Positions 1 through 64,000 of a DNA stretch of 64,000 nucleotides are shown here, in pieces. The notes beneath the pieces are model-generated. The model worked only from the letters and a program-made list of their open reading frames with translations, did not search any database and was not told the DNA's origin. This DNA comes from an uncultured Roseobacter sp. GTDB lineage: Bacteria > Pseudomonadota > Alphaproteobacteria > Rhodobacterales > Rhodobacteraceae. Within the stretch, counting starts at the first letter, position 1. Each line of letters opens with the position of its first letter. The DNA is taken from contig NZ_CANLYL010000007.1 in the NCBI RefSeq assembly GCF_947495275.1, forward strand, positions 124,001 to 188,000. The letters run 5' to 3'. The position numbers and the translations under genes are program-made.

Positions 1-2
1 AC

Positions 3-611
3 CTGTTGCGCGAAGGTCTCGACATCCCCGAATGCGGGCTGGTGGCGATCCTCGACGCGGATAAGGAGGGTTTTTTGCGCTCCGAAACCTCGCTGATCCA
101 GACCATTGGGCGCGCCGCGCGCAACGCCGATGGCCGCGTGATCATGTATGCAGATCGCATCACCGGCTCGATGGAACGCGCGCTGGCCGAGACCAACCGC
201 CGCCGCGCCAAGCAGGTCGCCTATAACGAAGCCAATGGTATTACGCCTGCGACGGTGAAAAAGAACGTCGAAGACATTCTTGCCGGGCTCTACAAAGGTG
301 ACACCGACCAGTCCCGCGTGACCGCCAAGATCGACAACCCGCTTGCCGGCGGCAACCTGCAAGCGGTGCTGGACGGGCTGCGAACCGACATGCGCAAAGC
401 CGCAGAGAACCTCGAATTCGAAGAAGCCGCGCGCCTGCGCGATGAGGTCAAACGGTTGGAGGCTGTCGATCTGGCCATCGCCGACGACCCGATGGCCCGG
501 CAATACGCGGTGGAGAAAGCGGTGGACGACGCCCAGAAAGCCTCGGGCCGCAGCACCATGGGCCGCGGCGGGATGCGTGGTGGTGTGAAGCAGAAGCGGA
601 AGGGGCGGTGA
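3..611 (+). CDS. uvrB: UvrB, excinuclease ABC subunit B (C-terminal part)
   Basis: Only the last 200 or so residues are present; the gene enters from the left edge in frame. UvrB is the DNA-damage-verifying helicase-like subunit of UvrABC nucleotide excision repair. Visible are the end of helicase domain 2, with [20 protein letters not shown] and the motif VI-like QTIGRAARN, the conserved YADRITGSM stretch, and a C-terminal UVR motif ([20 protein letters not shown]) that contacts UvrC. The tail is basic and Gly/Arg-rich, common in alphaproteobacterial UvrB. Identification is secure; the true start lies outside the window. Confidence 0.97.
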
Positions 612-643
612 TGACCTTTCGGGCCGTTAGAGCATTCTGAGAG

Positions 644-1288
644 TTAAAGAACCGCTCTCGGCTTCGGAGCCGTTAATATCTCCAACTCTTTGCGGAAAAC
701 CTCTGACTGACAAATTCGCAGAGATTTTTTTACGTATCCCACGTCCGTATAGGCGCGATTTGCCAACGATATTGGATCGGCGTCCGGATCCAGAAGTGCA
801 ACTCCGCACTGGAAAAAAGTCGCACCAAAATTTGCTTCCAACTCCTCATCAGTTGGAGGAATGTTCGCTTGACCTTGTTCAGTGGAAAACAACTGAAAGT
901 TCTTTACGATTTTTTGATCTTCGTGGTGGCCCAGTTCGACATGCGCAAATTCGTGAGCAAGCGTAAAATTCGCTAGTTTGCAGCCTTTTCTTGCTTTCTC
1001 CAGCAATTGGTTCGAGACTATAAAAATCACCTTGCCAAACAATGCCAAGCTGCCCGCTTTGACCTCCTGAGCATGTGTTTTCGCGTCGAAGGTTTTAATT
1101 CGGGTATCCGCATTGTCGTCTGTAAGAATATCGAGATATTCTGTGAGCTTGGCGTATCTTTCATCTTCCAGAAACATCCTGCGAAGAGTAAGGAGTTCGT
1201 AAAAGGCTTCCGCTGCTCTTTTAGGCGTAATCGTAGGGTATTGTTTTCGCTTCGGCACTTTGTGCTCCGACTGCTGCTCAATTTTCAT
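644..1288 (-). CDS. ImmA/IrrE-family metallo-endopeptidase, orphan
   Basis: A protein of about 214 aa with the zinc protease motif HEFAHVELGHH in its middle and a downstream Glu-rich segment (DEELEANFGATFF) typical of the ImmA/IrrE (COG2856) family. Members cleave or de-repress phage and mobile-element repressors or respond to stress. The usual partner, a helix-turn-helix repressor, is not next to it: neighbours are uvrB and a small transporter. The region is visibly richer in A+T than the flanking genes, which suggests acquisition by transfer. Start is uncertain: in-frame ATGs at 1288, 1294 and 1309 have no strong ribosome site; 1288 is chosen because the family-like sequence begins there. 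Confidence 0.75.
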   Translation of the reverse strand: MKIEQQSEHKVPKRKQYPTITPKRAAEAFYELLTLRRMFLEDERYAKLTEYLDILTDDNADTRIKTFDAKTHAQEVKAGSLALFGKVIFIVSNQLLEKARKGCKLANFTLAHEFAHVELGHHEDQKIVKNFQLFSTEQGQANIPPTDEELEANFGATFFQCGVALLDPDADPISLANRAYTDVGYVKKSLRICQSEVFRKELEILTAPKPRAVL

Positions 1289-1570
1289 GAACATAACACA
1301 ATGCGGCATTCGGCCATACCCGAATAAATATGGGGACACACAAAAGGTTGCTGAAATTACCATACCTATCCACAATTTGTGGTATTGTTCTGTGGATACT
1401 GCGTGATTTGGCCCTATCGTTGCGAATTTGATCCGTTTTTGCGGACACAGAGACGTCAAATCGAATCAGCGCCCCAAGCCCTTTGTGACCTGCTTCACAG
1501 CCACCGGGCACGGTCCGTGCCATACTCAGCCGCACGGGTACTTTCCCCGCTGCATGAAAAGGGCACCCCC

Positions 1571-1909
1571 ATGACCCATATGGCTTTCGGATATTTCTTC
1601 GCTTTCTTCACCGCCTTCATGGTGATCATCGGGGACTTCGCGATCAAATGGGCGGCGGATGGCGGCCATGGGGTTGCCTCGCACTACGTGCTCTTGGGCG
1701 TCGTCATCTACGGGGCCTCGGCGATCTTTTGGTTCTACGCGATGCAGCACGTCACGCTGGCGCAGGCGGGTGTGGCTTATTCGATGCTGACGCTGATCGC
1801 TCTTGCGATCATCGGCGCTGTCTATTTTGGTGAAACGCTGAAGTTCCGCGAATACGCCGGATTGGGATGTGCCGTGCTCTCCATGATATTGATGAGCCGC
1901 ATCGCCTAG
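1571..1909 (+). CDS. Small four-helix DMT/EamA-type transporter
   Basis: A 112-aa, very hydrophobic protein with four predicted membrane segments (about residues 5-25, 38-56, 62-84 and 91-109). The last part, ALAIIGAVYFGETLKFREYA, resembles the half-EamA / small multidrug resistance fold, in which two copies dimerise. Substrate cannot be told from the sequence. Start chosen at the first ATG that leaves a membrane protein without a long charged leader. The 3' end overlaps the convergent zinc-ribbon gene by four bases. Confidence 0.7.
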   Translation: MTHMAFGYFFAFFTAFMVIIGDFAIKWAADGGHGVASHYVLLGVVIYGASAIFWFYAMQHVTLAQAGVAYSMLTLIALAIIGAVYFGETLKFREYAGLGCAVLSMILMSRIA

Positions 1910-2142
1910 AAATCGAAAATATCCTCAAGAAAGCTGCCGCGCTTTTTCTTCTTGTAACCTCCGCGGTCATCGTAGCCACGTTGCGGCTGGGGCGCAGGGG
2001 GAGGCGTCGTCACGCTGCGGTCAATGATCTTGTCCAACTCTCCCCGGTCAAGCCAAACACCCCTGCATTGTGGACAATAGTCGATCTCGACACCGCTCCG
2101 ATCGGTGATGACCAATGTCGTTCCATCTACGGGGCATTTCAT
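1906..2142 (-). CDS. Zinc-ribbon (zf-TFIIB-like) protein
   Basis: A 78-aa protein with two CxxC-type knuckles, MKCPVDGTTL and DYCPQCRGVWLDRGEL, that form the zf-TFIIB/COG3809 zinc ribbon seen in many bacteria. A Pro/Gly-rich linker and a Lys-rich tail (YKKKKRG) ending in an acidic FLEDIFDF follow. The role of the family is not established; nucleic-acid or protein binding is plausible. A GGAGA ribosome site lies seven bases before the ATG, so the start is well supported. Convergent with the upstream transporter. Confidence 0.85.
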   Translation of the reverse strand: MKCPVDGTTLVITDRSGVEIDYCPQCRGVWLDRGELDKIIDRSVTTPPPAPQPQRGYDDRGGYKKKKRGSFLEDIFDF

Positions 2143-2280
2143 AAAGCTTTCTCCTCACAGGTTGAATTCACCCTGTGATATAGGAAGGCGCAGGCCGGAT
2201 TTCATCCTCTGAGCCGGCAAAATCCAAAGCTGTACGCCGCAAAACCATGTCTTTCTGGCAACGGCGTATTGACGCACTAG

Positions 2281-2715
2281 ATGGAGAGCATGCGCGCTTT
2301 TCTGACCTTTCTTTGCTTTGCAACACCGACATCGGCCTGGGAATTCACGCCGGGTCTGCCCTGCCTTTTGACCCACACCGAACCCGGGGTTTTTCTTGAG
2401 CTGACGTTTGATCCGAGCAAACCTCTGTATACGATCACGATCAAAACGCCTGATCCCTGGCCAGACGCAGATGTCTTTGGCTTAAGGTTTTCCGGCCCTG
2501 CCGAATTGGCAATTGCAACCGATCAACACGAGCTGGGTCATGACAATAGATCCGTCACCGTCGCCGACACAGGTTTCGGAAACGTTCTAAATGGGTTACA
2601 ATTCAATAGAATAGCGACCGCAACCCTCGGGGATCGGGCCGTTTCGGTATCTTTGCAGGGAGCTGCGGAACCGGTCGCAGCCTTCCGCCAATGTGAAATA
2701 TCCGCCGGCGCCTGA
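2281..2715 (+). CDS. Hypothetical exported protein
   Basis: I do not recognise a family. The N-terminus has a short hydrophobic stretch ending in TPTSA before WEF, a plausible signal peptide with cleavage after Ala. The mature part of about 125 aa is beta-rich with one Cys near each end (GLPCLL and FRQCEI) that could form a disulfide in the periplasm. An alternative start at 2290 (MRAF) fits the signal peptide better, but GGAG lies too close to it to decide. Confidence 0.55.
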   Translation: MESMRAFLTFLCFATPTSAWEFTPGLPCLLTHTEPGVFLELTFDPSKPLYTITIKTPDPWPDADVFGLRFSGPAELAIATDQHELGHDNRSVTVADTGFGNVLNGLQFNRIATATLGDRAVSVSLQGAAEPVAAFRQCEISAGA

Positions 2716-2751
2716 CAGGAAACCTTGGACACGGGCCACCCCGGCGTAACC

Positions 2752-2774
2752 AATTGTTAACTTTCGTTAACCAT
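2752..2774 (+). promoter_or_regulatory. Possible CtrA-type binding site
   Basis: Direct repeat GTTAAC-TTTC-GTTAAC ending in TTAACCAT, which equals the octamer half-site known for CtrA. Spacing between the TTAA cores is six, not the canonical seven. It lies 23 bases before the start of the outer-membrane-like gene. Confidence 0.3.
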
Positions 2775-2796
2775 GATGTGGCACAGGAGAGCTGCT

Positions 2797-3468
2797 ATGA
2801 CGCGGATGATTGCGCTGGCCACGTTATTAATTCTGGCCAGTGTGCAGATCGCTCTGGCTGGCCCGTGGTTGCGCGAGAAAGGCAAAGGGTTCGCGTCAGG
2901 GTCATTCAACATCACACAAGAAAAGGACACTGCCGGAAGCGCCTATCTGGAATATGGTCTGCGCGATAATGTCACGCTTGGTGCGGATCTGTTTTACGGC
3001 ATTGACCGAACGTTGCAGCAATCCGGCTCGGGCATCGTTTTCCTGCGCTTTCCCCTCAGCGCCCCGGACGCAACCCATAAATGGGCATGGCATTTCGGGC
3101 TGGGCGCGCGGTCCCAAAATCAGGTCATCGAGCCGGCAATTGAGGCCGGTTTGTCCTGGGGACGCGGGATCAAGATTGGCGAACGATACGGCTGGGCCGT
3201 GGTGGACAGCAGCATCAACGTACCCGGCTCGACGCTTGAAACCCGGGTCAAACTGGATGGGACGGTTGGACTAGGCCTGAGCGATCACTGGAAGGTCATG
3301 ATGCAGGTGTTCAATACCTATCAGGACAGCGATCTATTCACGAAAGTCGCGCCATCCATCCTCATCGTTCCCGGCACCGGCAACTATACCCTGCAAATTG
3401 GGACAGAGGTTCCGGCGATCGGCGGTGGCGATACCGAATTCAAGATCGGTGTCTGGCTGGAGTTCTAG
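2797..3468 (+). CDS. Outer-membrane beta-barrel-like hypothetical protein
   Basis: A 223-aa protein with a clear signal peptide (MTRMIALATLLILASVQIAL, then AG). The mature chain alternates polar and hydrophobic residues with repeated Gly and aromatic positions (YLEYGLRDNVTLGADLFY, WAWHFGLGAR) and ends in Phe (FKIGVWLEF), all typical of outer-membrane barrels. Start chosen at 2797 because AGGAGA lies six bases before it. Function unknown. A CtrA-like motif precedes it. Confidence 0.65.
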   Translation: MTRMIALATLLILASVQIALAGPWLREKGKGFASGSFNITQEKDTAGSAYLEYGLRDNVTLGADLFYGIDRTLQQSGSGIVFLRFPLSAPDATHKWAWHFGLGARSQNQVIEPAIEAGLSWGRGIKIGERYGWAVVDSSINVPGSTLETRVKLDGTVGLGLSDHWKVMMQVFNTYQDSDLFTKVAPSILIVPGTGNYTLQIGTEVPAIGGGDTEFKIGVWLEF

Positions 3469-3520
3469 GCGGGCACCACGATGTTTTGGGGACATGCGCG
3501 GACCAACGGCCGGCGGGTCT

Positions 3521-5173
3521 TCAAATCGGCGTATCGGGCTCTTCAGGTTGCCGGAAAACCCATGCCGATCCATTTTCTGAGGTCTTCAGTGTCTGGTTCC
3601 CCATCAGGATGTTATGTGCCCCACCCAGCACCCCGAAATGTCGAACCCCGCTGGCGTAGGACGTGAAAACCCGCACGCCACCAGCATTGGCATTCAAACC
3701 CACAACTTGCGCATCGCTGTCTGCGGTGATCTCGCATCGGTCCACCAGCAACTGCGAACAACCCTCTCCTGTAGAGGTCACACCTCGGTCACCAGGACGC
3801 GAGAAAGCGCAGTCCTTGAGTTGAAAGGCCTGCCCGGAGGCCGACAGCATGATGCCACTGGCCACGTTGTTGCAGATCAGTTCGATGTCCTGAAGAGCGA
3901 GGCCACTGAGTTTCTCAATACCGCTGAAATCCAGCAGATATTTGAACCGGGTAAATGAAAATTCCCGGGGTGTGTCCGACGCTTCCAAAGGTGCGCTGAG
4001 CGCTATCCTATGCCGCGCTGGATCGACTGCACGGACATAGATTTCCGGGCCAACACCCTGCGCCTGAACCAACGCACCGACCGGCACGTCAATAATCTCG
4101 CCTGCGGCCTCCAGGATATGTTGATCTTTCTTGGAAACGGTTGCCGTGCAGCTGACACTCTTACTGGCCCACGCCTGTGAGCCCAGGGCTTCGATACGGC
4201 CGTTTCGCAAGACGCGCCGCCGCACCGGGCGATTGCAATCCGACTGTGCAGCCCGCAATACCATTGGCTCAGCAAGGCTGACCAAATGACCACACAGGTC
4301 GAAGCTTTTTTGATCATCTGAATTCAGAAGCGCCTGAAACCCTTTGCGAAACGCAATATCGGCACGGCCAAACGCATCAATATAGCTAGGCAGGTCAAAG
4401 TTCCTGCGCAGCGTCAAGACAGCCTCCTCAGGCATCGACACCACGCCTTCAAAGCGGACGTCGGACGCCAGCGTCAGATTTTTGGAAAGGAGATATGTGC
4501 CTTGGCTGACAAGCAGCTGTCGACCTCGTGCCGCGGCATCAGCCGCCCTGAAAGCTGCGGTGTCATCGGTGACGCCATCTCCACGGGCGCCGTAGTCGCG
4601 AACGTCAACCATGGCAATGAGATCACGCAAAAAGAAACTCGTTACATCTTCGATGATCAGATCATCAACACGAACACGCCCGCCAACCGGACCGGTAAGG
4701 TCTATGCCGAAATGACCATATAAAGCGTCGGCACCCCAAACCATGTCCACGCCGGGCCGCGCCCCTGCGCCAACGATGGCGGAAACTTCCACCACGGTGC
4801 CCGGTTTCATGACGGTCACTGCGGGTCCTGTTGTGACAACACCGGCAATCGGTGCGCCCCCGGCGCCACCGGCGAAGCCGGCGATACGTACCGATGGCAG
4901 CGGCCCGTCCATAACCTTGATGCGCGCGGTGATGCGCAAGTAGCAGCCCGGCAACAAGGGGATTTCCCCCATATACCTGATCTTCTGTGTTTTTTCGACT
5001 TTGCGAAGCTCAAGACATACGCCAAATTCTGCATCACTGACCAGTTGTGCGATGTCCGCTGCGTCAGCGTATGTGGCCGTCCCGGGCGTGCCATCTTCGC
5101 TGGAATAGACATCCAGCGCCCGCGCGAAGGCGATCGGCATCAGATGCACGCCGTCAGTAATCACCTTGTTCAT
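3521..5173 (-). CDS. Pectate-lyase-superfamily (right-handed beta-helix) protein, probably C-truncated
   Basis: A 550-aa protein. The first 190 residues are a jelly-roll-like part (RYMGEIPLLPGCYLRITARI); then VDVRDYGARGDGVTDDTAAF marks the start of a pectate_lyase_3 / GH28-related beta-helix. From memory, Roseobacter homologues with this same architecture run to about 750 aa. Here the frame ends just after HFGVLGGAHNILMGN with an unrelated tail, and only 52 bases separate the stop from the next gene, so the last quarter appears lost. Role unknown; such proteins occur in surface polysaccharide contexts. It may be a decaying gene. Confidence 0.7.
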   Translation of the reverse strand: MNKVITDGVHLMPIAFARALDVYSSEDGTPGTATYADAADIAQLVSDAEFGVCLELRKVEKTQKIRYMGEIPLLPGCYLRITARIKVMDGPLPSVRIAGFAGGAGGAPIAGVVTTGPAVTVMKPGTVVEVSAIVGAGARPGVDMVWGADALYGHFGIDLTGPVGGRVRVDDLIIEDVTSFFLRDLIAMVDVRDYGARGDGVTDDTAAFRAADAAARGRQLLVSQGTYLLSKNLTLASDVRFEGVVSMPEEAVLTLRRNFDLPSYIDAFGRADIAFRKGFQALLNSDDQKSFDLCGHLVSLAEPMVLRAAQSDCNRPVRRRVLRNGRIEALGSQAWASKSVSCTATVSKKDQHILEAAGEIIDVPVGALVQAQGVGPEIYVRAVDPARHRIALSAPLEASDTPREFSFTRFKYLLDFSGIEKLSGLALQDIELICNNVASGIMLSASGQAFQLKDCAFSRPGDRGVTSTGEGCSQLLVDRCEITADSDAQVVGLNANAGGVRVFTSYASGVRHFGVLGGAHNILMGNQTLKTSENGSAWVFRQPEEPDTPI

Positions 5174-5184
5174 GGTTCAAATGC

Positions 5185-5226
5185 CCCTTCGCATTGGTCC
5201 TCACGCCAAGGATTATCTGCGAAGGG
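5185..5226 (-). terminator. Hairpin after DUF4864 gene / before beta-helix gene
   Basis: Perfect nine-base inverted repeat CCCTTCGCA / TGCGAAGGG with an inner TTGG/CCAA pairing. No T-run follows, so termination is plausible but not certain; it may instead sit in the 5' region of the beta-helix gene. Confidence 0.35.
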
Positions 5227-5263
5227 TTAAAGCCGGATCACACCACCGTTCCCGGCGTTTGCA

Positions 5264-5665
5264 TCACGCGCTGAAATCAGAACTGTCGAGGATCTGAACC
5301 CCGTTGATGCGCCAGCCGTTTTCGGTTTCGAGCATCCGGTAATCCAGTACATGCACGCGGCCCTCCCGGTCGGTGATCATCACCCGCTGCCAAAGCGTGG
5401 CACCTTGCTCGCGCAACTCAAGATAGCGGACGTTGCCGGGACGCCAGACCATAGGATAGCCTTGGGTCACCATGTTGCGGAAATTCTCCGGGGTGCCGAA
5501 CAACCGCTGCAGGGTCGGGCTCGCAAAGCCAAAGGCCGTTTCAAAATCATCGGCCAGAAAGGCTTCGATCTGGCTGTCGATGGTTGCCTGTATGTCGGCC
5601 TCTTGCGCGGGCAGCGTGGTCGCACACCCCAGCCAGATAAACAGACCAAAAATCATGTTGCGCAT
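5264..5665 (-). CDS. DUF4864 domain protein, exported
   Basis: A 133-aa protein with signal peptide (MRNMIFGLFIWLGCATTLPA, then QEA) and the DUF4864 fold, related to NTF2-like domains: FLADDFETAFGFASPTLQRL and MITDREGRVHVLDYRML. Function of the family is unknown; location periplasmic or lipid-anchored if Cys13 is used. Start fixed by AGGGAGG eight bases before the ATG. It follows lysS on the same strand with about 60 bases between them and may be cotranscribed. Confidence 0.8.
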   Translation of the reverse strand: MRNMIFGLFIWLGCATTLPAQEADIQATIDSQIEAFLADDFETAFGFASPTLQRLFGTPENFRNMVTQGYPMVWRPGNVRYLELREQGATLWQRVMITDREGRVHVLDYRMLETENGWRINGVQILDSSDFSA

Positions 5666-5724
5666 AGCGCGCCTCCCTATTGCCTGATCATAGGGTAAGG
5701 CGCTTGCGCCCCGCGACAAGAGCG

Positions 5725-7308
5725 TCAGGTCTCGGAGGCCAGTTCGCCAGCCAGCGCCTGATCAATGAGTGCGACAGTCTCAGCGACTCCATATAACGCA
5801 ATGAAACCACCGAAACGGGGGCCCTGACTGGCACCAAGCAGCACCTCATAAAGGGCCGTGAACCATGCACGCAGCGGATCGAACCTCTCACGCCCACAGG
5901 CGTAGACGATAGACTGCAACGCTTCATCATCGACCGCGCCGTCATAGGCCTCAAGCTGATCCCTGAGATCAAGCAGCGCCTCACGTTCGAGATCATTCGC
6001 CAGCCGGTAGGTTTTCTTGGGCTTCACGAAATCATTGTAGTACCGCACAGCAAAGCCAGCCGCCTTGTCCATGTCAGGGTTATTTTCTGCTGATGTTTCA
6101 GGCGCATAGCGCTGAATGAATCCCCAAAGCTGTGATTTGTCTTCTGCCGCGGAAACACTGGCGAGATTGAGCAACATGGAGAAGGGCACAAGCATGTTCG
6201 ACTTCGGAACATCCCCTGAATGAATGTGCCAAACCGGATTATTCAATCGTTGAACTACATCCTGCGTCTCGTAGGCACGCAGTTGTTGATGATACTCGTC
6301 CACCGCCTTTGGAATGACATCGAAATACATCCGCTTGGCCGTTTTTGGCTTGAGGTACATGAAATAGGACAGGCTTTCAGTGCTGGCATAGGTCAGCCAT
6401 TGATCAATAGAAATCCCGTTGCCGGACGACTTGGAAATTTTCTGACCGTGCTCGTCCAGGAACAGCTCATAGCTGAAATGCTCCGGTTTTTTGCCGCCAA
6501 GTATCTCACAGATCCGGTCATAGATGGCCGTATTGGTCGCATGTTCTTTGCCGTACATCTCGAAATCCACGTCGAGCGCAGCCCAGCGTGCCCCAAAATC
6601 CGGTTTCCACTGCAGTTTGACGTTGCCACCCGTCACGGGCAGCGTCCATTCACGGCCTGTCTCATCATCGAAGGTGACCGTATGGTGCTGAGCATCCACA
6701 TTTTTCATCGGTACATACAGAACCCGCCCCGTTTCCGGGTGGATGGGTAGAAAGATGGAATAGGTCTGCTGGCGCTCTTCACGCAGGGATTTCAGCATCA
6801 CTTTCATGACATCGTCATAACGCTCAACCGCCCGACGCAGAATGTCGTCAAACTGCCCGGTCTGGTAAAACTCGCGGGCGGAGTAGAATTCATAATCGAA
6901 CCCGAAGGTGTCGAGGAACCGGCGCAGAATGGCATTATTGTGATGGCCAAAACTCTCATGCGTGCCGAAGGGATCGGGCACCGAGGTCAACGGTTTGTGC
7001 ATATGTTCTGCCAGCATGTCCCGCTGCGGCACATTGCCCGGCACTTTGCGCATACCGTCCAGATCGTCAGAGAAACAGATCAGCCGCGTGGGAATATCCG
7101 AGATTTGCTCAAAGGCACGGCGCACCATTGTGGTGCGCAGAACCTCGCCAAATGTCCCGATGTGTGGCAGTCCCGAAGGCCCATAGCCTGTCTCGAACAG
7201 CACATACCCCTTTTCAGGGGGCGCTTTTTGGTAGCGTTTGAGGATACGGCGCGCTTCTTCAAAGGGCCAAGCCTTGCTGGTCATTGCAGCGTCGCGTATC
7301 TGAGACAT
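5725..7308 (-). CDS. lysS: Lysyl-tRNA synthetase, class I
   Basis: Charges tRNA-Lys with lysine in the cytosol. This is the class I (archaeal-type) enzyme found in alphaproteobacteria and archaea, not the common class II LysS. The HIGH signature appears as [11 protein letters not shown] (residues 46-56) and KMSKS as KISKSSGNG (residues 290-298). Length 527 aa agrees with the family. No class II lysS is seen in the window. GGTGAG before the first ATG supports the start; a second ATG eight codons later has no ribosome site. Confidence 0.97.
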
Positions 7309-7418
7309 ATCTCACCCGAGTGTTGTGCCCGGCGCCCCATACGCCGGGTTTCGCTCGTCCCTATTGCGTTGCAGCATTGGCGTCAATAATCTGACCCAAT
7401 TGACCCTCATGAAAGTAC

Positions 7419-7847
7419 ATGCCCGTGCCTGATGATCCCGCCCACGCTTTTTCCGCACAAGACAGCCTCGTTGCTTTGATGATCGCCGTCTCTGCCTCCG
7501 ACGAGGACATCCGGACCGCCGAACTCGTCAAGATTCAGGCAGCTGTCCAGATGTTGCCGATCTTTTCGAGGTATGATGAGGATCGTCTGGGCACCATCAG
7601 TCAAACCGTTTTTGATCTCTTTGAACAGGAAGACGGGCTCGACGCTTTGTTCGGGCTGATCCGGGAGAGCCTGCCTGAAAGGCTTTTTGAAACAGCCTAT
7701 GCGTTGGCCTGTGATGTCGCTGCGGCAGATGGCACGCTGGATGAGGCGGAGCTTCGCCTTCTGGAAGAGATACGGTATGAGTTGAACCTCGACCGCCTGC
7801 ATGCCGCTGCAATCGAACGCGGCGCGCGCGCGCGGCATCTGAGCTGA
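7419..7847 (+). CDS. TerB-family (tellurite-resistance-like) protein
   Basis: A 142-aa all-alpha protein. Two acidic helical segments, AVSASDEDIRTAELVKI and DVAAADGTLDEAELRLLEEI, match the metal-binding repeats of TerB/DjlA-like domains, in which the Asp/Glu cluster coordinates divalent metal. TerB proteins associate with membrane stress systems, but no other ter gene is nearby, so a role in tellurite resistance should not be assumed. Divergent from lysS across a 110-base gap. Confidence 0.8.
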   Translation: MPVPDDPAHAFSAQDSLVALMIAVSASDEDIRTAELVKIQAAVQMLPIFSRYDEDRLGTISQTVFDLFEQEDGLDALFGLIRESLPERLFETAYALACDVAAADGTLDEAELRLLEEIRYELNLDRLHAAAIERGARARHLS

Positions 7848-7997
7848 GAGCATCGCGAAGGCAGCGCCCAAAAGCTGATCTCAACTGATGTCGGACTCTT
7901 GGCAAGACATCTGTGGGGAAAAAATCCGGCGGTCTCTGTGGACCTTCGCGGCCCGGTTGATTAGTGCTTGATCAAACTTCTGAAAGGCCAATGCATC

Positions 7998-10214
7998 ATG
8001 ACGCAACGCGACAATCCCGATATCGTCTACACCAAAGTTGATGAAGCGCCGGAATTGGCTTCGGCCTCTTTCCTGCCGATCATCCAGCGTTTTGCCTCTG
8101 CGGCGGGCGTGTCGGTTGGGACTCGTGATATTTCCTTGGCCGGCCGCATAATCGCCGCCTTTCCCGAGGCTCTGTCAGAAACGCAGCGCCAGTCGGACGA
8201 TCTGGCAGCTCTTGGCGCCCTGGTGAAAACGCCCGATGCGAATGTCATCAAACTGCCGAACATCTCCGCTTCCGTGCCGCAACTTGTCGCGGCGGTAACA
8301 GAGTTGCAGTCGCAAGGGTACGATCTGCCCGACTACCCCGAGGCCCCCGGCACAGATACAGAACGCGCCATCCGGGCGCGGTACGACGCGATTAAAGGGT
8401 CCGCTGTGAACCCGGTTCTGCGCGAGGGTAACTCCGATCGCCGTGCCGCGGCAGCGGTCAAGAATTACGCCCAGGCCAACCCGCACCGGATGGGGCATTG
8501 GGCGGCGGATAGCAAAACCAGCGTGGCAACGATGTCTTCGGGTGATTTCCGGTCGAATGAAAAATCCGCCACATTGTCGGAAGCTGCGACAGCTCGGATC
8601 GAGCTGGTTGATGCCGATGGGTCCGTGAAAGTTCTCAAAGATGCGATCGACTATCCCGCCGGAACCGTCGTGGACGCGACCTTCATGTCCGCAAAGGCGC
8701 TGGATGCCTTTTTGAGCGATCAGGTGGCCGCAACGAAAGATGCAGGTGTCCTGTTCTCCATCCACCTCAAAGCCACGATGATGAAAGTATCCGACCCGAT
8801 CCTGTTCGGCCATGCGGTCAAAGCCTTTCTGAAGCCGGTATTTGAAACCTATAGCGATGACCTGAAAGCGGTCGGAGCCAACCCAAACTCCGGGTTGGGC
8901 TCTTTGCTGGAAAGCGTCGCGACATCGCCCAAAGCTGCGGAGATACGCGCGGCCATCGATGTCGCGATGGCCGAAAACCCGCCGCTCTACATGGTGAATT
9001 CCGACAAGGGCATCACCAACCTGCATGTGCCCTCAGATGTGATCATTGATGCCTCCATCCCGGCATTGATCCGCGCTGGCGGCAAGGGCTGGGGGCCGGA
9101 CGGCAAAGAGGCGGACACCAATTGCGTGATCCCCGACAGTTCATATGCAGCCGTCTATGACGAGGCGATCAACGACTGCAAAAAGAACGGTGCGCTCGAC
9201 CCATCCACGGCAGGCACGGTGCAGAACGTGGGCCTGATGGCGCAGAAAGCCGAAGAATATGGCTCCCACCCCACAACCTTCGAAATCCCAAGCGATGGCA
9301 CGGTGCGCATGGTGCTGGACAACGGCGAGGTGCTGCATGAGCATCAGGTAGAAGCTGGTGATATCTGGCGCTCAGCCTCGACGCGCCAAGCGCCGATCGA
9401 AGATTGGGTGCAACTGGCGATCGACCGTCAGGCCCTGGAAAACTGCCAGGCCATATTCTGGCTCGACGAGACCCGTGCCCATGATGCGGAACTGTTGAAA
9501 TACGTGCGGCCCCTGCTGGCCAAGGCGGGCGTTGAAGACAAGTTCCAGATCCTCGCGCCGCGCGATGCCACACGCGCCTCTTTTGACACCATACGCAAAG
9601 GTGGCACCTCTATTGCAGTGACCGGCAACGTGCTGCGGGACTACCTGACCGACCTTTTCCCGATCCTTGAACTGGGCACCTCAGCCAAAATGCTGTCGAT
9701 CGTCAAACTGATGAATGGCGGCGGCCTCTTTGAAACCGGCGCAGGCGGTTCCGCCCCGAAACACGTGCAGCAACTGGTCGAAGAGAACCATCTGCGGTGG
9801 GATTCCTTGGGTGAATTCTGTGCGTTGGGGGAGAGCCTCAAATACCTGGCCCAAGTCAAGGGCAATGCAAAGGCCAAGGTGCTGGGCGATGCGGTCGATC
9901 TGGCGACACAGGGCATTCTGGATCACAACAAATCCCCCAGCCGGAAGGTTGGCGAGCCCGACAACCGCGACAGCCACTATTATTTCGCACTCTACTGGGC
10001 CCAGGCGTTGGCGGCTCAGACAGCGGACGTTGATTTGGCGTCACATTTCGCGCCGGTCGCCAAAGCCCTTTCGGAGAATGAAGCAACCATCGTCGCCGAG
10101 CTTGCCGCCGCACAGGGAAGCCCCGCAGACATCGGCGGCTACTACCATGCGGACGATGCGAAAACGGCAGGTATCATGCGGCCCTCGGCAACATTGAACG
10201 CAATCATCGGCTGA
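7998..10214 (+). CDS. icd: NADP-dependent isocitrate dehydrogenase, monomeric type
   Basis: Oxidises isocitrate to 2-oxoglutarate in the TCA cycle and makes NADPH. The 738-aa length and sequences such as [38 protein letters not shown] and [12 protein letters not shown] are diagnostic of the monomeric (IDH-II) class, which replaces the dimeric enzyme in many Rhodobacterales. Start chosen at 7998 ([18 protein letters not shown]); GAAAGG lies upstream. Single gene, ending convergently with dacB. Confidence 0.97.
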
Positions 10215-10232
10215 GGCGTTTTCCAATAGGGT

Positions 10233-10256
10233 CGTCGCCCGCTCTTGTGGGCGACG
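10233..10256. terminator. Bidirectional hairpin between icd and dacB
   Basis: Eight-base stem CGTCGCCC / GGGCGACG with an eight-base loop between two convergent genes. No strong T-run on either side. Confidence 0.6.
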
Positions 10257-10269
10257 GCTCTACGCATTT

Positions 10270-11766
10270 TCAACTGCTGTAGATCGTTCCCCAGCGTTCC
10301 AGAAGCTGTCGTTGCAGGCGCCGGGCGCGATTGGCCCAAGGCCGCGCGCCGTGCGGACGCTCTCGGTGGGCACGGGGAATTGTGGCCCGGATACTTTCAT
10401 CTGCGCAGAAAATCGCAAAGACCATCTCCCGACCATCCGGTGCGGTGATGTAACCGGCTAGGCCGGAAACAAAATTCAGCGTCCCTGTTTTGGCCGCCAC
10501 CTTGACGGGATGTTTCTTGTCAGGCCGACCACTCTTGTCTCTCAGCGTGACCGGCTTCAGGATCGGACGCAGCAACGCGCGGTCGTGTGCGGCGGCAAGG
10601 GCGCGCACCATATCCACGGCACTGACACGGCTGGCACCGCCGAGCCCGGAATGATCTGCAAAGGCCGGCTTTTGCATCCCCAATGCCTCTTTGGCCCAGA
10701 GGTTCATCTGTCGGGCGGAAGCGGCAAGAGTATGGGCGCGCCCTGAACGCATACGTGTCGCGGCAAGACCCACCATCTCAGCCGTGAGATTGTTGGAATA
10801 CTTCAACATGCCTTGCAAAATCTCACGCAGCTCGGGGCTTTTGACGGTGGATAAAACGGTCCCCGCGGGCAATTCCTCGACCAGTTCCGGAGCTTTCAAA
10901 ACGATGCCGTTCGACCGCGCCAACGTGGCAAAGACATCGCCTGCGTAAAGCCCGGGCCGCCGCACGGGCAGCCAACGCGCACCTTCCTTGCCAAGCGCTT
11001 TTTTGGCCACGGTCCACTGATCATGGTCTCCCGCGTCGCGGTAGCTGAATATGGGCGCGGACCGGTCAACGATCTGCATACGTGCCATCTGAACATCGGG
11101 CCGGTAGGGCGCAGCGCGCGCATCCATGGTCACTGTGTAGTCGCCCGAGCCACGCTTCCATTGAAAATGCACCCGGTTGTAGTTCAATGCGATGCCTGAA
11201 ACAGCGGGACTGTAACCCAGATGATCCGGTTGTTCCGGATCAATGGTCCGAAGCGGGCGCAGCGCATTTTCAAAGACGAGGAACCGTCCGCGCACCTCGC
11301 GTAGCCCGGCCTCTTTCAACCCCAGTGCGAGTTTGGCAAGAGCTTTTGTATCAAGGGTCGGATCGCAGCCGCCGACAAGAACCAAATCTCCGTCCAGTAC
11401 GCCATTCGTGATTTCGCCCGCGGCAACAACCTGCGTGACAAACCGATGCGACGGACCCAGAATATCCTGTGCATACAGCGCCGTGATCGATTTGGCGACA
11501 CTCGCCGGGGCGATGCCCGATGTTTCGTTTCGCGCTTCAAGGATGTTACCGGTTTCGGCGTCGGCCACCGCAAAAACGATGTCACCCGTCACCCGGGACC
11601 CGCGCAGCAAGGAAGCAAGTTCCGATACCTGCGCCCGCGCGTCATCGCGCATGCGGGGTCGCAGGGAAACCTTGGGGGCCTCTGCAAGCGCCGGAACGCC
11701 GGTGCTGGCCATCAAGCCCGCTAAAAAGGCGCGCCGCGAGAAGAAGGAATTTGATTTACCCGTCAT
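10270..11766 (-). CDS. dacB: D-Ala-D-Ala carboxypeptidase/endopeptidase, PBP4 (S13) family
   Basis: Periplasmic peptidoglycan hydrolase that trims or cleaves crosslinked stem peptides. The three active-site motifs of penicillin-binding proteins are visible: SVAK (residues 89-92), SNN (324-326) and KTG (426-428). The N-terminus has a twin-arginine-like signal (SRRAFLAGLMASTGVPALA), unusual for this family, whose members generally use Sec. Length 498 aa fits. Last gene of a minus-strand group with nadD, MOSC and the hydrolase upstream. Confidence 0.93.
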   Translation of the reverse strand: MTGKSNSFFSRRAFLAGLMASTGVPALAEAPKVSLRPRMRDDARAQVSELASLLRGSRVTGDIVFAVADAETGNILEARNETSGIAPASVAKSITALYAQDILGPSHRFVTQVVAAGEITNGVLDGDLVLVGGCDPTLDTKALAKLALGLKEAGLREVRGRFLVFENALRPLRTIDPEQPDHLGYSPAVSGIALNYNRVHFQWKRGSGDYTVTMDARAAPYRPDVQMARMQIVDRSAPIFSYRDAGDHDQWTVAKKALGKEGARWLPVRRPGLYAGDVFATLARSNGIVLKAPELVEELPAGTVLSTVKSPELREILQGMLKYSNNLTAEMVGLAATRMRSGRAHTLAASARQMNLWAKEALGMQKPAFADHSGLGGASRVSAVDMVRALAAAHDRALLRPILKPVTLRDKSGRPDKKHPVKVAAKTGTLNFVSGLAGYITAPDGREMVFAIFCADESIRATIPRAHRERPHGARPWANRARRLQRQLLERWGTIYSS

Positions 11767-11843
11767 AGGGCGGAGTTAACCTCAGCATGCAGGCGGTGAC
11801 AACAACAAGGCGCAGGTGCAGCAGATGAAAAAACTGTGACCTG

Positions 11844-12452
11844 TCAGGAGGGCGCCTGCCACCCTCCTGCAGCCCGGATCGCGGTTGACGATTGAGATAC
11901 CATCGGAACGTTAACAAAACACCATGCCGGTGCCTCGGCCCGTCCCAACAGGGCAGAAGCGCGCCAGGAAATGCGGGCGGGCCCAAAAATACGGGCGGCG
12001 GGGCTCATGCGCGCGGAAATGCGATCACCTGGACGTGCCAGAACACCGATAGGAACCGTTTGCATGATCTGCCGCCAATCCTGCCACAGATGCAATTGCG
12101 CCAGATTATCGGCACCCATCAGCCAGACAAAGCGCACGCCCGGATAGATATGCCGCAACGCCTCCAGGGATTTCGCTGTATAACGCGTTCCCAAATGCGC
12201 CTCGATGTCTGTCACCTCGACCTTCGGGTGCTGCATCATGACCCGCGCACGGGCCATGCGTTTTTCCAGCGGAGCCGGTCCGCGTGCCTTGATCGGATTG
12301 CCGGGGCTGACCAGCCACCAGACGCGGGAAAGGCCAAACCGTTTGAGCGCCTCACGCGTCACATGGACGTGCCCGGCATGTGCCGGGTCAAACGACCCGC
12401 CCAACAAGCCGATGACCTCGCCGGGTCTCGCAATGGGGAACCCCCGCCTCAC
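11844..12452 (-). CDS. nadD: Nicotinate-nucleotide adenylyltransferase
   Basis: Transfers AMP from ATP to nicotinate mononucleotide in NAD synthesis. The nucleotidyltransferase motif [13 protein letters not shown] near the N-terminus holds the (H/T)xGH signature, and the C-terminal SSTAIR corresponds to the ISSTxIR motif. The start is taken as GTG at 12452 (reads MRRGFP), because GGAG lies six bases before it; a TTG seven codons upstream is less likely. nadE, the final step of the pathway, is at 44.4-46.0 kb. Confidence 0.93.
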
Positions 12453-12522
12453 ACTGGTCTCCGCTTTACACAATTCACCCGCGCTTTGAACGGTGATTGC
12501 CCTGTGGTGTCAATGGATTGCC

Positions 12523-12990
12523 TCACAGTGGCGTCACCAACATGTCGAGCGCCATGCCGCCCGGCGTCACCACGCGCGCGCACCAGCCACCATGTCCACG
12601 CACGGCTGAATAACCGCCAAAACCCAGAATTTCCTCCATCCGGCTACAGGGCGCACAAATGCCGGTCACTTCAAGAACTGCGTTGCCGATTTGCAGTTGC
12701 CGCCCCTTCAATGCGGCAAGGTTCAGCCCTTCTATCACGAGATTTCGACGCAGATCCTGCGCCAGGACCGGGCCCCGTCCCAGCATCGCGCCGATAGTTG
12801 TCAGGTGTTCCTGTTGGATCAGCGTTACGCCGCGTTTGACAGATCCCCCGTGATCGCCTCTCAGACCCCGTTCAGTCACCTCGACCTCGTCAACCGATAG
12901 CACTTCCGCCCGACGCGCCGGGCGCAACCCTATCCACCGCAGGCGGCCATCCTGCGCGTGACGGGATATCAAATCCTTCAAGTTCTGCAT
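12523..12990 (-). CDS. MOSC domain protein
   Basis: A 155-aa stand-alone MOSC domain, the sulfur-carrier fold of molybdenum cofactor sulfurases. Seen are TERGLRGDHGG, QDLRRNLVIEGLNL and the conserved cysteine in TGICAPCSRMEEIL, which in the family carries sulfur or contacts Moco. Substrate unknown; related YiiM/YuaD proteins act on N-hydroxylated compounds with Moco. Starts ten bases after the stop of the upstream hydrolase, so probably translated from the same mRNA. Confidence 0.88.
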   Translation of the reverse strand: MQNLKDLISRHAQDGRLRWIGLRPARRAEVLSVDEVEVTERGLRGDHGGSVKRGVTLIQQEHLTTIGAMLGRGPVLAQDLRRNLVIEGLNLAALKGRQLQIGNAVLEVTGICAPCSRMEEILGFGGYSAVRGHGGWCARVVTPGGMALDMLVTPL

Positions 12991-12999
12991 CAGATGCCC

Positions 13000-14286
13000 T
13001 CAGCGATCACTGCCCTCGACAACCAGATCGGGCAATCGTTCCAGCGGATAGTTTGGATGCAATTGCCAAAAACCGTCCTCCCCGTCCTCAAGGGGCCGCA
13101 GCGTACCGCCGGGAAAAGCGCGGGTTCTCAACGCGAGAACGATGTCAGAGAGAACCGCCGGATTACTGCGAAAATAGGAATGTCCGCGCCCCTTGACGTT
13201 TTCAACGCGTATGAAATGAACCAGACCTTCCTTGCGCAGTTTCTGCAATTCTTCCAGCTTCAGGCTTTCGGAGGTTGCCGAGCCCAATCGCGGCGCATTG
13301 GTCAGCAATGACGCAGCCCTCAGCGCCCCGTCATTCGGGTTGATGTAGATATTGATCTGCTCGAAAGCCTCCGAGAAGCGCTCCGCCTCCAGCCGCTGAC
13401 GGACCACACCGGTATCAAGATCAGCCGCAGCGAGGATCAGGGTTCCGGTTTTCATCGCGATCTTTGGCGGTACCCCGCGTCCCCGGTGATAGATCACCAG
13501 TTCGCGCAGAGCTTTGGTCATGACATCGGTGCCGCGGGAATGGGCAACAATATCGATGTCTTCGACTTCCGGAATCTCGGCCAGCAGCCGCAGCAGCTCT
13601 TTCGCATGAAAAACACTGAAATCGCCTGCCTCCCGGTCCCGGAAGTACCCCAGAGGTCCGGAATTTCCTGCGGGCCAGGTAAAAGCGACAGGAATGCTGT
13701 TGCGCCCCGCATAGTGCCACAGGTTGGCCAAGGTACTGAGAGCACGATCAAAATCATTGCGAACGCCGTGGGTGAAAATCAAAATGCGACCGTTCCCGGT
13801 GCGGGCAATCTCCGCGCGGATCGCCTCCTGAAAGGCCTGAGCGCCAGCATTATAGGAAGTGAGCGCGTCGGGTTCAAAGATCAGAGCCCCTTTTTCGCGG
13901 CGGTTTGGCAGTGGCACATCCGCAAATCGGACAAGCTCCGTGGCACTTTGCACGTCAAGGCGCGAAATCCGGCGACCACCATCGGTGGAGGTCCGCGCCA
14001 CAAGGTCATCCCAGTCTTCCGCGCCAAAGCGTACCTGTGCGCTGCCAAGTGCCATAGAGTTCGAGCGGCTGGAGTTATAGGAGATTTCGCCATCCGGGCT
14101 CAGCTCGATCGCCCGGTCGGTGACGTAGAACATGCGCGGAGAGACATTGCGCAAAACCGGCGGCACGGCAGCGCTGGGATAGTTTCGCCCTTCCAGGTAA
14201 AGATTGGGGGGTGGCGCGAGGGCGACGTTCTGCGGAGCACAAGCCATAAGGATGAGGCAACTGCACGCCAGAAATATACGTCTCAT
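13000..14286 (-). CDS. Lipoprotein alpha/beta hydrolase (DUF900 type)
   Basis: A 428-aa protein with lipobox LMAC at residues 13-16. The hydrolase core begins with ILIFTHGVRNDFDRAL (oxyanion region) and has the nucleophile elbow AHSRGTD, where Ser lies between His and Arg as in the DUF900/COG4782 group. An Asp in AAADLDTGV and a C-terminal His in GRGHSYF could complete the triad. Such enzymes are esterase- or lipase-like; the substrate cannot be deduced. Likely promoter-proximal gene of the hydrolase-MOSC-nadD-dacB group. Confidence 0.85.
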   Translation of the reverse strand: MRRIFLACSCLILMACAPQNVALAPPPNLYLEGRNYPSAAVPPVLRNVSPRMFYVTDRAIELSPDGEISYNSSRSNSMALGSAQVRFGAEDWDDLVARTSTDGGRRISRLDVQSATELVRFADVPLPNRREKGALIFEPDALTSYNAGAQAFQEAIRAEIARTGNGRILIFTHGVRNDFDRALSTLANLWHYAGRNSIPVAFTWPAGNSGPLGYFRDREAGDFSVFHAKELLRLLAEIPEVEDIDIVAHSRGTDVMTKALRELVIYHRGRGVPPKIAMKTGTLILAAADLDTGVVRQRLEAERFSEAFEQINIYINPNDGALRAASLLTNAPRLGSATSESLKLEELQKLRKEGLVHFIRVENVKGRGHSYFRSNPAVLSDIVLALRTRAFPGGTLRPLEDGEDGFWQLHPNYPLERLPDLVVEGSDR

Positions 14287-14386
14287 AGTGGCTCCGCCCT
14301 GGGTTTCACCCTCTCACGGCTAACATGGAGCCAACATATGTCAAATCACACCCGCCCTCAGGGGAGGAAAAGCGACAGACCATAGC

Positions 14387-14414
14387 AAAAGGGCTACGCA
14401 TTTGCGCAGCCCTT
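14387..14414 (-). terminator. Rho-independent terminator of the VPLPA-CTERM gene
   Basis: Stem AAGGGCT / AGCCCTT extended by CGCA/TGCG, followed in the minus direction by TTTT. Confidence 0.75.
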
Positions 14415-14435
14415 CGCCTGTCTTGTTAGTGTTGA

Positions 14436-15116
14436 TCAGGAAGAAGCGCGTCTTTTGCGGCGCGCCACAAATCCCAGACCGCCAAGACCGACAAGCAACA
14501 GCGGCATCGTCGCAGGGATCGGCACCGGTGCCACAGCCGTCACGACGCGAATCCAGTCCCCCGGTTCAGTGACCTCCATTGAAACCCGGATGCTGTTGGG
14601 CGCGAAGACCAGATAGCCATCATTCGGCGATGCGCCTGTTCCGTTGTTGGATTCCAACCCACGCGCGCCAAGAGGCGCCGTTTGGTAAGTGGTTCCCGCA
14701 GCGCCAAGAATTGATGTTGATGCAAATTCCAGCGAACCGCTGCTGTTGGACATGACACCCAGAATGGCGCCGTCGAAGGTCCACTCGACACCAAAATGCT
14801 CGCCCCTTGCCCCACCATCGGTGTTGAGGAAGATCATGTGGCTGTTGACCAGCTGTCCCGCGGCAATTGCATCAATGCCTGCGTCCGCGTCCAATGCTGC
14901 GTTGAGGAATACGCCCTGCGCTTCATCGAAGCCTTGCATATGCGTATTGGTTACATTGTCATCCAAGGCAAACTCTGGAGCCGCGATGATTTCAGCGGCC
15001 CCGCTGCCGCCCGCACCGAAAGCGTCGCCCGCTGTTTGGACCACATCTATGATGGCGGCCTGGGAGGTTGTTGCCAGAAGCATTGTGGCTGCAGATGTTA
15101 ATAGTAAGCTCTTCAT
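14436..15116 (-). CDS. VPLPA-CTERM sorted surface protein
   Basis: A 226-aa secreted protein: signal peptide (LLLTSAATMLLATTSQA), a beta-rich mature region with Asn/Gly/Asp stretches, and a C-terminal sorting tail made of VPIPATMPLLLVGLGGLGF and the basic RRKRRASS. This tripartite tail is the VPLPA-CTERM variant of PEP-CTERM, processed by an exosortase-type enzyme in the inner membrane; none is encoded in this window. Expressed alone with its own terminator. The upstream 215 bases are AT-rich. Confidence 0.88.
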   Translation of the reverse strand: MKSLLLTSAATMLLATTSQAAIIDVVQTAGDAFGAGGSGAAEIIAAPEFALDDNVTNTHMQGFDEAQGVFLNAALDADAGIDAIAAGQLVNSHMIFLNTDGGARGEHFGVEWTFDGAILGVMSNSSGSLEFASTSILGAAGTTYQTAPLGARGLESNNGTGASPNDGYLVFAPNSIRVSMEVTEPGDWIRVVTAVAPVPIPATMPLLLVGLGGLGFVARRKRRASS

Positions 15117-15331
15117 TACTTTCCCTCTCGAATAGTTAACTTTATGGATTCATTTAATAAAAATAAATTTAACATAATCTCGCAAGCATTGCCAGAATTT
15201 AACTGGCTCCCCTGCTCTGGCCAGATTTGACCGATCCATTCGCAACACGACCCGCATTCGATCAAAACGCGTTTGCTCTTGTCGGCTTTGCTGCCTAGAA
15301 AAGCGAAATCATTTCCGACAGGAGCATTCTC

Positions 15332-16987
15332 ATGGCCGCCTACCAATACGTCTACCATATGTCCGGTGTCTCCAAGACCTATCCGGGTGGCAAGAAATGC
15401 TTTGAGAACATTCATCTCAATTTCCTGCCCGGCGTGAAAATTGGCGTCGTCGGCGTCAATGGTGCAGGTAAGTCCACCCTGATGAAGATCATGGCCGGGC
15501 TGGACACGGAATTTCAGGGTGAGGCCTGGCATGCCGAAGGGGCCACCGTCGGCTACCTGCCGCAGGAACCCAAGCTCGACGAAAATCTCACGGTGCGCGA
15601 GAACGTCATGCTCGCCGTGGCCGGTAAAAAAGCCATTCTCGACCGCTATAACGAACTCGCCATGAATTATTCAGACGAGACCGCTGACGAGATGGCGCAG
15701 TTGCAAGACCAGATTGATGCCGAAAACCTCTGGGATCTGGACAGCCAGATTGACGTGTCGATGGAGGCCCTGCGTTGCCCCCCCGATGACGCTGACATCA
15801 AGACCCTGTCGGGCGGGGAGGCCCGGCGCGTTGCCTTGTGCAAACTGCTGCTCGAAGCGCCCGATATGTTGCTGCTCGATGAGCCAACCAACCACCTTGA
15901 CGCGGAAACCATCGCTTGGCTGCAACAGCACCTGATCGACTACAAGGGCACCATTCTGATCGTCACCCACGACCGCTATTTCCTCGATGACATCACCGGC
16001 TGGATTCTGGAACTCGACCGCGGCAAAGGTATCCCTTACGAGGGCAACTACTCCGCCTGGCTCGAACAGAAGGCCAAACGCCTCGCTCAGGAAGCCCGCG
16101 AGGATAAATCGCGCCAGAAGACCCTCGAACGGGAGTTGGAGTGGATGCGGCAGGGTGCAAAGGCGCGGCAAGCGAAATCCAAGGCTCGTATCAACGCCTA
16201 TAACGAGATGGCCGAGACCTCGGAGCGGGAAAAACTCTCCCGCGCCCAGATCGTCATCCCCAACGGCCCACGTCTCGGCTCCAAGGTGATCGAGGTCACG
16301 GGGCTGGCAAAACACATGGGCGACAAGCAGTTGGTTGAGGGCTTGGACTTCTCCCTGCCCCCCGGCGGCATCGTCGGCGTGATCGGCCCCAATGGGGCGG
16401 GTAAATCGACACTCTTCAAAATGCTCACCGGTCAATTGGAACCAGACGCGGGCAGCATCGAATACGGTGACACGGTCGATCTGTCCTATGTTGACCAGAG
16501 CCGCGATGATCTGGCCGCGAATGACAACGTCTGGGAGGCGATTTCCGGTGGGGCCGAACTGATCCAACTGGGTGACGCCGAGGTCAACTCCCGCGCCTAT
16601 TGCTCATCGTTCAACTTCAAGGGCGGCGACCAGCAGAAGAAGGTTGGCCTGCTCTCAGGCGGTGAACGCAACCGCGTGCACATGGCGCGCCTGCTGAAAT
16701 CAGGCGGCAACGTGCTGCTGCTCGATGAGCCGACCAACGATCTGGACGTCGAAACCCTGCGCGCTCTGGAAGACGCGCTGGTCGATTTCGCTGGCTGCGC
16801 TGTGGTCATCAGCCACGACCGCTTCTTTCTGGATAGAATCTGCACCCACATCCTCGCCTTCGAGGGCGAAGCCCATGTGGAATGGTTCGAAGGCAACTTC
16901 GAGGACTACGAAGAGGACAAGAAGCGGCGGCTGGGGGCCGACGCTCTCGAACCCAAACGGCTGAAACATAAGAAATTCGTTCGATAA
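15332..16987 (+). CDS. ettA: EttA, energy-dependent translational throttle ABC-F protein
   Basis: Cytosolic tandem ATPase without membrane domains that binds the ribosomal E site and gates the first elongation steps according to ADP/ATP ratio. Walker A motifs GVNGAGKST and GPNGAGKST, signatures LSGGEARRVALCKLL and LSGGERNRVHMARLL, and Walker B LLLLDEPTNHLD and VLLLDEPTNDLD are all intact. The Arg/Lys-rich linker between them (about residues 245-300) is the P-site interaction motif. Length 551 aa is standard. AGGAG before the ATG supports the start. Confidence 0.95.
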   Translation: MAAYQYVYHMSGVSKTYPGGKKCFENIHLNFLPGVKIGVVGVNGAGKSTLMKIMAGLDTEFQGEAWHAEGATVGYLPQEPKLDENLTVRENVMLAVAGKKAILDRYNELAMNYSDETADEMAQLQDQIDAENLWDLDSQIDVSMEALRCPPDDADIKTLSGGEARRVALCKLLLEAPDMLLLDEPTNHLDAETIAWLQQHLIDYKGTILIVTHDRYFLDDITGWILELDRGKGIPYEGNYSAWLEQKAKRLAQEAREDKSRQKTLERELEWMRQGAKARQAKSKARINAYNEMAETSEREKLSRAQIVIPNGPRLGSKVIEVTGLAKHMGDKQLVEGLDFSLPPGGIVGVIGPNGAGKSTLFKMLTGQLEPDAGSIEYGDTVDLSYVDQSRDDLAANDNVWEAISGGAELIQLGDAEVNSRAYCSSFNFKGGDQQKKVGLLSGGERNRVHMARLLKSGGNVLLLDEPTNDLDVETLRALEDALVDFAGCAVVISHDRFFLDRICTHILAFEGEAHVEWFEGNFEDYEEDKKRRLGADALEPKRLKHKKFVR

Positions 16988-17130
16988 GCCGTCTGATTCG
17001 CCCTGATTGAAAATTGCTAGCTGTCGCGCGTGGGGTCTCCGCCTCAGGCGGTTTGTGATATGGTTTGTTTCACGACCCGTGTTCAAAACCCATATTTTGC
17101 AGCTATTTCATTTTCGAATAGGAAACGCCA

Positions 17131-17898
17131 ATGGAACCCATTTCCGCGTTGTTACCTCTTATCAACATGCTTCGGCCAACCAAGTCGCCGCATCTTCTGA
17201 TCTTTTTGTCAGGTATTGTTTGCATCGAGTTATTTGCGGTTGTGGGAGCTGGTGAGTTGGCCAATCAGCTCTTTCACTTTCCGATCTATGCAATCCTGAC
17301 CATCGCTTTGATACTATCGTTCTACTACCGGCCCCCGGAAATTTCTGGCCTCCACCGTAACCCGGCGCGCGATAGCGGTGCTGAGGCCGAAGAGCAGCCG
17401 CAAGATTTATCCGTTGAAGTTGAACATCAGTTCAAATTTGCGCGCGCATTCTGCCTGGTTGCGGGAATTGTGTCGCTCTATTTCTTTGCAGGGCAATTGA
17501 ACGAGGATCTTTTCGTATATACAGCAATAAGTTACGCAATCATCATCGCACATCTGATGGTGTTTGTATTCTACATGATTTTCAGAACCCTCAAAGAAGA
17601 GGGCATGCACCGGTATTCGATTTATCAGATCGGGTTCATCACCGGAATCGTCCTGATTGCACTCAGCCTGTCCTACACAAAAATGAGCACCTCAGCGACT
17701 GAGGTCTTTTTTGTTGAAACCGACGTCAATGGAAATGAGATTGTATCAGAATCCGATCAGAGTGCAGATGTGAAAGTCGATGTATGGGCCAGAAACAATT
17801 GGGCGTTCTATTGCACCGTCTGGCTGGTCTATTTTTCATTTTGGGTGGGAAGATTACGGCATTTTGTCAGAATAAACATCGTTGATCCGGCGCGGTAA
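17131..17898 (+). CDS. Hypothetical integral membrane protein
   Basis: No family recognised. A 255-aa protein with about six hydrophobic segments (near residues 20-38, 48-66, 104-122, 128-150, 165-183 and 226-242), a cytosolic-looking acidic/polar loop between segments 2 and 3 (PARDSGAEAEEQPQD) and a second polar loop after segment 5. Base composition is more AT-rich than ettA upstream and cutA downstream, which suggests a later arrival. AGGAAA precedes the ATG. Confidence 0.6.
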   Translation: MEPISALLPLINMLRPTKSPHLLIFLSGIVCIELFAVVGAGELANQLFHFPIYAILTIALILSFYYRPPEISGLHRNPARDSGAEAEEQPQDLSVEVEHQFKFARAFCLVAGIVSLYFFAGQLNEDLFVYTAISYAIIIAHLMVFVFYMIFRTLKEEGMHRYSIYQIGFITGIVLIALSLSYTKMSTSATEVFFVETDVNGNEIVSESDQSADVKVDVWARNNWAFYCTVWLVYFSFWVGRLRHFVRINIVDPAR

Positions 17899-18001
17899 GA
17901 GCCAATGGCGCAGCCGATCCCTACCCTTTCGCAGCAGTTGTTTCGGTCTGGCCGAAGGGTGCGGATTTGATTCCTCGGCAGAGCTTCGGCTAACATCTCC
18001 C

Positions 18002-18322
18002 ATGCCCATCATCGATATCCTCGTAAACTGCCCCTCTATCCAGATCGCCGACACGATCAGTGCTGCGCTCATTGAGCAACGCCTTGTCGCCTGTTCCAAC
18101 CGCTATGCGCCTGTGCAAAGCGCCTATTTCTGGAAGGGCAAGGTAGAGCAGGAGGAAGAACATCCGCTCCTTCTGAAAACAAGGCTTGAACTCGCGCAAC
18201 CGGTCGAAGACGCCATCCGAGCGCTGCATCCCTACGAGGTGCCGCCGATCATTCGCATAAATGTCGATGGGGCCAATCAGGACTACGTCGATTGGGTCCA
18301 CGCCGTCACCCGCAGCCCGTGA
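18002..18322 (+). CDS. cutA: CutA divalent-cation tolerance protein
   Basis: A 106-aa trimeric PII-like protein. The family core is visible as ALIEQRLVACSNRY, SAYFWKGKVEQEEEHPLLLKT and the strand HPYEVPPIIRI, which correspond to CutA1 signatures (ACV-N, Y-W-G-i, E-lliKT, HPYE-P). Historically linked to copper tolerance, although the molecular role is unsettled. Start chosen at 18002 because homology begins at MPIIDI; length agrees with the family. Confidence 0.93.
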   Translation: MPIIDILVNCPSIQIADTISAALIEQRLVACSNRYAPVQSAYFWKGKVEQEEEHPLLLKTRLELAQPVEDAIRALHPYEVPPIIRINVDGANQDYVDWVHAVTRSP

Positions 18323-18371
18323 GCAGTTCTGCGGTCACTTGGTCGAGCTGTCACAATGTGCGGGGAAGCGG

Positions 18372-18662
18372 CTAGACTTCCGCAACCACGCTCCCTCTCA
18401 TCTCGCCGGTCATGCGGGCGAAATCTTCGCTATGGACCTTGTCGCGAACCTCTTCGATGGCGCGTTCGGCGGCATCACGGGTCGCGCTGTCCGGCCATTC
18501 GGTAATCGCGGCACTGGTCCGATCACTCGTACGCACGACCGTGACGCGACTGGCCCCCAATGCTCTTAGCGCCGGCAGACGCTTTTCCGAGATCGCCCGC
18601 AAAGAGACATCGTAATCCGTGCCGTCCGCGATCTCCCATGTAGTGATGGTGACATAGCGCAT
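18372..18662 (-). CDS. Small hypothetical protein, ABM-like fold likely
   Basis: A 96-aa protein beginning MRYVTITTWEI, with a central beta strand (ASRVTVVRTSDRTSAAITEW) and an amphipathic helix (DAAERAIEEVRDKVHSEDF). The beta-alpha-beta pattern resembles dimeric alpha-beta barrel proteins (antibiotic biosynthesis monooxygenase-like or DUF6854-type), but this is inference from pattern only. GGAGGGG seven bases before the ATG supports the start. Confidence 0.65.
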   Translation of the reverse strand: MRYVTITTWEIADGTDYDVSLRAISEKRLPALRALGASRVTVVRTSDRTSAAITEWPDSATRDAAERAIEEVRDKVHSEDFARMTGEMRGSVVAEV

Positions 18663-18780
18663 GGTTCCCCTCCACTCTGATGTCAACGGATGCAAGCATA
18701 GCATTTTTCGCAGAGAAATGACAGCGGCGGCGCATTTCCTATCTGGCAAATATGATCAGAACCATGCGGTCAACGGGCAG

Positions 18781-19257
18781 CTAGAGCAGCGCACCCAGCC
18801 ATAGACCAAAGCCAAAGACCGTATGTGCGGCAAGGCCCAGCCCACGTGCTTTCCAGGGTTTTGGCGTTTTTGAAGCAGCCCACCCCAACCCCATTCCCGG
18901 GTGCAGGAGGAACCAGCCAAAGCCCACGGTCAGGACCGCGAATATCCAGGCGGGCAGGAACGTCGGTGCGGAAAGCCAATCGGCGCCCATGATCAAAGCC
19001 AAAGCCACCCCGTAAGCGGCACCAACCGCGTAGTGAAACACCCAGCCGATGGCCAATTCGCCCGCGACTGGCGTCGCCTCGCCGATATCGTCGTGAAACA
19101 GCCGACCTCTGGGCATATGCCCAACCCAGCGCCCCACCATAGCCCAATTGGGTGTCGGTTGACCCGCCACCCGGCGCAGAAAGAGCGCCCAAACGTCCAT
19201 CGCGACAGTGGCGATGAGCCCCATGAAAACCCCGGTCATTACAATGGTATCTGCCAA
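18781..19257 (-). CDS. DUF2938 family membrane protein
   Basis: A 158-aa protein with four hydrophobic segments. The family signature is visible at the N-terminus (GVFMGLIATVAMDVWALFLR, then NWAMVGRWVGHM) and in GWVFHYAVGAAYGVALAL and FGWFLLHPGMGLGWAASKTP. DUF2938 has no proven function. It lies upstream of the small 18372-18662 gene on the same strand, about 120 bases apart. Confidence 0.85.
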   Translation of the reverse strand: MADTIVMTGVFMGLIATVAMDVWALFLRRVAGQPTPNWAMVGRWVGHMPRGRLFHDDIGEATPVAGELAIGWVFHYAVGAAYGVALALIMGADWLSAPTFLPAWIFAVLTVGFGWFLLHPGMGLGWAASKTPKPWKARGLGLAAHTVFGFGLWLGALL

Positions 19258-19355
19258 GTGACATTCCCGCCTTTGTGCAATTCAGGGGTGTTCTGACATG
19301 TCCGCTGCGGGTTGACCAGCCCGCCCAAAGACGATGCAAGCCTTAGCGTTCGGAC

Positions 19356-19384
19356 AAAAAACGGGCCGGTACAAGACCGGCCCG
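19356..19384 (-). terminator. Strong rho-independent terminator
   Basis: Perfect nine-base stem CGGGCCGGT / ACCGGCCCG, five-base loop, then six T in the minus direction. It ends the small unit at 19430-19597. Confidence 0.85.
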
Positions 19385-19429
19385 AGAGGGGAAGAAGACA
19401 ACGCAGGGGGAGAAACTGCGTGGCCTGAA

Positions 19430-19597
19430 TTAAATGGCAGCCCAGTCAGTGAAACGCCATTTTGAAGGGCATTTCGGACCGGGACGACGGTGAACCGGGC
19501 TGCCACCCGTTGCACGCCAGGAAGAGGTGCGCGGAACCGGGGAGATATCCGGGGTAATATCCCCGGGGGCGTCATGAAAATCAGTCACTCGTGTCAT
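19430..19597 (-). CDS. Candidate small protein (55 aa), or small RNA
   Basis: No family recognised. An open frame of 55 codons starts MTRVTDFHDAPGDITPDISP and ends KWRFTDWAAI. It has GGAG eight bases before the ATG, a plausible promoter 25-60 bases upstream and a strong terminator 45 bases after its stop, so the stretch is almost certainly a separate transcription unit of about 260 nt. Pro (9 of 55), Trp and Arg content is high; there is no membrane segment or signal. The transcript could also act as a small RNA; the frame is the weaker half of the claim. Confidence 0.5.
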   Translation of the reverse strand: MTRVTDFHDAPGDITPDISPVPRTSSWRATGGSPVHRRPGPKCPSKWRFTDWAAI

Positions 19598-19622
19598 AAT
19601 CGTTACTCCACTTCCGAGGAGG

Positions 19623-19654
19623 AATATATCACCCCGGCTCACAACCTCATTCAA
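19623..19654 (-). promoter_or_regulatory. Probable sigma-70-type promoter of the small unit
   Basis: In the minus direction TTGAAT, 17-base spacer, TGATAT, about 26 bases before the ATG at 19597. Confidence 0.45.
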
Positions 19655-19698
19655 CATCAAGTTGACGCTGCGGTATGTGAAGCGGATCACACAACGGC

Positions 19699-19717
19699 AA
19701 AAAATTTGAAATTTTTT
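19699..19717. other. Perfect AT palindrome
   Basis: AAAAAATTT-G-AAATTTTTT, followed by AAC and six more T. It lies between the small unit and the histidine-phosphatase gene; could act as a curved upstream element or operator. Confidence 0.4.
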
Positions 19718-19807
19718 AACTTTTTTGTGCTGTCAATCGAACGAACCGCGCCAGCAAGGATCATTCTAACACTTGATTGGGATTGCATTGCCTTTCAGAC
19801 TCGCCCC

Positions 19808-20293
19808 ATGTTGACCCGCCGCGACGCCCTCTGCCTTTTTGCGCTTGCCCCACTGAGCGCCTGCGTGATGTCCGGCATTCCGGGCAGCGCCCGCACAACG
19901 ATCATATTGTTGAGGCACGCTGATCGCACTGGCGACAATCTCAACAGTTTTGGCGTGGCGCGCTCAGAGAACCTGCCCAATGCACTCGCCGGATACCAGC
20001 TCTCCGCAATCTTCAGCCCGGACATTCCGCGTAATCTGGAAACAGCCAAACCACTGTCACAGGCAACCGGTTTGCCGATCACGGTGATCCCCAAGGAATT
20101 CGCAGGCAGCACAATGAGCCGGGCCTACCCCAACGGAACGGTGGTCTGGATCGGAAACAAGGGCAACCTGCGCACGATCTGGGAAGAATTGGGCGTACCG
20201 GGCACCGCTCCCCAGGAATACGGGGAGATTGGGATCGTGACGCTGCTCCCTGATGGGGGCAGGCAGGTAGAGCGTTTGGTGGTCAACGCCTGA
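19808..20293 (+). CDS. Histidine-phosphatase-superfamily lipoprotein-like protein
   Basis: A 161-aa protein with a basic N-terminus, hydrophobic core and LSAC lipobox-like site (residues 16-19). The phosphohistidine motif LLRHADRTGDN contains the RHG-type His. At the place where this superfamily has its second catalytic His (a V-V-x-H strand end) the sequence reads TVVWIGNKGNL, with Asn instead. Thus phosphatase activity is doubtful, or another residue serves. The rest of the fold (IFSPDIPRNLETAKPLS) is conserved. Location probably periplasmic. Confidence 0.75.
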   Translation: MLTRRDALCLFALAPLSACVMSGIPGSARTTIILLRHADRTGDNLNSFGVARSENLPNALAGYQLSAIFSPDIPRNLETAKPLSQATGLPITVIPKEFAGSTMSRAYPNGTVVWIGNKGNLRTIWEELGVPGTAPQEYGEIGIVTLLPDGGRQVERLVVNA

Positions 20294-20455
20294 GGCAAAG
20301 CTAATTTACTGCAATCTGAGATTCTGAATTTTCCGCCAATTTTATGGAAAATCGCCTCGAACCCGCACAGAATCCACACCAAGATGCCCCATTTTCGCCC
20401 CAGCTTAACCTTTGGTTAGGGGTTAGATGGTTGTCTGTTCTGAGGAGGATTTGAA

Positions 20456-20704
20456 ATGGCTATCATTTCGGCCCTGATCGGTGGCTTAGGCGGCTTTTTT
20501 TCATTCGCAGGCGCCTTGCTTGTCTTCAAGACATCTTTCCTGACCGCCATATCTCTTTACGTCATTGTCGGTTTGGGGATTTCTGCAAGCCTCATTGCCA
20601 TTGGTTTAGCCTGGCGTGGCTTGTCAGGTCTTTCAGCCCAACCTGCAGAGATCGTTGCGCAATCCGCGCACGTCCCTGCCACCTCCAAATCTCTTCTACA
20701 CTGA
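20456..20704 (+). CDS. Small hypothetical membrane protein
   Basis: An 82-aa protein with two membrane segments (about residues 5-24 and 30-55) and a short polar tail. AGGAGG eight bases before the ATG and a hairpin followed by a T-rich stretch after the stop indicate a real monocistronic gene. No family recognised. Confidence 0.65.
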   Translation: MAIISALIGGLGGFFSFAGALLVFKTSFLTAISLYVIVGLGISASLIAIGLAWRGLSGLSAQPAEIVAQSAHVPATSKSLLH

Positions 20705-20737
20705 CGACAAGTATCTGAAAAATCAGAAAGCTGATGG

Positions 20738-20767
20738 CGGGCCCTGGAATGGCCCGGCCCCGTATTT
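20738..20767 (+). terminator. Probable terminator after the small membrane protein gene
   Basis: Stem CGGGCC / GGCCCG, seven-base loop, followed by GCCCCGTATTTTTC. Confidence 0.55.
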
Positions 20768-20823
20768 TTCTTGCCAGACGGGAAGTCATCTGTCATACGC
20801 CGCATCGCAAACGTTATTCTTTT

Positions 20824-20923
20824 TCGACCTGCTGTCTCCTGAAGGCGGTCAGTCTTCGATCCAGACCGACCACGCCAGGCTATCGCAAGACCGCGGATAG
20901 CACGATCATAGGAGACCACGGAT
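20824..20923 (+). promoter_or_regulatory. Cold-shock gene 5' leader, similar to the leader at 33177
   Basis: About 100 bases before the ATG that align with the leader of the second cold-shock gene in several blocks: TCGACC, CTCCT, TTCGATC, GACCGA, CCGCGG, and the ribosome-site block AGGAGA-CACGGA. Conserved leader RNA with a temperature-sensing fold is inferred. Confidence 0.45.
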
Positions 20924-21130
20924 ATGGCCACAGGCACCGTGAAATGGTTCAACACTACAAAAGGCTTCGGCTTTATCGCACCTGACGGTGGCAGCAAAGA
21001 CGTGTTTGTGCACATCTCTGCCGTTGAGCGCGCAGGCCTTACAGGTCTGGCCGACAACCAGAAAGTGACATTCGACATCGAAGCAGGCCGTGACGGCCGC
21101 GAAAGCGCGACAAACATCGCCCTCGCCTAA
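20924..21130 (+). CDS. cspA: Cold-shock protein, CspA family (copy 1)
   Basis: A 68-aa single cold-shock domain that binds single-stranded RNA and DNA. RNP1 appears as KGFGFIAP and RNP2 as DVFVHIS. It differs from the copy at 33274 at only seven positions. AGGAGA lies ten bases before the ATG and a strong terminator follows. Likely induced on temperature downshift through its long leader, which is shared with copy 2. Confidence 0.95.
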
Positions 21131-21153
21131 GTGTCGATACCGACCTGAACAAG

Positions 21154-21184
21154 AAAACCGGCCTTTCTATTGGCCGGTTTTTTT
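21154..21184 (+). terminator. Terminator of cspA copy 1
   Basis: Stem AACCGGCC / GGCCGGTT, eight-base loop, followed by seven T. Confidence 0.9.
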
Positions 21185-21239
21185 ATGCCTGTCATGCGCA
21201 ACTGCCCCTGAAACGGAATTTTTCCGCCGACAGTAGCGG

Positions 21240-21506
21240 CTACTTCAGCAAGACCTGCCAAATCAACAGACTGGGCGCAAGCATTGCGAAACCGATGCAA
21301 AACAGCTTGGCGATATGCGACACTTTTCCAAAAGAACCATTGCCCAATGCACCTTCGCCGTAGCCCAGAACGCTGGCCATGACGGCATAGCCGCGGGCCT
21401 CTTTCTGGCGTTTCTCGGCTTCGATCCCCGCTAGAGCCCGTCCGTTAACGCGCATTTGGCGCTCTTTTTCGGACAGCTGGCTTTCAAGACTTTCCATATT
21501 GCTCAT
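21240..21506 (-). CDS. Small hypothetical protein with coiled coil and C-terminal membrane segment
   Basis: An 88-aa protein. The N-terminal half is a charged helix (MESLESQLSEKERQMRVNG, then EAEKRQKEARGY) and the C-terminus is one hydrophobic segment (IAKLFCIGFAMLAPSLLIW), so it may be tail-anchored. Family unknown. Start at 21506 chosen because the sequence before it is unlike protein-coding sequence; the ribosome site is weak. Confidence 0.55.
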   Translation of the reverse strand: MSNMESLESQLSEKERQMRVNGRALAGIEAEKRQKEARGYAVMASVLGYGEGALGNGSFGKVSHIAKLFCIGFAMLAPSLLIWQVLLK

Positions 21507-21576
21507 GTCACTCGTTGCTCCCGTTGCTTGCCAAGAGAGATGGGGTGCAATTGGCCCTTGTCCAGTCAGCAACACA

Positions 21577-21604
21577 TAAAAAAGGCCAGCTCAACGCTGG
21601 CCTT
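21577..21604 (-). terminator. Terminator of the pyrimidine catabolic operon
   Basis: Perfect nine-base stem AAGGCCAGC / GCTGGCCTT, five-base loop, then six T in the minus direction, 20 bases after the binding-protein stop. Confidence 0.9.
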
Positions 21605-21624
21605 TCTCGAAATGCGCAACCCAA

Positions 21625-22614
21625 TCAGTTAAGCGCCTTATCCGTGATGGCATGAGTCCAGGCCCCTTCGGGCGCTTTGGAGATCACCGGATCCGATCCG
21701 CCCGACAACAGCGAGGCAACCGTGCGTTCATAATCCGCCGGATCAAGCGCACCGTTGCTGCCTGCAGTCAGCTTGGCAATCTCGCCCATCATACGTTTCT
21801 GGTGTTTCTCGGTCTGAGCGCCGCTGGCATCGTTGTCGAGCACGATCTCAGCCGCTTCATCCGGGTTCGCCTCGGCGTATTTCCAGCCCTTCATGGAGGC
21901 GCGCACAAAGCGCACCATTTTGTCTTCAAACGCCGGGTCCGCGAGCTTGTCTTCCAGCACGTAAAGCCCGTCTTCCAGCGTCGCAACGCCCTGGTCCTCA
22001 TACTTGAAAACGGTCAGATCATCCGGCGTGAGGCCCGCGTCAATAACCTGCCAGTATTCATTGTAGGTCATGGTCGACACGCAGGCCGCCTGGCTTTGCA
22101 GCAATGGGTCCACGTTGAAGCCCTGCTTGAGCACAGTCACACCATTGTCGGACCCGTCGGTCGGAATATCCAGTTTACTCATCCAGCTCAGGAAGGGGAA
22201 TTCATTGCCGAAAAACCAGACCCCCAGGGTCTTGCCCGCGAAATCATCCGTACTGGTCACGCCTGCGTCCTTGCGGCAGGTCAGCATCATGCCCGAGGAT
22301 TTGAAGGGTTGCGCGATATTGACCATGCCCAGGCCCTTTTCGCGGGCGGCCAGAGCGGCGGGCATCCATTCCACGGTGACATCTGCACCACCCCCGGCAA
22401 GCACTTGCGTGGGCGCAATATCCGGCCCACCGGGTTTGATGGTCACGTTCAGGTCTTCTTCCTCGTAAAACCCTTTGTCGAGCGCCACATAGTAGCCTGC
22501 GAATTGCGCCTGCGTGACCCATTTCAACTGCAGGGTCACATCATCTGCGGCCTGGGCAGCAGCGCCCCAGAGCCCCAGAGCGGCCCCGGCGGCCAGCGTT
22601 GTCAGTTTTTTCAT
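21625..22614 (-). CDS. ABC transporter substrate-binding protein, NMT1/THI5-like
   Basis: Periplasmic binding protein of about 329 aa with signal peptide (LTTLAAGAALGLWGAAAQA). The NMT1/THI5 signature is seen in LQLKWVTQAQFAGYYVALDK and GGADVTVEWMPAALAA. Relatives bind hydroxymethylpyrimidine precursors or other pyrimidine-like ligands; location at the end of the pyrimidine catabolic operon suggests uracil, thymine or a related ring compound. Two adjacent ATGs are possible; the second (22614) has better spacing from AAAGGAG. Last gene before the operon terminator. Confidence 0.88.
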   Translation of the reverse strand: MKKLTTLAAGAALGLWGAAAQAADDVTLQLKWVTQAQFAGYYVALDKGFYEEEDLNVTIKPGGPDIAPTQVLAGGGADVTVEWMPAALAAREKGLGMVNIAQPFKSSGMMLTCRKDAGVTSTDDFAGKTLGVWFFGNEFPFLSWMSKLDIPTDGSDNGVTVLKQGFNVDPLLQSQAACVSTMTYNEYWQVIDAGLTPDDLTVFKYEDQGVATLEDGLYVLEDKLADPAFEDKMVRFVRASMKGWKYAEANPDEAAEIVLDNDASGAQTEKHQKRMMGEIAKLTAGSNGALDPADYERTVASLLSGGSDPVISKAPEGAWTHAITDKALN

Positions 22615-22643
22615 CATACTCTCCTTTGTTGGTCGTCTTCTTT

Positions 22644-23483
22644 TTAATGACGTTGCGACGGGTGCCAGAATGTCACTGCGCGCTCAATCAAGGCAACCCC
22701 TCCGTAAAATGCGGACCCTACGATCGCGGCCACCACGATTTCCGCCCAGACCAAATCAAGCGCCAACTGGCCGACGGATGTGGAAATGCGAAACCCCATG
22801 CCACGGATGGGCGAGCCAAAGAACTCCGCGACAATGGCCCCGATCAGCGCCAGCGTGCTCGCAATTTTCAGCCCGTTGAAGATGAACGGCATCGCCGCAG
22901 GCAGGCGCAGTTTGCGCAAGGTCGTCCAGTATCCGGCCCCGTAGGTGCGCATCAGGTCGCGCTGCATGGCCGAACTGTCCGAAAGCCCCTGCACGGTGTT
23001 CGCCAGCATCGGGAAAAACACCATAACCACCACCACAGCCGCCTTGGATTGCCAATCAAAACCGAACCACATGACCAGAATGGGGGCCATGCCGATCACA
23101 GGCAACGCCGCGACGAAATTGCCCACCGGCAGCAGCCCGCGCCGCAGGAAATCGAACCGGTCCACCAGAATGGCCACCAGAAACGCCGACCCGCAACCCA
23201 GCACATAGCCGCTCAGCGCGCCCTTGATCACGGTCTGGACGAAATCTTCCCATAAGATGTCGGTGGAGGCAGCAAACCGCGTGGCAATCATCGATGGTGC
23301 CGGTAGCAGCACTGGGCTGATTTCGAACCCGCGCACGACGCCTTCCCAGATGACAATCAGGGTCAGGCCAAAAACGATTGGTACCGCCAGACCGGTAAAC
23401 CGGGTTCTGGGGCGCGCGGACAGCCGGGCATTGATCCACCAGCCCAGGGCCCAGACGGTAATGGCAAAAGCGATCCAAATCAT
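22644..23483 (-). CDS. ABC transporter permease (second)
   Basis: A 279-aa inner-membrane permease of the SsuC/TauC/ThiX (BPD_transp_1) type with about six segments. The EAA loop is visible as DLMRTYGAGYWTTLRKLRLP with the following AAMPFIFNGLKIAS. Overlaps the previous permease by four bases, so the two are translationally coupled and probably form a heterodimer with the ATPase at 24401. Confidence 0.9.
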   Translation of the reverse strand: MIWIAFAITVWALGWWINARLSARPRTRFTGLAVPIVFGLTLIVIWEGVVRGFEISPVLLPAPSMIATRFAASTDILWEDFVQTVIKGALSGYVLGCGSAFLVAILVDRFDFLRRGLLPVGNFVAALPVIGMAPILVMWFGFDWQSKAAVVVVMVFFPMLANTVQGLSDSSAMQRDLMRTYGAGYWTTLRKLRLPAAMPFIFNGLKIASTLALIGAIVAEFFGSPIRGMGFRISTSVGQLALDLVWAEIVVAAIVGSAFYGGVALIERAVTFWHPSQRH

Positions 23484-24343
23484 GCCATGCCCATGCGTCT
23501 GAGGGTCAGGCGTTGCACGACCCCAATGATCCCGACAAGCGTCGCGGCAAGGGCCGCAGCCATGATCAGAGCCGACCAGATCTGAATCGTCTGCCCGTAA
23601 TAGCTGCCCGCCAGCAGGCGCGCGCCCAGCCCCGCCACGGCACCGGTTGGCAGCTCACCCACAATCGCCCCCACCAGCGATGCCGCCATCCCGATTTTCA
23701 GCGAGGTAAACAGATAGGGCATCGAGGAGGGCAGGCGCAGCCGCCAGAAGGTCTGATGCGGGCTCGCGTTCCATGTGCGCATCTGATCAAGCTGCATCGT
23801 GTCCGGGCTGCGCAGCCCCTTGACCATGCCCACAACCACCGGAAAGAACGACAGATACATGGAGATCATCGCCTTGGGCAGCAACCCCGAAACGCCCACC
23901 GCATTCAGTACCACGATGATCATCGGCGCGATGGCCAGAATGGGGATGGTCTGGCTGGCGATGACCCAGGGCATCACTGACATGTCCATCGTCCGGTTGT
24001 AGACGATCCCCACCGCCAGCGCGATGCCGAGCCCGGTGCCCAGAGCAAAGCCCAGCAAAGTGGCGCTCAGCGTGATCCAGCTGTGATAGATCAGCGAACG
24101 TTTGGAGGTGATCTTTTTCTGGGCGGTCGTCTTCCAGATCTCAGCCCCAACCTGATGCGGCGCGGGCAGTTTCGGTTTCTCCTGGCTCCAGGTATCCGCG
24201 ATCAGCGTCTGCGTTGTCAGTTCCGCACCCGACCGCGTGGCCTTGTCATACGCCCAGGGCGCATTGAGCCAGATCGCAGCCACATACCAGATCAGAAAGA
24301 TCGTACTCACGACCGTCAGAACCGGAAGAAAGCTTTGCCTCAT
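23480..24343 (-). CDS. ABC transporter permease (first)
   Basis: A 287-aa permease with an N-terminal segment followed by a long periplasmic insert (about residues 30-80, including KATRSGAELTTQTLIADTWS) absent from its partner, then a BPD_transp_1 domain with EAA loop MRTWNASPHQTFWRLRLPSS. Start at 24343 is supported by GGGAG; an ATG nine codons upstream lacks one. Part of the pyrimidine uptake system. Confidence 0.9.
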   Translation of the reverse strand: MRQSFLPVLTVVSTIFLIWYVAAIWLNAPWAYDKATRSGAELTTQTLIADTWSQEKPKLPAPHQVGAEIWKTTAQKKITSKRSLIYHSWITLSATLLGFALGTGLGIALAVGIVYNRTMDMSVMPWVIASQTIPILAIAPMIIVVLNAVGVSGLLPKAMISMYLSFFPVVVGMVKGLRSPDTMQLDQMRTWNASPHQTFWRLRLPSSMPYLFTSLKIGMAASLVGAIVGELPTGAVAGLGARLLAGSYYGQTIQIWSALIMAAALAATLVGIIGVVQRLTLRRMGMA

Positions 24344-24400
24344 CCAATGTCTCCCAGCAGGTCGATGCACTTGAACGAATGGAACAGGGGCGAGTTGCGA

Positions 24401-25180
24401 TCAGTCATCCACATGCCCCGCCCGCAGCCCTTCACGCACCCGGTGCGCCACCTCCAGAAACGCCGGCGTGTCGCGGATATCCAGCGGGCGGTCTTTCGGC
24501 AGCGGGCTCTCGATCACATCGGTGATCCGGCCCGGGCGCGGCGACATCACAACGATCTTGGTGCTCAGATAGACCGCTTCGGGGATCGAATGGGTGACAA
24601 AGGCGATGGTCTTCTCCGTGCGCGCCCAGAGCTTCAGAAGCTGTTCATTCAAATGGTCCCGCACAATCTCATCCAGCGCGCCAAAGGGTTCATCCATCAG
24701 CAGGATATCCGCATCAAAAGCCAGCGCCCGCGCAATCGAGGCGCGCTGCTGCATGCCGCCCGACAATTGCCAGGGAAATTTGCGTTCAAACCCCGCCAGT
24801 TCGACCAGTTCCAGCACCCGCGCCACGCGCGCGTCCATGTCCGCCTTGTCATACCCCATGATCTCCAGCGGCAGCCGGATATTGCCGCCAATGGTCCGCC
24901 ATGGATAGAGCCCCGCCGCCTGAAACACGTAGCCATAAGCCCGCGCCTTACGGGCCTCCGCAGCACTCACCCCGTTGACGGTGATCTGCCCACCCGTGGG
25001 GTGCTCCAGATCGGCCATGCAGCGTAGGAATGTCGTTTTACCACAGCCCGACGGCCCGATGAAACTGACAAACTCGCCCGCGTTGATGTCCAGCGAAACG
25101 TCCTTAAGCGCGTGTACGGGGCCGTCGTTGGTTTGAAAGGTGAGGTCCAAGTTTTGAGCGGAGATAACACTCTGGTTCAT
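24401..25180 (-). CDS. ABC transporter ATP-binding protein (nitrate/taurine/pyrimidine type)
   Basis: A 259-aa cytosolic ATPase of the SsuB/TauB/ThiZ family. Walker A GPSGCGKTT, signature LSGGMQQRASIARAL, Walker B ILLMDEPFGALDE and switch His in FVTHSIPEAVYL are intact. Start ATG overlaps the stop of the preceding orfY (ATGA), which ties its translation to that gene. Energises uptake of the operon's pyrimidine-like substrate. Confidence 0.92.
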   Translation of the reverse strand: MNQSVISAQNLDLTFQTNDGPVHALKDVSLDINAGEFVSFIGPSGCGKTTFLRCMADLEHPTGGQITVNGVSAAEARKARAYGYVFQAAGLYPWRTIGGNIRLPLEIMGYDKADMDARVARVLELVELAGFERKFPWQLSGGMQQRASIARALAFDADILLMDEPFGALDEIVRDHLNEQLLKLWARTEKTIAFVTHSIPEAVYLSTKIVVMSPRPGRITDVIESPLPKDRPLDIRDTPAFLEVAHRVREGLRAGHVDD

Positions 25181-25641
25181 GGTTCGCTCCCCACACCACA
25201 AAAGAATAAAGATACAAGCGCTGCAACGATCGCAGCAAAGCCAGCCAAAGTGGTTGAGAAATCTGTCGAAATAGGTGTGTTAACCACAGAAACAAATGGA
25301 TGATTAAAGCTGAAGTCGAGGTGACATGAAATAAAAACGCTGACAAAAGCGGCCAGCGCGCAACCAACGATGAACGCCAACCAGGCAGACACCAATCGTT
25401 TTAAGAATCGCTGCGAAAGGTACATCGTGGCAGCCGCAATTAAAGTCACCGGAACGAAAATGCTCGCTAGAAGCGGCAGTCCGAAAAACAATGTAAGGCC
25501 GAACAGGCCTGCAGCCTCTGGACCTCCGATCAGCAGCGGGAAACAAACGAACGTCACAATCATTGATACGAGAAAGACGAGGCCAAATCTTTCGCCTAGC
25601 TCTCTTTCCTTTATTTGTTCCTCAGTTGGACGTCGAAACAT
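25177..25641 (-). CDS. orfY: hypothetical four-helix membrane protein inside the pyrimidine operon
   Basis: A 154-aa protein, family not recognised. A charged N-terminus (FRRPTEEQIKERELGERF) precedes four hydrophobic segments (about residues 22-42, 48-72, 85-108 and 126-148). Its ATG overlaps the dihydropyrimidinase stop by one base and its stop overlaps the ATPase start by four, so it is translated as part of the operon. Composition is more AT-rich than both neighbours, which suggests later insertion. A role in uptake or membrane anchoring of the pathway is possible but unproven. Confidence 0.7.
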   Translation of the reverse strand: MFRRPTEEQIKERELGERFGLVFLVSMIVTFVCFPLLIGGPEAAGLFGLTLFFGLPLLASIFVPVTLIAAATMYLSQRFLKRLVSAWLAFIVGCALAAFVSVFISCHLDFSFNHPFVSVVNTPISTDFSTTLAGFAAIVAALVSLFFCGVGSEP

Positions 25642-27101
25642 CAAATCCCCGCCGGGATATTCAATGGGTCGCGCTGGATCATCTTCGGCGCGGTCAGCGC
25701 TTTCCACTTGCTCAGCGCTTCAGAGGCCGAGGAGAACGCCGGGCGCGGGATGAACCGACCGCGTCCCGGGTTAGGCTGTGAATTCTGCCCCCAGGCCCAG
25801 ATGACCTCGCCCCGGTTCAGCGTGTACCGGCTCTGCGCCTTGACCTCGAAACCCTCGAAAACGTTGTAATCCAACACGGAATGATGGTTCGACGGCGAGA
25901 TTGTCTTGGTGATTTTTGGGTCCCACACAACGATATCCGCATCTGCCCCCTCAACGATGGCTCCCTTGCGCGGGTAGATGTTGAGAATTTTCGCCACATT
26001 GGTCGAGGTCGCCGCGACGAACTCATTGGGGGTCAATCGCCCCGTCTCCACGCCTTCAGTCCAAAGCACGGCCAGACGTTCCTCCAGCCCGTTCGATCCG
26101 TTGGGAATGATCCGGAAATCGTCTCTCCCTGCGCGTTTTTGCTCCGTATTGAAGGCCGCATGATCGGTCGCCACAACCTGCAACGACCCGGCCTGCAAGC
26201 CCGCCCAGAGGCTGTCCTGATGATCTTTTGAACGGAAGGGCGGTGACATCACCCGACGCGCGGCGTGATCCCAGTCCTTGTTGAAATACTCAGATTCGTC
26301 CAGCGTCAGGAACTGGATGAGCGGCTCGCCGTAAACCCGCATGCCCTTTTGTCGCGCGCGCCGGATCGCCTCATGCGCCTGCTCGCAGGACACATGCACA
26401 ATGTACAGTGGCACGCCCGCCGCATCGGCAATGGTGATCGCCCGGTTGGCCGCCTCGCCCTCGAACTCCGGCGGGCGCGAATAGGCATGACCTTCGGGCC
26501 CGGTGATCCCCTGATCGAAATATTTCTGCTGCATCTCGGCCACCAGATCGCCGTTCTCCGCATGCACCATGGGCAGCGCGCCAAGCTCCGCACAGCGCTT
26601 GAAGGAGGCGAACATCTCGTCGTCCTCGATCATCAGCGCGCCCTTGTAGGCCATGAAGTGTTTGAACGAATTCACGCCCATTTCGACGGCGTCTTTCATT
26701 TCGTTAAAGACGTTTTCATCCCAGCCGGTGATCGCCATGTGATAGCCCACATCGGAACAGATCTGCGGCGCGGATTTACGGTGCCACTCATTGATCGCGT
26801 TCTTGATCGACCCGTCGGCCCCCGGCAGACAGAAATCGACCACCATCGTGGTGCCGCCCGCCGCTGCGGCCCAGGTGCCGCTCTCGAAGGTTTCGGCCGC
26901 CGTCGTCCCCATGAAGGGCATCTCCAGATGCGTATGCGGGTCAATCCCACCCGGGATCACATAGGCCCCTTCCGCGTCGATATAATCATCGCCCTTGAGG
27001 TCCTCGCCGATCTGCTTGATCACTTCGCCTTCGATCAGAACATCGGCTTTCCACGTCCGGTCCGCCGTGCAGACCATGCCGCCTTTGATCACTTTGGTCA
27101 T
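25641..27101 (-). CDS. hydA: Dihydropyrimidinase / D-hydantoinase
   Basis: Opens the ring of 5,6-dihydrouracil or dihydrothymine to N-carbamoyl-beta-alanine (or the 3-methyl form), step two of reductive pyrimidine degradation. Metal ligands of the amidohydrolase fold are visible: HTH in GGIDPHTHLEMPF (residues 56-58), the carbamylated Lys candidate in SFKHFMAYKG (147), VHAENG, VHVSCEQAH and the catalytic Asp in VATDHAAF. Length 486 aa is standard. Start fixed by AGAGGAG eight to nine bases upstream. Followed at once by orfY. Confidence 0.94.
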   Translation of the reverse strand: MTKVIKGGMVCTADRTWKADVLIEGEVIKQIGEDLKGDDYIDAEGAYVIPGGIDPHTHLEMPFMGTTAAETFESGTWAAAAGGTTMVVDFCLPGADGSIKNAINEWHRKSAPQICSDVGYHMAITGWDENVFNEMKDAVEMGVNSFKHFMAYKGALMIEDDEMFASFKRCAELGALPMVHAENGDLVAEMQQKYFDQGITGPEGHAYSRPPEFEGEAANRAITIADAAGVPLYIVHVSCEQAHEAIRRARQKGMRVYGEPLIQFLTLDESEYFNKDWDHAARRVMSPPFRSKDHQDSLWAGLQAGSLQVVATDHAAFNTEQKRAGRDDFRIIPNGSNGLEERLAVLWTEGVETGRLTPNEFVAATSTNVAKILNIYPRKGAIVEGADADIVVWDPKITKTISPSNHHSVLDYNVFEGFEVKAQSRYTLNRGEVIWAWGQNSQPNPGRGRFIPRPAFSSASEALSKWKALTAPKMIQRDPLNIPAGI

Positions 27102-27102
27102 T

Positions 27103-27645
27103 TCATTTCTCCTCTTTTTCAGGGCAATCAAATGCCACTTTGACCTGACTCGGGCCGACATCCGGCACCGCCGCCTCATAGATCAGCGAGCATCCAGGGT
27201 AGCGGCCGTCCTCCGCTAAAAACGGCGTCCCAGGGTAGTCCGTTGTGCGGTTTTGGCCAATCGTGAATGTAGCGTAGTCAGGGTAGGTACTTTGAAAAAA
27301 TCCAGCGAAAAGAGCGCGCATTCCGGTTTCGCAGTTCATGACCGACGCCCCTTTTTCCAGGAGAACCGAGTTGCCGCTAGGCACACACTGCATCTCTTCG
27401 AATAGGGTCGCGCCCTGCGACAACAAATCAGCGGCCTTTTTGGCATCGCCAGCTTCCAACTGTGAAATTACTTCACTTTTCGTGCCTTCGGGCAATGTCT
27501 GTCGTAACGCCGATCCCAATTCCTTGGCGATCAATTGATTGCCCCTGTCTGCAATAATGAAACCCAAGCCGTAACCTGCCGCAGCAATCCCGAGTGCCGC
27601 GGCGACGCCACCAAAGATCATTCCGAAGGACTTTCCTTGCGGCAT
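27103..27645 (-). CDS. orfX: hypothetical membrane-anchored periplasmic protein inside the pyrimidine operon
   Basis: A 180-aa protein with no recognised family. One N-terminal membrane segment (MIFGGVAAALGIAAAGYGLG) is followed by a soluble region with three cysteines (MQCVPSG, VMNCETG, YPGCSLI) and a late fourth (VAFDCPE), so one or two disulfides in the periplasm are likely. It starts a few bases after the amidohydrolase stop and ends one base before the dihydropyrimidinase ATG. Its composition is more AT-rich than the two enzymes. Function unknown. Confidence 0.7.
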   Translation of the reverse strand: MPQGKSFGMIFGGVAAALGIAAAGYGLGFIIADRGNQLIAKELGSALRQTLPEGTKSEVISQLEAGDAKKAADLLSQGATLFEEMQCVPSGNSVLLEKGASVMNCETGMRALFAGFFQSTYPDYATFTIGQNRTTDYPGTPFLAEDGRYPGCSLIYEAAVPDVGPSQVKVAFDCPEKEEK

Positions 27646-27649
27646 ATCT

Positions 27650-28900
27650 CTACCCCACAATCTCCGCCGTCTCGACCACCGCGTGCAGTAACACATCTGC
27701 ACCCGCTGCGGCCCAGTCCTTGGAAATCTCTTCCGCTTCATTGTGGCTCAACCCGTCCACACAGGGGCACATCACCATGGCCGTGGGGGCGACGCGGTTG
27801 ATCCAGCAGGCGTCATGACCTGCACCCGAGATGAGATCCCTGTGGGAATATCCCAACCGTTCCGCCGCCGCGCGCACCGCGCCGACGCAGCCCTCATCGA
27901 AGGCCACCGGATCGAACCCGCCGACCTTCTCAAAGGCAATCTCCAGCCCCATGTCGTCGGCAATCTTCTGACCTTCGACCCGCAGACGCGCCTCCATATC
28001 CTCGATCACGCTCAGATCGGGCGAGCGGAAATCGACTGTGAAGACCACCTTGCCCGGGATCACGTTGCGTGAATTGGGATAGACGTCGATATGCCCCGCA
28101 GCGCCCACCGCATGGGGCGCATGGCTCCAGGCGATCTCGTCCACTTTCTCCAGCACGCGCGCCATGCCCAGCCCGGCATTCTTGCGCATCGGCATCGGGG
28201 TCGAGCCGGTGTGGCTTTCCTTGCCGGTGATCGTCACCTGCGTCCACGAAAGCCCCTGCCCATGGGTCACCACGCCGATATCCTTGCCCTCAGCTTCCAG
28301 AATGGGTCCCTGTTCAATGTGCAACTCAAAAAAGGCATGCATCTTGCGCGCGCCAACTTCCTCCTCGCCGCGCCAGCCGATGCGTTTGAGCTCATCGCCG
28401 AATTTCTTGCCCTCCGCGTCCACCCGGTCATAGGCCCAATCCTGCGTATGAATGCCGGCGAAAACGCCCGACGACAGCATCGCAGGCGCGTAACGCGTGC
28501 CTTCCTCATTGGTGAAATTGGTCACGACAATGGGGTGTTTTGTCTTCACCCCCAGATCGTTCAGCGTGCGGATGATCTCCAGCCCGCCCAGAACACCCAG
28601 AACACCGTCATATTTGCCACCCGTCGGCTGCGTGTCGAGGTGGCTGCCCACATAGACCGGCAGAGCATCGGGGTCCGTCCCTGCGCGATGCGCAAACATA
28701 TTGCCCATCTGGTCGAGCCCCATGTCGCAGCCCGCCGCCTCGCACCAGCTTTGAAACAGCGCCCGGCCTTCGCCATCTTCATCCGTAACTGTCTGCCGGT
28801 TATTGCCGCCTGCCACGCCGGGTCCGATCTTGGCCATTTCCATCAACTTGTCCCAAAGACGGTCTGGGTTGATTTTCAGGTTCTGTCCGGGCGCGGGCAT
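27650..28900 (-). CDS. Zn-dependent amidohydrolase, beta-ureidopropionase / N-carbamoyl amino acid hydrolase (M20)
   Basis: Hydrolyses N-carbamoyl-beta-alanine to beta-alanine, CO2 and ammonia, the last step of reductive pyrimidine degradation. M20 family features are clear: metal site GSHLDTQPTGGKYDGVLGVL, catalytic ITNEEG-type region seen as FTNEEGTRYAP, LHIEQGPILE and C-terminal GAGHDACWI. 416 aa fits HyuC/AmaB/PydB2-type enzymes; allantoate amidohydrolase is the main alternative, disfavoured by the neighbours. First gene of an eight-gene operon, with a RutR-like box 47 bases upstream. Confidence 0.9.
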   Translation of the reverse strand: MPAPGQNLKINPDRLWDKLMEMAKIGPGVAGGNNRQTVTDEDGEGRALFQSWCEAAGCDMGLDQMGNMFAHRAGTDPDALPVYVGSHLDTQPTGGKYDGVLGVLGGLEIIRTLNDLGVKTKHPIVVTNFTNEEGTRYAPAMLSSGVFAGIHTQDWAYDRVDAEGKKFGDELKRIGWRGEEEVGARKMHAFFELHIEQGPILEAEGKDIGVVTHGQGLSWTQVTITGKESHTGSTPMPMRKNAGLGMARVLEKVDEIAWSHAPHAVGAAGHIDVYPNSRNVIPGKVVFTVDFRSPDLSVIEDMEARLRVEGQKIADDMGLEIAFEKVGGFDPVAFDEGCVGAVRAAAERLGYSHRDLISGAGHDACWINRVAPTAMVMCPCVDGLSHNEAEEISKDWAAAGADVLLHAVVETAEIVG

Positions 28901-28946
28901 GGCTGGGGTCCTTCCTGGCGGTAGTTTTCATTGACCAGCGGCAAAT

Positions 28947-28962
28947 TTTACCATTTGGTAAA
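28947..28962. promoter_or_regulatory. RutR-like operator between the amidohydrolase gene and rutR
   Basis: TTTACCATTTGGTAAA, a near-perfect 16-base palindrome matching the RutR consensus TTGACCAnnTGGTCAA at all but the paired third position. It sits in the divergent gap, 47 bases before one gene and 92 before the other. Confidence 0.75.
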
Positions 28963-29054
28963 GACACGATTGCGATTAGGCCGGATCAAGTCAAGACTTC
29001 CTTTCAACGATATGTGATTGGAATCCGGCAACAGCATTTCGGGCGCCCAATTAT

Positions 29055-29702
29055 GTGGCGGTCATCAATGGGGTGGAAACGCGTTTGCCAGACGGGACCG
29101 ACAAGAAACCAAGCCGCATCCAACAGCGAAACCGCGGCCGTATTCTGGATGCAGCATTGGAGGTTTTTTCCCAACATGGCTATCGTGGCGCGACGCTTGA
29201 TCAAATCGCCGAAACAGCAGGTTTAAGCAAACCGAACATCCTCTACTACTTTGATGGCAAAGCAGAAATTCACGTCACTTTGCTCAACCAGCTTATGGAA
29301 ACATGGCTGGACCCGTTGGTGACACTGGATCCGAAGGGGGACCCGCTGGAGGAGATTCTCAGCTACGTCCAGCGAAAACTGGACATGGCCCGCGATCTGC
29401 CGCGCGAAAGCAGATTGTTCGCTGGAGAGATCCTTCAGGGCGCGCCGCGTATGGGGCCACATCTGCAATCCGATCTGCGACCCCTATTCGAAGAAAAATG
29501 CGCGGTTATTCAAAACTGGATGGATCAGGGGCATTTGACCCAACTTGACCCGCGCCACCTGATTTTTTCCATTTGGGCCACGACCCAGCATTACGCCGAT
29601 TTTGCAACTCAAGTGCAGGTTTTATTGCAGGATGATCCCGCCGGTCACGAGGGCGCAGCCACCTATCTGACCACGCTGTTCACCCGCCTTCTCACGCCGT
29701 AA
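29055..29702 (+). CDS. rutR: TetR-family regulator, RutR type
   Basis: A 215-aa repressor. The N-terminal helix-turn-helix is seen in RILDAALEVFSQHGYRGATL and IAETAGLSKPNILYYF; the C-terminal ligand domain carries SIWATTQHYADFATQV, characteristic of RutR, which in E. coli binds uracil and releases DNA. Divergent from the catabolic operon, with an operator between them. The GTG at 29055 is used as start; a second GTG at 29073 is possible and the ribosome site is weak. Confidence 0.9.
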   Translation: MAVINGVETRLPDGTDKKPSRIQQRNRGRILDAALEVFSQHGYRGATLDQIAETAGLSKPNILYYFDGKAEIHVTLLNQLMETWLDPLVTLDPKGDPLEEILSYVQRKLDMARDLPRESRLFAGEILQGAPRMGPHLQSDLRPLFEEKCAVIQNWMDQGHLTQLDPRHLIFSIWATTQHYADFATQVQVLLQDDPAGHEGAATYLTTLFTRLLTP

Positions 29703-29739
29703 GAAATTGTTAACCCTGGTGAAAAATAGACTTTCGGCT

Positions 29740-29755
29740 TAACGGGCTGTTAACA
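29740..29755 (+). promoter_or_regulatory. CtrA-type box
   Basis: TTAA-CGGGCTG-TTAAC, an exact TTAA-N7-TTAAC, 63 bases before the hypothetical gene at 29818. Confidence 0.5.
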
Positions 29756-29817
29756 TTTACCTTGCCTTAATGGTTACGGGTGGCGGCTTCAGATTGATGT
29801 CAAGATCGGAGCTTACC

Positions 29818-30288
29818 ATGAGTGCAATATCCTTTATCGCCCCATACGCGCCGCAGCCGGTCGCACCCTCGCAGGGTGACCCGCAAGTTGCCGGCGTGCA
29901 ACCTGGCCAGCCTATGGCCAACACGTCCACGAACAACAATGCCAACACCGCCTCGGATCATTCCGGACAAGGCGCTGGTGACGGCACGGGTACGGGCGGG
30001 GCCCAGCTTGCAACGCTTCTCAAAAGGGGACGCGTCGCAATGCTGCCTGTCGATGCAACTTCAAAGTCAGTGGTGGAGGCGCAGACCGGCCCGACCACCG
30101 ACTATCTGGCCCAACAGGCGCAATTGCGCGCGGAATCCGCAGCACTTCAGGAGGCTCAGGACGCAGAGCGGGCGAAGGCGCGCGCGGAGGCAACGGCGCA
30201 AGCCGCCGCCGAGGCGGCAGAGCCGGAGTTTGAGCTGCCCAATCCTTTGCCAACGGCGCCCATTCTGGCCAGCGATGCAAAAAACTGA
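29818..30288 (+). CDS. Hypothetical Ala-rich protein under a CtrA-like box
   Basis: A 156-aa protein. The first half is low-complexity, rich in Pro, Gln, Asn and Gly (ANTSTNNNANTASDHSGQGA); residues 95-140 form a long Ala/Glu/Arg helix, probably coiled coil (DAERAKARAEATAQAAAEAA). No signal peptide. Family not recognised. The CtrA-type box suggests membership of the CtrA regulon, which in Rhodobacteraceae includes motility, c-di-GMP and gene transfer agent genes. GGAG precedes the ATG. Confidence 0.6.
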   Translation: MSAISFIAPYAPQPVAPSQGDPQVAGVQPGQPMANTSTNNNANTASDHSGQGAGDGTGTGGAQLATLLKRGRVAMLPVDATSKSVVEAQTGPTTDYLAQQAQLRAESAALQEAQDAERAKARAEATAQAAAEAAEPEFELPNPLPTAPILASDAKN

Positions 30289-30290
30289 GG

Positions 30291-31592
30291 CTACTCCGCC
30301 GCTTTTGCGCCGGGATTGTTCGGATGCGTGGTCCAGTTGGCGTAGTCCCGCTCCACCACCTTGCCGGTGCGAGGATCAACCATTCCCGGGGTCATCGCCT
30401 CCATGGTGATGCACGCCTCCACCGGGCACACGTTGACGCAGAGGTTGCAGGCCACGCATTCCTCGTCGATGACCGTAAAGGTGCGGTCATCCGACATGGC
30501 GATGGCCTGATGCGATGTATCTTCGCAGGCTGCAAAACAGCGTCCGCATGAGATGCACAGGTCCTGATTGATCTTGGCCTTGGCCACGTAATTCAGGTTG
30601 AGGTGCTGCCAGTCGGTCACATTCGGTACGGCGCGTCGGACGATCTGGTCGACCGAGGTCAGCCCCTTGCTGTCCATGTAGTCGCTCAGGCCCGAAATCA
30701 TTTCCTGCACGATCTTGAACCCGTAGGTCATGGCCGCCGTGCAGACCTGCACATTGCCCGCCCCCAGCGCCATGAATTCCGCCGCATCGCGCCAGGTGGT
30801 GATGCCACCAATGCCCGAGATCGGGATTTGCGACAGCTCCGGGTCACGCGCAATTTCCGCAACCATGTTCAGCGCAATGGGTTTCACTGCCGGACCGCAA
30901 TAACCGCCATGCGCGCCCTTGCCATCAATGGTGGGTTCCGGCGCGAAAAGATCCAGATCGACGGAGGTGATCGAATTGATCGTGTTGATCAGGCTGACCG
31001 CATCCGCGCCGCCCTTCATGGCCGCCTCAGCCGGTTTGCGGATGTCGGTGATGTTCGGCGTCAGCTTCACGATCACCGGCATGCGGGTGTTGGCCTTGAC
31101 CCAGCGGGTCACCATTTCGATGTATTCCGGCACCTGCCCCACGGCAGAACCCATGCCGCGTTCCGACATGCCATGCGGGCAGCCGAAGTTCAGCTCGACC
31201 CCATCCGCACCAGTGTCCTCGACCTGCGGCAGGATGAATTTCCACGGCTCCTCCTCGCAAGGTACCATCAGCGACACAATCATCGCCCGGTCCGGGTAGT
31301 CGCGCTTGACCACCTTGATCTCATCAAGATTGGTCTGCAACGGACGGTCAGTGATCAGCTCGATATTGTTGAGCCCCAGCAGCCGCCGGTCTGCGCCGTA
31401 GATCGCGCCATAGCGCGGCCCATTGACATTGACCACATGCGGGTCGAGCCCCAGCGTTTTCCACACGACCCCGCCCCAACCCGCATCAAAGGCGCGGCGC
31501 ACGTTGTATTCCTTGTCCGTCGGCGGCGCCGAGGCCAGCCAGAACGGGTTCGGGCTCTTGATGCCCACAAATTCGCTTGTCAGATTTGCCAT
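30291..31592 (-). CDS. preA: NAD-dependent dihydropyrimidine dehydrogenase, PreA subunit
   Basis: Reduces uracil or thymine to the dihydro form with PreT. The FMN-binding dihydroorotate-dehydrogenase-like barrel holds the active-site Cys in ELNFGCPHGMSERGMGSAVG. Two 4Fe-4S clusters follow near the C-terminus: CISCGRCFAAC and CVACNLCVNVCPVEAC. Length 433 aa is normal. Last gene of the preT-preA pair, 24 bases after preT. Confidence 0.95.
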   Translation of the reverse strand: MANLTSEFVGIKSPNPFWLASAPPTDKEYNVRRAFDAGWGGVVWKTLGLDPHVVNVNGPRYGAIYGADRRLLGLNNIELITDRPLQTNLDEIKVVKRDYPDRAMIVSLMVPCEEEPWKFILPQVEDTGADGVELNFGCPHGMSERGMGSAVGQVPEYIEMVTRWVKANTRMPVIVKLTPNITDIRKPAEAAMKGGADAVSLINTINSITSVDLDLFAPEPTIDGKGAHGGYCGPAVKPIALNMVAEIARDPELSQIPISGIGGITTWRDAAEFMALGAGNVQVCTAAMTYGFKIVQEMISGLSDYMDSKGLTSVDQIVRRAVPNVTDWQHLNLNYVAKAKINQDLCISCGRCFAACEDTSHQAIAMSDDRTFTVIDEECVACNLCVNVCPVEACITMEAMTPGMVDPRTGKVVERDYANWTTHPNNPGAKAAE

Positions 31593-31615
31593 TTCAGTTC
31601 CTCCGTGGGGGTGGG

Positions 31616-32947
31616 TCAGACCGCCGCCCCTGTCAAAGCCGCATGAATATCCATCGCCGCATCGCGCCCTTCGGCCACAGCCGTCACCGTCAGATCATCG
31701 CCACCACTGGCGCAATCGCCGCCCGCCCAAACGCCTTTGACTGACGTCCGGCCCGTATCCGAGACCTTGATCTTGCGACCTTCCAGCTCCGGCAGCCCGT
31801 CGCCTTCTAGGGTCTGGCCAATGGCCTTGAACACCTGATCTGCACTCAGCCGCAGCTTATCACCGGTTTCCGCCATGTCATCGTCCACATAGCTGAATTC
31901 GATCTCGCGCACGGCACCATTGCCGATCACTGATTTCGGCACCGCGTGGGTGACAATCCGCACGCCTTTGGAAGCCGCCAAATCCTGTTCGAACACGCTG
32001 GCGTTCATTCGGTCACGACCGCGCCGATAGACCAATGTGACATTCAGAGCGCCCAGCAGTTTCGCCTGAACCGCCGCATCAATGGCCGTCATCCCGCCGC
32101 CGATCACGACGACGTCGCGCCCAACCGGCACCTGCGCCAGATCGCTGGCCTGCCGCAGATCAGCGATGAAATCTATCGCGTCCAGAACGCCGTCCTTGTC
32201 GGCCCCCTCGGCCTGCAGAGCGTTCACGCCACCCAGCCCCAGCCCTAGGAAAACCGCGTCATGATCAGCGCGGAGTTGCTCCAGTCTCACTGCTTCCCCC
32301 AAAGCCATGCCGGTTTTGATCTCGATGCCACCAATTTGCAGCAGCCAATCCACCTCCGCCTGGGCAAACCCGTCAACGGTTTTGTAGGTGGCAATGCCAA
32401 ATTCGTTCAGCCCGCCGGGCTTGGGGCGCGCATCATAGACGGTCACATCATGGCCCAGCATTGCCAGACGGTGCGCACAGGCCAGCCCCGCAGGCCCCGC
32501 CCCCACCACGGCCACAGTTTTACCCGTGGCCGCAGCTCGGGAGAAAGGATGTATCCCCTGTTCCTGCAAATGATCCGTTGCATAGCGCTGCAACTGGCCA
32601 ATCAGCACCGGTTTGCCTTCGGCCGCCTCGCGCACGCAGGCCTCTTCGCAAAGCTGCTCTGTCGGGCACACGCGCGCGCACATACCGCCCATGATATTCT
32701 GGCTGAGAATCGTTTTTGCCGCCGCATCCGGGGTACCCGTGGCGATCTGCCGGATAAAAAGCGGGATATCGATATCCGTCGGACAAGCCGTGATGCAGGG
32801 GGCGTCGTGGCAAAAGTAACAGCGGTCCGCCGCCACCAGCGCTTCGTGCGGATCAAGGCGCGGATGCAGATCAGAGAACTGCTCGGCGTAGTCTTCGCCG
32901 CCCAATCGTGCAGGAACAATACCCGGTGTAAATGCATTGCTGGACAT
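31616..32947 (-). CDS. preT: NAD-dependent dihydropyrimidine dehydrogenase, PreT subunit
   Basis: FAD flavoprotein that passes electrons from NADH to PreA. N-terminal FeS cysteines are in [20 protein letters not shown] and [17 protein letters not shown]; the FAD Rossmann motif is [15 protein letters not shown] and the NAD motif [13 protein letters not shown]. 443 aa. Start chosen at 32947 with GGGGA upstream. It resembles GltD-type subunits, but the PreA neighbour decides the assignment. A RutR-like box lies 56 bases upstream, so it is probably co-regulated with the hydA operon. Confidence 0.94.
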
Positions 32948-33002
32948 GGTTTTCCCCATTCTGGCGTGATCATTCGGAAAAAAGTTCTCATGAATTGATT
33001 TT

Positions 33003-33018
33003 TTTATCAACTGGTAAA
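33003..33018. promoter_or_regulatory. RutR-like operator before preT
   Basis: TTTATCAACTGGTAAA, same architecture as the box at 28947 (TTTAyCAnnTGGTAAA) with one broken pair. 56 bases before the preT ATG. Confidence 0.7.
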
Positions 33019-33176
33019 ATTTTTTTCTGCACAGCTAAACCACGCGGTGTTCAAAAACCATGCGACACACGGCTGGCGGGAATTTGCCGATGCAATCGTG
33101 TTCATTGCTGTCATCAGAATTTGGCTTGCTTTTGCAGGAAGCTGCTCCAATATCGGAGGCGCGACGCGACAAACTA

Positions 33177-33273
33177 TCGACCACTGCTCCTTACGGCCCA
33201 GTCATTCGATCTGCTTTCGACCGAGCCAAGCTGCCGCATTCCGCGGGCAGGACATTCTAAGGAGAACACGGAG
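33177..33273 (+). promoter_or_regulatory. Cold-shock gene 5' leader, similar to the leader at 20824
   Basis: 97 bases with colinear blocks shared with the other cold-shock leader: TCGACC, CTCCT, TTCGATC, GACCGA, CCGCGG and AAGGAGA-CACGGAG. Confidence 0.45.
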
Positions 33274-33480
33274 ATGGCCTCAGGCACCGTGAAATGGTTT
33301 AACACGACAAAAGGCTACGGCTTTATCGCTCCCGATGGTGGCGGAAAAGATATTTTTGTACATATTTCTGCAGTAGAACGTGCAGGTCTCACCGGTCTGG
33401 CGGACAACCAGAAAGTCACATTTGACGTTGAAGCGGGCCGCGATGGCCGCGAAAGCGCCGGCAACCTCGCGCTGGCCTGA
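33274..33480 (+). CDS. cspA: Cold-shock protein, CspA family (copy 2)
   Basis: A 68-aa cold-shock domain with RNP1 KGYGFIAP and RNP2 DIFVHIS; 61 of 68 positions agree with copy 1 at 20924. The two copies, 12 kb apart in the same orientation and with related leaders, look like a duplication that kept its regulation. AAGGAGA lies about nine bases before the ATG and a strong terminator follows. Confidence 0.95.
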
Positions 33481-33501
33481 CGAAGATATCTCGCACTGAT
33501 G

Positions 33502-33530
33502 AAACGGGCGCTATGGTGCCCGTTTTTTGT
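33502..33530 (+). terminator. Terminator of cspA copy 2
   Basis: Stem AAACGGGC / GCCCGTTT with an eight-base loop, continued as six T. Confidence 0.88.
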
Positions 33531-33580
33531 TGTTCAAGCCTGTTTCAAAGCGTTCGCGAATGTGTCTGGCGGGAAGCATA

Positions 33581-34198
33581 TCAAGGCCCGTCCCAATCGA
33601 CGTTCGTTGCCGGGCTGACCTGCAAGCGCCCGTCCGGCCAGGGTTTCAGTAGCGGCAAGACTTCTTCTTCGGAGCCGTTGAACCACTTTGAAACATCGCC
33701 CGGCTCCAAAATCACACCCATACGGTGATGGACATCCGCCACATCCGCAGAAGGCGCGCAGGTCAGAGTCGCCACTTGATCCACCTGCACGCCGCCCGGC
33801 CCCGACCAACGGTCCGTGATCGCGGCGAAGAGCAGAAATCCACCTGATTTCGGGGTGATCGACCAGGCGGTTTTGCGGCGTTTTTCACCGGTCCATTCGT
33901 ACCAGCCGTTCATCGGGACCACAGCGCGCCCGGTGCCAAGATAGGCAGATTTGTCGAACACGGTTTCGCTACGCGCATTGACCAGCGTCTCCATCACCGG
34001 ACGGCCACGGGCATTGACCCGCCCGACCGGGATGATCCCCCAGCGCATGCGGCTCAGCCCCTTTTCGGTCAGAACCACAATTTCCTGCCCGGGTGCCACG
34101 TTCTGGCGTGGCGCTTCATCCGCAACCACACAGGGATCACATCCCAGCGCCGCCCCCAATTCGGCCATCGGCGTGGTCAGGAAAAACCGGCCCGGCAC
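33581..34198 (-). CDS. SRAP (YedK/HMCES) family protein with Pro2 instead of Cys2
   Basis: SRAP proteins shield abasic sites by linking them to Cys2, exposed after Met removal. This 205-aa member keeps the Asn (VNARSET, residue 74), Glu (GWYEW, 101) and His (HHRMGVIL, 157) of the active site and the GRF that follows residue 2, but reads Met-Pro-Gly-Arg-Phe: catalytic Cys is Pro. The start is firm: GTG with AGGAG seven bases before it, overlapping no earlier start. Met before Pro is normally removed, leaving an N-terminal proline, as used by Fpg/MutM glycosylases on abasic sites. Cotranscribed after the esterase gene (four-base gap). Confidence 0.9.
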   Translation of the reverse strand: MPGRFFLTTPMAELGAALGCDPCVVADEAPRQNVAPGQEIVVLTEKGLSRMRWGIIPVGRVNARGRPVMETLVNARSETVFDKSAYLGTGRAVVPMNGWYEWTGEKRRKTAWSITPKSGGFLLFAAITDRWSGPGGVQVDQVATLTCAPSADVADVHHRMGVILEPGDVSKWFNGSEEEVLPLLKPWPDGRLQVSPATNVDWDGP

Positions 34199-34202
34199 CG
34201 CG

Positions 34203-34838
34203 TTACTCCTGCGCCCGGTCGATCAGTTCCAGCACGTAAGGTCCCAGAGCCGCGACGATCTGTACGACACCTTCCGCATTGGGGTGGATGCCATCGGGCT
34301 GCATGAAGGCGCGCACCGATGCGGGATCACCCCCCGCCACGTCCAGCCCTTCGAAAAAACTCGGCGCGTGCAAGGCGCTGAATTCCTCGGCCAGCGCGGG
34401 ATACATCCCGTCGAACGCCGCCTTGTATTCCGGGCCGTAGTTGCCCGGCGCCTGCATGCCAACCAGCAAAACCTCTACATCTGCCGCCGCAGCCGCCTGC
34501 ATGATCCCTTCGAGGTTGGCGCGGCTGACGTCCGGTGCGATGCCACGCAAAAGATCGTTGCCCCCCAGCGTCACGATCATCGCATCCACTTCCGGTGTCA
34601 GCGTCCAGGCCGCGCGGCTCAACCCGCCCGCCGTGGTATCCCCCGACACACCCGCATTGATCAGCCGCACCTGCGCGCCCTTTGCGCCCAGCCAATCCTG
34701 CAACTGCGGCACGAATCCCTGCTCCGCCACCAGCCCGTAGCCCTGCGTCAGACTGTCCCCGAGGGCGGCAATCACAACCTCATCGGCTGCCGCCGCCCAG
34801 GGCCAAATGCCTGCAATGCAAACCAAAACCTTGTGCAT
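34203..34838 (-). CDS. tesA: SGNH arylesterase / lysophospholipase (TesA-like)
   Basis: A 211-aa periplasmic esterase with a short signal peptide (VLVCIAGIWPWAAAA). SGNH blocks: GDSLTQGYG with the nucleophilic Ser, AGVSGDTTAGG with Gly, GGNDLLRG with Asn, and the Asp-His pair in MQPDGIHPNAEGV. Divergent from the ABC/FtsX pair with only 52 bases between starts, an arrangement often seen for this esterase in Proteobacteria. Confidence 0.93.
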   Translation of the reverse strand: MHKVLVCIAGIWPWAAAADEVVIAALGDSLTQGYGLVAEQGFVPQLQDWLGAKGAQVRLINAGVSGDTTAGGLSRAAWTLTPEVDAMIVTLGGNDLLRGIAPDVSRANLEGIMQAAAAADVEVLLVGMQAPGNYGPEYKAAFDGMYPALAEEFSALHAPSFFEGLDVAGGDPASVRAFMQPDGIHPNAEGVVQIVAALGPYVLELIDRAQE

Positions 34839-34890
34839 CTTGATCCAGCCTCCATATGCCACAGGTATAGCAAAAAAGGTGCTAACACTT

Positions 34891-35580
34891 ATGACCAACC
34901 TCGTGTTCTCTCTCAAAGATGCGGTTTTGTCGCTGGATGGCAATGCCGGACGTGTGGATATCCTGCACGGCATCACGCTGGAGGTTCACAAGGGCGAGAG
35001 CCTTGGGCTCATCGGTCCGTCCGGGTCCGGCAAGTCCTCGCTGCTGATGTTGATGGGCGGGCTGGAGCGCGCCACCGGCGGTCAGGTCGCGGCCCTTGGG
35101 CAGGATCTGACGCATATGTCCGAAGATGCACTGGCCCGGTTTCGCCGCAATCATATGGGCGTGGTTTTCCAATCTTTTCACCTGATCCCCACGATGACCG
35201 CGCTGGAAAACGTGGCCACCCCGCTGGAACTGGCCGGGGACCGGGACGCCTTTGACAAGGCAGCGGCGGAACTGGCCGAGGTGGGCCTTGCGCATCGTGC
35301 CGATCACTATCCCTCGCAGATGTCTGGCGGCGAACAGCAGCGCGTGGCCCTCGCCCGCGCGTCCGCGCCGCGCCCCGATATTCTGCTGGCGGATGAGCCC
35401 ACCGGCAATCTCGACGGGGCCAATGGCGCGGCCATCATTGACCTGCTCTTTGGCTTGCGCGACCGGCATGGCGCGACGTTGGTGCTGGTCACCCATTCGC
35501 GCTCGCTTGCGGCGCGCTGCGACCGGGTGGTGCGTCTGGGCGACGGGCGGATCGTGCCCGAGGCGCGCGCCGCCGAATGA
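34891..35580 (+). CDS. ABC exporter ATPase (YbbA/LolD type)
   Basis: A 229-aa ATPase with Walker A IGPSGSGKSS, signature MSGGEQQRVALARA and Walker B ILLADEPTGNLD; the ADEPTGNLD form marks the MacB/LolD/YbbA group that works with FtsX-like permeases. Its stop overlaps the permease start by four bases. Likely extracts or moves lipophilic substrates at the inner membrane, in keeping with the esterase next door. Confidence 0.93.
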   Translation: MTNLVFSLKDAVLSLDGNAGRVDILHGITLEVHKGESLGLIGPSGSGKSSLLMLMGGLERATGGQVAALGQDLTHMSEDALARFRRNHMGVVFQSFHLIPTMTALENVATPLELAGDRDAFDKAAAELAEVGLAHRADHYPSQMSGGEQQRVALARASAPRPDILLADEPTGNLDGANGAAIIDLLFGLRDRHGATLVLVTHSRSLAARCDRVVRLGDGRIVPEARAAE

Positions 35581-38105
35581 GCCTGCGCCTCGCCTCCAGA
35601 TTTGCCCGGCGCGAATTGCGCGGCGGTCTGCGCGGCTTTCGCATTTTCCTCGCCTGTCTGGCCCTTGGCGTCGCGGCCATCGCCGCTGTGGGGTCTGTAC
35701 GTTCCGGCATCGAAGCAGGCCTCGCCCGCGAAGGGGCGGCCCTGCTCGGTGGCGACGCGGAAATGGACTTCACCTACCGTTTCGCGACACCGGAGGAGCG
35801 CGCGTGGATGGACAGCGTTGCCGTCAATGTCTCCGAGATTGTGGATTTTCGGTCCATGGCCGTTGTGGGCACCGGCGAAGAAACGCAGCGCGGTCTTACC
35901 CAGATCAAGGCGATTGATACGGCTTACCCGCTGGTCGGACATGTGGAACTGGCCCCAAACATGCCCCTCGCGGATGCCTTGGGCGATCACGGCGGCCTGC
36001 CCGGTGCGGTCATGGAACGGGTTCTGGCGGATAGGCTCGGCCTTGACGTTGGCGGCCGCTTCCGGCTCGGCACCCAGGAGTTTCACCTTGCCGCCATTCT
36101 GGCCCGTGAACCGGACAGCGCTGCGGGCGGTTTCGCGCTCGGGCCGCGCACGATTGTGCGCACCCCCGACCTTGAAAACTCCTCCCTGCTCGCCCCCGGC
36201 ACGCTGTTTTCAACCAAATACCGCCTCGATCTACGGCCCGGCACTGATCTGGCAGTCCTTGAGACTGACGCGCGCACCCAATTCGAAACCTCGGGCCTGC
36301 GCTGGACCGATGCCCGCAACGGTGCGCCCGGCGTTTCGGAATTTGTGGATCGGCTGGGCGCTTTCCTGATCCTTGTCGGGCTGTCGGGTCTCGCGGTCGG
36401 TGGGGTTGGCGTTGCTTCAGCGGTCCGCGCCTATCTGGCGGGAAAGACCAATGTGATCGCCACCCTGCGCACGCTTGGCGCGGATCGGGCCACGATTTTC
36501 CAGACCTATTTTCTGCAGATCGGCGTTCTGGCGATTGTCGGGGTCGGGATCGGCGTGACCTTGGGGGGTCTCGCCCCCATGATCCTCGCCCCGGTCATCG
36601 AATCGCGCCTGCCGATACCGGCGATCTTTGCCCTCTACCCGGCACCGCTCCTGGAGGCCGCCATCTACGGTTTGCTGACGGCATTTCTCTTCACGCTCTG
36701 GCCCTTGGCGCGGGCCGAAGAGATTCGCGCCGCAACCCTTTTTCGCGATGCGCTGACCACCGGCAGGGCGCTGCCTGCGCCGCGTTACGTCGTGGGTGCC
36801 ATCCTCACCCTTGCCCTGCTGCTGACGCTGGCAGGTTGGTTTTCGGGGACATGGCGGCTGACGCTCTGGACCGCGGGGGGGATTGCCGCAGCTTTGGCCC
36901 TTCTGACTGTCACGGCCATTTTGATCCGCGCCCTGTCACGTCGCTGCACCGGTATTGTGCGTGGACGGCCCCGGCTCAGATGGGCGCTCTCAGCAATCTC
37001 CGGCCCGCGTGAAGGTGCTGTATCTGTGGTGCTGTCACTTGGCCTGGGGCTTTCCGTGCTCGCTGCCGTCGGCCAGATTGATGGTAATCTGCGCAATGCC
37101 ATCACCGGCAACCTGCCGGATGTGGCACCCTCCTACTTCTTTGTGGACATCCAGAAAGACCAGATCGACGGCTACACCGAACGGCTGAAAACCGACCCGG
37201 CGGTCAAACGCATCCAGTCAGCTCCTATGCTGCGGGGCATCATCACGCGCATCAACGACAAACCCGCACGCGAGGTGGCAGGCGATCATTGGGTGCTGCA
37301 AGGGGATCGCGGCGTCACCTATACAAATACCATGCCCGAAAACACACGATTGACTGCAGGCGATTGGTGGACAGAAGGCTACACCGGTCCCCCCCTGATC
37401 AGTTTTGCCGCCGAAGAGGCCGAGGAAATGGGCCTCAAGATCGGCGACACCCTGACCGTCAACATCCTTGGCCGCGACATCACAGGCACCATCGTCAATT
37501 TCCGCGAGGTTGATTTCTCCACCGCCGGTATCGGCTTTATTCTCTCGATGAACCCTGCTGCGCTGGCCGGGGCACCCCATAGCTTCATCTCCACCGTTTA
37601 CGCCGAAGAAGCCGCCGAAGCGCAGATCCTGCGTGACCTTGCCAGCCGTTACCCCAATATCACCGCGATCCGGGTGCGCGATGCCATCGACCGCGTCGCA
37701 GATGTTCTGAGCGGATTGGCAACGGCCACCTCCTATGGCGCTGCCGCAACCCTGATCACCGGCTTTCTGGTGCTGATCGGAGCTGCCGCCGCCGGTACCG
37801 AGGCGCGGGTCTATGAGGCCGCGATCCTGAAAACCCTCGGCGCCTCCCGTCGCAACATTCTGCTCAGCTTCGCCCTCAGATCGGTGCTTCTGGGGCTCTG
37901 TGCCGGGATCGTCGCCTTCTTTGCGGGAATCCTCGGCGGATGGGCAGTCAGCACCTACATCATGGATACCGACTTCACCGTCATCTGGTCGTCTGCACTG
38001 ATGATCATCGCAGGCGGTACGGCGGCCACCTTGCTGGCGGGCCTGGCCTTTGCCTGGGGCCCGATCAACGCCCAGCCCGCACGTATTCTGCGCTCTGCCG
38101 AATAG
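35577..38105 (+). CDS. FtsX-like ABC permease (YbbP type)
   Basis: An 842-aa inner-membrane protein with about ten segments and two FtsX domains (about residues 260-385 and 715-835), separated by a large periplasmic part (about 480-700). The first segment region reads FRIFLACLALGVAAIAAVGS. This size and layout match YbbP, partner of YbbA and the TesA-type esterase. It begins inside the ATPase gene (ATGA overlap). Confidence 0.92.
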   Translation: MSLRLASRFARRELRGGLRGFRIFLACLALGVAAIAAVGSVRSGIEAGLAREGAALLGGDAEMDFTYRFATPEERAWMDSVAVNVSEIVDFRSMAVVGTGEETQRGLTQIKAIDTAYPLVGHVELAPNMPLADALGDHGGLPGAVMERVLADRLGLDVGGRFRLGTQEFHLAAILAREPDSAAGGFALGPRTIVRTPDLENSSLLAPGTLFSTKYRLDLRPGTDLAVLETDARTQFETSGLRWTDARNGAPGVSEFVDRLGAFLILVGLSGLAVGGVGVASAVRAYLAGKTNVIATLRTLGADRATIFQTYFLQIGVLAIVGVGIGVTLGGLAPMILAPVIESRLPIPAIFALYPAPLLEAAIYGLLTAFLFTLWPLARAEEIRAATLFRDALTTGRALPAPRYVVGAILTLALLLTLAGWFSGTWRLTLWTAGGIAAALALLTVTAILIRALSRRCTGIVRGRPRLRWALSAISGPREGAVSVVLSLGLGLSVLAAVGQIDGNLRNAITGNLPDVAPSYFFVDIQKDQIDGYTERLKTDPAVKRIQSAPMLRGIITRINDKPAREVAGDHWVLQGDRGVTYTNTMPENTRLTAGDWWTEGYTGPPLISFAAEEAEEMGLKIGDTLTVNILGRDITGTIVNFREVDFSTAGIGFILSMNPAALAGAPHSFISTVYAEEAAEAQILRDLASRYPNITAIRVRDAIDRVADVLSGLATATSYGAAATLITGFLVLIGAAAAGTEARVYEAAILKTLGASRRNILLSFALRSVLLGLCAGIVAFFAGILGGWAVSTYIMDTDFTVIWSSALMIIAGGTAATLLAGLAFAWGPINAQPARILRSAE

Positions 38106-38117
38106 CGCGCCGGCGCC

Positions 38118-38480
38118 TCAGGCGATGAACTTCTGGTATCCCGCCTCATCCATGAAGTCATCCATCTGACCGGGATCACTGACGGTCATCTTGAAGAACC
38201 ACGCCTCGCCCTGCGGGTCCTCGTTGATGCGACCGGGGATCTCGGCCAGGGCAGTGTTGACCTCGACAATCTCACCATCAACCGGCGCCAGAATATCGCT
38301 CGCCGCCTTGACAGATTCGATCACAACCACCTCGTCATCCTTGCTGACCGTTGTGCCTTCCTCGGGCAGTTCCACAAACACCACGTCGCCCAGCTGTTCG
38401 GCAGCATGGGCCGTGATACCCACCAGCATCACGCCATCTTCTTCCTCGCGCAGCCATTCATGCTCTTCTGTGAACTTCAT
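38118..38480 (-). CDS. gcvH: Glycine cleavage system H protein
   Basis: A 120-aa lipoyl carrier that shuttles the aminomethyl group between GcvP and GcvT. The lipoylated Lys is in VVIESVKAASD (residue 58), and the N-terminal FTEEHEWL is typical. gcvT and gcvP are not adjacent, although they usually flank gcvH; upstream lies an unrelated gene on the other strand. I see no glycine riboswitch in the 174 bases upstream. Confidence 0.95.
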   Translation of the reverse strand: MKFTEEHEWLREEEDGVMLVGITAHAAEQLGDVVFVELPEEGTTVSKDDEVVVIESVKAASDILAPVDGEIVEVNTALAEIPGRINEDPQGEAWFFKMTVSDPGQMDDFMDEAGYQKFIA

Positions 38481-38654
38481 CCTGTCTTCTCCTGTTCTTC
38501 CTGTCTCGATATCAACTGATAAGCCGGCATGGGCGGCACCATCAACGCCCCCGGCAACAAGGTGACGCTAGTGCGTGCTCGGCAGATCGGTCAAGGCACC
38601 TTGCCCCCCCGCCCCCGGAATGATTGACTGCGTCCAATTCTGCATGAGGCGACC

Positions 38655-39245
38655 ATGAACGATCCCTATTTCTTTGGCTATGGCAGCCTTGTGAACACCA
38701 AAAGCCATGACTACCCGGACCCACGGCCCGCAACCCTGCACGGCTGGCGCAGGGCCTGGGTTGCCACGCCGCGCTTTGGTGTGGTCCTGCTGACCGGCGT
38801 GCGCGCGCCCGGCCACAGCATTCAGGGGCTGATCGCTGCTGTTCCCGGTGCCGACTGGGCGGCCCTTGATGCACGCGAAGGCGGGTACAATCGCCTGCTC
38901 GCCAACGGATCGGTCACCCATGACCACCCCGCCACGCCAGAGATCGCCGTCTATGCGGTCGCGCCGGAAAACCGGCTGGAACGGGCCGAACATATGATCC
39001 TGCTCAGCTATCTCGACGTGGTAGTACAGGGATTTCACGAGGTCTTTGGCGAGACCGGTGTGCAGGGGTTTTTCGACACCACCGACGGCTGGGACACGCC
39101 GATCCTGAACGATCGCGCCGATCCGGTCTACCCGCGCCACCAAAAGCTGACGAAGGATCAGACGGCCCTTGTGGACCATCATCTTGCGCGGCTATCGGCG
39201 CAGGTGAAGCAGCGACATGAGGCGCCCCTGCCGCCCGAATTCTGA
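38655..39245 (+). CDS. Gamma-glutamylcyclotransferase family protein
   Basis: A 196-aa protein with the substrate-loop motif FFGYGSLVN at the N-terminus and the catalytic Glu in LDAREGGYNRL. Family members release 5-oxoproline from gamma-glutamyl peptides or glutathione; exact substrate unknown. Its 3' end overlaps the convergent MATE gene by 54 bases. Confidence 0.85.
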   Translation: MNDPYFFGYGSLVNTKSHDYPDPRPATLHGWRRAWVATPRFGVVLLTGVRAPGHSIQGLIAAVPGADWAALDAREGGYNRLLANGSVTHDHPATPEIAVYAVAPENRLERAEHMILLSYLDVVVQGFHEVFGETGVQGFFDTTDGWDTPILNDRADPVYPRHQKLTKDQTALVDHHLARLSAQVKQRHEAPLPPEF

Positions 39246-40589
39246 AACCGGCGCACCCGCCGCCCCGGCGGGGGCAACCATCACCCGCCGCGCCAGCGCC
39301 CAGGCCAGCAGACCAAAGATCACGCCTGTCAGCGCCTGCCCGATCAGCACGCCCTGCGCCCCGAATATCCCCGCCCCCAGCAGCACCAGCGGCAGCATAC
39401 CAATCGTATTGCGCCCCCAGTTCAGGAAGGTGGAATAAAACGGGTGGCCAAGGTTGTTGAACGCCGCATTGGCCACAAAGAGCACCCCGTTGAAGAAAAA
39501 GAGCAGCGCCAGCGGACCGCAGAAAAGATAGACCAGATCGCGCGTGACACCCGTGGCGGTGAAGAGATCCGCAATCGGCGCGCGCAGCAGATACAGCAGG
39601 CAGGAAACGCTCAGGATCACGATACCGTTGAACAGGATCGCCGCGCGAAACCCGGCGCGCACCCGGTCATGATCGCCCGCCCCGTGGTTCTGGCCAAGGA
39701 TCGGCCCCACCGCGCCCGAAAGCGCGAAAATAACGCCAAAGGCCACCATACCCAGCCGCCCGACAATCGCCATCCCGGCGATGGCTTCTTCTCCGAAACC
39801 GGCCATGGCGCGGGTGACGATGGCCTGCCCCACGGGCGTGGCAAGCTGGGTCAGAATGGCCGGAAAGGCGATGGTTGCAATGGGGATCAGATCGCGCAGC
39901 ATGCCGCCCGGGCGCGGGCGTCCGACGCCGCCGTAAAACCGGATCAGTGGCAGCAGGGCGGCATAGGCGATCACCAGCCGTGCCGCGACTGAGGCCAGCG
40001 CCGCTCCGGTCAGTTCCAGGTTCAGCCCGAAGATCAGGATAGGGTCCAGAACCGCATTGACCGCACCGCCGTAGATCGTAGCCATCATCGCCCGGCGCGC
40101 ATCGCCGTGGGCGCGCAGGATCGCCCCGCCCATCATCCCAATCATCAGAAACGGCAGGCTGGGCACGATGATTTGCAGATAGGACACCGCCAGCGCCGCG
40201 ATCTCTCCCGTGGCCCCCAGCAGCGCGACCAGCAGCGGCAGATTGGCCCAGACCACGGCCGCAAAAACGACGCCAAAGCCGAACCCGTAGAGCAGTGAAT
40301 GGGTTTTGCGTTCTTCCGCCAGTTGCACGTCCCCGGCCCCCAATGCCCGGGCGACAAGTGCCCCGGCGGCAATCGACATGCCGATGCCGAAGGAGGTGGT
40401 GAAAAACAGGATCGTCGCGGCATAGCCCACGGCGGCGGCCAGTTCCGCCTTGCCCAACATGGCGATGAAGATCATGTCGACGAAATCGACCAGAAACAGC
40501 GCCATCAGCCCGACTGAGGCGGTCAGCGACATCACCGACACATGCCGAAAGAGGTTGCCCGTCAGGAATTTGGCCTGCGCGTCAGCCAT
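39192..40589 (-). CDS. MATE-family multidrug/toxin efflux transporter
   Basis: A 465-aa protein with twelve membrane segments in two related halves. Conserved MATE features include the N-terminal VDFVDMIFIAMLGKAELAA and SFGIGMSIAAGALVARALGA, mirrored in the second half by MAIVGRLGMVAFGVIFALSG. Exports cationic compounds with Na+ or H+; substrate not predictable. Ends convergently, over the cyclotransferase gene. Confidence 0.92.
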   Translation of the reverse strand: MADAQAKFLTGNLFRHVSVMSLTASVGLMALFLVDFVDMIFIAMLGKAELAAAVGYAATILFFTTSFGIGMSIAAGALVARALGAGDVQLAEERKTHSLLYGFGFGVVFAAVVWANLPLLVALLGATGEIAALAVSYLQIIVPSLPFLMIGMMGGAILRAHGDARRAMMATIYGGAVNAVLDPILIFGLNLELTGAALASVAARLVIAYAALLPLIRFYGGVGRPRPGGMLRDLIPIATIAFPAILTQLATPVGQAIVTRAMAGFGEEAIAGMAIVGRLGMVAFGVIFALSGAVGPILGQNHGAGDHDRVRAGFRAAILFNGIVILSVSCLLYLLRAPIADLFTATGVTRDLVYLFCGPLALLFFFNGVLFVANAAFNNLGHPFYSTFLNWGRNTIGMLPLVLLGAGIFGAQGVLIGQALTGVIFGLLAWALARRVMVAPAGAAGAPVSEFGRQGRLMSLLHLRR

Positions 40590-40619
40590 GGCCCGCCGCC
40601 TTTTGTGCGGGCCGCCCGG

Positions 40620-41945
40620 TCATCCGCGCGCCTTGACCACCTGCAAAAGCGGCATCAGCGCGGACATATCCGGCCCATGCGCCTGCCCCGTGAGCGCCTT
40701 TCGCAGCGGCATGAAAAGCCCGCGCCCCTTGCGCCCCGTGGCCTCCTTGACCGCCGCGGTCCAGGTGCCCCAGGTCTCCGCGTCAAAGGGGGCTTCCGGC
40801 AGCAGCGCCATGGCCTCAGCCACAAATGCCGCGTCTTCCGCGTCGATCTGCGGCTCCGCGCCGTCGCGCATCATCTCCCACCAGGGGGCAAGATCGCTGA
40901 GCGTGGTGATGTTTTCGCGGGTGACCTCCCAGAATTGCGCGGCCTTGTCATTGGGCACGCCCGCCGCCGTGATGCTGTCCTGCACCGCCGCCAGCGGCTG
41001 GCCTGCCAGATGGCGCGCGGTCAGCGGAAGGAGGTCATCCACATCGAATTTGGTCGGCGCGGAGCCAAAGCGGCCAATATCAAAACCCTCGATCAGTTCG
41101 GCCATATCGGCGCGCAGTTCCACAGGGTCAGACGAGCCCAGCCGCGCCATCAGGCTCAAAAGCGCCATGGGCTGGATGCCTTGCGCGCGCAGATCCCGCA
41201 GGCTGAGGGTGCCGAGGCGTTTGGACAGCGCCTCCCCCTGCGGCCCGGTCAGCAGCGAGTGGTGTGCGAAAGCGGGCACCGAGCCGCCCAGCGCTTCGAT
41301 GATCTGGATTTGCGTGGCAGTATTGGTCACATGGTCCGAGCCGCGCACCACATGGGTCACGCCCATTTCCGTGTCATCGACCACCGAGGCCAGCGTATAG
41401 AGCACCTGCCCATCGCCACGAATAAGCACCGGGTCGGAGACGCTGGCCGCATCAATGGAGATATCGCCCAGAATGCCGTCTTGCCATTCGATGCGTTGCT
41501 GATCGAGCTTGAAGCGCCACACCCCATTGCCCCGCTCGGCGCGCAGGGCGTCTTTTTCGGCTTCCGATAGTGCCAGCGCCGCGCGGTCATAAACCGGCGG
41601 TTTGCCCATGTTGAGCTGCTTTTTGCGTTTCAGATCGAGTTCCGTCGGCGTCTCGAAAGCCTCGTAAAACCGCGCCTTGTCGCGCAGGGCATCTGCCGCC
41701 GCGTGATAGCGATCCAGCCGCGCCGATTGCCGCTCCACCCGGTCCCAATGCAGGCCCAGCCACTCCAGATCACGCTTGATCCCATCGACATATTCTTCCT
41801 TGGAGCGCTCCGGATCGGTGTCATCGATGCGCAGGATAAACGTTCCGCCCGCTTTGCGCGCGATCAGGTAGTTCATCAGGGCAGTGCGCAGGTTGCCAAT
41901 GTGGATATAACCGGTGGGCGATGGGGCAAAACGGGTGGTGGTCAT
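40620..41945 (-). CDS. gltX: Glutamyl-tRNA synthetase
   Basis: Class I synthetase of 441 aa. HIGH box YIHIGNLRTALMNYL and KMSKS box ALSKRLGTLSL are present, with VVRGSDHVTNTATQ in the catalytic core. Alphaproteobacteria often have two GltX; the shorter one seen here can charge tRNA-Gln for amidation. Start ATG follows GGAGA. 30 bases separate it from the MATE gene downstream on the same strand. Confidence 0.95.
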   Translation of the reverse strand: MTTTRFAPSPTGYIHIGNLRTALMNYLIARKAGGTFILRIDDTDPERSKEEYVDGIKRDLEWLGLHWDRVERQSARLDRYHAAADALRDKARFYEAFETPTELDLKRKKQLNMGKPPVYDRAALALSEAEKDALRAERGNGVWRFKLDQQRIEWQDGILGDISIDAASVSDPVLIRGDGQVLYTLASVVDDTEMGVTHVVRGSDHVTNTATQIQIIEALGGSVPAFAHHSLLTGPQGEALSKRLGTLSLRDLRAQGIQPMALLSLMARLGSSDPVELRADMAELIEGFDIGRFGSAPTKFDVDDLLPLTARHLAGQPLAAVQDSITAAGVPNDKAAQFWEVTRENITTLSDLAPWWEMMRDGAEPQIDAEDAAFVAEAMALLPEAPFDAETWGTWTAAVKEATGRKGRGLFMPLRKALTGQAHGPDMSALMPLLQVVKARG

Positions 41946-42005
41946 GACTGTCTCCTGTTGCAGCGCGTGGTGTCACAGGGGCGCGCAATTGTCCAGCAAT
42001 CCGGC

Positions 42006-42416
42006 TTATGTGGGCTGCACCGGCCAACGGGTGGCCAGATCTTGCAGACCGGCGTGGATTAACCTCTTCAGCACGTCCAGATCCACGTCCTCCAGTTTGT
42101 TGATGTAAAGACAGGATTTGCCGATCTTGTGCTTGCCCAGATCGGCCAGAATATGCCCGAAATCGGCGTATCCGGGCATGATATAGACCGACAGTTTAAC
42201 CTTGCGCGGCGCAAAGCCCGTCGCGAACCATGTGCCTGTGCGCCCGGATTTATAGGTATAGTCATAGGTGCCATAGCCCAGCATGCCTCCGCGCCAGAAC
42301 TGCGGCTGCCAGCCGGTTGTCTCCTGAAACAACCTGTCCAAGTGAGCGGCTTCGCGAAACCGGCGCTCTGGGGTGACCGATTCCAGAAAGGCCGCAACCT
42401 CTGCATTTGCACTCAT
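42006..42416 (-). CDS. DUF1801 (YdhG-like) protein
   Basis: A 136-aa cytosolic protein with GGMLGYGTYDYTY and FAPRKVKLSVYIMPGY and HKIGKSCLYINKLEDVD, typical of DUF1801. Function unknown. Strong ribosome site GAGGAGG nine bases before the ATG. Divergent from the MBL-fold gene. Confidence 0.88.
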   Translation of the reverse strand: MSANAEVAAFLESVTPERRFREAAHLDRLFQETTGWQPQFWRGGMLGYGTYDYTYKSGRTGTWFATGFAPRKVKLSVYIMPGYADFGHILADLGKHKIGKSCLYINKLEDVDLDVLKRLIHAGLQDLATRWPVQPT

Positions 42417-42520
42417 GGGGTCCTCCTCGCAGAAATATGATCGGTTTGTGGCGATTTGGCATTGGCGTCAGCCACCAGAACACTACCCTTGGTAGCGTCC
42501 AACACAAAAGGAAAATGATC

Positions 42521-43450
42521 ATGTCTCATCAGATCACCCTGTCCCGTCGCGCCGCGCTGACCGGTGCGGCGGCTCTGCCTCTGGCCGCAGCAACCGCTGG
42601 CGTTGCGCGCGCCGGTGCGGAAATGAAAGGCGTCGCAATGAGCCCTTTCAACCGCGTCAAGGTCGGCAGTTTCGAGGTCACGACACTGCTTGCAGGCACC
42701 CGTGCCGTTGAGGGGCCGCATAACATTTTTGGTCTGAACGTCGATGCCGATACCTTTGCCTCGGTCTCTGCGGCGGCTAATCTGCCCACCGATATCTCGC
42801 AATTCTTCTTCACGCCCACGGTGGTCAATACCGGCTCGGAGCTGGTGCTTTTCGACACCGGGCTATCGGCGGCTGGCACCACCGCCGCACTGGAGGCCGC
42901 CGGTTACACCGCCGATCAGGTCGATGCCGTGGTGATCACCCACATGCACGGGGATCATATTGGCGGCATGACAAAAGAGGACGGGTCGGCCACCTATGGC
43001 AATGCGCGCTTTGTCACGGGCCGGGCCGAATTCGACGCCTGGGCCAAGGCGGATAACGATAATTTCAAAGCCAAAATTCAACCCTTTGCGGAGAATTTCA
43101 CCTTCCTTGAGGATGGCGGCGACGTGGCCTCCGGGCTGACGGCAATGGCGGCCTTTGGTCATACGCCCGGGCATATGACCTACATGGTGGAATCAGACGG
43201 CACGCAGCTCATTCTGGGGGCGGATTTTGCCAACCACTATGTCTGGTCGCTGGCACATCCTGATTGGGAAGTGAAGTTCGACATGGACAAAGCGGCGGCG
43301 GCGGCCACGCGGCGGCGCATTCTGGATATGATGGCCGCCGACAAGACGGCCTTTGTCGGCTATCACATGCCCTGGCCCGGTGTGGGCTATGTTGAAAAGC
43401 GCGGCGATGGCTACGCTTACGTGCCGCACAGCTACCAATTGATGCTGTAA
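42521..43450 (+). CDS. MBL-fold metallo-hydrolase with Tat signal
   Basis: A 309-aa exported enzyme. The N-terminus SRRAALTGAAALPLAAATAG is a twin-arginine signal, so it is probably folded with its metal before export. The metallo-beta-lactamase motif is ITHMHGDHIGG, followed by FGHTPGHMTYM and GYHMPWPGVGYV. Substrate unknown; lactonase- or esterase-like activity would fit. The start at 42521 has better spacing from AAAGG than the ATG two codons before. Confidence 0.9.
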   Translation: MSHQITLSRRAALTGAAALPLAAATAGVARAGAEMKGVAMSPFNRVKVGSFEVTTLLAGTRAVEGPHNIFGLNVDADTFASVSAAANLPTDISQFFFTPTVVNTGSELVLFDTGLSAAGTTAALEAAGYTADQVDAVVITHMHGDHIGGMTKEDGSATYGNARFVTGRAEFDAWAKADNDNFKAKIQPFAENFTFLEDGGDVASGLTAMAAFGHTPGHMTYMVESDGTQLILGADFANHYVWSLAHPDWEVKFDMDKAAAAATRRRILDMMAADKTAFVGYHMPWPGVGYVEKRGDGYAYVPHSYQLML

Positions 43451-43486
43451 CAACCCGCGGGGCGGCGGTCTGGCCTTGAGGTCAGA

Positions 43487-44296
43487 TCAAAGCCGCCCTG
43501 CCTGCCGGAACCGTTCCCAGGCGAAACGCACATATTCGGTGCGAAACGAATGCCCTCCTTCAAAGAGGCAGAAATCCAGAATATCCTCTGCGTCGTTGCG
43601 CCGTTCTTCGCAACGCAGCGCGTCATGGGTGCTGGGGTGGGACGGACCAAAACCACCGTATTGCCCGTACATGTCCAGCGCCTCGCGAACTTCCCCCTGT
43701 TTGGTTTGCAAAATACGCCGCCCTGTCAGTGGCACCGTGCGGTCGGCATCCCCGTGGATGTGAATGACATTGGCCACCGGCCCTGCGCAGGTTTCCGGCG
43801 GCGTCAGCCAGAAGGTGCCCGAGATTGGCGCGAAGGCAGCAAAGCGGTCGCTGCGCGCGCAGGCAAGGTTCCATGTCATCATACCGCCCGCGCTGAAGCC
43901 TGTCGCCATGACGCGGGTGTCATCCACCGCGAATCGCCGGGTCGCATCCGCAAGCACCGCATCGAAATAGGCGAACTCCTCCGCCCCGTCGCTGTCCATG
44001 TGGCGCGGCGCATTCGGGATTACCCAGTCGTCGTCCTTCGATTTCACCGCGATCAGCGCAGCCCCCAGCTCCGACGCCATGCGCCGCAGCGACCCATTGC
44101 GCATCACCCCCTGGGCCGAGCCGCGATAGCCATGCGAGAAGACAATTGCAGGCACGCGCGTGGTGCCATCGTGCCCTTCGGGCATGGCAATGCGGTAGTG
44201 CCGGTCGCCCAGCACGCAGTCCGTGTCAGGCCCGCAGGCATAGGCCGGCAGGGCGGCGGCAAGGCACAGGAAAAGGGCAGTGGACAGCAGACGCAT
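43487..44296 (-). CDS. Exported polyhydroxybutyrate-depolymerase-like esterase (LpqC type)
   Basis: A 269-aa protein with signal peptide (LLSTALFLCLAAALPAYA) and an alpha/beta hydrolase core: oxyanion-loop VFSHGYRGSA, nucleophile elbow ATGFSAGGMM and catalytic Asp in IHIHGDADRTVPL; late His in EGGHSFRTEY. It belongs to the COG3509 group, which includes feruloyl esterases and PHB depolymerases; the substrate is not determined. AGGAAA before the ATG. Confidence 0.85.
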   Translation of the reverse strand: MRLLSTALFLCLAAALPAYACGPDTDCVLGDRHYRIAMPEGHDGTTRVPAIVFSHGYRGSAQGVMRNGSLRRMASELGAALIAVKSKDDDWVIPNAPRHMDSDGAEEFAYFDAVLADATRRFAVDDTRVMATGFSAGGMMTWNLACARSDRFAAFAPISGTFWLTPPETCAGPVANVIHIHGDADRTVPLTGRRILQTKQGEVREALDMYGQYGGFGPSHPSTHDALRCEERRNDAEDILDFCLFEGGHSFRTEYVRFAWERFRQAGRL

Positions 44297-44377
44297 GACG
44301 TTTCCTCACAACTTTTGCCGGGACATTGGCGTGTCGCCTGCGGGCACTCAAGTCACAAGATCGTAAGGTTGGCGGCT

Positions 44378-46036
44378 TCAGGAAGGATCGCGCCAGCGGT
44401 TCACAATCGGATAGCGCCGGTCCAGCCAGAACGCCCCCTTGGTCAAACGCGCGCCCGGGGCGGACTGAAAGCGCTTGTACTCGGAAATGTAGATCAGATG
44501 CTCGACCTTTTTCGCCACCGCACGCTCAAAACCGGCAGCCACGCAATCCTCTATGGACCCCGCCTGATCCACGAGGATTTCCAGCATCGCATCCAGATCA
44601 GGATAATCGGGCAGGCTGTCGCTGTCTTTCTGATCTTCACGCAACTCGGCAGAGGGTGGTTTGTCGATCACCCGCGGCGTGATCACCTCGCCTGCCGGGC
44701 CCATCATCCAGTCCCGGTGATTGGTATTGCGCCAGCGGCAGGTCTCGAACACGCGCGTCTTGTAGAGATCCTTGATCGGGTTATAGCCGCCCGCCATATC
44801 GCCATAAATCGTCGCATAGCCCACGGCCACTTCGGATTTATTGCCCGTTGTCAGCAGCATCTCGCCAAACTTGTTGGACATCGCCATCAACAGCAGCCCG
44901 CGCAGGCGCGACTGGATGTTTTCCTCCGCCAGACCCGGCGCATGCCCTTCAAACAGCGGGGCCAGCGTGCCGGTGATCGCCGCGCGCCCCTCGGATATGG
45001 GCACGTAATCATATCGGCAGCCCAGCGCCTTGGCGACAGCTTCCGCGTCTTCCAGCGATGCCTTGGATGTGTATTCGGACGGCAACATCACGCAGCGCAC
45101 ATTCTCCGCGCCCAGCGCATCCACGGCAACGGTCGCGACAATGGCTGAATCCACACCGCCCGACAGACCCAGCAACACCTTGCCAAATCCAGTCTTGCGG
45201 CAGTAATCGCGTAAGGATTGCACCATGACGCGGTAGTCCTGCTCCCAGGCGTCGGGGTGCAGCGCCTTTTCGCCCTCCACGATACGCCAGCCCTCAGGCG
45301 TTCGCTCCAGATCCACATGGGCCACGGTCGCCTCCAGCACCGGCAATTGCACCGCCAGATGCCCGCCGGGGTTCAATCCGAAGGAGGCGCCATCAAACAC
45401 CTGATCGTCCTGCCCACCGACCATATTGAGGTAAATGAGCGGCAGTTCCGTCTCGACAACGCGGGCCACCATGTGATTGAGCCGGGTCTCGAACTTGTCG
45501 CGATAATAGGGTGATCCATTGGGCACCAGCAGGAACTCCGCGCCCGTCTCGGCCAGGGTTTCGGTCACATCCTCATGCCAGGCGTCCTCGCAGATCGGGC
45601 TGCCCACACGCGAATTGCCCACCGAATAGGGCCCGCCCAAAGGCCCCGCATCAAAAATGCGCACCTCATCGAACACGGTCTCATTCGGCAGATGATGCTT
45701 GAGCACCTGACTGGCGATGCGCCCGCCCTTGAGAATCAGATAGGCGTTGTAAAGCTTCGTGCCTTCAACCCAGGGCGCGCCAATGGCCAGCGCAGGCCCG
45801 TCGGCACAATCGGCGGCCAATTGTTCGATATGGGCGGCCACATCCAGCTGGAAGGCGCGGCGCATCACCAGATCCTGCGCATTATACCCGGTGATGAACA
45901 TCTCCGGCAGCGCCACGAGGTCCGCACCCGCGTCGCGGCCCGCTTCCCAGGTATGCCGCGCAAGGGCGGCATTGCCCTTCAGATCCCCAACCGTCGGGTT
46001 CAGCTGACCCAAAGTGATACGAAAACCATCCGCCAT
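44378..46036 (-). CDS. nadE: Glutamine-dependent NAD+ synthetase
   Basis: Amidates deamido-NAD as the final step of NAD synthesis. The N-terminal nitrilase-like glutaminase has the Glu (LVALPEMFITGY), Lys (VLKHHLPNETVF) and Cys (GSPICEDAWHED) triad; the C-terminal synthetase has the PP-loop LGLSGGVDSAIVA. Length 552 aa fits the two-domain enzyme. Start chosen at 46036, with GAGG nine bases upstream. Pairs functionally with nadD at 11.8 kb. Confidence 0.95.
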   Translation of the reverse strand: MADGFRITLGQLNPTVGDLKGNAALARHTWEAGRDAGADLVALPEMFITGYNAQDLVMRRAFQLDVAAHIEQLAADCADGPALAIGAPWVEGTKLYNAYLILKGGRIASQVLKHHLPNETVFDEVRIFDAGPLGGPYSVGNSRVGSPICEDAWHEDVTETLAETGAEFLLVPNGSPYYRDKFETRLNHMVARVVETELPLIYLNMVGGQDDQVFDGASFGLNPGGHLAVQLPVLEATVAHVDLERTPEGWRIVEGEKALHPDAWEQDYRVMVQSLRDYCRKTGFGKVLLGLSGGVDSAIVATVAVDALGAENVRCVMLPSEYTSKASLEDAEAVAKALGCRYDYVPISEGRAAITGTLAPLFEGHAPGLAEENIQSRLRGLLLMAMSNKFGEMLLTTGNKSEVAVGYATIYGDMAGGYNPIKDLYKTRVFETCRWRNTNHRDWMMGPAGEVITPRVIDKPPSAELREDQKDSDSLPDYPDLDAMLEILVDQAGSIEDCVAAGFERAVAKKVEHLIYISEYKRFQSAPGARLTKGAFWLDRRYPIVNRWRDPS

Positions 46037-46217
46037 AGATACAGGCCTCTTTGCTCGATTTGTCGTGATGTAGCAGATTGCGCCCGCGTGAAAAGCCCAT
46101 CGCCGCCCAATCTGCAAAAGAAGATTGCCCCCCGGACGGGCTTTGCTTAAGTTCTGGCTGGGGTCCTACGGGGGGTCGGGCTTCGCATCACGCCGTAAAA
46201 GAATTGCAAGGTTTGTT

Positions 46218-47606
46218 ATGTTTCTTCGACGATTGATCTTCTGTCTCGCGGTTTTGCCTGCGCCTTTGATGGCGCAGGAGGGTCAGGTTCTGACCAAACA
46301 ATATGATGACGGCGGGGTCTATGAAGGCACCTTCCGCGGCGGGGTTCAGCATGGGTCGGGCACCTACAAGCTGCCCAACGGCTATGAATATTCCGGCCAG
46401 TGGGTCGATGGCGAGATCAAGGGCGAAGGTGTTGCGCGTTTTCCCAACGGCTCCGTCTACGAGGGGCTCTTTGCCAAGGGCAAACCCGATGGCGTCGGCA
46501 AGATCATCTTTGCCGATGGCGGCACCTATGAGGGCGAGTGGCAGGGGGGTGCCATCATGGGCACCGGCATTGCGCTTTATGCCAATGGCGTTCGCTATGA
46601 GGGCCAGTTCCGCAATGCCAAGCACCATGGCAAAGGCACGATGCAAAGCCCGGGCGGCTATGAGTACAAGGGCGATTGGATCGACGGCGCCAAGGAAGGC
46701 TTCGGCACCATCACCTACCCTGACGGGGCCGTTTACGAAGGTGAAATCCGCGGCGGCAAACGCGCCGGTCAGGGCACCCTCACCATGCCCGACGGTCTGG
46801 TCTATGTCGGCCTCTGGCGCGACGGCCAGATTGACGGCACCGGCAAGCTGACACAGGCCAACGGTGACATCTACGAAGGCCAGCTTTCCGGAGGACGCCG
46901 CGAAGGTCAGGGCAAGGTGATCTATGCCAATGGCGATGTCTACGAAGGCTCCTTTGCCAATGACCTGCGCGATGGCCAGGGGACGTTCACGGCTCAGGAC
47001 GGCTACACCTACACCGGGTCCTGGGTTGCGGGCGAGATCGAGGGCAAAGGGCGCGTGACCTATCCTGACGGGTCGGTCTACGTGGGTGATTTTTCAGGTG
47101 GGCTTGCGGATGGCACCGGTCTGATCACCTATCCTGATGGCTCCACCTATGACGGCGCGTGGAAAACCGGGGTGATCGACGGCGAAGGCAAGGCGACCTA
47201 TACCAACGGTGTGGTTTACGAGGGTGGATTCAAAAATGCCCGCAACCACGGTCAGGGCACCATGACCTATGCGGATGGCTACAAATACGACGGGAATTGG
47301 GTTGACGGGCAACGTCAGGGGCTGGGCACGGCGACCTATCCTGATGGCACCATCTATTCGGGCACCTTCGAGGATGGTCAGCGGCATGGGGCCGGCAAGA
47401 TCACCATGCCAAGCGGGTTTACCTATGAAGGGTCCTGGGTCGAAGGCGAGATTGAAGGCGAAGGCGTGGCCACCTATGCCAACGGCGACGTCTATGAAGG
47501 TACGTTCAAGGCTGGCAAACGACAGGGCACCGGCACCATGCGCTATGCGACCGGTGAAGAGGCCAGTGGTGATTGGGAAAACGGGGCTCTGACCGACGGC
47601 GGCTGA
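46218..47606 (+). CDS. Exported MORN-repeat protein, 19 repeats
   Basis: A 462-aa protein with signal peptide (MFLRRLIFCLAVLPAPLMA) and then MORN repeats of 23 aa over its whole length (core Y-x-G-x-W/F ... G-x-G). I count 18 good units plus a degenerate last one. Units 1-9 align with units 10-18 in order, so the array arose by duplication of a nine-unit, 621-base block. MORN arrays bind membranes or proteins and act as scaffolds; in bacteria their role is poorly known. Divergent from nadE. Confidence 0.9.
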   Translation: MFLRRLIFCLAVLPAPLMAQEGQVLTKQYDDGGVYEGTFRGGVQHGSGTYKLPNGYEYSGQWVDGEIKGEGVARFPNGSVYEGLFAKGKPDGVGKIIFADGGTYEGEWQGGAIMGTGIALYANGVRYEGQFRNAKHHGKGTMQSPGGYEYKGDWIDGAKEGFGTITYPDGAVYEGEIRGGKRAGQGTLTMPDGLVYVGLWRDGQIDGTGKLTQANGDIYEGQLSGGRREGQGKVIYANGDVYEGSFANDLRDGQGTFTAQDGYTYTGSWVAGEIEGKGRVTYPDGSVYVGDFSGGLADGTGLITYPDGSTYDGAWKTGVIDGEGKATYTNGVVYEGGFKNARNHGQGTMTYADGYKYDGNWVDGQRQGLGTATYPDGTIYSGTFEDGQRHGAGKITMPSGFTYEGSWVEGEIEGEGVATYANGDVYEGTFKAGKRQGTGTMRYATGEEASGDWENGALTDGG

Positions 47607-47789
47607 AAAGCACGTTCAAATTTCGACCCCGCAGCTCGGCGATATGGCCCTGTTTTGCAAACCGCTCCTGTCGGAGACGCGCCCGAAATCCGCGCCTTCA
47701 TAGTGACGCCATCAGGCCGCGTTTGCCTGCGTCTTTGCCAGACAGGCTGCGTCTTCGATAATGCCGACGGCCCCCCGGAACCCCGAGCT

Positions 47790-49154
47790 TCAGGCCAGCG
47801 AACCGGCACCATCCATTGATTTGCAAAACAAAACCGGCTCTTTCGCGTTTTTCTTTTTCGACCAATACATCGCTGCATCAGATTGCGACAGGAGCGTCTC
47901 CCATTGCGTGCCGGGATTGGCGACCGATACCCCAACCGAGGCTTCCACAACGTGATCATGATCGGCAAAGCTGATCGGTTTCCTGCCCAGTGCGGAAAAC
48001 CGGTCGGCAACGGCAATCGAACGCTCCTCCGGGTTGCGATCCAGAACCACGCACAGGAACTCGTCCCCGCCGAGCCGGGCGACGTAATCTGACGGACCTG
48101 CGGCCTCCACCAGCCGCTCCGCCGTGACCTTGAGCGCTATATCGCCGGCACTGTGCCCATGCGTGTCGTTCAACTCTTTGAATTTGTTCAAGTCTATGTA
48201 AACCGTTGCCAGTTGCCCGTTCTCCAGCATCGCCGCCACATCCCGGCGCTGCAACAGCGCTTCCAGACCGGCACGGTTGAGCAATCCGGTCAGCTGATCC
48301 GTGGTGGCAATCTGTTTTGCCCGTTCAAGCGATTTGTGCTGATTGTGAAAATACCGGGTCGCCGATCCGCAGATACCCAGCAGACCAAGGCAAAAAAGGA
48401 TCAGGCTGGGCATCATCTCGCGTCTCAGCTTTGTGCCGGTATGTTCCGCCACCCAGTTCAGCGCCACCAACGGTTGACCCATGGCGTCTGCCAAAAACGG
48501 CGTATTGTTACCCGCATCACCCGTCTCGTGTTCAAAAGACAGGCTATTCACACGTGCTCGTTTGGCGAGGGTTGACAGCCAGTTCCGGTCCAGCTTGGTA
48601 ATGCCGATCATCATCGGGTAGGGCGCGCGCGGGACTTCTGCAACATCATCAGGCGTGATCCAGGCCGCCGCGGCAAGATAGAACTGCTGGTCAATCTCGA
48701 CGACGCCGGAGACAGATTGATAGTCTTCTGCTGCATTCATTCTCAACTGCGAAACCAGACCCCTGTAGGCAGCGGCGTCAAACATGCCATGCGCCCGCGC
48801 ACCCAAGCTTTCATCATAGGCATGTCGCAACTGACCGCTCTCATCCAGAATAAAAAGCTGGTCGAACAGCGCGCTCTCGGTCGCGCCGGAGCCAATGTTT
48901 TCGTAAATCTCCGCAGCATCGTCAGCTTGCACAACCTCATAGGCAAGCGTCCAATACGCATAATCCTCGACCGACAGGACAAGCTTTTTGGTATGTTCCT
49001 CAATCGACAGGTTCAGCACATCCTGTGTCCGTTCCCGTTCGGTCTGATCAATGCGCCCGGTCATCCAGAACAGCATGCCCAGCACCGATGCCGTTGCAAA
49101 TACCCCCAAAAGGCCATGCATCCAGAAGATATACCGCCACGAGATTTGTTGCAT
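47790..49154 (-). CDS. Membrane diguanylate cyclase, CHASE4-GGDEF
   Basis: Makes the second messenger c-di-GMP. A first membrane segment (YIFWMHGLLGVFATASVLGM) is followed by a periplasmic CHASE4-like sensor domain (VEDYAYWTLAYEVV; about residues 40-230), a second segment, and a GGDEF domain with ATTDQLTGLLNRAGLE and the intact active site RLGGDEFLCVV. No inhibitory RxxD is obvious in front of GGDEF, and no EAL domain follows. Start set at 49154 (AAAGGG nine bases before); a GTG ten codons upstream is possible. Confidence 0.92.
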   Translation of the reverse strand: MQQISWRYIFWMHGLLGVFATASVLGMLFWMTGRIDQTERERTQDVLNLSIEEHTKKLVLSVEDYAYWTLAYEVVQADDAAEIYENIGSGATESALFDQLFILDESGQLRHAYDESLGARAHGMFDAAAYRGLVSQLRMNAAEDYQSVSGVVEIDQQFYLAAAAWITPDDVAEVPRAPYPMMIGITKLDRNWLSTLAKRARVNSLSFEHETGDAGNNTPFLADAMGQPLVALNWVAEHTGTKLRREMMPSLILFCLGLLGICGSATRYFHNQHKSLERAKQIATTDQLTGLLNRAGLEALLQRRDVAAMLENGQLATVYIDLNKFKELNDTHGHSAGDIALKVTAERLVEAAGPSDYVARLGGDEFLCVVLDRNPEERSIAVADRFSALGRKPISFADHDHVVEASVGVSVANPGTQWETLLSQSDAAMYWSKKKNAKEPVLFCKSMDGAGSLA

Positions 49155-49362
49155 CGGCCTCTGCCCTTTGTCAAAGGACGTCACTCTAGGCCGAACCCCT
49201 TAAGACAGGGTGAATTCTGGTAAAGAGCGCAGTTTGCCGGGTGCGGATTCAGGTGCCAGCGGCCACAAGGCGTTACGCGCCATCTGGACCGGGTTGCAGA
49301 AGTAACCGATGATGATCCAGCCCCGTTTCAGCGGGGAGGTATCTCATTTAACGGAGCCCGCC

Positions 49363-51045
49363 ATGCCCCCGGATATCATCATCCACAACGGTGTCCTGAT
49401 GACCTTTGATGACGCGCGGCCATCGGCACAGGCGCTGGCAATATCGGATGGCCAGATCACCGCCCTTGGCCGGGATGCCGATGTGCTCGCCCTGGCGGGT
49501 GACGCGACGATACGTATCAACGCGCATGGCGGCACGGTGCTGCCCGGGTTCATCGACAGTCATGTGCATTTATTCGGCGGCTCGGTCGAACTGGATTGTC
49601 TTGATCTCTACGGTGTCGAAGGGCTTGACGCGATGTGCGCCGCCATCCGACCCTATGCCGATGCCAACCCGGATGACGCCCTGGTGTTCTGCGTCATGGC
49701 CGATTACGGCATTCTGGGCACCGGCAAGACCCCGACCCGTCAGGACCTCGATCAAATCCTCAGTGACCGGCCGCTGGCGATGTTCGCGCCTGACCATCAC
49801 ACCATCTGGGCCAATACTGCTGCGCTTGAGACCACGGGTCTTTTGCAGGGCGGCACGGTTGATGCGGGGTCTGAAATCGTGATGGGCGATGACGGACTGG
49901 CCAGTGGTGAGTTGCTGGAACCTGGGGCCTACAGCCCCATTCTGGCGCTCACCCGCCACGGCGGGCGCGAGATGCTGGGGTTGACGACGGGCAAGGACCC
50001 CGAGCCCCCCGCCACGCTGGCTCAACGCACGATGGACAAGGATGTCCTTGCAGGGGGTCTTGCCCATTGCGCGGCGCAGGGCATCACCGGGCTGCATCTG
50101 ATGGACGGCAATACCTATCAGCTTGAACTGCTGTCCGAACTGGAGGTCGAAGGGCGGTTGCTGTGCCGCTGCCACGTGCCGTTCCACATGAAGGGGACCG
50201 ACCCGCTTGAACGGCTCACAACCGAGGCGCCGGTGATGCGGGACCGATTTCAGGGCGACATGGTGCGGTGCAGCCATGTGAAGATGTTCATCGACGGCGT
50301 GATGGAAAGCGGCACCGCCCTGATGCTGGAACCCTATCCGGGCGGGTTGGGGGCGAATGGCAATACCGGCGATGAGGTCTTCACCCAGGATCATTTCGTG
50401 GCTTGCTGTGTGGAAGCCGACCGTCTTGGCTTCCAGATCGCCGTCCACGCTGTTGGGGATGCAGGCGTGCGGCGCACGATCGACGCTTTCGAGGCGGCAC
50501 AACACCACAATGGTCGTCGCGACAGCCGCCACCGGATCGAACACATCGAGGTCATTCATCCTGATGACATTCCGCGGCTGGTGGATCTGGGGATCGTGGC
50601 CTCGTTACAGCCCGGTCACGCGCCCACCGGGCATTTCTTTCCGCCCGGCAGCGAAGATCAGTACTTGCATCCCCATCAGATCGCGGGTGCCTTTGCCTGG
50701 CAAACCATTCGCAAGGCAGGCGCCCGGGTGATATTCTCGACAGACTGGCCGGTGATCCCCGTCGATGTGATGCCCAACATCAGGGCGGCCATTGCGCCGC
50801 TCGATCTGGGCCCCGAATGGGTCGATCAGAGCCAATCGCTGGAAGAGACCCTTGCCAGCTACACGCGCGACAATGCATGGGTGGAATTCAACGAAAGGAA
50901 CAAAGGTAAGCTGAAAGTGGGGATGCTGGCCGATGTGGTGGTCATGAGCCACGATCTGACCACCCTCGCCGCAGAGGAGATCACCACCGCCTGCGCCTGC
51001 GTCACCATCTGCGATGGCCAGATCACCTATCAGCGGGATCGGTGA
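49363..51045 (+). CDS. Amidohydrolase, YtcJ/AepA-like
   Basis: A 560-aa metal-dependent hydrolase. Amidohydrolase_3 signatures: GTVLPGFIDSHVHLFGGSVE, AVHAVGDAGVRRTIDAFE, HRIEHIEVIHPDDIPR and FSTDWPVIPVDVMPNI. Relatives hydrolyse N-acyl or formamide compounds, but most are uncharacterised. GGAG seven bases before the ATG supports the start. A hairpin CCCCG/CGGGG (49321-49336) precedes it. Confidence 0.88.
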   Translation: MPPDIIIHNGVLMTFDDARPSAQALAISDGQITALGRDADVLALAGDATIRINAHGGTVLPGFIDSHVHLFGGSVELDCLDLYGVEGLDAMCAAIRPYADANPDDALVFCVMADYGILGTGKTPTRQDLDQILSDRPLAMFAPDHHTIWANTAALETTGLLQGGTVDAGSEIVMGDDGLASGELLEPGAYSPILALTRHGGREMLGLTTGKDPEPPATLAQRTMDKDVLAGGLAHCAAQGITGLHLMDGNTYQLELLSELEVEGRLLCRCHVPFHMKGTDPLERLTTEAPVMRDRFQGDMVRCSHVKMFIDGVMESGTALMLEPYPGGLGANGNTGDEVFTQDHFVACCVEADRLGFQIAVHAVGDAGVRRTIDAFEAAQHHNGRRDSRHRIEHIEVIHPDDIPRLVDLGIVASLQPGHAPTGHFFPPGSEDQYLHPHQIAGAFAWQTIRKAGARVIFSTDWPVIPVDVMPNIRAAIAPLDLGPEWVDQSQSLEETLASYTRDNAWVEFNERNKGKLKVGMLADVVVMSHDLTTLAAEEITTACACVTICDGQITYQRDR

Positions 51046-51086
51046 GCAGGTTGGAAAACTGGATCGGAGCGATGCCCAAAAGCAGA

Positions 51087-51113
51087 ATGGCCGCCGGAGA
51101 GAACAGCGGCCAT
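51087..51113. terminator. Bidirectional hairpin between convergent genes
   Basis: Eight-base stem ATGGCCGC / GCGGCCAT; short T-rich stretches on both sides. Confidence 0.6.
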
Positions 51114-51125
51114 CCGGTTTTGTAC

Positions 51126-52232
51126 TTAGGTTTCCTTGTCTGACCGCGTGGCAAGCACGACATCCAGCGCGATCCTCTCCCCACCCCGAAAGACCTCCAC
51201 TTCGGTTTCCGTGCCAGCACTCTCGGAGGCAACATTGCGGGTCAGGTCCCGCATATCCGCGATATCATGCGACCCGAACCGCAGGATCACGTCGCCCGCC
51301 TGCAGACCGGCCTTCTCTGCGGGGCTGCCTGCCACCACATCTTCGATCATCACACCCTGATCCGCGGTCAGACCCAGCACATGGGCCACCTCCGCGGTCA
51401 CCGGCTTGATCTGCACGCCCAGCCAGCTGCGCTCGATTTCGCCATCGTCCTGAAGGTCCGCCACGATGTCCGTGACCAGATCGGACGGCACCGAGAACCC
51501 GATGCCGACGGACCCGCCGCCGGGCGAATAAATCGCCGTATTCACGCCGACAACCTCGCCCTCCATGTTAAAGAGCGGCCCGCCGGAATTGCCCCGGTTG
51601 ATCGCGGCATCGGTCTGCAGGAAGTCATCGAACGGGCCGGAATTGATGTTGCGCGACTTGGCCGAAATGATGCCGGAGGTCACGGTGCCCCCCAACCCAA
51701 AGGGGCTGCCCACGGCAAGCACCTCTTCACCCACGCGCAACTCCTCTGATGAACCGAAGGCCACGGTCGGGAAATCCTGACCCTCGATGTCCAAAAGGGC
51801 GATATCGGTCAGCGGGTCCGACCCGATCACGGTGGCGTCGTGGCGCGTACCATCCGCCAGTTTGATGGTGACCGTCTCGGCCCCTTCGATGACGTGATGG
51901 TTTGTCACGATCAGCCCGTCATCGGAAATGATGAAACCCGACCCCTGGCCCTGTCGCGGTCCGGGTTCCGCCTGCGGCACCATGCCCTGGCCAAACCGCT
52001 TCATGAACTCCTCGAACCGTGGATCGTTCAGGGGCGATGACTGGCTGTTGGCGTTTTGAACCTTCGCCGTGACTTCGACGAAAACCACTGCCGGGCTTAC
52101 CTCTTCGACCAGATCAATGTAGCCGTTGCCGCCGTTGGCAGCCGCCATGGCCGGGCTCATGGACAAGGTGCCCAAAACTACGGCCGCGCCGGACAGACCT
52201 GCGGACCCCATCAGGGTTCTGATTGTGCTCAT
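51126..52232 (-). CDS. Periplasmic Deg-type serine protease with one PDZ domain
   Basis: A 368-aa protein with a cleavable signal peptide (MSTIRTLMGSAGLSGAAVVL, then up to MAA). The trypsin-like domain has catalytic His113 (IVTNHHVIEG), Asp143 (PLTDIALL) and Ser216 (INRGNSGGPL). One PDZ domain covers about residues 270-360 (GVMIEDVVAGSPAEKAGLQA). DegP/DegQ have two PDZ domains; one PDZ with a cleavable signal fits the shorter HhoB/HtrA-like group. Clears or senses misfolded periplasmic proteins. Confidence 0.92.
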   Translation of the reverse strand: MSTIRTLMGSAGLSGAAVVLGTLSMSPAMAAANGGNGYIDLVEEVSPAVVFVEVTAKVQNANSQSSPLNDPRFEEFMKRFGQGMVPQAEPGPRQGQGSGFIISDDGLIVTNHHVIEGAETVTIKLADGTRHDATVIGSDPLTDIALLDIEGQDFPTVAFGSSEELRVGEEVLAVGSPFGLGGTVTSGIISAKSRNINSGPFDDFLQTDAAINRGNSGGPLFNMEGEVVGVNTAIYSPGGGSVGIGFSVPSDLVTDIVADLQDDGEIERSWLGVQIKPVTAEVAHVLGLTADQGVMIEDVVAGSPAEKAGLQAGDVILRFGSHDIADMRDLTRNVASESAGTETEVEVFRGGERIALDVVLATRSDKET

Positions 52233-52338
52233 CTCAAATCTCCATCTGTGTTTGTGATGGTGATCTAAGGGGTCACTCTCACCCGCCCCTGTCGCGAAGT
52301 TTAAATATTCTTGAACCTGCCCGCCCCTCCGGCATCCC

Positions 52339-53769
52339 TCAAAGCACCGGACCGATGGTGGCGATCACGTTGTTCCAGATACGCAGGTGACGCGGCCAGC
52401 CCAGAACCTCGCCCAACGCCACCACATCGGAGCGCGCAACATAGCTGGCCTGACGCTCCGCGATCGCGCGGGTCACGGCCTCATCCTGCAACAGGATATT
52501 ATTCTCATAATTCAGATCGAAACTGCGCAGGTCCAGATTGGACGAACCGATAAGCGAAATCCGACCGTCAAGTGTCAGGGTCTTGGCATGCAACAGGCCG
52601 CCCTTGAATTCATGGATCTCGCAACCCGCTGACAGAAGCTTGCGATAGTAACTGCGGCTGACGGCGGCCACGATCCAGCTATCATTGACCTTGGGAAAGA
52701 TCAACGTCACCCGCACGCCGCGATGCGCCGCAGCGCACAGCGCTTCCAGCACCGTCGCGTCAGGCACAAAATAGGGCGTCGAAAGGGTCACCTCTCGCTG
52801 CGCGCAGGCGATCAGGGTTGCAAATAACTGCGGCGTCGCCCCCCGGCGCTCGGTGGGCCCGTCCCCCATCACTTGCGCCGGGAATCCGCCCTCAACCGGT
52901 TGCGCAGTCAACGCGAAGCTCTCAAAGCCTTCCCCCGTGGCCTGCATCCAGTCGCTCAGAAACAGCAACTCGTTCTGGGTCACAACCGGCCCGGTAAACC
53001 GCAGCATGATATCGACCCAGGGCGCGTATTTCGCCTTCACCAGAAACTCCGGGTCCGCTGAATTGCGGCTGCCGCAATAGGTGATCTGGCCATCAATAAC
53101 CGTAATCTTGCGGTGGTTGCGCAGATCGATGCGGCTGGTCAGCAGGGTTCGGACCGGGTTGTCGAGTGGCAGGGCCACCGCCAGTTGCACACCGGCCTCC
53201 TTCATCCGCGACCAGAGTGCGGAGCGGATCAGGGCGCGCGAGCCCAGCCCATCCGCCATCGCGCGGCAGACCACACCCCGCTCTGCCGCCCGGATCAGCG
53301 CTTCGGCCACCTGCGTGCCGGTCTTGTCACCGAGCCAGATATAGTAAAGCACGTGAACGTGTTGGCGCGCATTGTCGATATCGGCAACCAGCCGCGCATT
53401 GGTCTCCGCCGCATCCGCCATCAGCTCGGCGCGGTTGCCGCCAACGGTATGAAACCCGTTGATCGACCCCGCGTAGCGAAAGGCTGGCCGGTAAAGCGGG
53501 TCAATCAGGCGATCGGTGTCCTGCCGGTCGCCCATCAGCGCTGCCGCCTTGGTGCGAATATCGCCAAAAATCTCTTTGTGACGCTTGTTGGCGCGGTTTC
53601 CGAGGTCGGTTTCGCCAAAGAGGAAATAGATACAGCCGCCAAAATAAGGCAGGATATTCAGGATGATGAACCAGGCCAGCCGGGCGGGGGGCGACAGGTT
53701 ATCACGCAGCAGGATACGCGCGGTGAAGGCAGTAACGATGACCAGGTGAACAAAGAGCAGAAAGGTCAT
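52339..53769 (-). CDS. cls: Cardiolipin synthase (phospholipase D family)
   Basis: Condenses phosphatidylglycerol to cardiolipin in the inner membrane. Two N-terminal hydrophobic segments (LFVHLVIVTAFTARILL and LAWFIILNILPYFGGCIYFL) precede two HKD motifs: LRNHRKITVIDGQITYCGSR and LLHAKTLTLDGRISLIGSSN. Length 476 aa fits ClsA. Its ATG overlaps the upstream nuclease-like gene stop by one base. Last gene of the marC operon. Confidence 0.93.
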   Translation of the reverse strand: MTFLLFVHLVIVTAFTARILLRDNLSPPARLAWFIILNILPYFGGCIYFLFGETDLGNRANKRHKEIFGDIRTKAAALMGDRQDTDRLIDPLYRPAFRYAGSINGFHTVGGNRAELMADAAETNARLVADIDNARQHVHVLYYIWLGDKTGTQVAEALIRAAERGVVCRAMADGLGSRALIRSALWSRMKEAGVQLAVALPLDNPVRTLLTSRIDLRNHRKITVIDGQITYCGSRNSADPEFLVKAKYAPWVDIMLRFTGPVVTQNELLFLSDWMQATGEGFESFALTAQPVEGGFPAQVMGDGPTERRGATPQLFATLIACAQREVTLSTPYFVPDATVLEALCAAAHRGVRVTLIFPKVNDSWIVAAVSRSYYRKLLSAGCEIHEFKGGLLHAKTLTLDGRISLIGSSNLDLRSFDLNYENNILLQDEAVTRAIAERQASYVARSDVVALGEVLGWPRHLRIWNNVIATIGPVL

Positions 53770-54449
53770 CAGGCGGGTTCCGTCACGTCAAAGTCAATCA
53801 CCACCGGCAAATGATCAGACGCGCGCGCCGCCAGTTCCGAGTGGTGAACATAGGCCGCAGTGGCATGCAGCCCCCCCGACAGCACAAACCTGTCCAGCGC
53901 CGCCGAGGGCCGTGCCGTGTGAAAACTTGGCCCCGGGGAGATCACTTTCAAAGGCGCGGGAAACCGCAGACGCGCTGCATTCCATTCATTGAAATCACCG
54001 GCCAGGATCACCGGATGGTCACGCGCCGCCACGACCTGTTGCAGCGCCTCCAGCTGTTTACGCCGCATTCCCGGTGTCAGCCCCAGATGCACGCCCACAA
54101 CTTCTATCCGCGGGCTTTCAAGGCAGACGGCCACCGCACCCCGGGGTTCAACAGATGGAAGGGCGATGCGCGCGGGCGGGTGACAGTCGACATCATGGCG
54201 CACCAGAATGGCGTTGCCATGCCACCCATGGCTCAGCGGGCGCATGGAGACCTCCGTCAGACTATAGCCAAGATCGTCTTCGAGCCGCTCCAGCGGCAAC
54301 ACCCCACCGCGCGTCCCAACCCGGCGATCCGCCTCCTGCAAAACCACGATATCCGCGTCGATTTCCGCCAATACGTCCACAATCCGGTCCGGGTCGCGCC
54401 GCCAGTCCAGCCCAACCGCCTTGCGGATGTTGTAACTGGTCAGGCGCAT
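53769..54449 (-). CDS. Endonuclease/exonuclease/phosphatase family protein
   Basis: A 226-aa cytosolic enzyme of the DNase I-like fold: TSYNIRKAVG, metal Glu in VLQEADRRVG, VVGVHLGLTPGMRRKQL, catalytic GDFNEWNAARL and C-terminal ASDHLPVVIDF. The family includes nucleases and lipid phosphodiesterases/phosphatases. Coupling to cardiolipin synthase suggests action on phospholipids, but this is inference. Starts three bases after the YrhK gene. Confidence 0.88.
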   Translation of the reverse strand: MRLTSYNIRKAVGLDWRRDPDRIVDVLAEIDADIVVLQEADRRVGTRGGVLPLERLEDDLGYSLTEVSMRPLSHGWHGNAILVRHDVDCHPPARIALPSVEPRGAVAVCLESPRIEVVGVHLGLTPGMRRKQLEALQQVVAARDHPVILAGDFNEWNAARLRFPAPLKVISPGPSFHTARPSAALDRFVLSGGLHATAAYVHHSELAARASDHLPVVIDFDVTEPA

Positions 54450-54452
54450 GGT

Positions 54453-54752
54453 TCAGCCCTTGGTAATATCGTCATAATCCCCCAATCGCAGGTAGCCCAA
54501 CTCCCGGTACAGCCGGATGGTGGGGCGCATGCCGAACAAGATCGACCCCACCAGAAACAACCATGTGCCCAGAGCCGTGGTCTGCGCGCTGAAAAAGAGA
54601 ATGCTGCCGATGACAAACAGGGCCGCCGCCAGAAAATCGACGGCCGTATAAGCCAGTTCGCAATAGGCATAAAGCCTCTTGTGCCGGTCGGATTTCACAT
54701 GGTTTTCGGGGTTGAACAATCGCATTTTGCGCCCTTTCGCGTTTTGGCTCAT
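54453..54752 (-). CDS. YrhK-domain small membrane protein
   Basis: A 99-aa protein with a basic N-terminus and two membrane segments (ELAYTAVDFLAAALFVIGSI and TALGTWLFLVGSILFGM) followed by RPTIRLYRELGYLR, the YrhK signature. Function unknown; YrhK-like proteins occur near lipid and exopolysaccharide genes. Start overlaps the marC stop by four bases (ATGA). Confidence 0.85.
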   Translation of the reverse strand: MSQNAKGRKMRLFNPENHVKSDRHKRLYAYCELAYTAVDFLAAALFVIGSILFFSAQTTALGTWLFLVGSILFGMRPTIRLYRELGYLRLGDYDDITKG

Positions 54753-55381
54753 GCAAGCCCCGGCAAAACCGCCTTGGCCCCCGCAACAATCATTTCTACC
54801 GCGATGGCCAGCAGGATCATCCCCATCAGGCGCGTCATGATAACGCGCATGGTATCGCTGAGAACCTTGCCGAAAAAGGAGGCAAAGAAAAGCACCGCAA
54901 AGAGCATGGCCAGAATGGCACCGACAACCCCGCCCACAGCCAGAAGACCGCCCAGCCCCTTGGCGTGACCTGCGTAGATGATCAGGGTTGCGATGGTCCC
55001 CGGACCGACGATCATCGGAAAGGTGATGGGATAAAAGGCCAGCCCGGACAGGTCCTGCATGTGGTCTTTTTCCTGATCGGTGCCGTGGTGCGAGACGATG
55101 CTGCTGCCGTTCAGCATCGACCAGGCGATATGCGCCAGCACAATGCCACCCGCGATGCGGAACTGATCCACCGTGATGCCGAAAAACCCGATGATCTTTT
55201 GCCCTGCAAACAGGATGACGCCACACATGATGGCCGAGAAAAACGTGACCTTTATGGCCAGTGTGCGCTGCTCGGCGACGGTAAAACCAACGGTCAAGGC
55301 CAGAAAGATCGGCAAATTCACGAAAGGGTTCATGATCGCAAAGAAAGCGCCAAAGGCGCGGGTCAGTTCGGCAAAATCCAT
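54749..55381 (-). CDS. marC: MarC-family membrane protein
   Basis: A 210-aa inner-membrane protein with six segments. Conserved MarC features: FFAIMNPFVNLPIFLALT at the N-terminus, FFGITVDQFRIAGGIVL, and FYPITFPMIVGPGTIATLI. MarC was once tied to antibiotic resistance, but its function is unclear. First gene of the operon marC-yrhK-exo/endo-cls. No strong ribosome site before the ATG. Confidence 0.92.
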   Translation of the reverse strand: MDFAELTRAFGAFFAIMNPFVNLPIFLALTVGFTVAEQRTLAIKVTFFSAIMCGVILFAGQKIIGFFGITVDQFRIAGGIVLAHIAWSMLNGSSIVSHHGTDQEKDHMQDLSGLAFYPITFPMIVGPGTIATLIIYAGHAKGLGGLLAVGGVVGAILAMLFAVLFFASFFGKVLSDTMRVIMTRLMGMILLAIAVEMIVAGAKAVLPGLA

Positions 55382-55465
55382 GCTGGGTTCTTGATCTTCG
55401 TTGTTGCCCCGATCCTAGGGCCGGATTTCCGGTTCCGATAGGGCGTAGATAATTGCAACTGCGCC

Positions 55466-55592
55466 CTGCCTGACCTCCCCGAACAGGCAGAGCGCGTCCT
55501 CCAGGAGGGGGCCGTATTGACCTGGAGGAAGCCAAAGAGCCAACATCGGGATGACCGCGTCAGGCACCCCGGGCATCACCAGCCTGACACGC
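55466..55592. other. Three consecutive stem-loops in the kinase / marC gap
   Basis: Perfect stems CTGCCTG/CAGGCAG (55466-72/55484-90), CCTCCAGG/CCTGGAGG (55498-505/55521-28) and GTCAGGC/GCCTGAC (55559-65/55582-88). No T-runs. They may end the kinase mRNA, form a structured leader of marC, or be a small RNA. Confidence 0.45.
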
Positions 55593-55619
55593 TAGTCTGG
55601 GATCAGCTTTGCGCGAAGT

Positions 55620-56981
55620 TCAGGAATTCTTGAAGTTTGGGAAAACCAGGGTGGCCTCAAAGCCGGGCGTGGTATTGACCAACAGCAGCTTTGCGTCATG
55701 CAGCTCAGCAATGGCTTCAACCAGCGCCAGCCCCAACCCGTGCCCGGGGGCCGAGCGATCAGCAGCCGCCCGGGCGAAAGGCGCGCGCACGGTGTCCAGC
55801 GATTGGGGTGGAATGCCCGGACCATCATCCCTGACACGAAAGAATGCACCGGCGCTGTCTGCCCCGATGCCGATCTCGATTTGCGCCCCCGGGCCAGCGT
55901 GAACGCAGGCGTTTTGCACAAGGTTCACCGCTGCCTGCTGGATCATCGCGTGATCAGCGTTAATTGTCACCTCTCCCCCCGTGATCGTCAGCACCTGATC
56001 CTGCTCTTCCGCGGCAGGGTGCAGAAATTCGACGGCCTTTTCGGCGATCTCCTGCAAGGCCACCGGCGCAAACTGGCTGCGATCTTTCGTCGCCTGAATA
56101 CGCGACAGTCGCAGCACCGTTTCAAAGATGCTGTTCAGCTTGTCGGTCTCGGCCAGCGCGTCGTCGATCCTGTCCAGCGCATCCTCGCCTTTCTCAACCG
56201 CATCCGCCGCCTGCTGCATGGCAATCTGTGCATGTGACAGCGGGGTTTTGAGATCATGCGCGATGGCCGATGCGGTCGATTTCACGCTGGCCACGAGGCG
56301 TTCCAGACGCGCCAGATTCTCATTCATGCGGCTGGCCACCCGGTCAAACTGATCCTGCCGGGCACCGACCCTCAGGCGCGCGGCCAGATCACCTCTGGAG
56401 ATCCGTCGCAGAGTGGTCTCCATCTCATCGAGCCGCCGTTGCGACCGATAGGCAGCCCATAGACCCAGACCAATCGTCACCAGCGCCAAAACCCCGCCAA
56501 AAGCGCCCAGACCAAGGGTCAGCCGCGCCTTTGCCTTTTCCACCATCCCACTGTCGCGACCGACCACCAGCGTCAGCGCGTCAAGCTTGTCGACCCACAG
56601 AACATAGCGCCCCGCAATGCGGCCCCCGCTCAATACACTGACCTCGCGCGTGTCGATGCCGATAAAATCCGGCCGGACCGACAGCGGCCCCGTCAGGCTC
56701 AGGTTACGCCCGTCAAAAAGACCGTAGGCGCGGTCGGTCAACTGCCCCTGCCCGCTCAGCGCCGCAATCGCTGCCGTCAGCCCGGCACGCCCCTGTTTTT
56801 GGTAGATGCTGGTCAACAGCTCGCTTTCGATCCGCGTCAGGGTGGCGAGGTCCTCGCGCAGCGTGGTCTCCACCGACCGCACCAGCGCCCAAGAGGCCGC
56901 GCCATAGAGCACCAGAAAGACGCATGCTACGCGCAAAGCCGCCTTGAAAGGCTCGCTGCGGATCAGGCTAGCGAGGGGCAC
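55620..56981 (-). CDS. Sensor histidine kinase
   Basis: A 453-aa two-component sensor: first membrane segment (VACVFLVLYGAASWALV), periplasmic domain (about residues 35-170), second segment (LGLGAFGGVLALVTIGLGLW), HAMP, then H-box AIAHDLKTPLSHAQ, N-box NLVQNACVHAG, and ATP-lid motifs VRDDGPGIPP and GHGLGLALVEAI. Signal unknown. A GTG at 56981 is taken as start, 14 bases inside the response regulator gene, implying translational coupling. Confidence 0.92.
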   Translation of the reverse strand: MPLASLIRSEPFKAALRVACVFLVLYGAASWALVRSVETTLREDLATLTRIESELLTSIYQKQGRAGLTAAIAALSGQGQLTDRAYGLFDGRNLSLTGPLSVRPDFIGIDTREVSVLSGGRIAGRYVLWVDKLDALTLVVGRDSGMVEKAKARLTLGLGAFGGVLALVTIGLGLWAAYRSQRRLDEMETTLRRISRGDLAARLRVGARQDQFDRVASRMNENLARLERLVASVKSTASAIAHDLKTPLSHAQIAMQQAADAVEKGEDALDRIDDALAETDKLNSIFETVLRLSRIQATKDRSQFAPVALQEIAEKAVEFLHPAAEEQDQVLTITGGEVTINADHAMIQQAAVNLVQNACVHAGPGAQIEIGIGADSAGAFFRVRDDGPGIPPQSLDTVRAPFARAAADRSAPGHGLGLALVEAIAELHDAKLLLVNTTPGFEATLVFPNFKNS

Positions 56982-57645
56982 GAAGCGTGTATCCCATCCC
57001 GCGCAGGGTGTGCAGCAGCGGCACGTCAAACGGCTTGTCGACTTTTTGGCGCAGCTTGCTGATGTGGGTTTCAACGACCGTGGTGCCCGGGTCAAAATTG
57101 AAATCCCAGACCCGCTCAAGGATCAGGGTGCGGCTGATCACACGGCCCGCGTTTTCCATCAGCAGATGAAGCAGCGCGAATTCCTTGTTCAGCAACTCGA
57201 TGGTCTGGCCCTGCCGATGGGCGGTGCGTTGCAACAGGTCCAGCGTCAGGTCATGCACCTCCAGCGACGTGCGCTCCGAAGCGGTCTTCGGTCTGCGCGA
57301 CAGGGCGGTGATCCGCGCCAGAAGCTCGGAGAAGTGGAACGGCTTGACCATGTAGTCATCACCCCCCGCCATCAGCCCGTCGACCCGGTCATCGACATCC
57401 GACAGAGCCGTGAGGAAGATCACCGGCAGGTCACGTTTTGCCGCGCGCAGGGCTTTGACAAGCGACAGCCCGTCCATGCCCGGCATCATCCGGTCCGCGA
57501 TCAGCAGATCTACCTCGTTGTAAAGACAGTGCGACAGAGCCTCGCGCCCGTCGGTGACCCAATCGACCACGAACCCCTGCTCAACAAGTCCCCGTTGAAC
57601 AAACTCCGCAGACTTTACGTCATCTTCTGCCAGCAGGATTTTCAT
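56968..57645 (-). CDS. OmpR/PhoB-family response regulator
   Basis: A 225-aa regulator. Receiver domain: acidic pair EDD (residues 7-9), phospho-acceptor Asp51 in LLIADRMMPGMDG, FLTAL and Lys in DYMVKPFHF. Winged helix: LNKEFALLHLLMENAGRVIS and VVETHISKLRQKV. Expressed with the overlapping kinase. Paired dyad repeats 44-81 bases upstream suggest autoregulation. Confidence 0.94.
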   Translation of the reverse strand: MKILLAEDDVKSAEFVQRGLVEQGFVVDWVTDGREALSHCLYNEVDLLIADRMMPGMDGLSLVKALRAAKRDLPVIFLTALSDVDDRVDGLMAGGDDYMVKPFHFSELLARITALSRRPKTASERTSLEVHDLTLDLLQRTAHRQGQTIELLNKEFALLHLLMENAGRVISRTLILERVWDFNFDPGTTVVETHISKLRQKVDKPFDVPLLHTLRGMGYTLRAPR

Positions 57646-57688
57646 GAGACCGGAATATGACCGCATCGTCGGGGCTGCACAATATACC

Positions 57689-57726
57689 GGTCTGAATACT
57701 GACCCGAACACGGCCTGAATACTGGC
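57689..57726 (-). promoter_or_regulatory. Tandem dyad repeats before the response regulator
   Basis: Two 16-base units, GGTCTGAATACTGACC and GGCCTGAATACTGGCC, 22 bases apart centre to centre (two helical turns). The arms differ by compensating changes that keep the symmetry. Probable operator, possibly for the regulator itself. Confidence 0.55.
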
Positions 57727-57915
57727 CGGATGCGGGTGTTAACACCGGGGTCATATATCTTACCGCACGGTCTGTTAAGCGCGGCGGGCCCTGCACAATC
57801 GGTGCACAGGTTGTGCACGCCCTGTGTACGGGTGGTGCCTCCTCCTTCAGCCCGGATTTGCAGGCGTTAACTGTGATTCGCCCATCTGGTCCAAAAATTC
57901 GGGCGTGCGGCGCAC

Positions 57916-59442
57916 TTACACCTGCGCGCCCGTGTCAAGGCGGCGCAGAAAATCCTCCGCCTCTGCAATCACCGTCTCGCGTTTCTCTGCGTCCATCCGG
58001 TCCCAGGTGCGATACATGTTGCCCATCCGCGCATTGCCCGAAAACCGGTCGCGGTGACGGTCCAGAAAGTGCCAGTACAGCAGGTTGAACGGGCAGGCCC
58101 CCTCGCCCGTTTTCTTGCTGACCGAATAGGCGCAGCCCTCGCAGTAATCCGACATCCGGTTGATGTAGGCCCCGCTCGACACATAAGGCTTCGACGCGAT
58201 GATCCCGCCATCGGCAAACTGGCTCATGCCCACCGTATTGGGGGCTTCAACCCATTCAAAAGCATCCATGTAAACGGCCAGATACCATTCGTGCACCTGC
58301 CCCGGGTCGATCCCCGCCAGCAGCGCGAAATTCCCTGTGATCATAAGACGTTGGATGTGGTGGGCATAGGCCTCATCGCGGGTCTGCCCGACGGTTTTGT
58401 CTAGGCAGCGCATCTGCGTTTCAGCCCCCCAGAACAGCGCCGGCAGGTCACGTTTATGGCCCAGCGCATTGCGCGTCGGATACTCCGGGCCTTCCAGAAA
58501 ATAGATGCCGCGCATGTATTCGCGCCAGCCGATGATCTGCCGGATGAACCCTTCGGCTGCGTTGATCGGCACGGCACCTTTTTCATAAGCGTTTTCAACC
58601 TTCTGGCAGACCTCCAGCGGGTCCAAAAGGCCGATGTTGATATAGGCCGAGATCACCGAATGATAGAGGAAGCGGTTGTCCGCCAGCATCGCATCCTGAT
58701 AGTCGCCGAAGAGCGGCAAGGCGTTGGAAACAAAGTGATCCAGCGCCGCCAGCGCCTGCGCCCGCGTAGTGGCAAACCAGAAGGGGTGCAGCGTGCCGAA
58801 ATGCGGGGCAAACCGCCTCTCCACAAGCGCCAGCACCGCCGCAACCACCGCGTCCGGCGCAAAGCGTTTCGGCCCGTCAAAAGCAACCGCATCAGGGGCG
58901 GGCTTACGGTTCTCGTGATCGAAATTCCACTTGCCACCGACGGGCGCATCACCGTCCATCAGCAGGCCCGTCTTGCGCCGCATCTCGCGGTAGAAATACT
59001 CCATCCGAAGCTGCTTGCGCCCCTTGGCCCAGGCTTCAAACTCCTGATGTGACGCGATAAATCGATCATCCGGCAGAATATGCGTCTTGATCGGGGCGTG
59101 TCTGAGGTGGGTGATCAACCGCCACTCACCGGGCTCTGTGACCAGCACCTCGGACGCGCCGGTTTCCTCGGCCCGGCGCAGCAACTCGCCCACGATGGAG
59201 CCTGCGTTATGCGTGTCATCCAACTGGCTGTACCGGACGTCCCAACCGGCTTCTCTCAGCGCGTCGGCGAACTGACGCATCGATGCCAGAACCAGCGCGA
59301 TTTTCTTGGGGTGGTGGTGCACATAGGTGGTCTCATCCGCCACTTCGGCCATGACCACAATGTCGCGGGTGGGGTCAGCGTGGCGCAGGGCACTCAGGGA
59401 CAGGCTCAACTGATCCCCCAGCACCAGAACCAACCGGCTCAC
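57916..59442 (-). CDS. phrB: FeS-type photolyase (PhrB-like cryptochrome/photolyase)
   Basis: A 508-aa flavoprotein of the FeS-BCP group, whose characterised member repairs (6-4) photoproducts with light. Four FeS-cluster cysteines are visible: MRCLDKTV, then CEGC followed thirteen residues later by the Cys of EGACPFN, the same spacing as in PhrB. Core: QIIGWREYMRGIYF and FALLAGIDPGQVHEWYLAVY. Start is GTG at 59442, seven bases after AAGGAGG and overlapping the SDR stop (GTGA). Confidence 0.92.
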   Translation of the reverse strand: MSRLVLVLGDQLSLSLSALRHADPTRDIVVMAEVADETTYVHHHPKKIALVLASMRQFADALREAGWDVRYSQLDDTHNAGSIVGELLRRAEETGASEVLVTEPGEWRLITHLRHAPIKTHILPDDRFIASHQEFEAWAKGRKQLRMEYFYREMRRKTGLLMDGDAPVGGKWNFDHENRKPAPDAVAFDGPKRFAPDAVVAAVLALVERRFAPHFGTLHPFWFATTRAQALAALDHFVSNALPLFGDYQDAMLADNRFLYHSVISAYINIGLLDPLEVCQKVENAYEKGAVPINAAEGFIRQIIGWREYMRGIYFLEGPEYPTRNALGHKRDLPALFWGAETQMRCLDKTVGQTRDEAYAHHIQRLMITGNFALLAGIDPGQVHEWYLAVYMDAFEWVEAPNTVGMSQFADGGIIASKPYVSSGAYINRMSDYCEGCAYSVSKKTGEGACPFNLLYWHFLDRHRDRFSGNARMGNMYRTWDRMDAEKRETVIAEAEDFLRRLDTGAQV

Positions 59443-60104
59443 CAGACGACCTCCTTGCCCGCCCAATCGTAAAATCCGCCCGTCTGGTCGGGTGACAGAT
59501 TATCCATCACACGCAACAGGTTACGTGCGGCCTCCTGGGGCGCTACAGCGGGATGACGGCCCAGGTATTTCTCCGTGAACCGGGTGGCCACGGTGCCGGG
59601 GTGCAGGGCGACGCAGACCGCCTGTTTGTGGGTTCTGGCCAGTTCGATGGCCGTGGTATGCACGATCTGGTTCACCGCCGCCTTGGCGCTGCGGTAGCTG
59701 ACCCAGCCGCCAATCCGGTTGTCACCGATAGAGCCCACGCGCGCCGACAGCACCGCGATGCAGGCCTGCCTGTCGCGCGGCAGCAAACGCGCCGCATGGC
59801 GCAGGATCAGCGCAGGCCCGACAGCATTGACAGCAAACTGATCCATCATGGCGCGGGCCGTCACACCCTTGATGGATTTCTCCGGTGCTGCACCCGCTAT
59901 CTCCAGTGCGCCCGTGGCCACCAGAACCAGATCGTAGCTGCCCTGCAAGGCGCTCAGGTGCCGGTCCACAATGGCGTCATCGGTCACGTCAAATCCATCG
60001 TCCCGTCGCGACAATGTGGTCACCGTGTCACCCCGCGCCCGGCAATTGTCGGCCACCGCACTGCCAACGCCCCCCGACGCCCCTATGATCAAAACTCTTT
60101 TCAT
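59439..60104 (-). CDS. Short-chain dehydrogenase/reductase (CsgA-like)
   Basis: A 221-aa Rossmann enzyme: NAD(P) motif IGASGGVGSAVADN, active-site Ser in IAVLSARVGSIGDN and YxxxK as SYRSAKAAVNQI. Most similar in layout to C-factor-type SDRs. Substrate unknown. Translationally coupled to the photolyase; the pairing suggests a role in light or UV response, such as supply or repair of a cofactor, but that is inference. GGAGA directly precedes the ATG. Confidence 0.87.
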   Translation of the reverse strand: MKRVLIIGASGGVGSAVADNCRARGDTVTTLSRRDDGFDVTDDAIVDRHLSALQGSYDLVLVATGALEIAGAAPEKSIKGVTARAMMDQFAVNAVGPALILRHAARLLPRDRQACIAVLSARVGSIGDNRIGGWVSYRSAKAAVNQIVHTTAIELARTHKQAVCVALHPGTVATRFTEKYLGRHPAVAPQEAARNLLRVMDNLSPDQTGGFYDWAGKEVVW

Positions 60105-60218
60105 TCTCCGCGACTTAGCGGCATGGGCGGGGCCTTCAAGCCCCCGGCGCGCGGGAAGGATCGCATTTGGCGCAAAAACCACCTTCCCATTTGCTTCAGG
60201 CCGGGTATAAACAGGCGC

Positions 60219-60302
60219 ATGGCACCGGTAAGACATATCCCCACCTGCCCGCGCACCGCTTTGCGCCCTGCCGCCGCTCTGCTGCTGCTAACCCGCCTCT
60301 GA
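60219..60302 (+). CDS. leuL: Candidate leucine leader peptide of leuA
   Basis: A 27-codon frame, M-A-P-V-R-H-I-P-T-C-P-R-T-A-L-R-P-A-A-A-, then four consecutive Leu codons (CTG CTG CTG CTA), T-R-L and stop. It ends inside the first stem of the hairpin pair that follows, the arrangement expected for ribosome-mediated attenuation. Confidence 0.65.
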   Translation: MAPVRHIPTCPRTALRPAAALLLLTRL

Positions 60303-60346
60303 GCGTGCCTGTCGGCGCGTCCGCTCAGAGGATCGTGCAGCGCGCC
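60296..60346 (+). promoter_or_regulatory. Mutually exclusive hairpins, leuA attenuator
   Basis: Hairpin A: CCTCTGAGCG (60296-305) with CGCTCAGAGG (60322-331). Hairpin B: GGCGCG (60314-319) with CGCGCC (60341-346). The left arm of B is in the loop of A and the right arm of A is in the loop of B, so only one can form. A ribosome stalled at the Leu codons would cover the left arm of A. Confidence 0.6.
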
Positions 60347-60381
60347 ATAGGGAAAACAGCAGAAAACCGAAAGAACCAGAC

Positions 60382-61950
60382 ATGACAGATAAAGCCAAAC
60401 AGGATCGCGTCCTGATATTTGACACCACGTTGCGTGACGGCGAGCAATCTCCCGGCGCGACCATGACCCACGCCGAAAAGCTCGAAATCGCCGGGCTGCT
60501 GGACGAGATGGGCGTCGACATCATCGAGGCCGGTTTCCCGATCGCCTCGGAGGGAGATTTCGCCGCCGTCAGTGAGATCGCCAAAAACGCCCGGAATTCA
60601 GTGATTTGCGGGCTGGCCCGGGCACAGTTTGGCGATATTGATCGCTGCTGGGAAGCGGTCAAACATGCGCGCCGTCCGCGTATCCACACCTTCATCGGCA
60701 CCTCGCCGCTGCACCGGGCGATCCCCAATCTCGACATGGACCAGATGGCCGACCGCATCCATGACACCGTCACCCATGCGCGCAACCTCTGCGACAATGT
60801 GCAGTGGTCGCCGATGGATGCGACCCGCACCGAAGAGGATTACCTCTGCCGTGTTGTGGAAATTGCCATCAAGGCAGGGGCCACGACGATCAATATTCCC
60901 GATACCGTTGGCTATACCGCACCGCGCGAATCTGCCGAGCTGATCGCGATGCTGTTGCGGCGCGTGCCGGGTGCGGATGAGATCACCTTTGCCACCCATT
61001 GCCACAACGATCTGGGCATGGCGACGGCAAACAGCCTCGCAGCCGTTGAAGCCGGTGCGCGCCAGATTGAGTGCACAATCAATGGCTTGGGCGAACGCGC
61101 GGGTAACACCGCCCTCGAAGAGGTGGTGATGGCCCTGAAGGTCCGCAACGACATCATGCCGTTCCAGACGGGCGTGGACAGCACCAAGATCATGAATATC
61201 TCGCGCCGTGTGGCAACCGTTTCCGGCTTTCCGGTGCAGTTCAACAAGGCCATCGTGGGCAAGAACGCCTTTGCCCATGAAAGCGGCATCCATCAGGACG
61301 GTATGCTGAAAAACGCGGAAACCTTCGAGATCATGCGCCCCGAAGATGTGGGCCTGTCTGAGACCAATCTGGTGATGGGCAAGCATTCCGGCCGCGCCGC
61401 CCTGCGCTCCAAGCTTGAAGACCTGGGGTTCGAACTGGGCGACAATCAGCTCAAGGACGTCTTCGTGCGGTTCAAGGAACTGGCCGACCGCAAGAAGGAA
61501 ATCTACGACGACGACCTGATCGCCCTTATGCGCACGTCTTCGGATGCTGAAAACGACCGTCTGAAACTGAAGTCGCTCAAGGTGGTGTGCGGCACGGATG
61601 GCCCGCAACAGGCCGATCTGGTGATGGAAGTGGATGGCAAAGACCACGCGACAACCCAGACAGGCGATGGGCCCGTGGATGCGTCTTTCAATGCCATCAA
61701 GGCGCTGGTGCCGCATGAGGCACGGTTGCAACTGTATCAGGTGCACGCGGTCACCGAAGGAACGGATGCTCAAGCCACCGTTTCTGTCCGCATGGAAGAG
61801 GCGGGGCGCATCGTCACCGGGCAATCGGCCAATACCGATACGGTGGTAGCCTCGGCACTGGCCTACATCCACGCGCTGAACCGCCTGTTGGTCCGTCGTG
61901 AAAAAGGCGGCAAGGACAAACCCGAAATCAGCTACAAAGACGTGAGCTAG
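60382..61950 (+). CDS. leuA: 2-Isopropylmalate synthase
   Basis: First committed step of leucine synthesis: acetyl-CoA plus 2-oxoisovalerate. The HMGL-like barrel has DTTLRDGEQSPGATM, metal HxH in THCHNDLGMATANS and NGLGERAGNTALEEV; the C-terminal allosteric LeuA dimer domain (about residues 390-510) binds leucine. Length 522 aa is normal. Expression is probably controlled by the leader described upstream, in addition to feedback inhibition. Confidence 0.96.
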   Translation: MTDKAKQDRVLIFDTTLRDGEQSPGATMTHAEKLEIAGLLDEMGVDIIEAGFPIASEGDFAAVSEIAKNARNSVICGLARAQFGDIDRCWEAVKHARRPRIHTFIGTSPLHRAIPNLDMDQMADRIHDTVTHARNLCDNVQWSPMDATRTEEDYLCRVVEIAIKAGATTINIPDTVGYTAPRESAELIAMLLRRVPGADEITFATHCHNDLGMATANSLAAVEAGARQIECTINGLGERAGNTALEEVVMALKVRNDIMPFQTGVDSTKIMNISRRVATVSGFPVQFNKAIVGKNAFAHESGIHQDGMLKNAETFEIMRPEDVGLSETNLVMGKHSGRAALRSKLEDLGFELGDNQLKDVFVRFKELADRKKEIYDDDLIALMRTSSDAENDRLKLKSLKVVCGTDGPQQADLVMEVDGKDHATTQTGDGPVDASFNAIKALVPHEARLQLYQVHAVTEGTDAQATVSVRMEEAGRIVTGQSANTDTVVASALAYIHALNRLLVRREKGGKDKPEISYKDVS

Positions 61951-63324
<1,374 letters not shown>

Positions 63325-63398
63325 GACCTGAAGGTAATTTGCCCGAAATCTGCGGCAGGGTTTGCCCAGGCTGACGAAGGGGCAGGAGACGCCAAGAA

Positions 63399-64000
63399 AT
63401 GGCAACGGACCGATCGAATAGCAGCGAATTTACCGGCCCGGTACGTCGGCTGCTGCTGAGCGTCCTGGTTTTGTGTCTTTTGGGCATTTTTCTGGTCTGG
63501 CGCATCGACAGCCCGCGTGTGGAGCGGTTCCGTGCGCAGGTCGCCGACCGCTTTGTCCCCAACCTTGAATGGGCCATGGCTCCGGTTACCGGTGTCGTCA
63601 ACCTGCTACAGGATTTTCAAAGCTACCAGCGGCTGGCTGAGCAAAACAGCGAGCTGCGATCTGAACTGCGCCGGATGCAAGCCTGGAAAGAGGCCGCATT
63701 GCAGCTGGAGCAGGAGAACGCCCGCCTGCTGGATTTGAACAAGGTTCGGCTGGATCCCCGGTTGACGTATATTACCGGCGTTGTTCTGGCAGATAGCGGA
63801 TCGCCTTTTCGTCAATCGGTGCTGCTAAACGTCGGTGCCCGCGATGGGGTCGTTGACGGGTGGGCCACGATGGATGGCATTGGGGTCGTTGGGCGCATCT
63901 CGGGAGTTGCGCAGAACACCGCGCGCGTGATTTTGCTGACCGATGCCTCCAGTCGTATTCCGGCGATCATCCAACCCTCCGGGCAGAGGGTGATCGTGTC
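63399..64000 (+). CDS. mreC: MreC, rod-shape protein (N-terminal part)
   Basis: The gene runs off the right edge after about 200 codons. MreC couples MreB to the elongation synthases. Visible: cytosolic N-terminus, one membrane segment (LLLSVLVLCLLGIFLVW), a coiled-coil region (residues 75-110: YQRLAEQNSELRSELRRMQ and onward) and the start of the beta domain (GVVLADSGSPFRQSVLLNVG and DGVVDGWATMDGIGVVGRIS). GGCAGGAG lies upstream of the ATG. Confidence 0.93.
   Translation, partial: MATDRSNSSEFTGPVRRLLLSVLVLCLLGIFLVWRIDSPRVERFRAQVADRFVPNLEWAMAPVTGVVNLLQDFQSYQRLAEQNSELRSELRRMQAWKEAALQLEQENARLLDLNKVRLDPRLTYITGVVLADSGSPFRQSVLLNVGARDGVVDGWATMDGIGVVGRISGVAQNTARVILLTDASSRIPAIIQPSGQRVIV

Follow-up and report, generated by a model that had tools for sequence, protein, structure and literature searches.

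The SRAP family includes YedK of E. coli and human HMCES, and Cys2 is the residue by which both crosslink abasic DNA; in the available text of PMC3765255 this cysteine is called absolutely conserved, and its place is given as residue 2 in every case. According to the accessible parts of PMC9436759, the N-terminal amine of YedK attacks C1' while Glu105 and His160 open the ring; the title of that paper also reports reversibility of the normal crosslink. The same parts report that the YedK C2A mutant, from which the thiol is gone, gives a trapped Schiff base through its N-terminal amine together with lyase products and no stable crosslink, and that C2A E105Q is 25-fold slower as a lyase. An N-terminal Pro is found in the Fpg/Nei/Nei2 glycosylase-lyases, and in the accessible sections of PMC11323726 Nei2 is an AP lyase on single-stranded DNA in dependence on that Pro, with P2C and P2A inactive and Lys51 required too.

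The gene described here is located in a 64-kb stretch of DNA from an uncultured Roseobacter sp. (the window) and encodes an SRAP protein with Pro as the second residue (Table 1). It begins with GTG-CCG-GGC-CGG (M-P-G-R) and AGGAG is found 7 bases before the GTG, in agreement with the earlier note, which had described a GTG-started Met-Pro-Gly-Arg protein with a good ribosome site and had assigned it to SRAP. The assignment is borne out by Pfam, where the 205-aa reading frame matches SRAP (PF02586) over residues 1-197 with 136 bits against a cut-off of 27.1 and matches no other family, and by an AlphaFold model that resembles YedK and HMCES; no NCBIfam model scored above its cut-off for this protein. 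The same genome has another SRAP gene (L001, contig C11), the product of which starts with MCGR and so carries Cys2.

Table 1. Features of the Pro2-SRAP locus, in window coordinates.
Feature	Position	Strand	Basis and remarks
Pro2-SRAP gene	33581..34198	-	205 aa, GTG start, stop included; ORF list, Pfam and clade alignments
Pro2 codon (CCG), in place of the catalytic Cys2 codon	34193..34195	-	Pro in 128/128 aligned clade members, that of the window included
Ribosome-binding site AGGAG, within the end of the esterase gene	34206..34210	-	Read from the sequence
GRxNARGRPV loop codons, residues 59-68 (clade signature; YedK W67-W68 region)	33995..34024	-	Clade alignment
Asn74 codon (YedK Asn75)	33977..33979	-	128/128 in alignment
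Glu101 codon (YedK Glu105)	33896..33898	-	128/128 in alignment
His157 codon (YedK His160)	33728..33730	-	128/128 in alignment
GDSL esterase gene	34203..34838	-	Pfam PF13472, 88.4 bits; ATG at 34838 is the chosen start
Terminator-like hairpin between the convergent cold-shock and SRAP genes	33501..33526	+	Consensus match only; 1 against a shuffle mean of 1.3

When 120 Rhodobacteraceae genomes (the window's family) were surveyed with the Pfam model, 97 proved to have SRAP, and ten genomes beside that of the window encode a second SRAP copy starting with M/V-P-G-R and showing 57-67% identity to the window protein. A clade HMM built from these 11 proteins gave 69 matches of at least 242 bits, in 69 genomes with 28 genus codes, in a survey of the order (341 genomes, every genome listed being coded as the window's family, with at most nine candidates scored per genome and extra copies possibly missed). 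The scores are bimodal with nothing between 242 and 147 bits, which excludes a chance explanation. A survey of the class (387 genomes) found matches above 200 bits in four of the six genomes listed for the window's family, against no genome among the 381 others, and among the genomes surveyed the Pro2 clade is confined to this family. Carriers named among the best 80 of 309 relatives include Roseobacter, Sulfitobacter, Ruegeria, Shimia and Tateyamaria. Presence is patchy, in 69 of the 341 genomes of the order survey and four of the eight listed genomes of the window's own genus, and losses or transfers have therefore occurred. At least two SRAP matches are present in 62 of the 69 carriers, the second being mostly known by profile match alone; its start was read as MCGR in five (G000, G050, G066, G072 and G085), and the remaining seven list the Pro2 copy only.

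A mobile or phage origin was considered and set aside, as no clade member was found in viral contigs (32 loci, best segment 35% identity, MCGR in the 30 of them that were read), in 1472 plasmid records (all below 60% identity, best listed 34%) or in 41 phage records (best listed 32%). The gapped pattern MPGR..N[IV]xP..WG matched 8 of 398 genomes of the phylum, five of them with Pro2 SRAPs of the window's family and three without SRAP at that place, and 67 viral stretches, none with SRAP in the sequence examined. This pattern is blind to GTG starts and to short forms, missed the window's own copy and had no Cys control pattern beside it, and given these limits rare Pro2 SRAPs may exist outside the window's family. 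A literature search outside preprints and most subscription journals listed no paper that describes an SRAP with Pro2.

All 130 distinct clade ORFs above 200 bits have Pro at the residue-2 position; 126 were labelled PGR by script, L179 (MPGQ), L090 and L199 were read by eye, and L190 is MPGR in its first piece. A misread start of the window gene, or an alternative one upstream, appears unlikely, since in 101 of 129 clade members the stretch between the last in-frame stop (or the edge of the available sequence) and the start used here contains no ATG, GTG or TTG; for the other 28 the sequence alone would allow a longer protein. In an alignment of 128 clade members, which leaves out L190 and L080 and includes YedK and canonical relatives, Pro2, Asn74, Arg76, Glu101 and His157 are each present in 128 of 128. 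Asn74, Glu101 and His157, which the earlier note had already picked out in the window protein, align with YedK N75, E105 and H160. The two refuting conditions of that note that concern sequence, Pro2 not conserved in close relatives and Asn, Glu and His lost in them, do not apply, as Pro2 and these residues stay together in close and distant clade members alike. R4 is kept in 127 rows, and R4, R76, T146 and R159, aligned with YedK R4, R77, T149 and R162, in 127-128 of the 128. The 49 Cys rows of the same alignment were picked by their CGR start, and their 49/49 Cys2 is by construction. All four Pro codons are used for Pro2 (CCG 88, CCC 33, CCA 6 and CCT 2; n=129), and a local mutation or sequencing error as its source is rejected by the 128 rows that carry it. 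Between the window copy and six Roseobacter copies dN/dS is 0.11-0.15, a rough value as dS is 1.2-1.7 and near saturation; purifying selection acts on the gene.

Some copies depart from this pattern. L080, one of the 126 PGR ORFs, has AGG at the place of the start codon near 4998-5000 (MAG), which is an error or points to another start, and L190 (genome G144) has an in-frame stop about 40 codons in, from recent loss or sequencing error, with Pro2 and the remaining frame looking normal. In L169, L173, L175, L183, L188, L189, L124, L128, L129 and L203 the protein is shorter, at 193 aa, about 12 residues that follow the N-terminal strand being absent, and Pro2 is kept.

Compared with the canonical rows, the clade has G59-R60 at the place of YedK W67-W68, and in addition an NARGRPV loop. 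The conservation of this stretch is nearly complete (n=128: G59 125, R60 128, N62 126, A63 127, R64 128, G65 128, R66 128, P67 127 and V68 128). Gly37 and Trp99 of the clade are mostly Thr and Phe in the Cys rows, and are not peculiar to the clade because YedK has Gly41 and Trp103 there.

Trees were built with residues 1-2 removed, the first with 25 of the 70 dereplicated Pro2 rows and the second with 18. All Pro2 rows given fall in one branch, with support of 100 in the 25-row tree and 100/99 in the 18-row tree, and one Cys/Pro change suffices in both. The sister of this branch may be the Cys clade of the window's family, which takes that place in the 25-row tree (support 93) but not in the 18-row tree, where the branching is unresolved. 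L201b, a divergent Pro2 copy of genome G295, joins the Pro clade with support of 97 and 99/94 respectively; it has G59-R60 without NARGRPV, indicating that the exchange to Pro may be older than the loop. The reading frame of L201b continues upstream and offers a possible GTG start 34 codons before the assumed one, which therefore rests on the alignment. In genome G295 a distance of about 2 kb lies between the two Pro2 SRAP genes (L201:3274-3861 and L201:5925-6530); of all Pro2 SRAPs seen, the second diverges most and branches at the base of the clade.

Outside the clade, in counts not filtered by start, Cys2 is present in 42 of 43 distinct SRAPs (33 MCGR, 7 MCNL, 1 VCNL and 1 MCHL), the exception being L201b with Pro, and in all 26 further loci (L204-L229); another set of 30 loci contains 28 with Cys2, one clade member and L201b again. 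In the MCNL group of the window's family (L044-L046 and L048-L052, one of them VCNL) Gly3-Arg4 is replaced and Cys2 kept, and the eight rows form a branch of their own in the 25-row tree. The other SRAP of the window genome, L001 (MCGRLVGG..), is on a very long branch in that tree and is unlike the family's usual MCGRFAITLP copy.

The AlphaFold model of the window protein, made with 45 clade sequences, has a pLDDT of 89.3 and a pTM of 0.88, and predicts an SRAP fold. A Foldseek search with this model gave 21 PDB chains at E <=0.001, every one of them from an SRAP protein; they include YedK in complex with abasic-site ssDNA (6kbz, TMq 0.71 and 0.73), HMCES-DNA (6oov, 0.78 and 0.79) and the Schiff-base complex of YedK C2A with DNA (8d2m, 0.73 and 0.72). 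No Fpg/Nei chain is among these 21, Pfam likewise gives SRAP only, and the window protein is thus placed outside Fpg/Nei by both profile and fold. By profile, fold and the catalytic Asn, Glu and His it is an SRAP protein, and of the four catalytic residues named it lacks Cys2 alone. The Pro2 clade is a real and deeply conserved exception to the Cys2 rule of the SRAP family, and its function we infer from the comparisons that follow.

The GDSL esterase gene ends 4 bases upstream of the SRAP start on the same strand, which makes cotranscription plausible. Of 129 clade loci, 106 have an upstream same-strand esterase match, 112 an ABC gene that lies upstream on the opposite strand and 100 a convergent cold-shock gene downstream; the absence of known repair genes noticed earlier agrees with these neighbours. 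Eighteen of the 23 esterase-less loci were viewed, and in the nine where SRAP and its neighbours were displayed the surroundings are varied (ParA-like ATPase, Rid-like, NadD-like; by eye), with no shared repair gene seen near SRAP. In four loci without the esterase (L038, L110, L130 and L182) a ParA-like ATPase with a Walker motif, judged by eye, is found downstream on the same strand, directly so in L038, L130 and L182. The LexA-type box GAACN7GAAC, the single motif of this kind scanned, is absent from the 64-kb window. The window genome holds an Fpg-family gene.

We consider it about an even chance that the protein represents a second SRAP paralogue, which some members of the window's family carry, with an N-terminal Pro that performs Schiff-base lyase or hydrolysis chemistry on abasic DNA. 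Removal of Met1 would expose the Pro, whose secondary amine would attack the abasic site, once its ring is open, and form an iminium (Schiff-base) link; Glu101 and His157 should open the ring and transfer protons in the manner of YedK. As there is no thiol, a thiazolidine of the YedK/HMCES type could not close, and the link should therefore be resolved by beta-elimination, with strand cleavage and turnover, or by hydrolysis. Met removal, DNA binding and lyase turnover are presumed for this protein. Since YedK C2A behaves as an AP lyase the chemistry is credible, and its Schiff base and cleavage make it most likely that a Pro2 protein of natural origin works as an abasic-site lyase or binds transiently through a Schiff base. 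The lyase is favoured by the invariance of Pro2, N74, R76, E101 and H157, the four Pro codons, the dN/dS values, the single Cys/Pro change, the match to 8d2m and the example of Nei2, in which an N-terminal Pro can drive an AP lyase, and the second SRAP match in most carriers fits a division of labour.

The swap of crosslinking for lyase chemistry proposed in the earlier note is accordingly supported in part, by its residues and the C2A precedent, while no repair-gene neighbours seen, no LexA-type box in the window and the changed loop speak against it. Doubt comes also from the seven carriers that list no other SRAP, and from the Fpg-family gene, as the genome has no obvious need for another lyase. 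The inactivity of Nei2 P2C and P2A, together with its need for Lys51, indicates that an N-terminal Pro alone is insufficient. The wider proposal, that a crosslinking SRAP was duplicated in the window's family and one copy became an abasic-site lyase that turns over with an N-terminal Pro and came to the Fpg/Nei nucleophile by its own route on a fold unrelated to theirs, falls just short of an even chance. In our ranking the lyase should come first, a reversible shield second and a new substrate third.

As a reversible shield the protein would protect abasic ssDNA by a short-lived iminium or non-covalently, with hydrolytic release and little cleavage. We regard this as unlikely, even though the ring-opening residues are all retained and the rate constants given for YedK C2A in the accessible parts of PMC9436759, 1.7 for Schiff-base trapping and 0.05 for the lyase, indicate that adduct formation can be far quicker than cleavage of the adduct. 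Beside a second SRAP, a non-locking copy would also make sense. However, in the accessible sections of PMC11323726 the N-terminal Pro adduct of Nei2 proceeds to elimination, and there is no sign here that elimination is blocked.

It is likewise improbable, and third in order, that the protein has left abasic sites and uses its N-terminal Pro as nucleophile or general base on a different aldehyde, a different nucleic acid or a protein. The replacement of the YedK W67-W68 region by the clade-specific and nearly invariant loop means that the ligand may differ, and from the alignment the loss of these tryptophans may reflect a changed substrate; the frequent esterase linkage and the lack of a visible repair context point the same way. 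Against this, the equivalents of YedK R4, R77, T149 and R162 are kept and the predicted fold matches DNA-bound SRAP structures. A degenerate, non-catalytic paralogue retained as a DNA-binding or structural protein is very improbable, for although the family nucleophile is lost, presence is patchy and L190 has its in-frame stop, the gene is under purifying selection, Asn, Glu and His are fully retained, and one would not expect every aligned member of a pseudo-enzyme group to keep Pro2.

A natural branch with invariant Pro2 breaks the Cys2 rule and uncouples the Schiff-base half of the mechanism from its thiazolidine half, in many bacteria of one mostly marine family. Pro2 in place of the linking Cys suggests that damaged DNA is cut or briefly held, not stuck to; if the protein is a lyase, N-terminal-Pro chemistry for abasic sites was invented independently, by a route from crosslinker to turnover enzyme. 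With YedK and HMCES the window protein shares the SRAP profile, the predicted fold (TMq 0.71-0.79 to the DNA-bound entries), the Asn/Glu/His site and the Arg and Thr equivalents, and differs from them in Pro2, which makes the thiazolidine crosslink impossible, and in the G-R and NARGRPV loop. With YedK C2A it shares the scaffold and an N-terminal amine without a thiol, but that mutant is man-made with the primary amine of Ala, whereas the clade has a natural, clade-wide Pro with a secondary amine. With Fpg, Nei and Nei2 it would share an N-terminal Pro after Met removal and the Schiff base with abasic DNA, which is in print for Nei2 (PMC11323726, accessible sections) and proposed here for the window protein; those enzymes have another fold, and no glycosylase function is claimed for the Pro2-SRAP.
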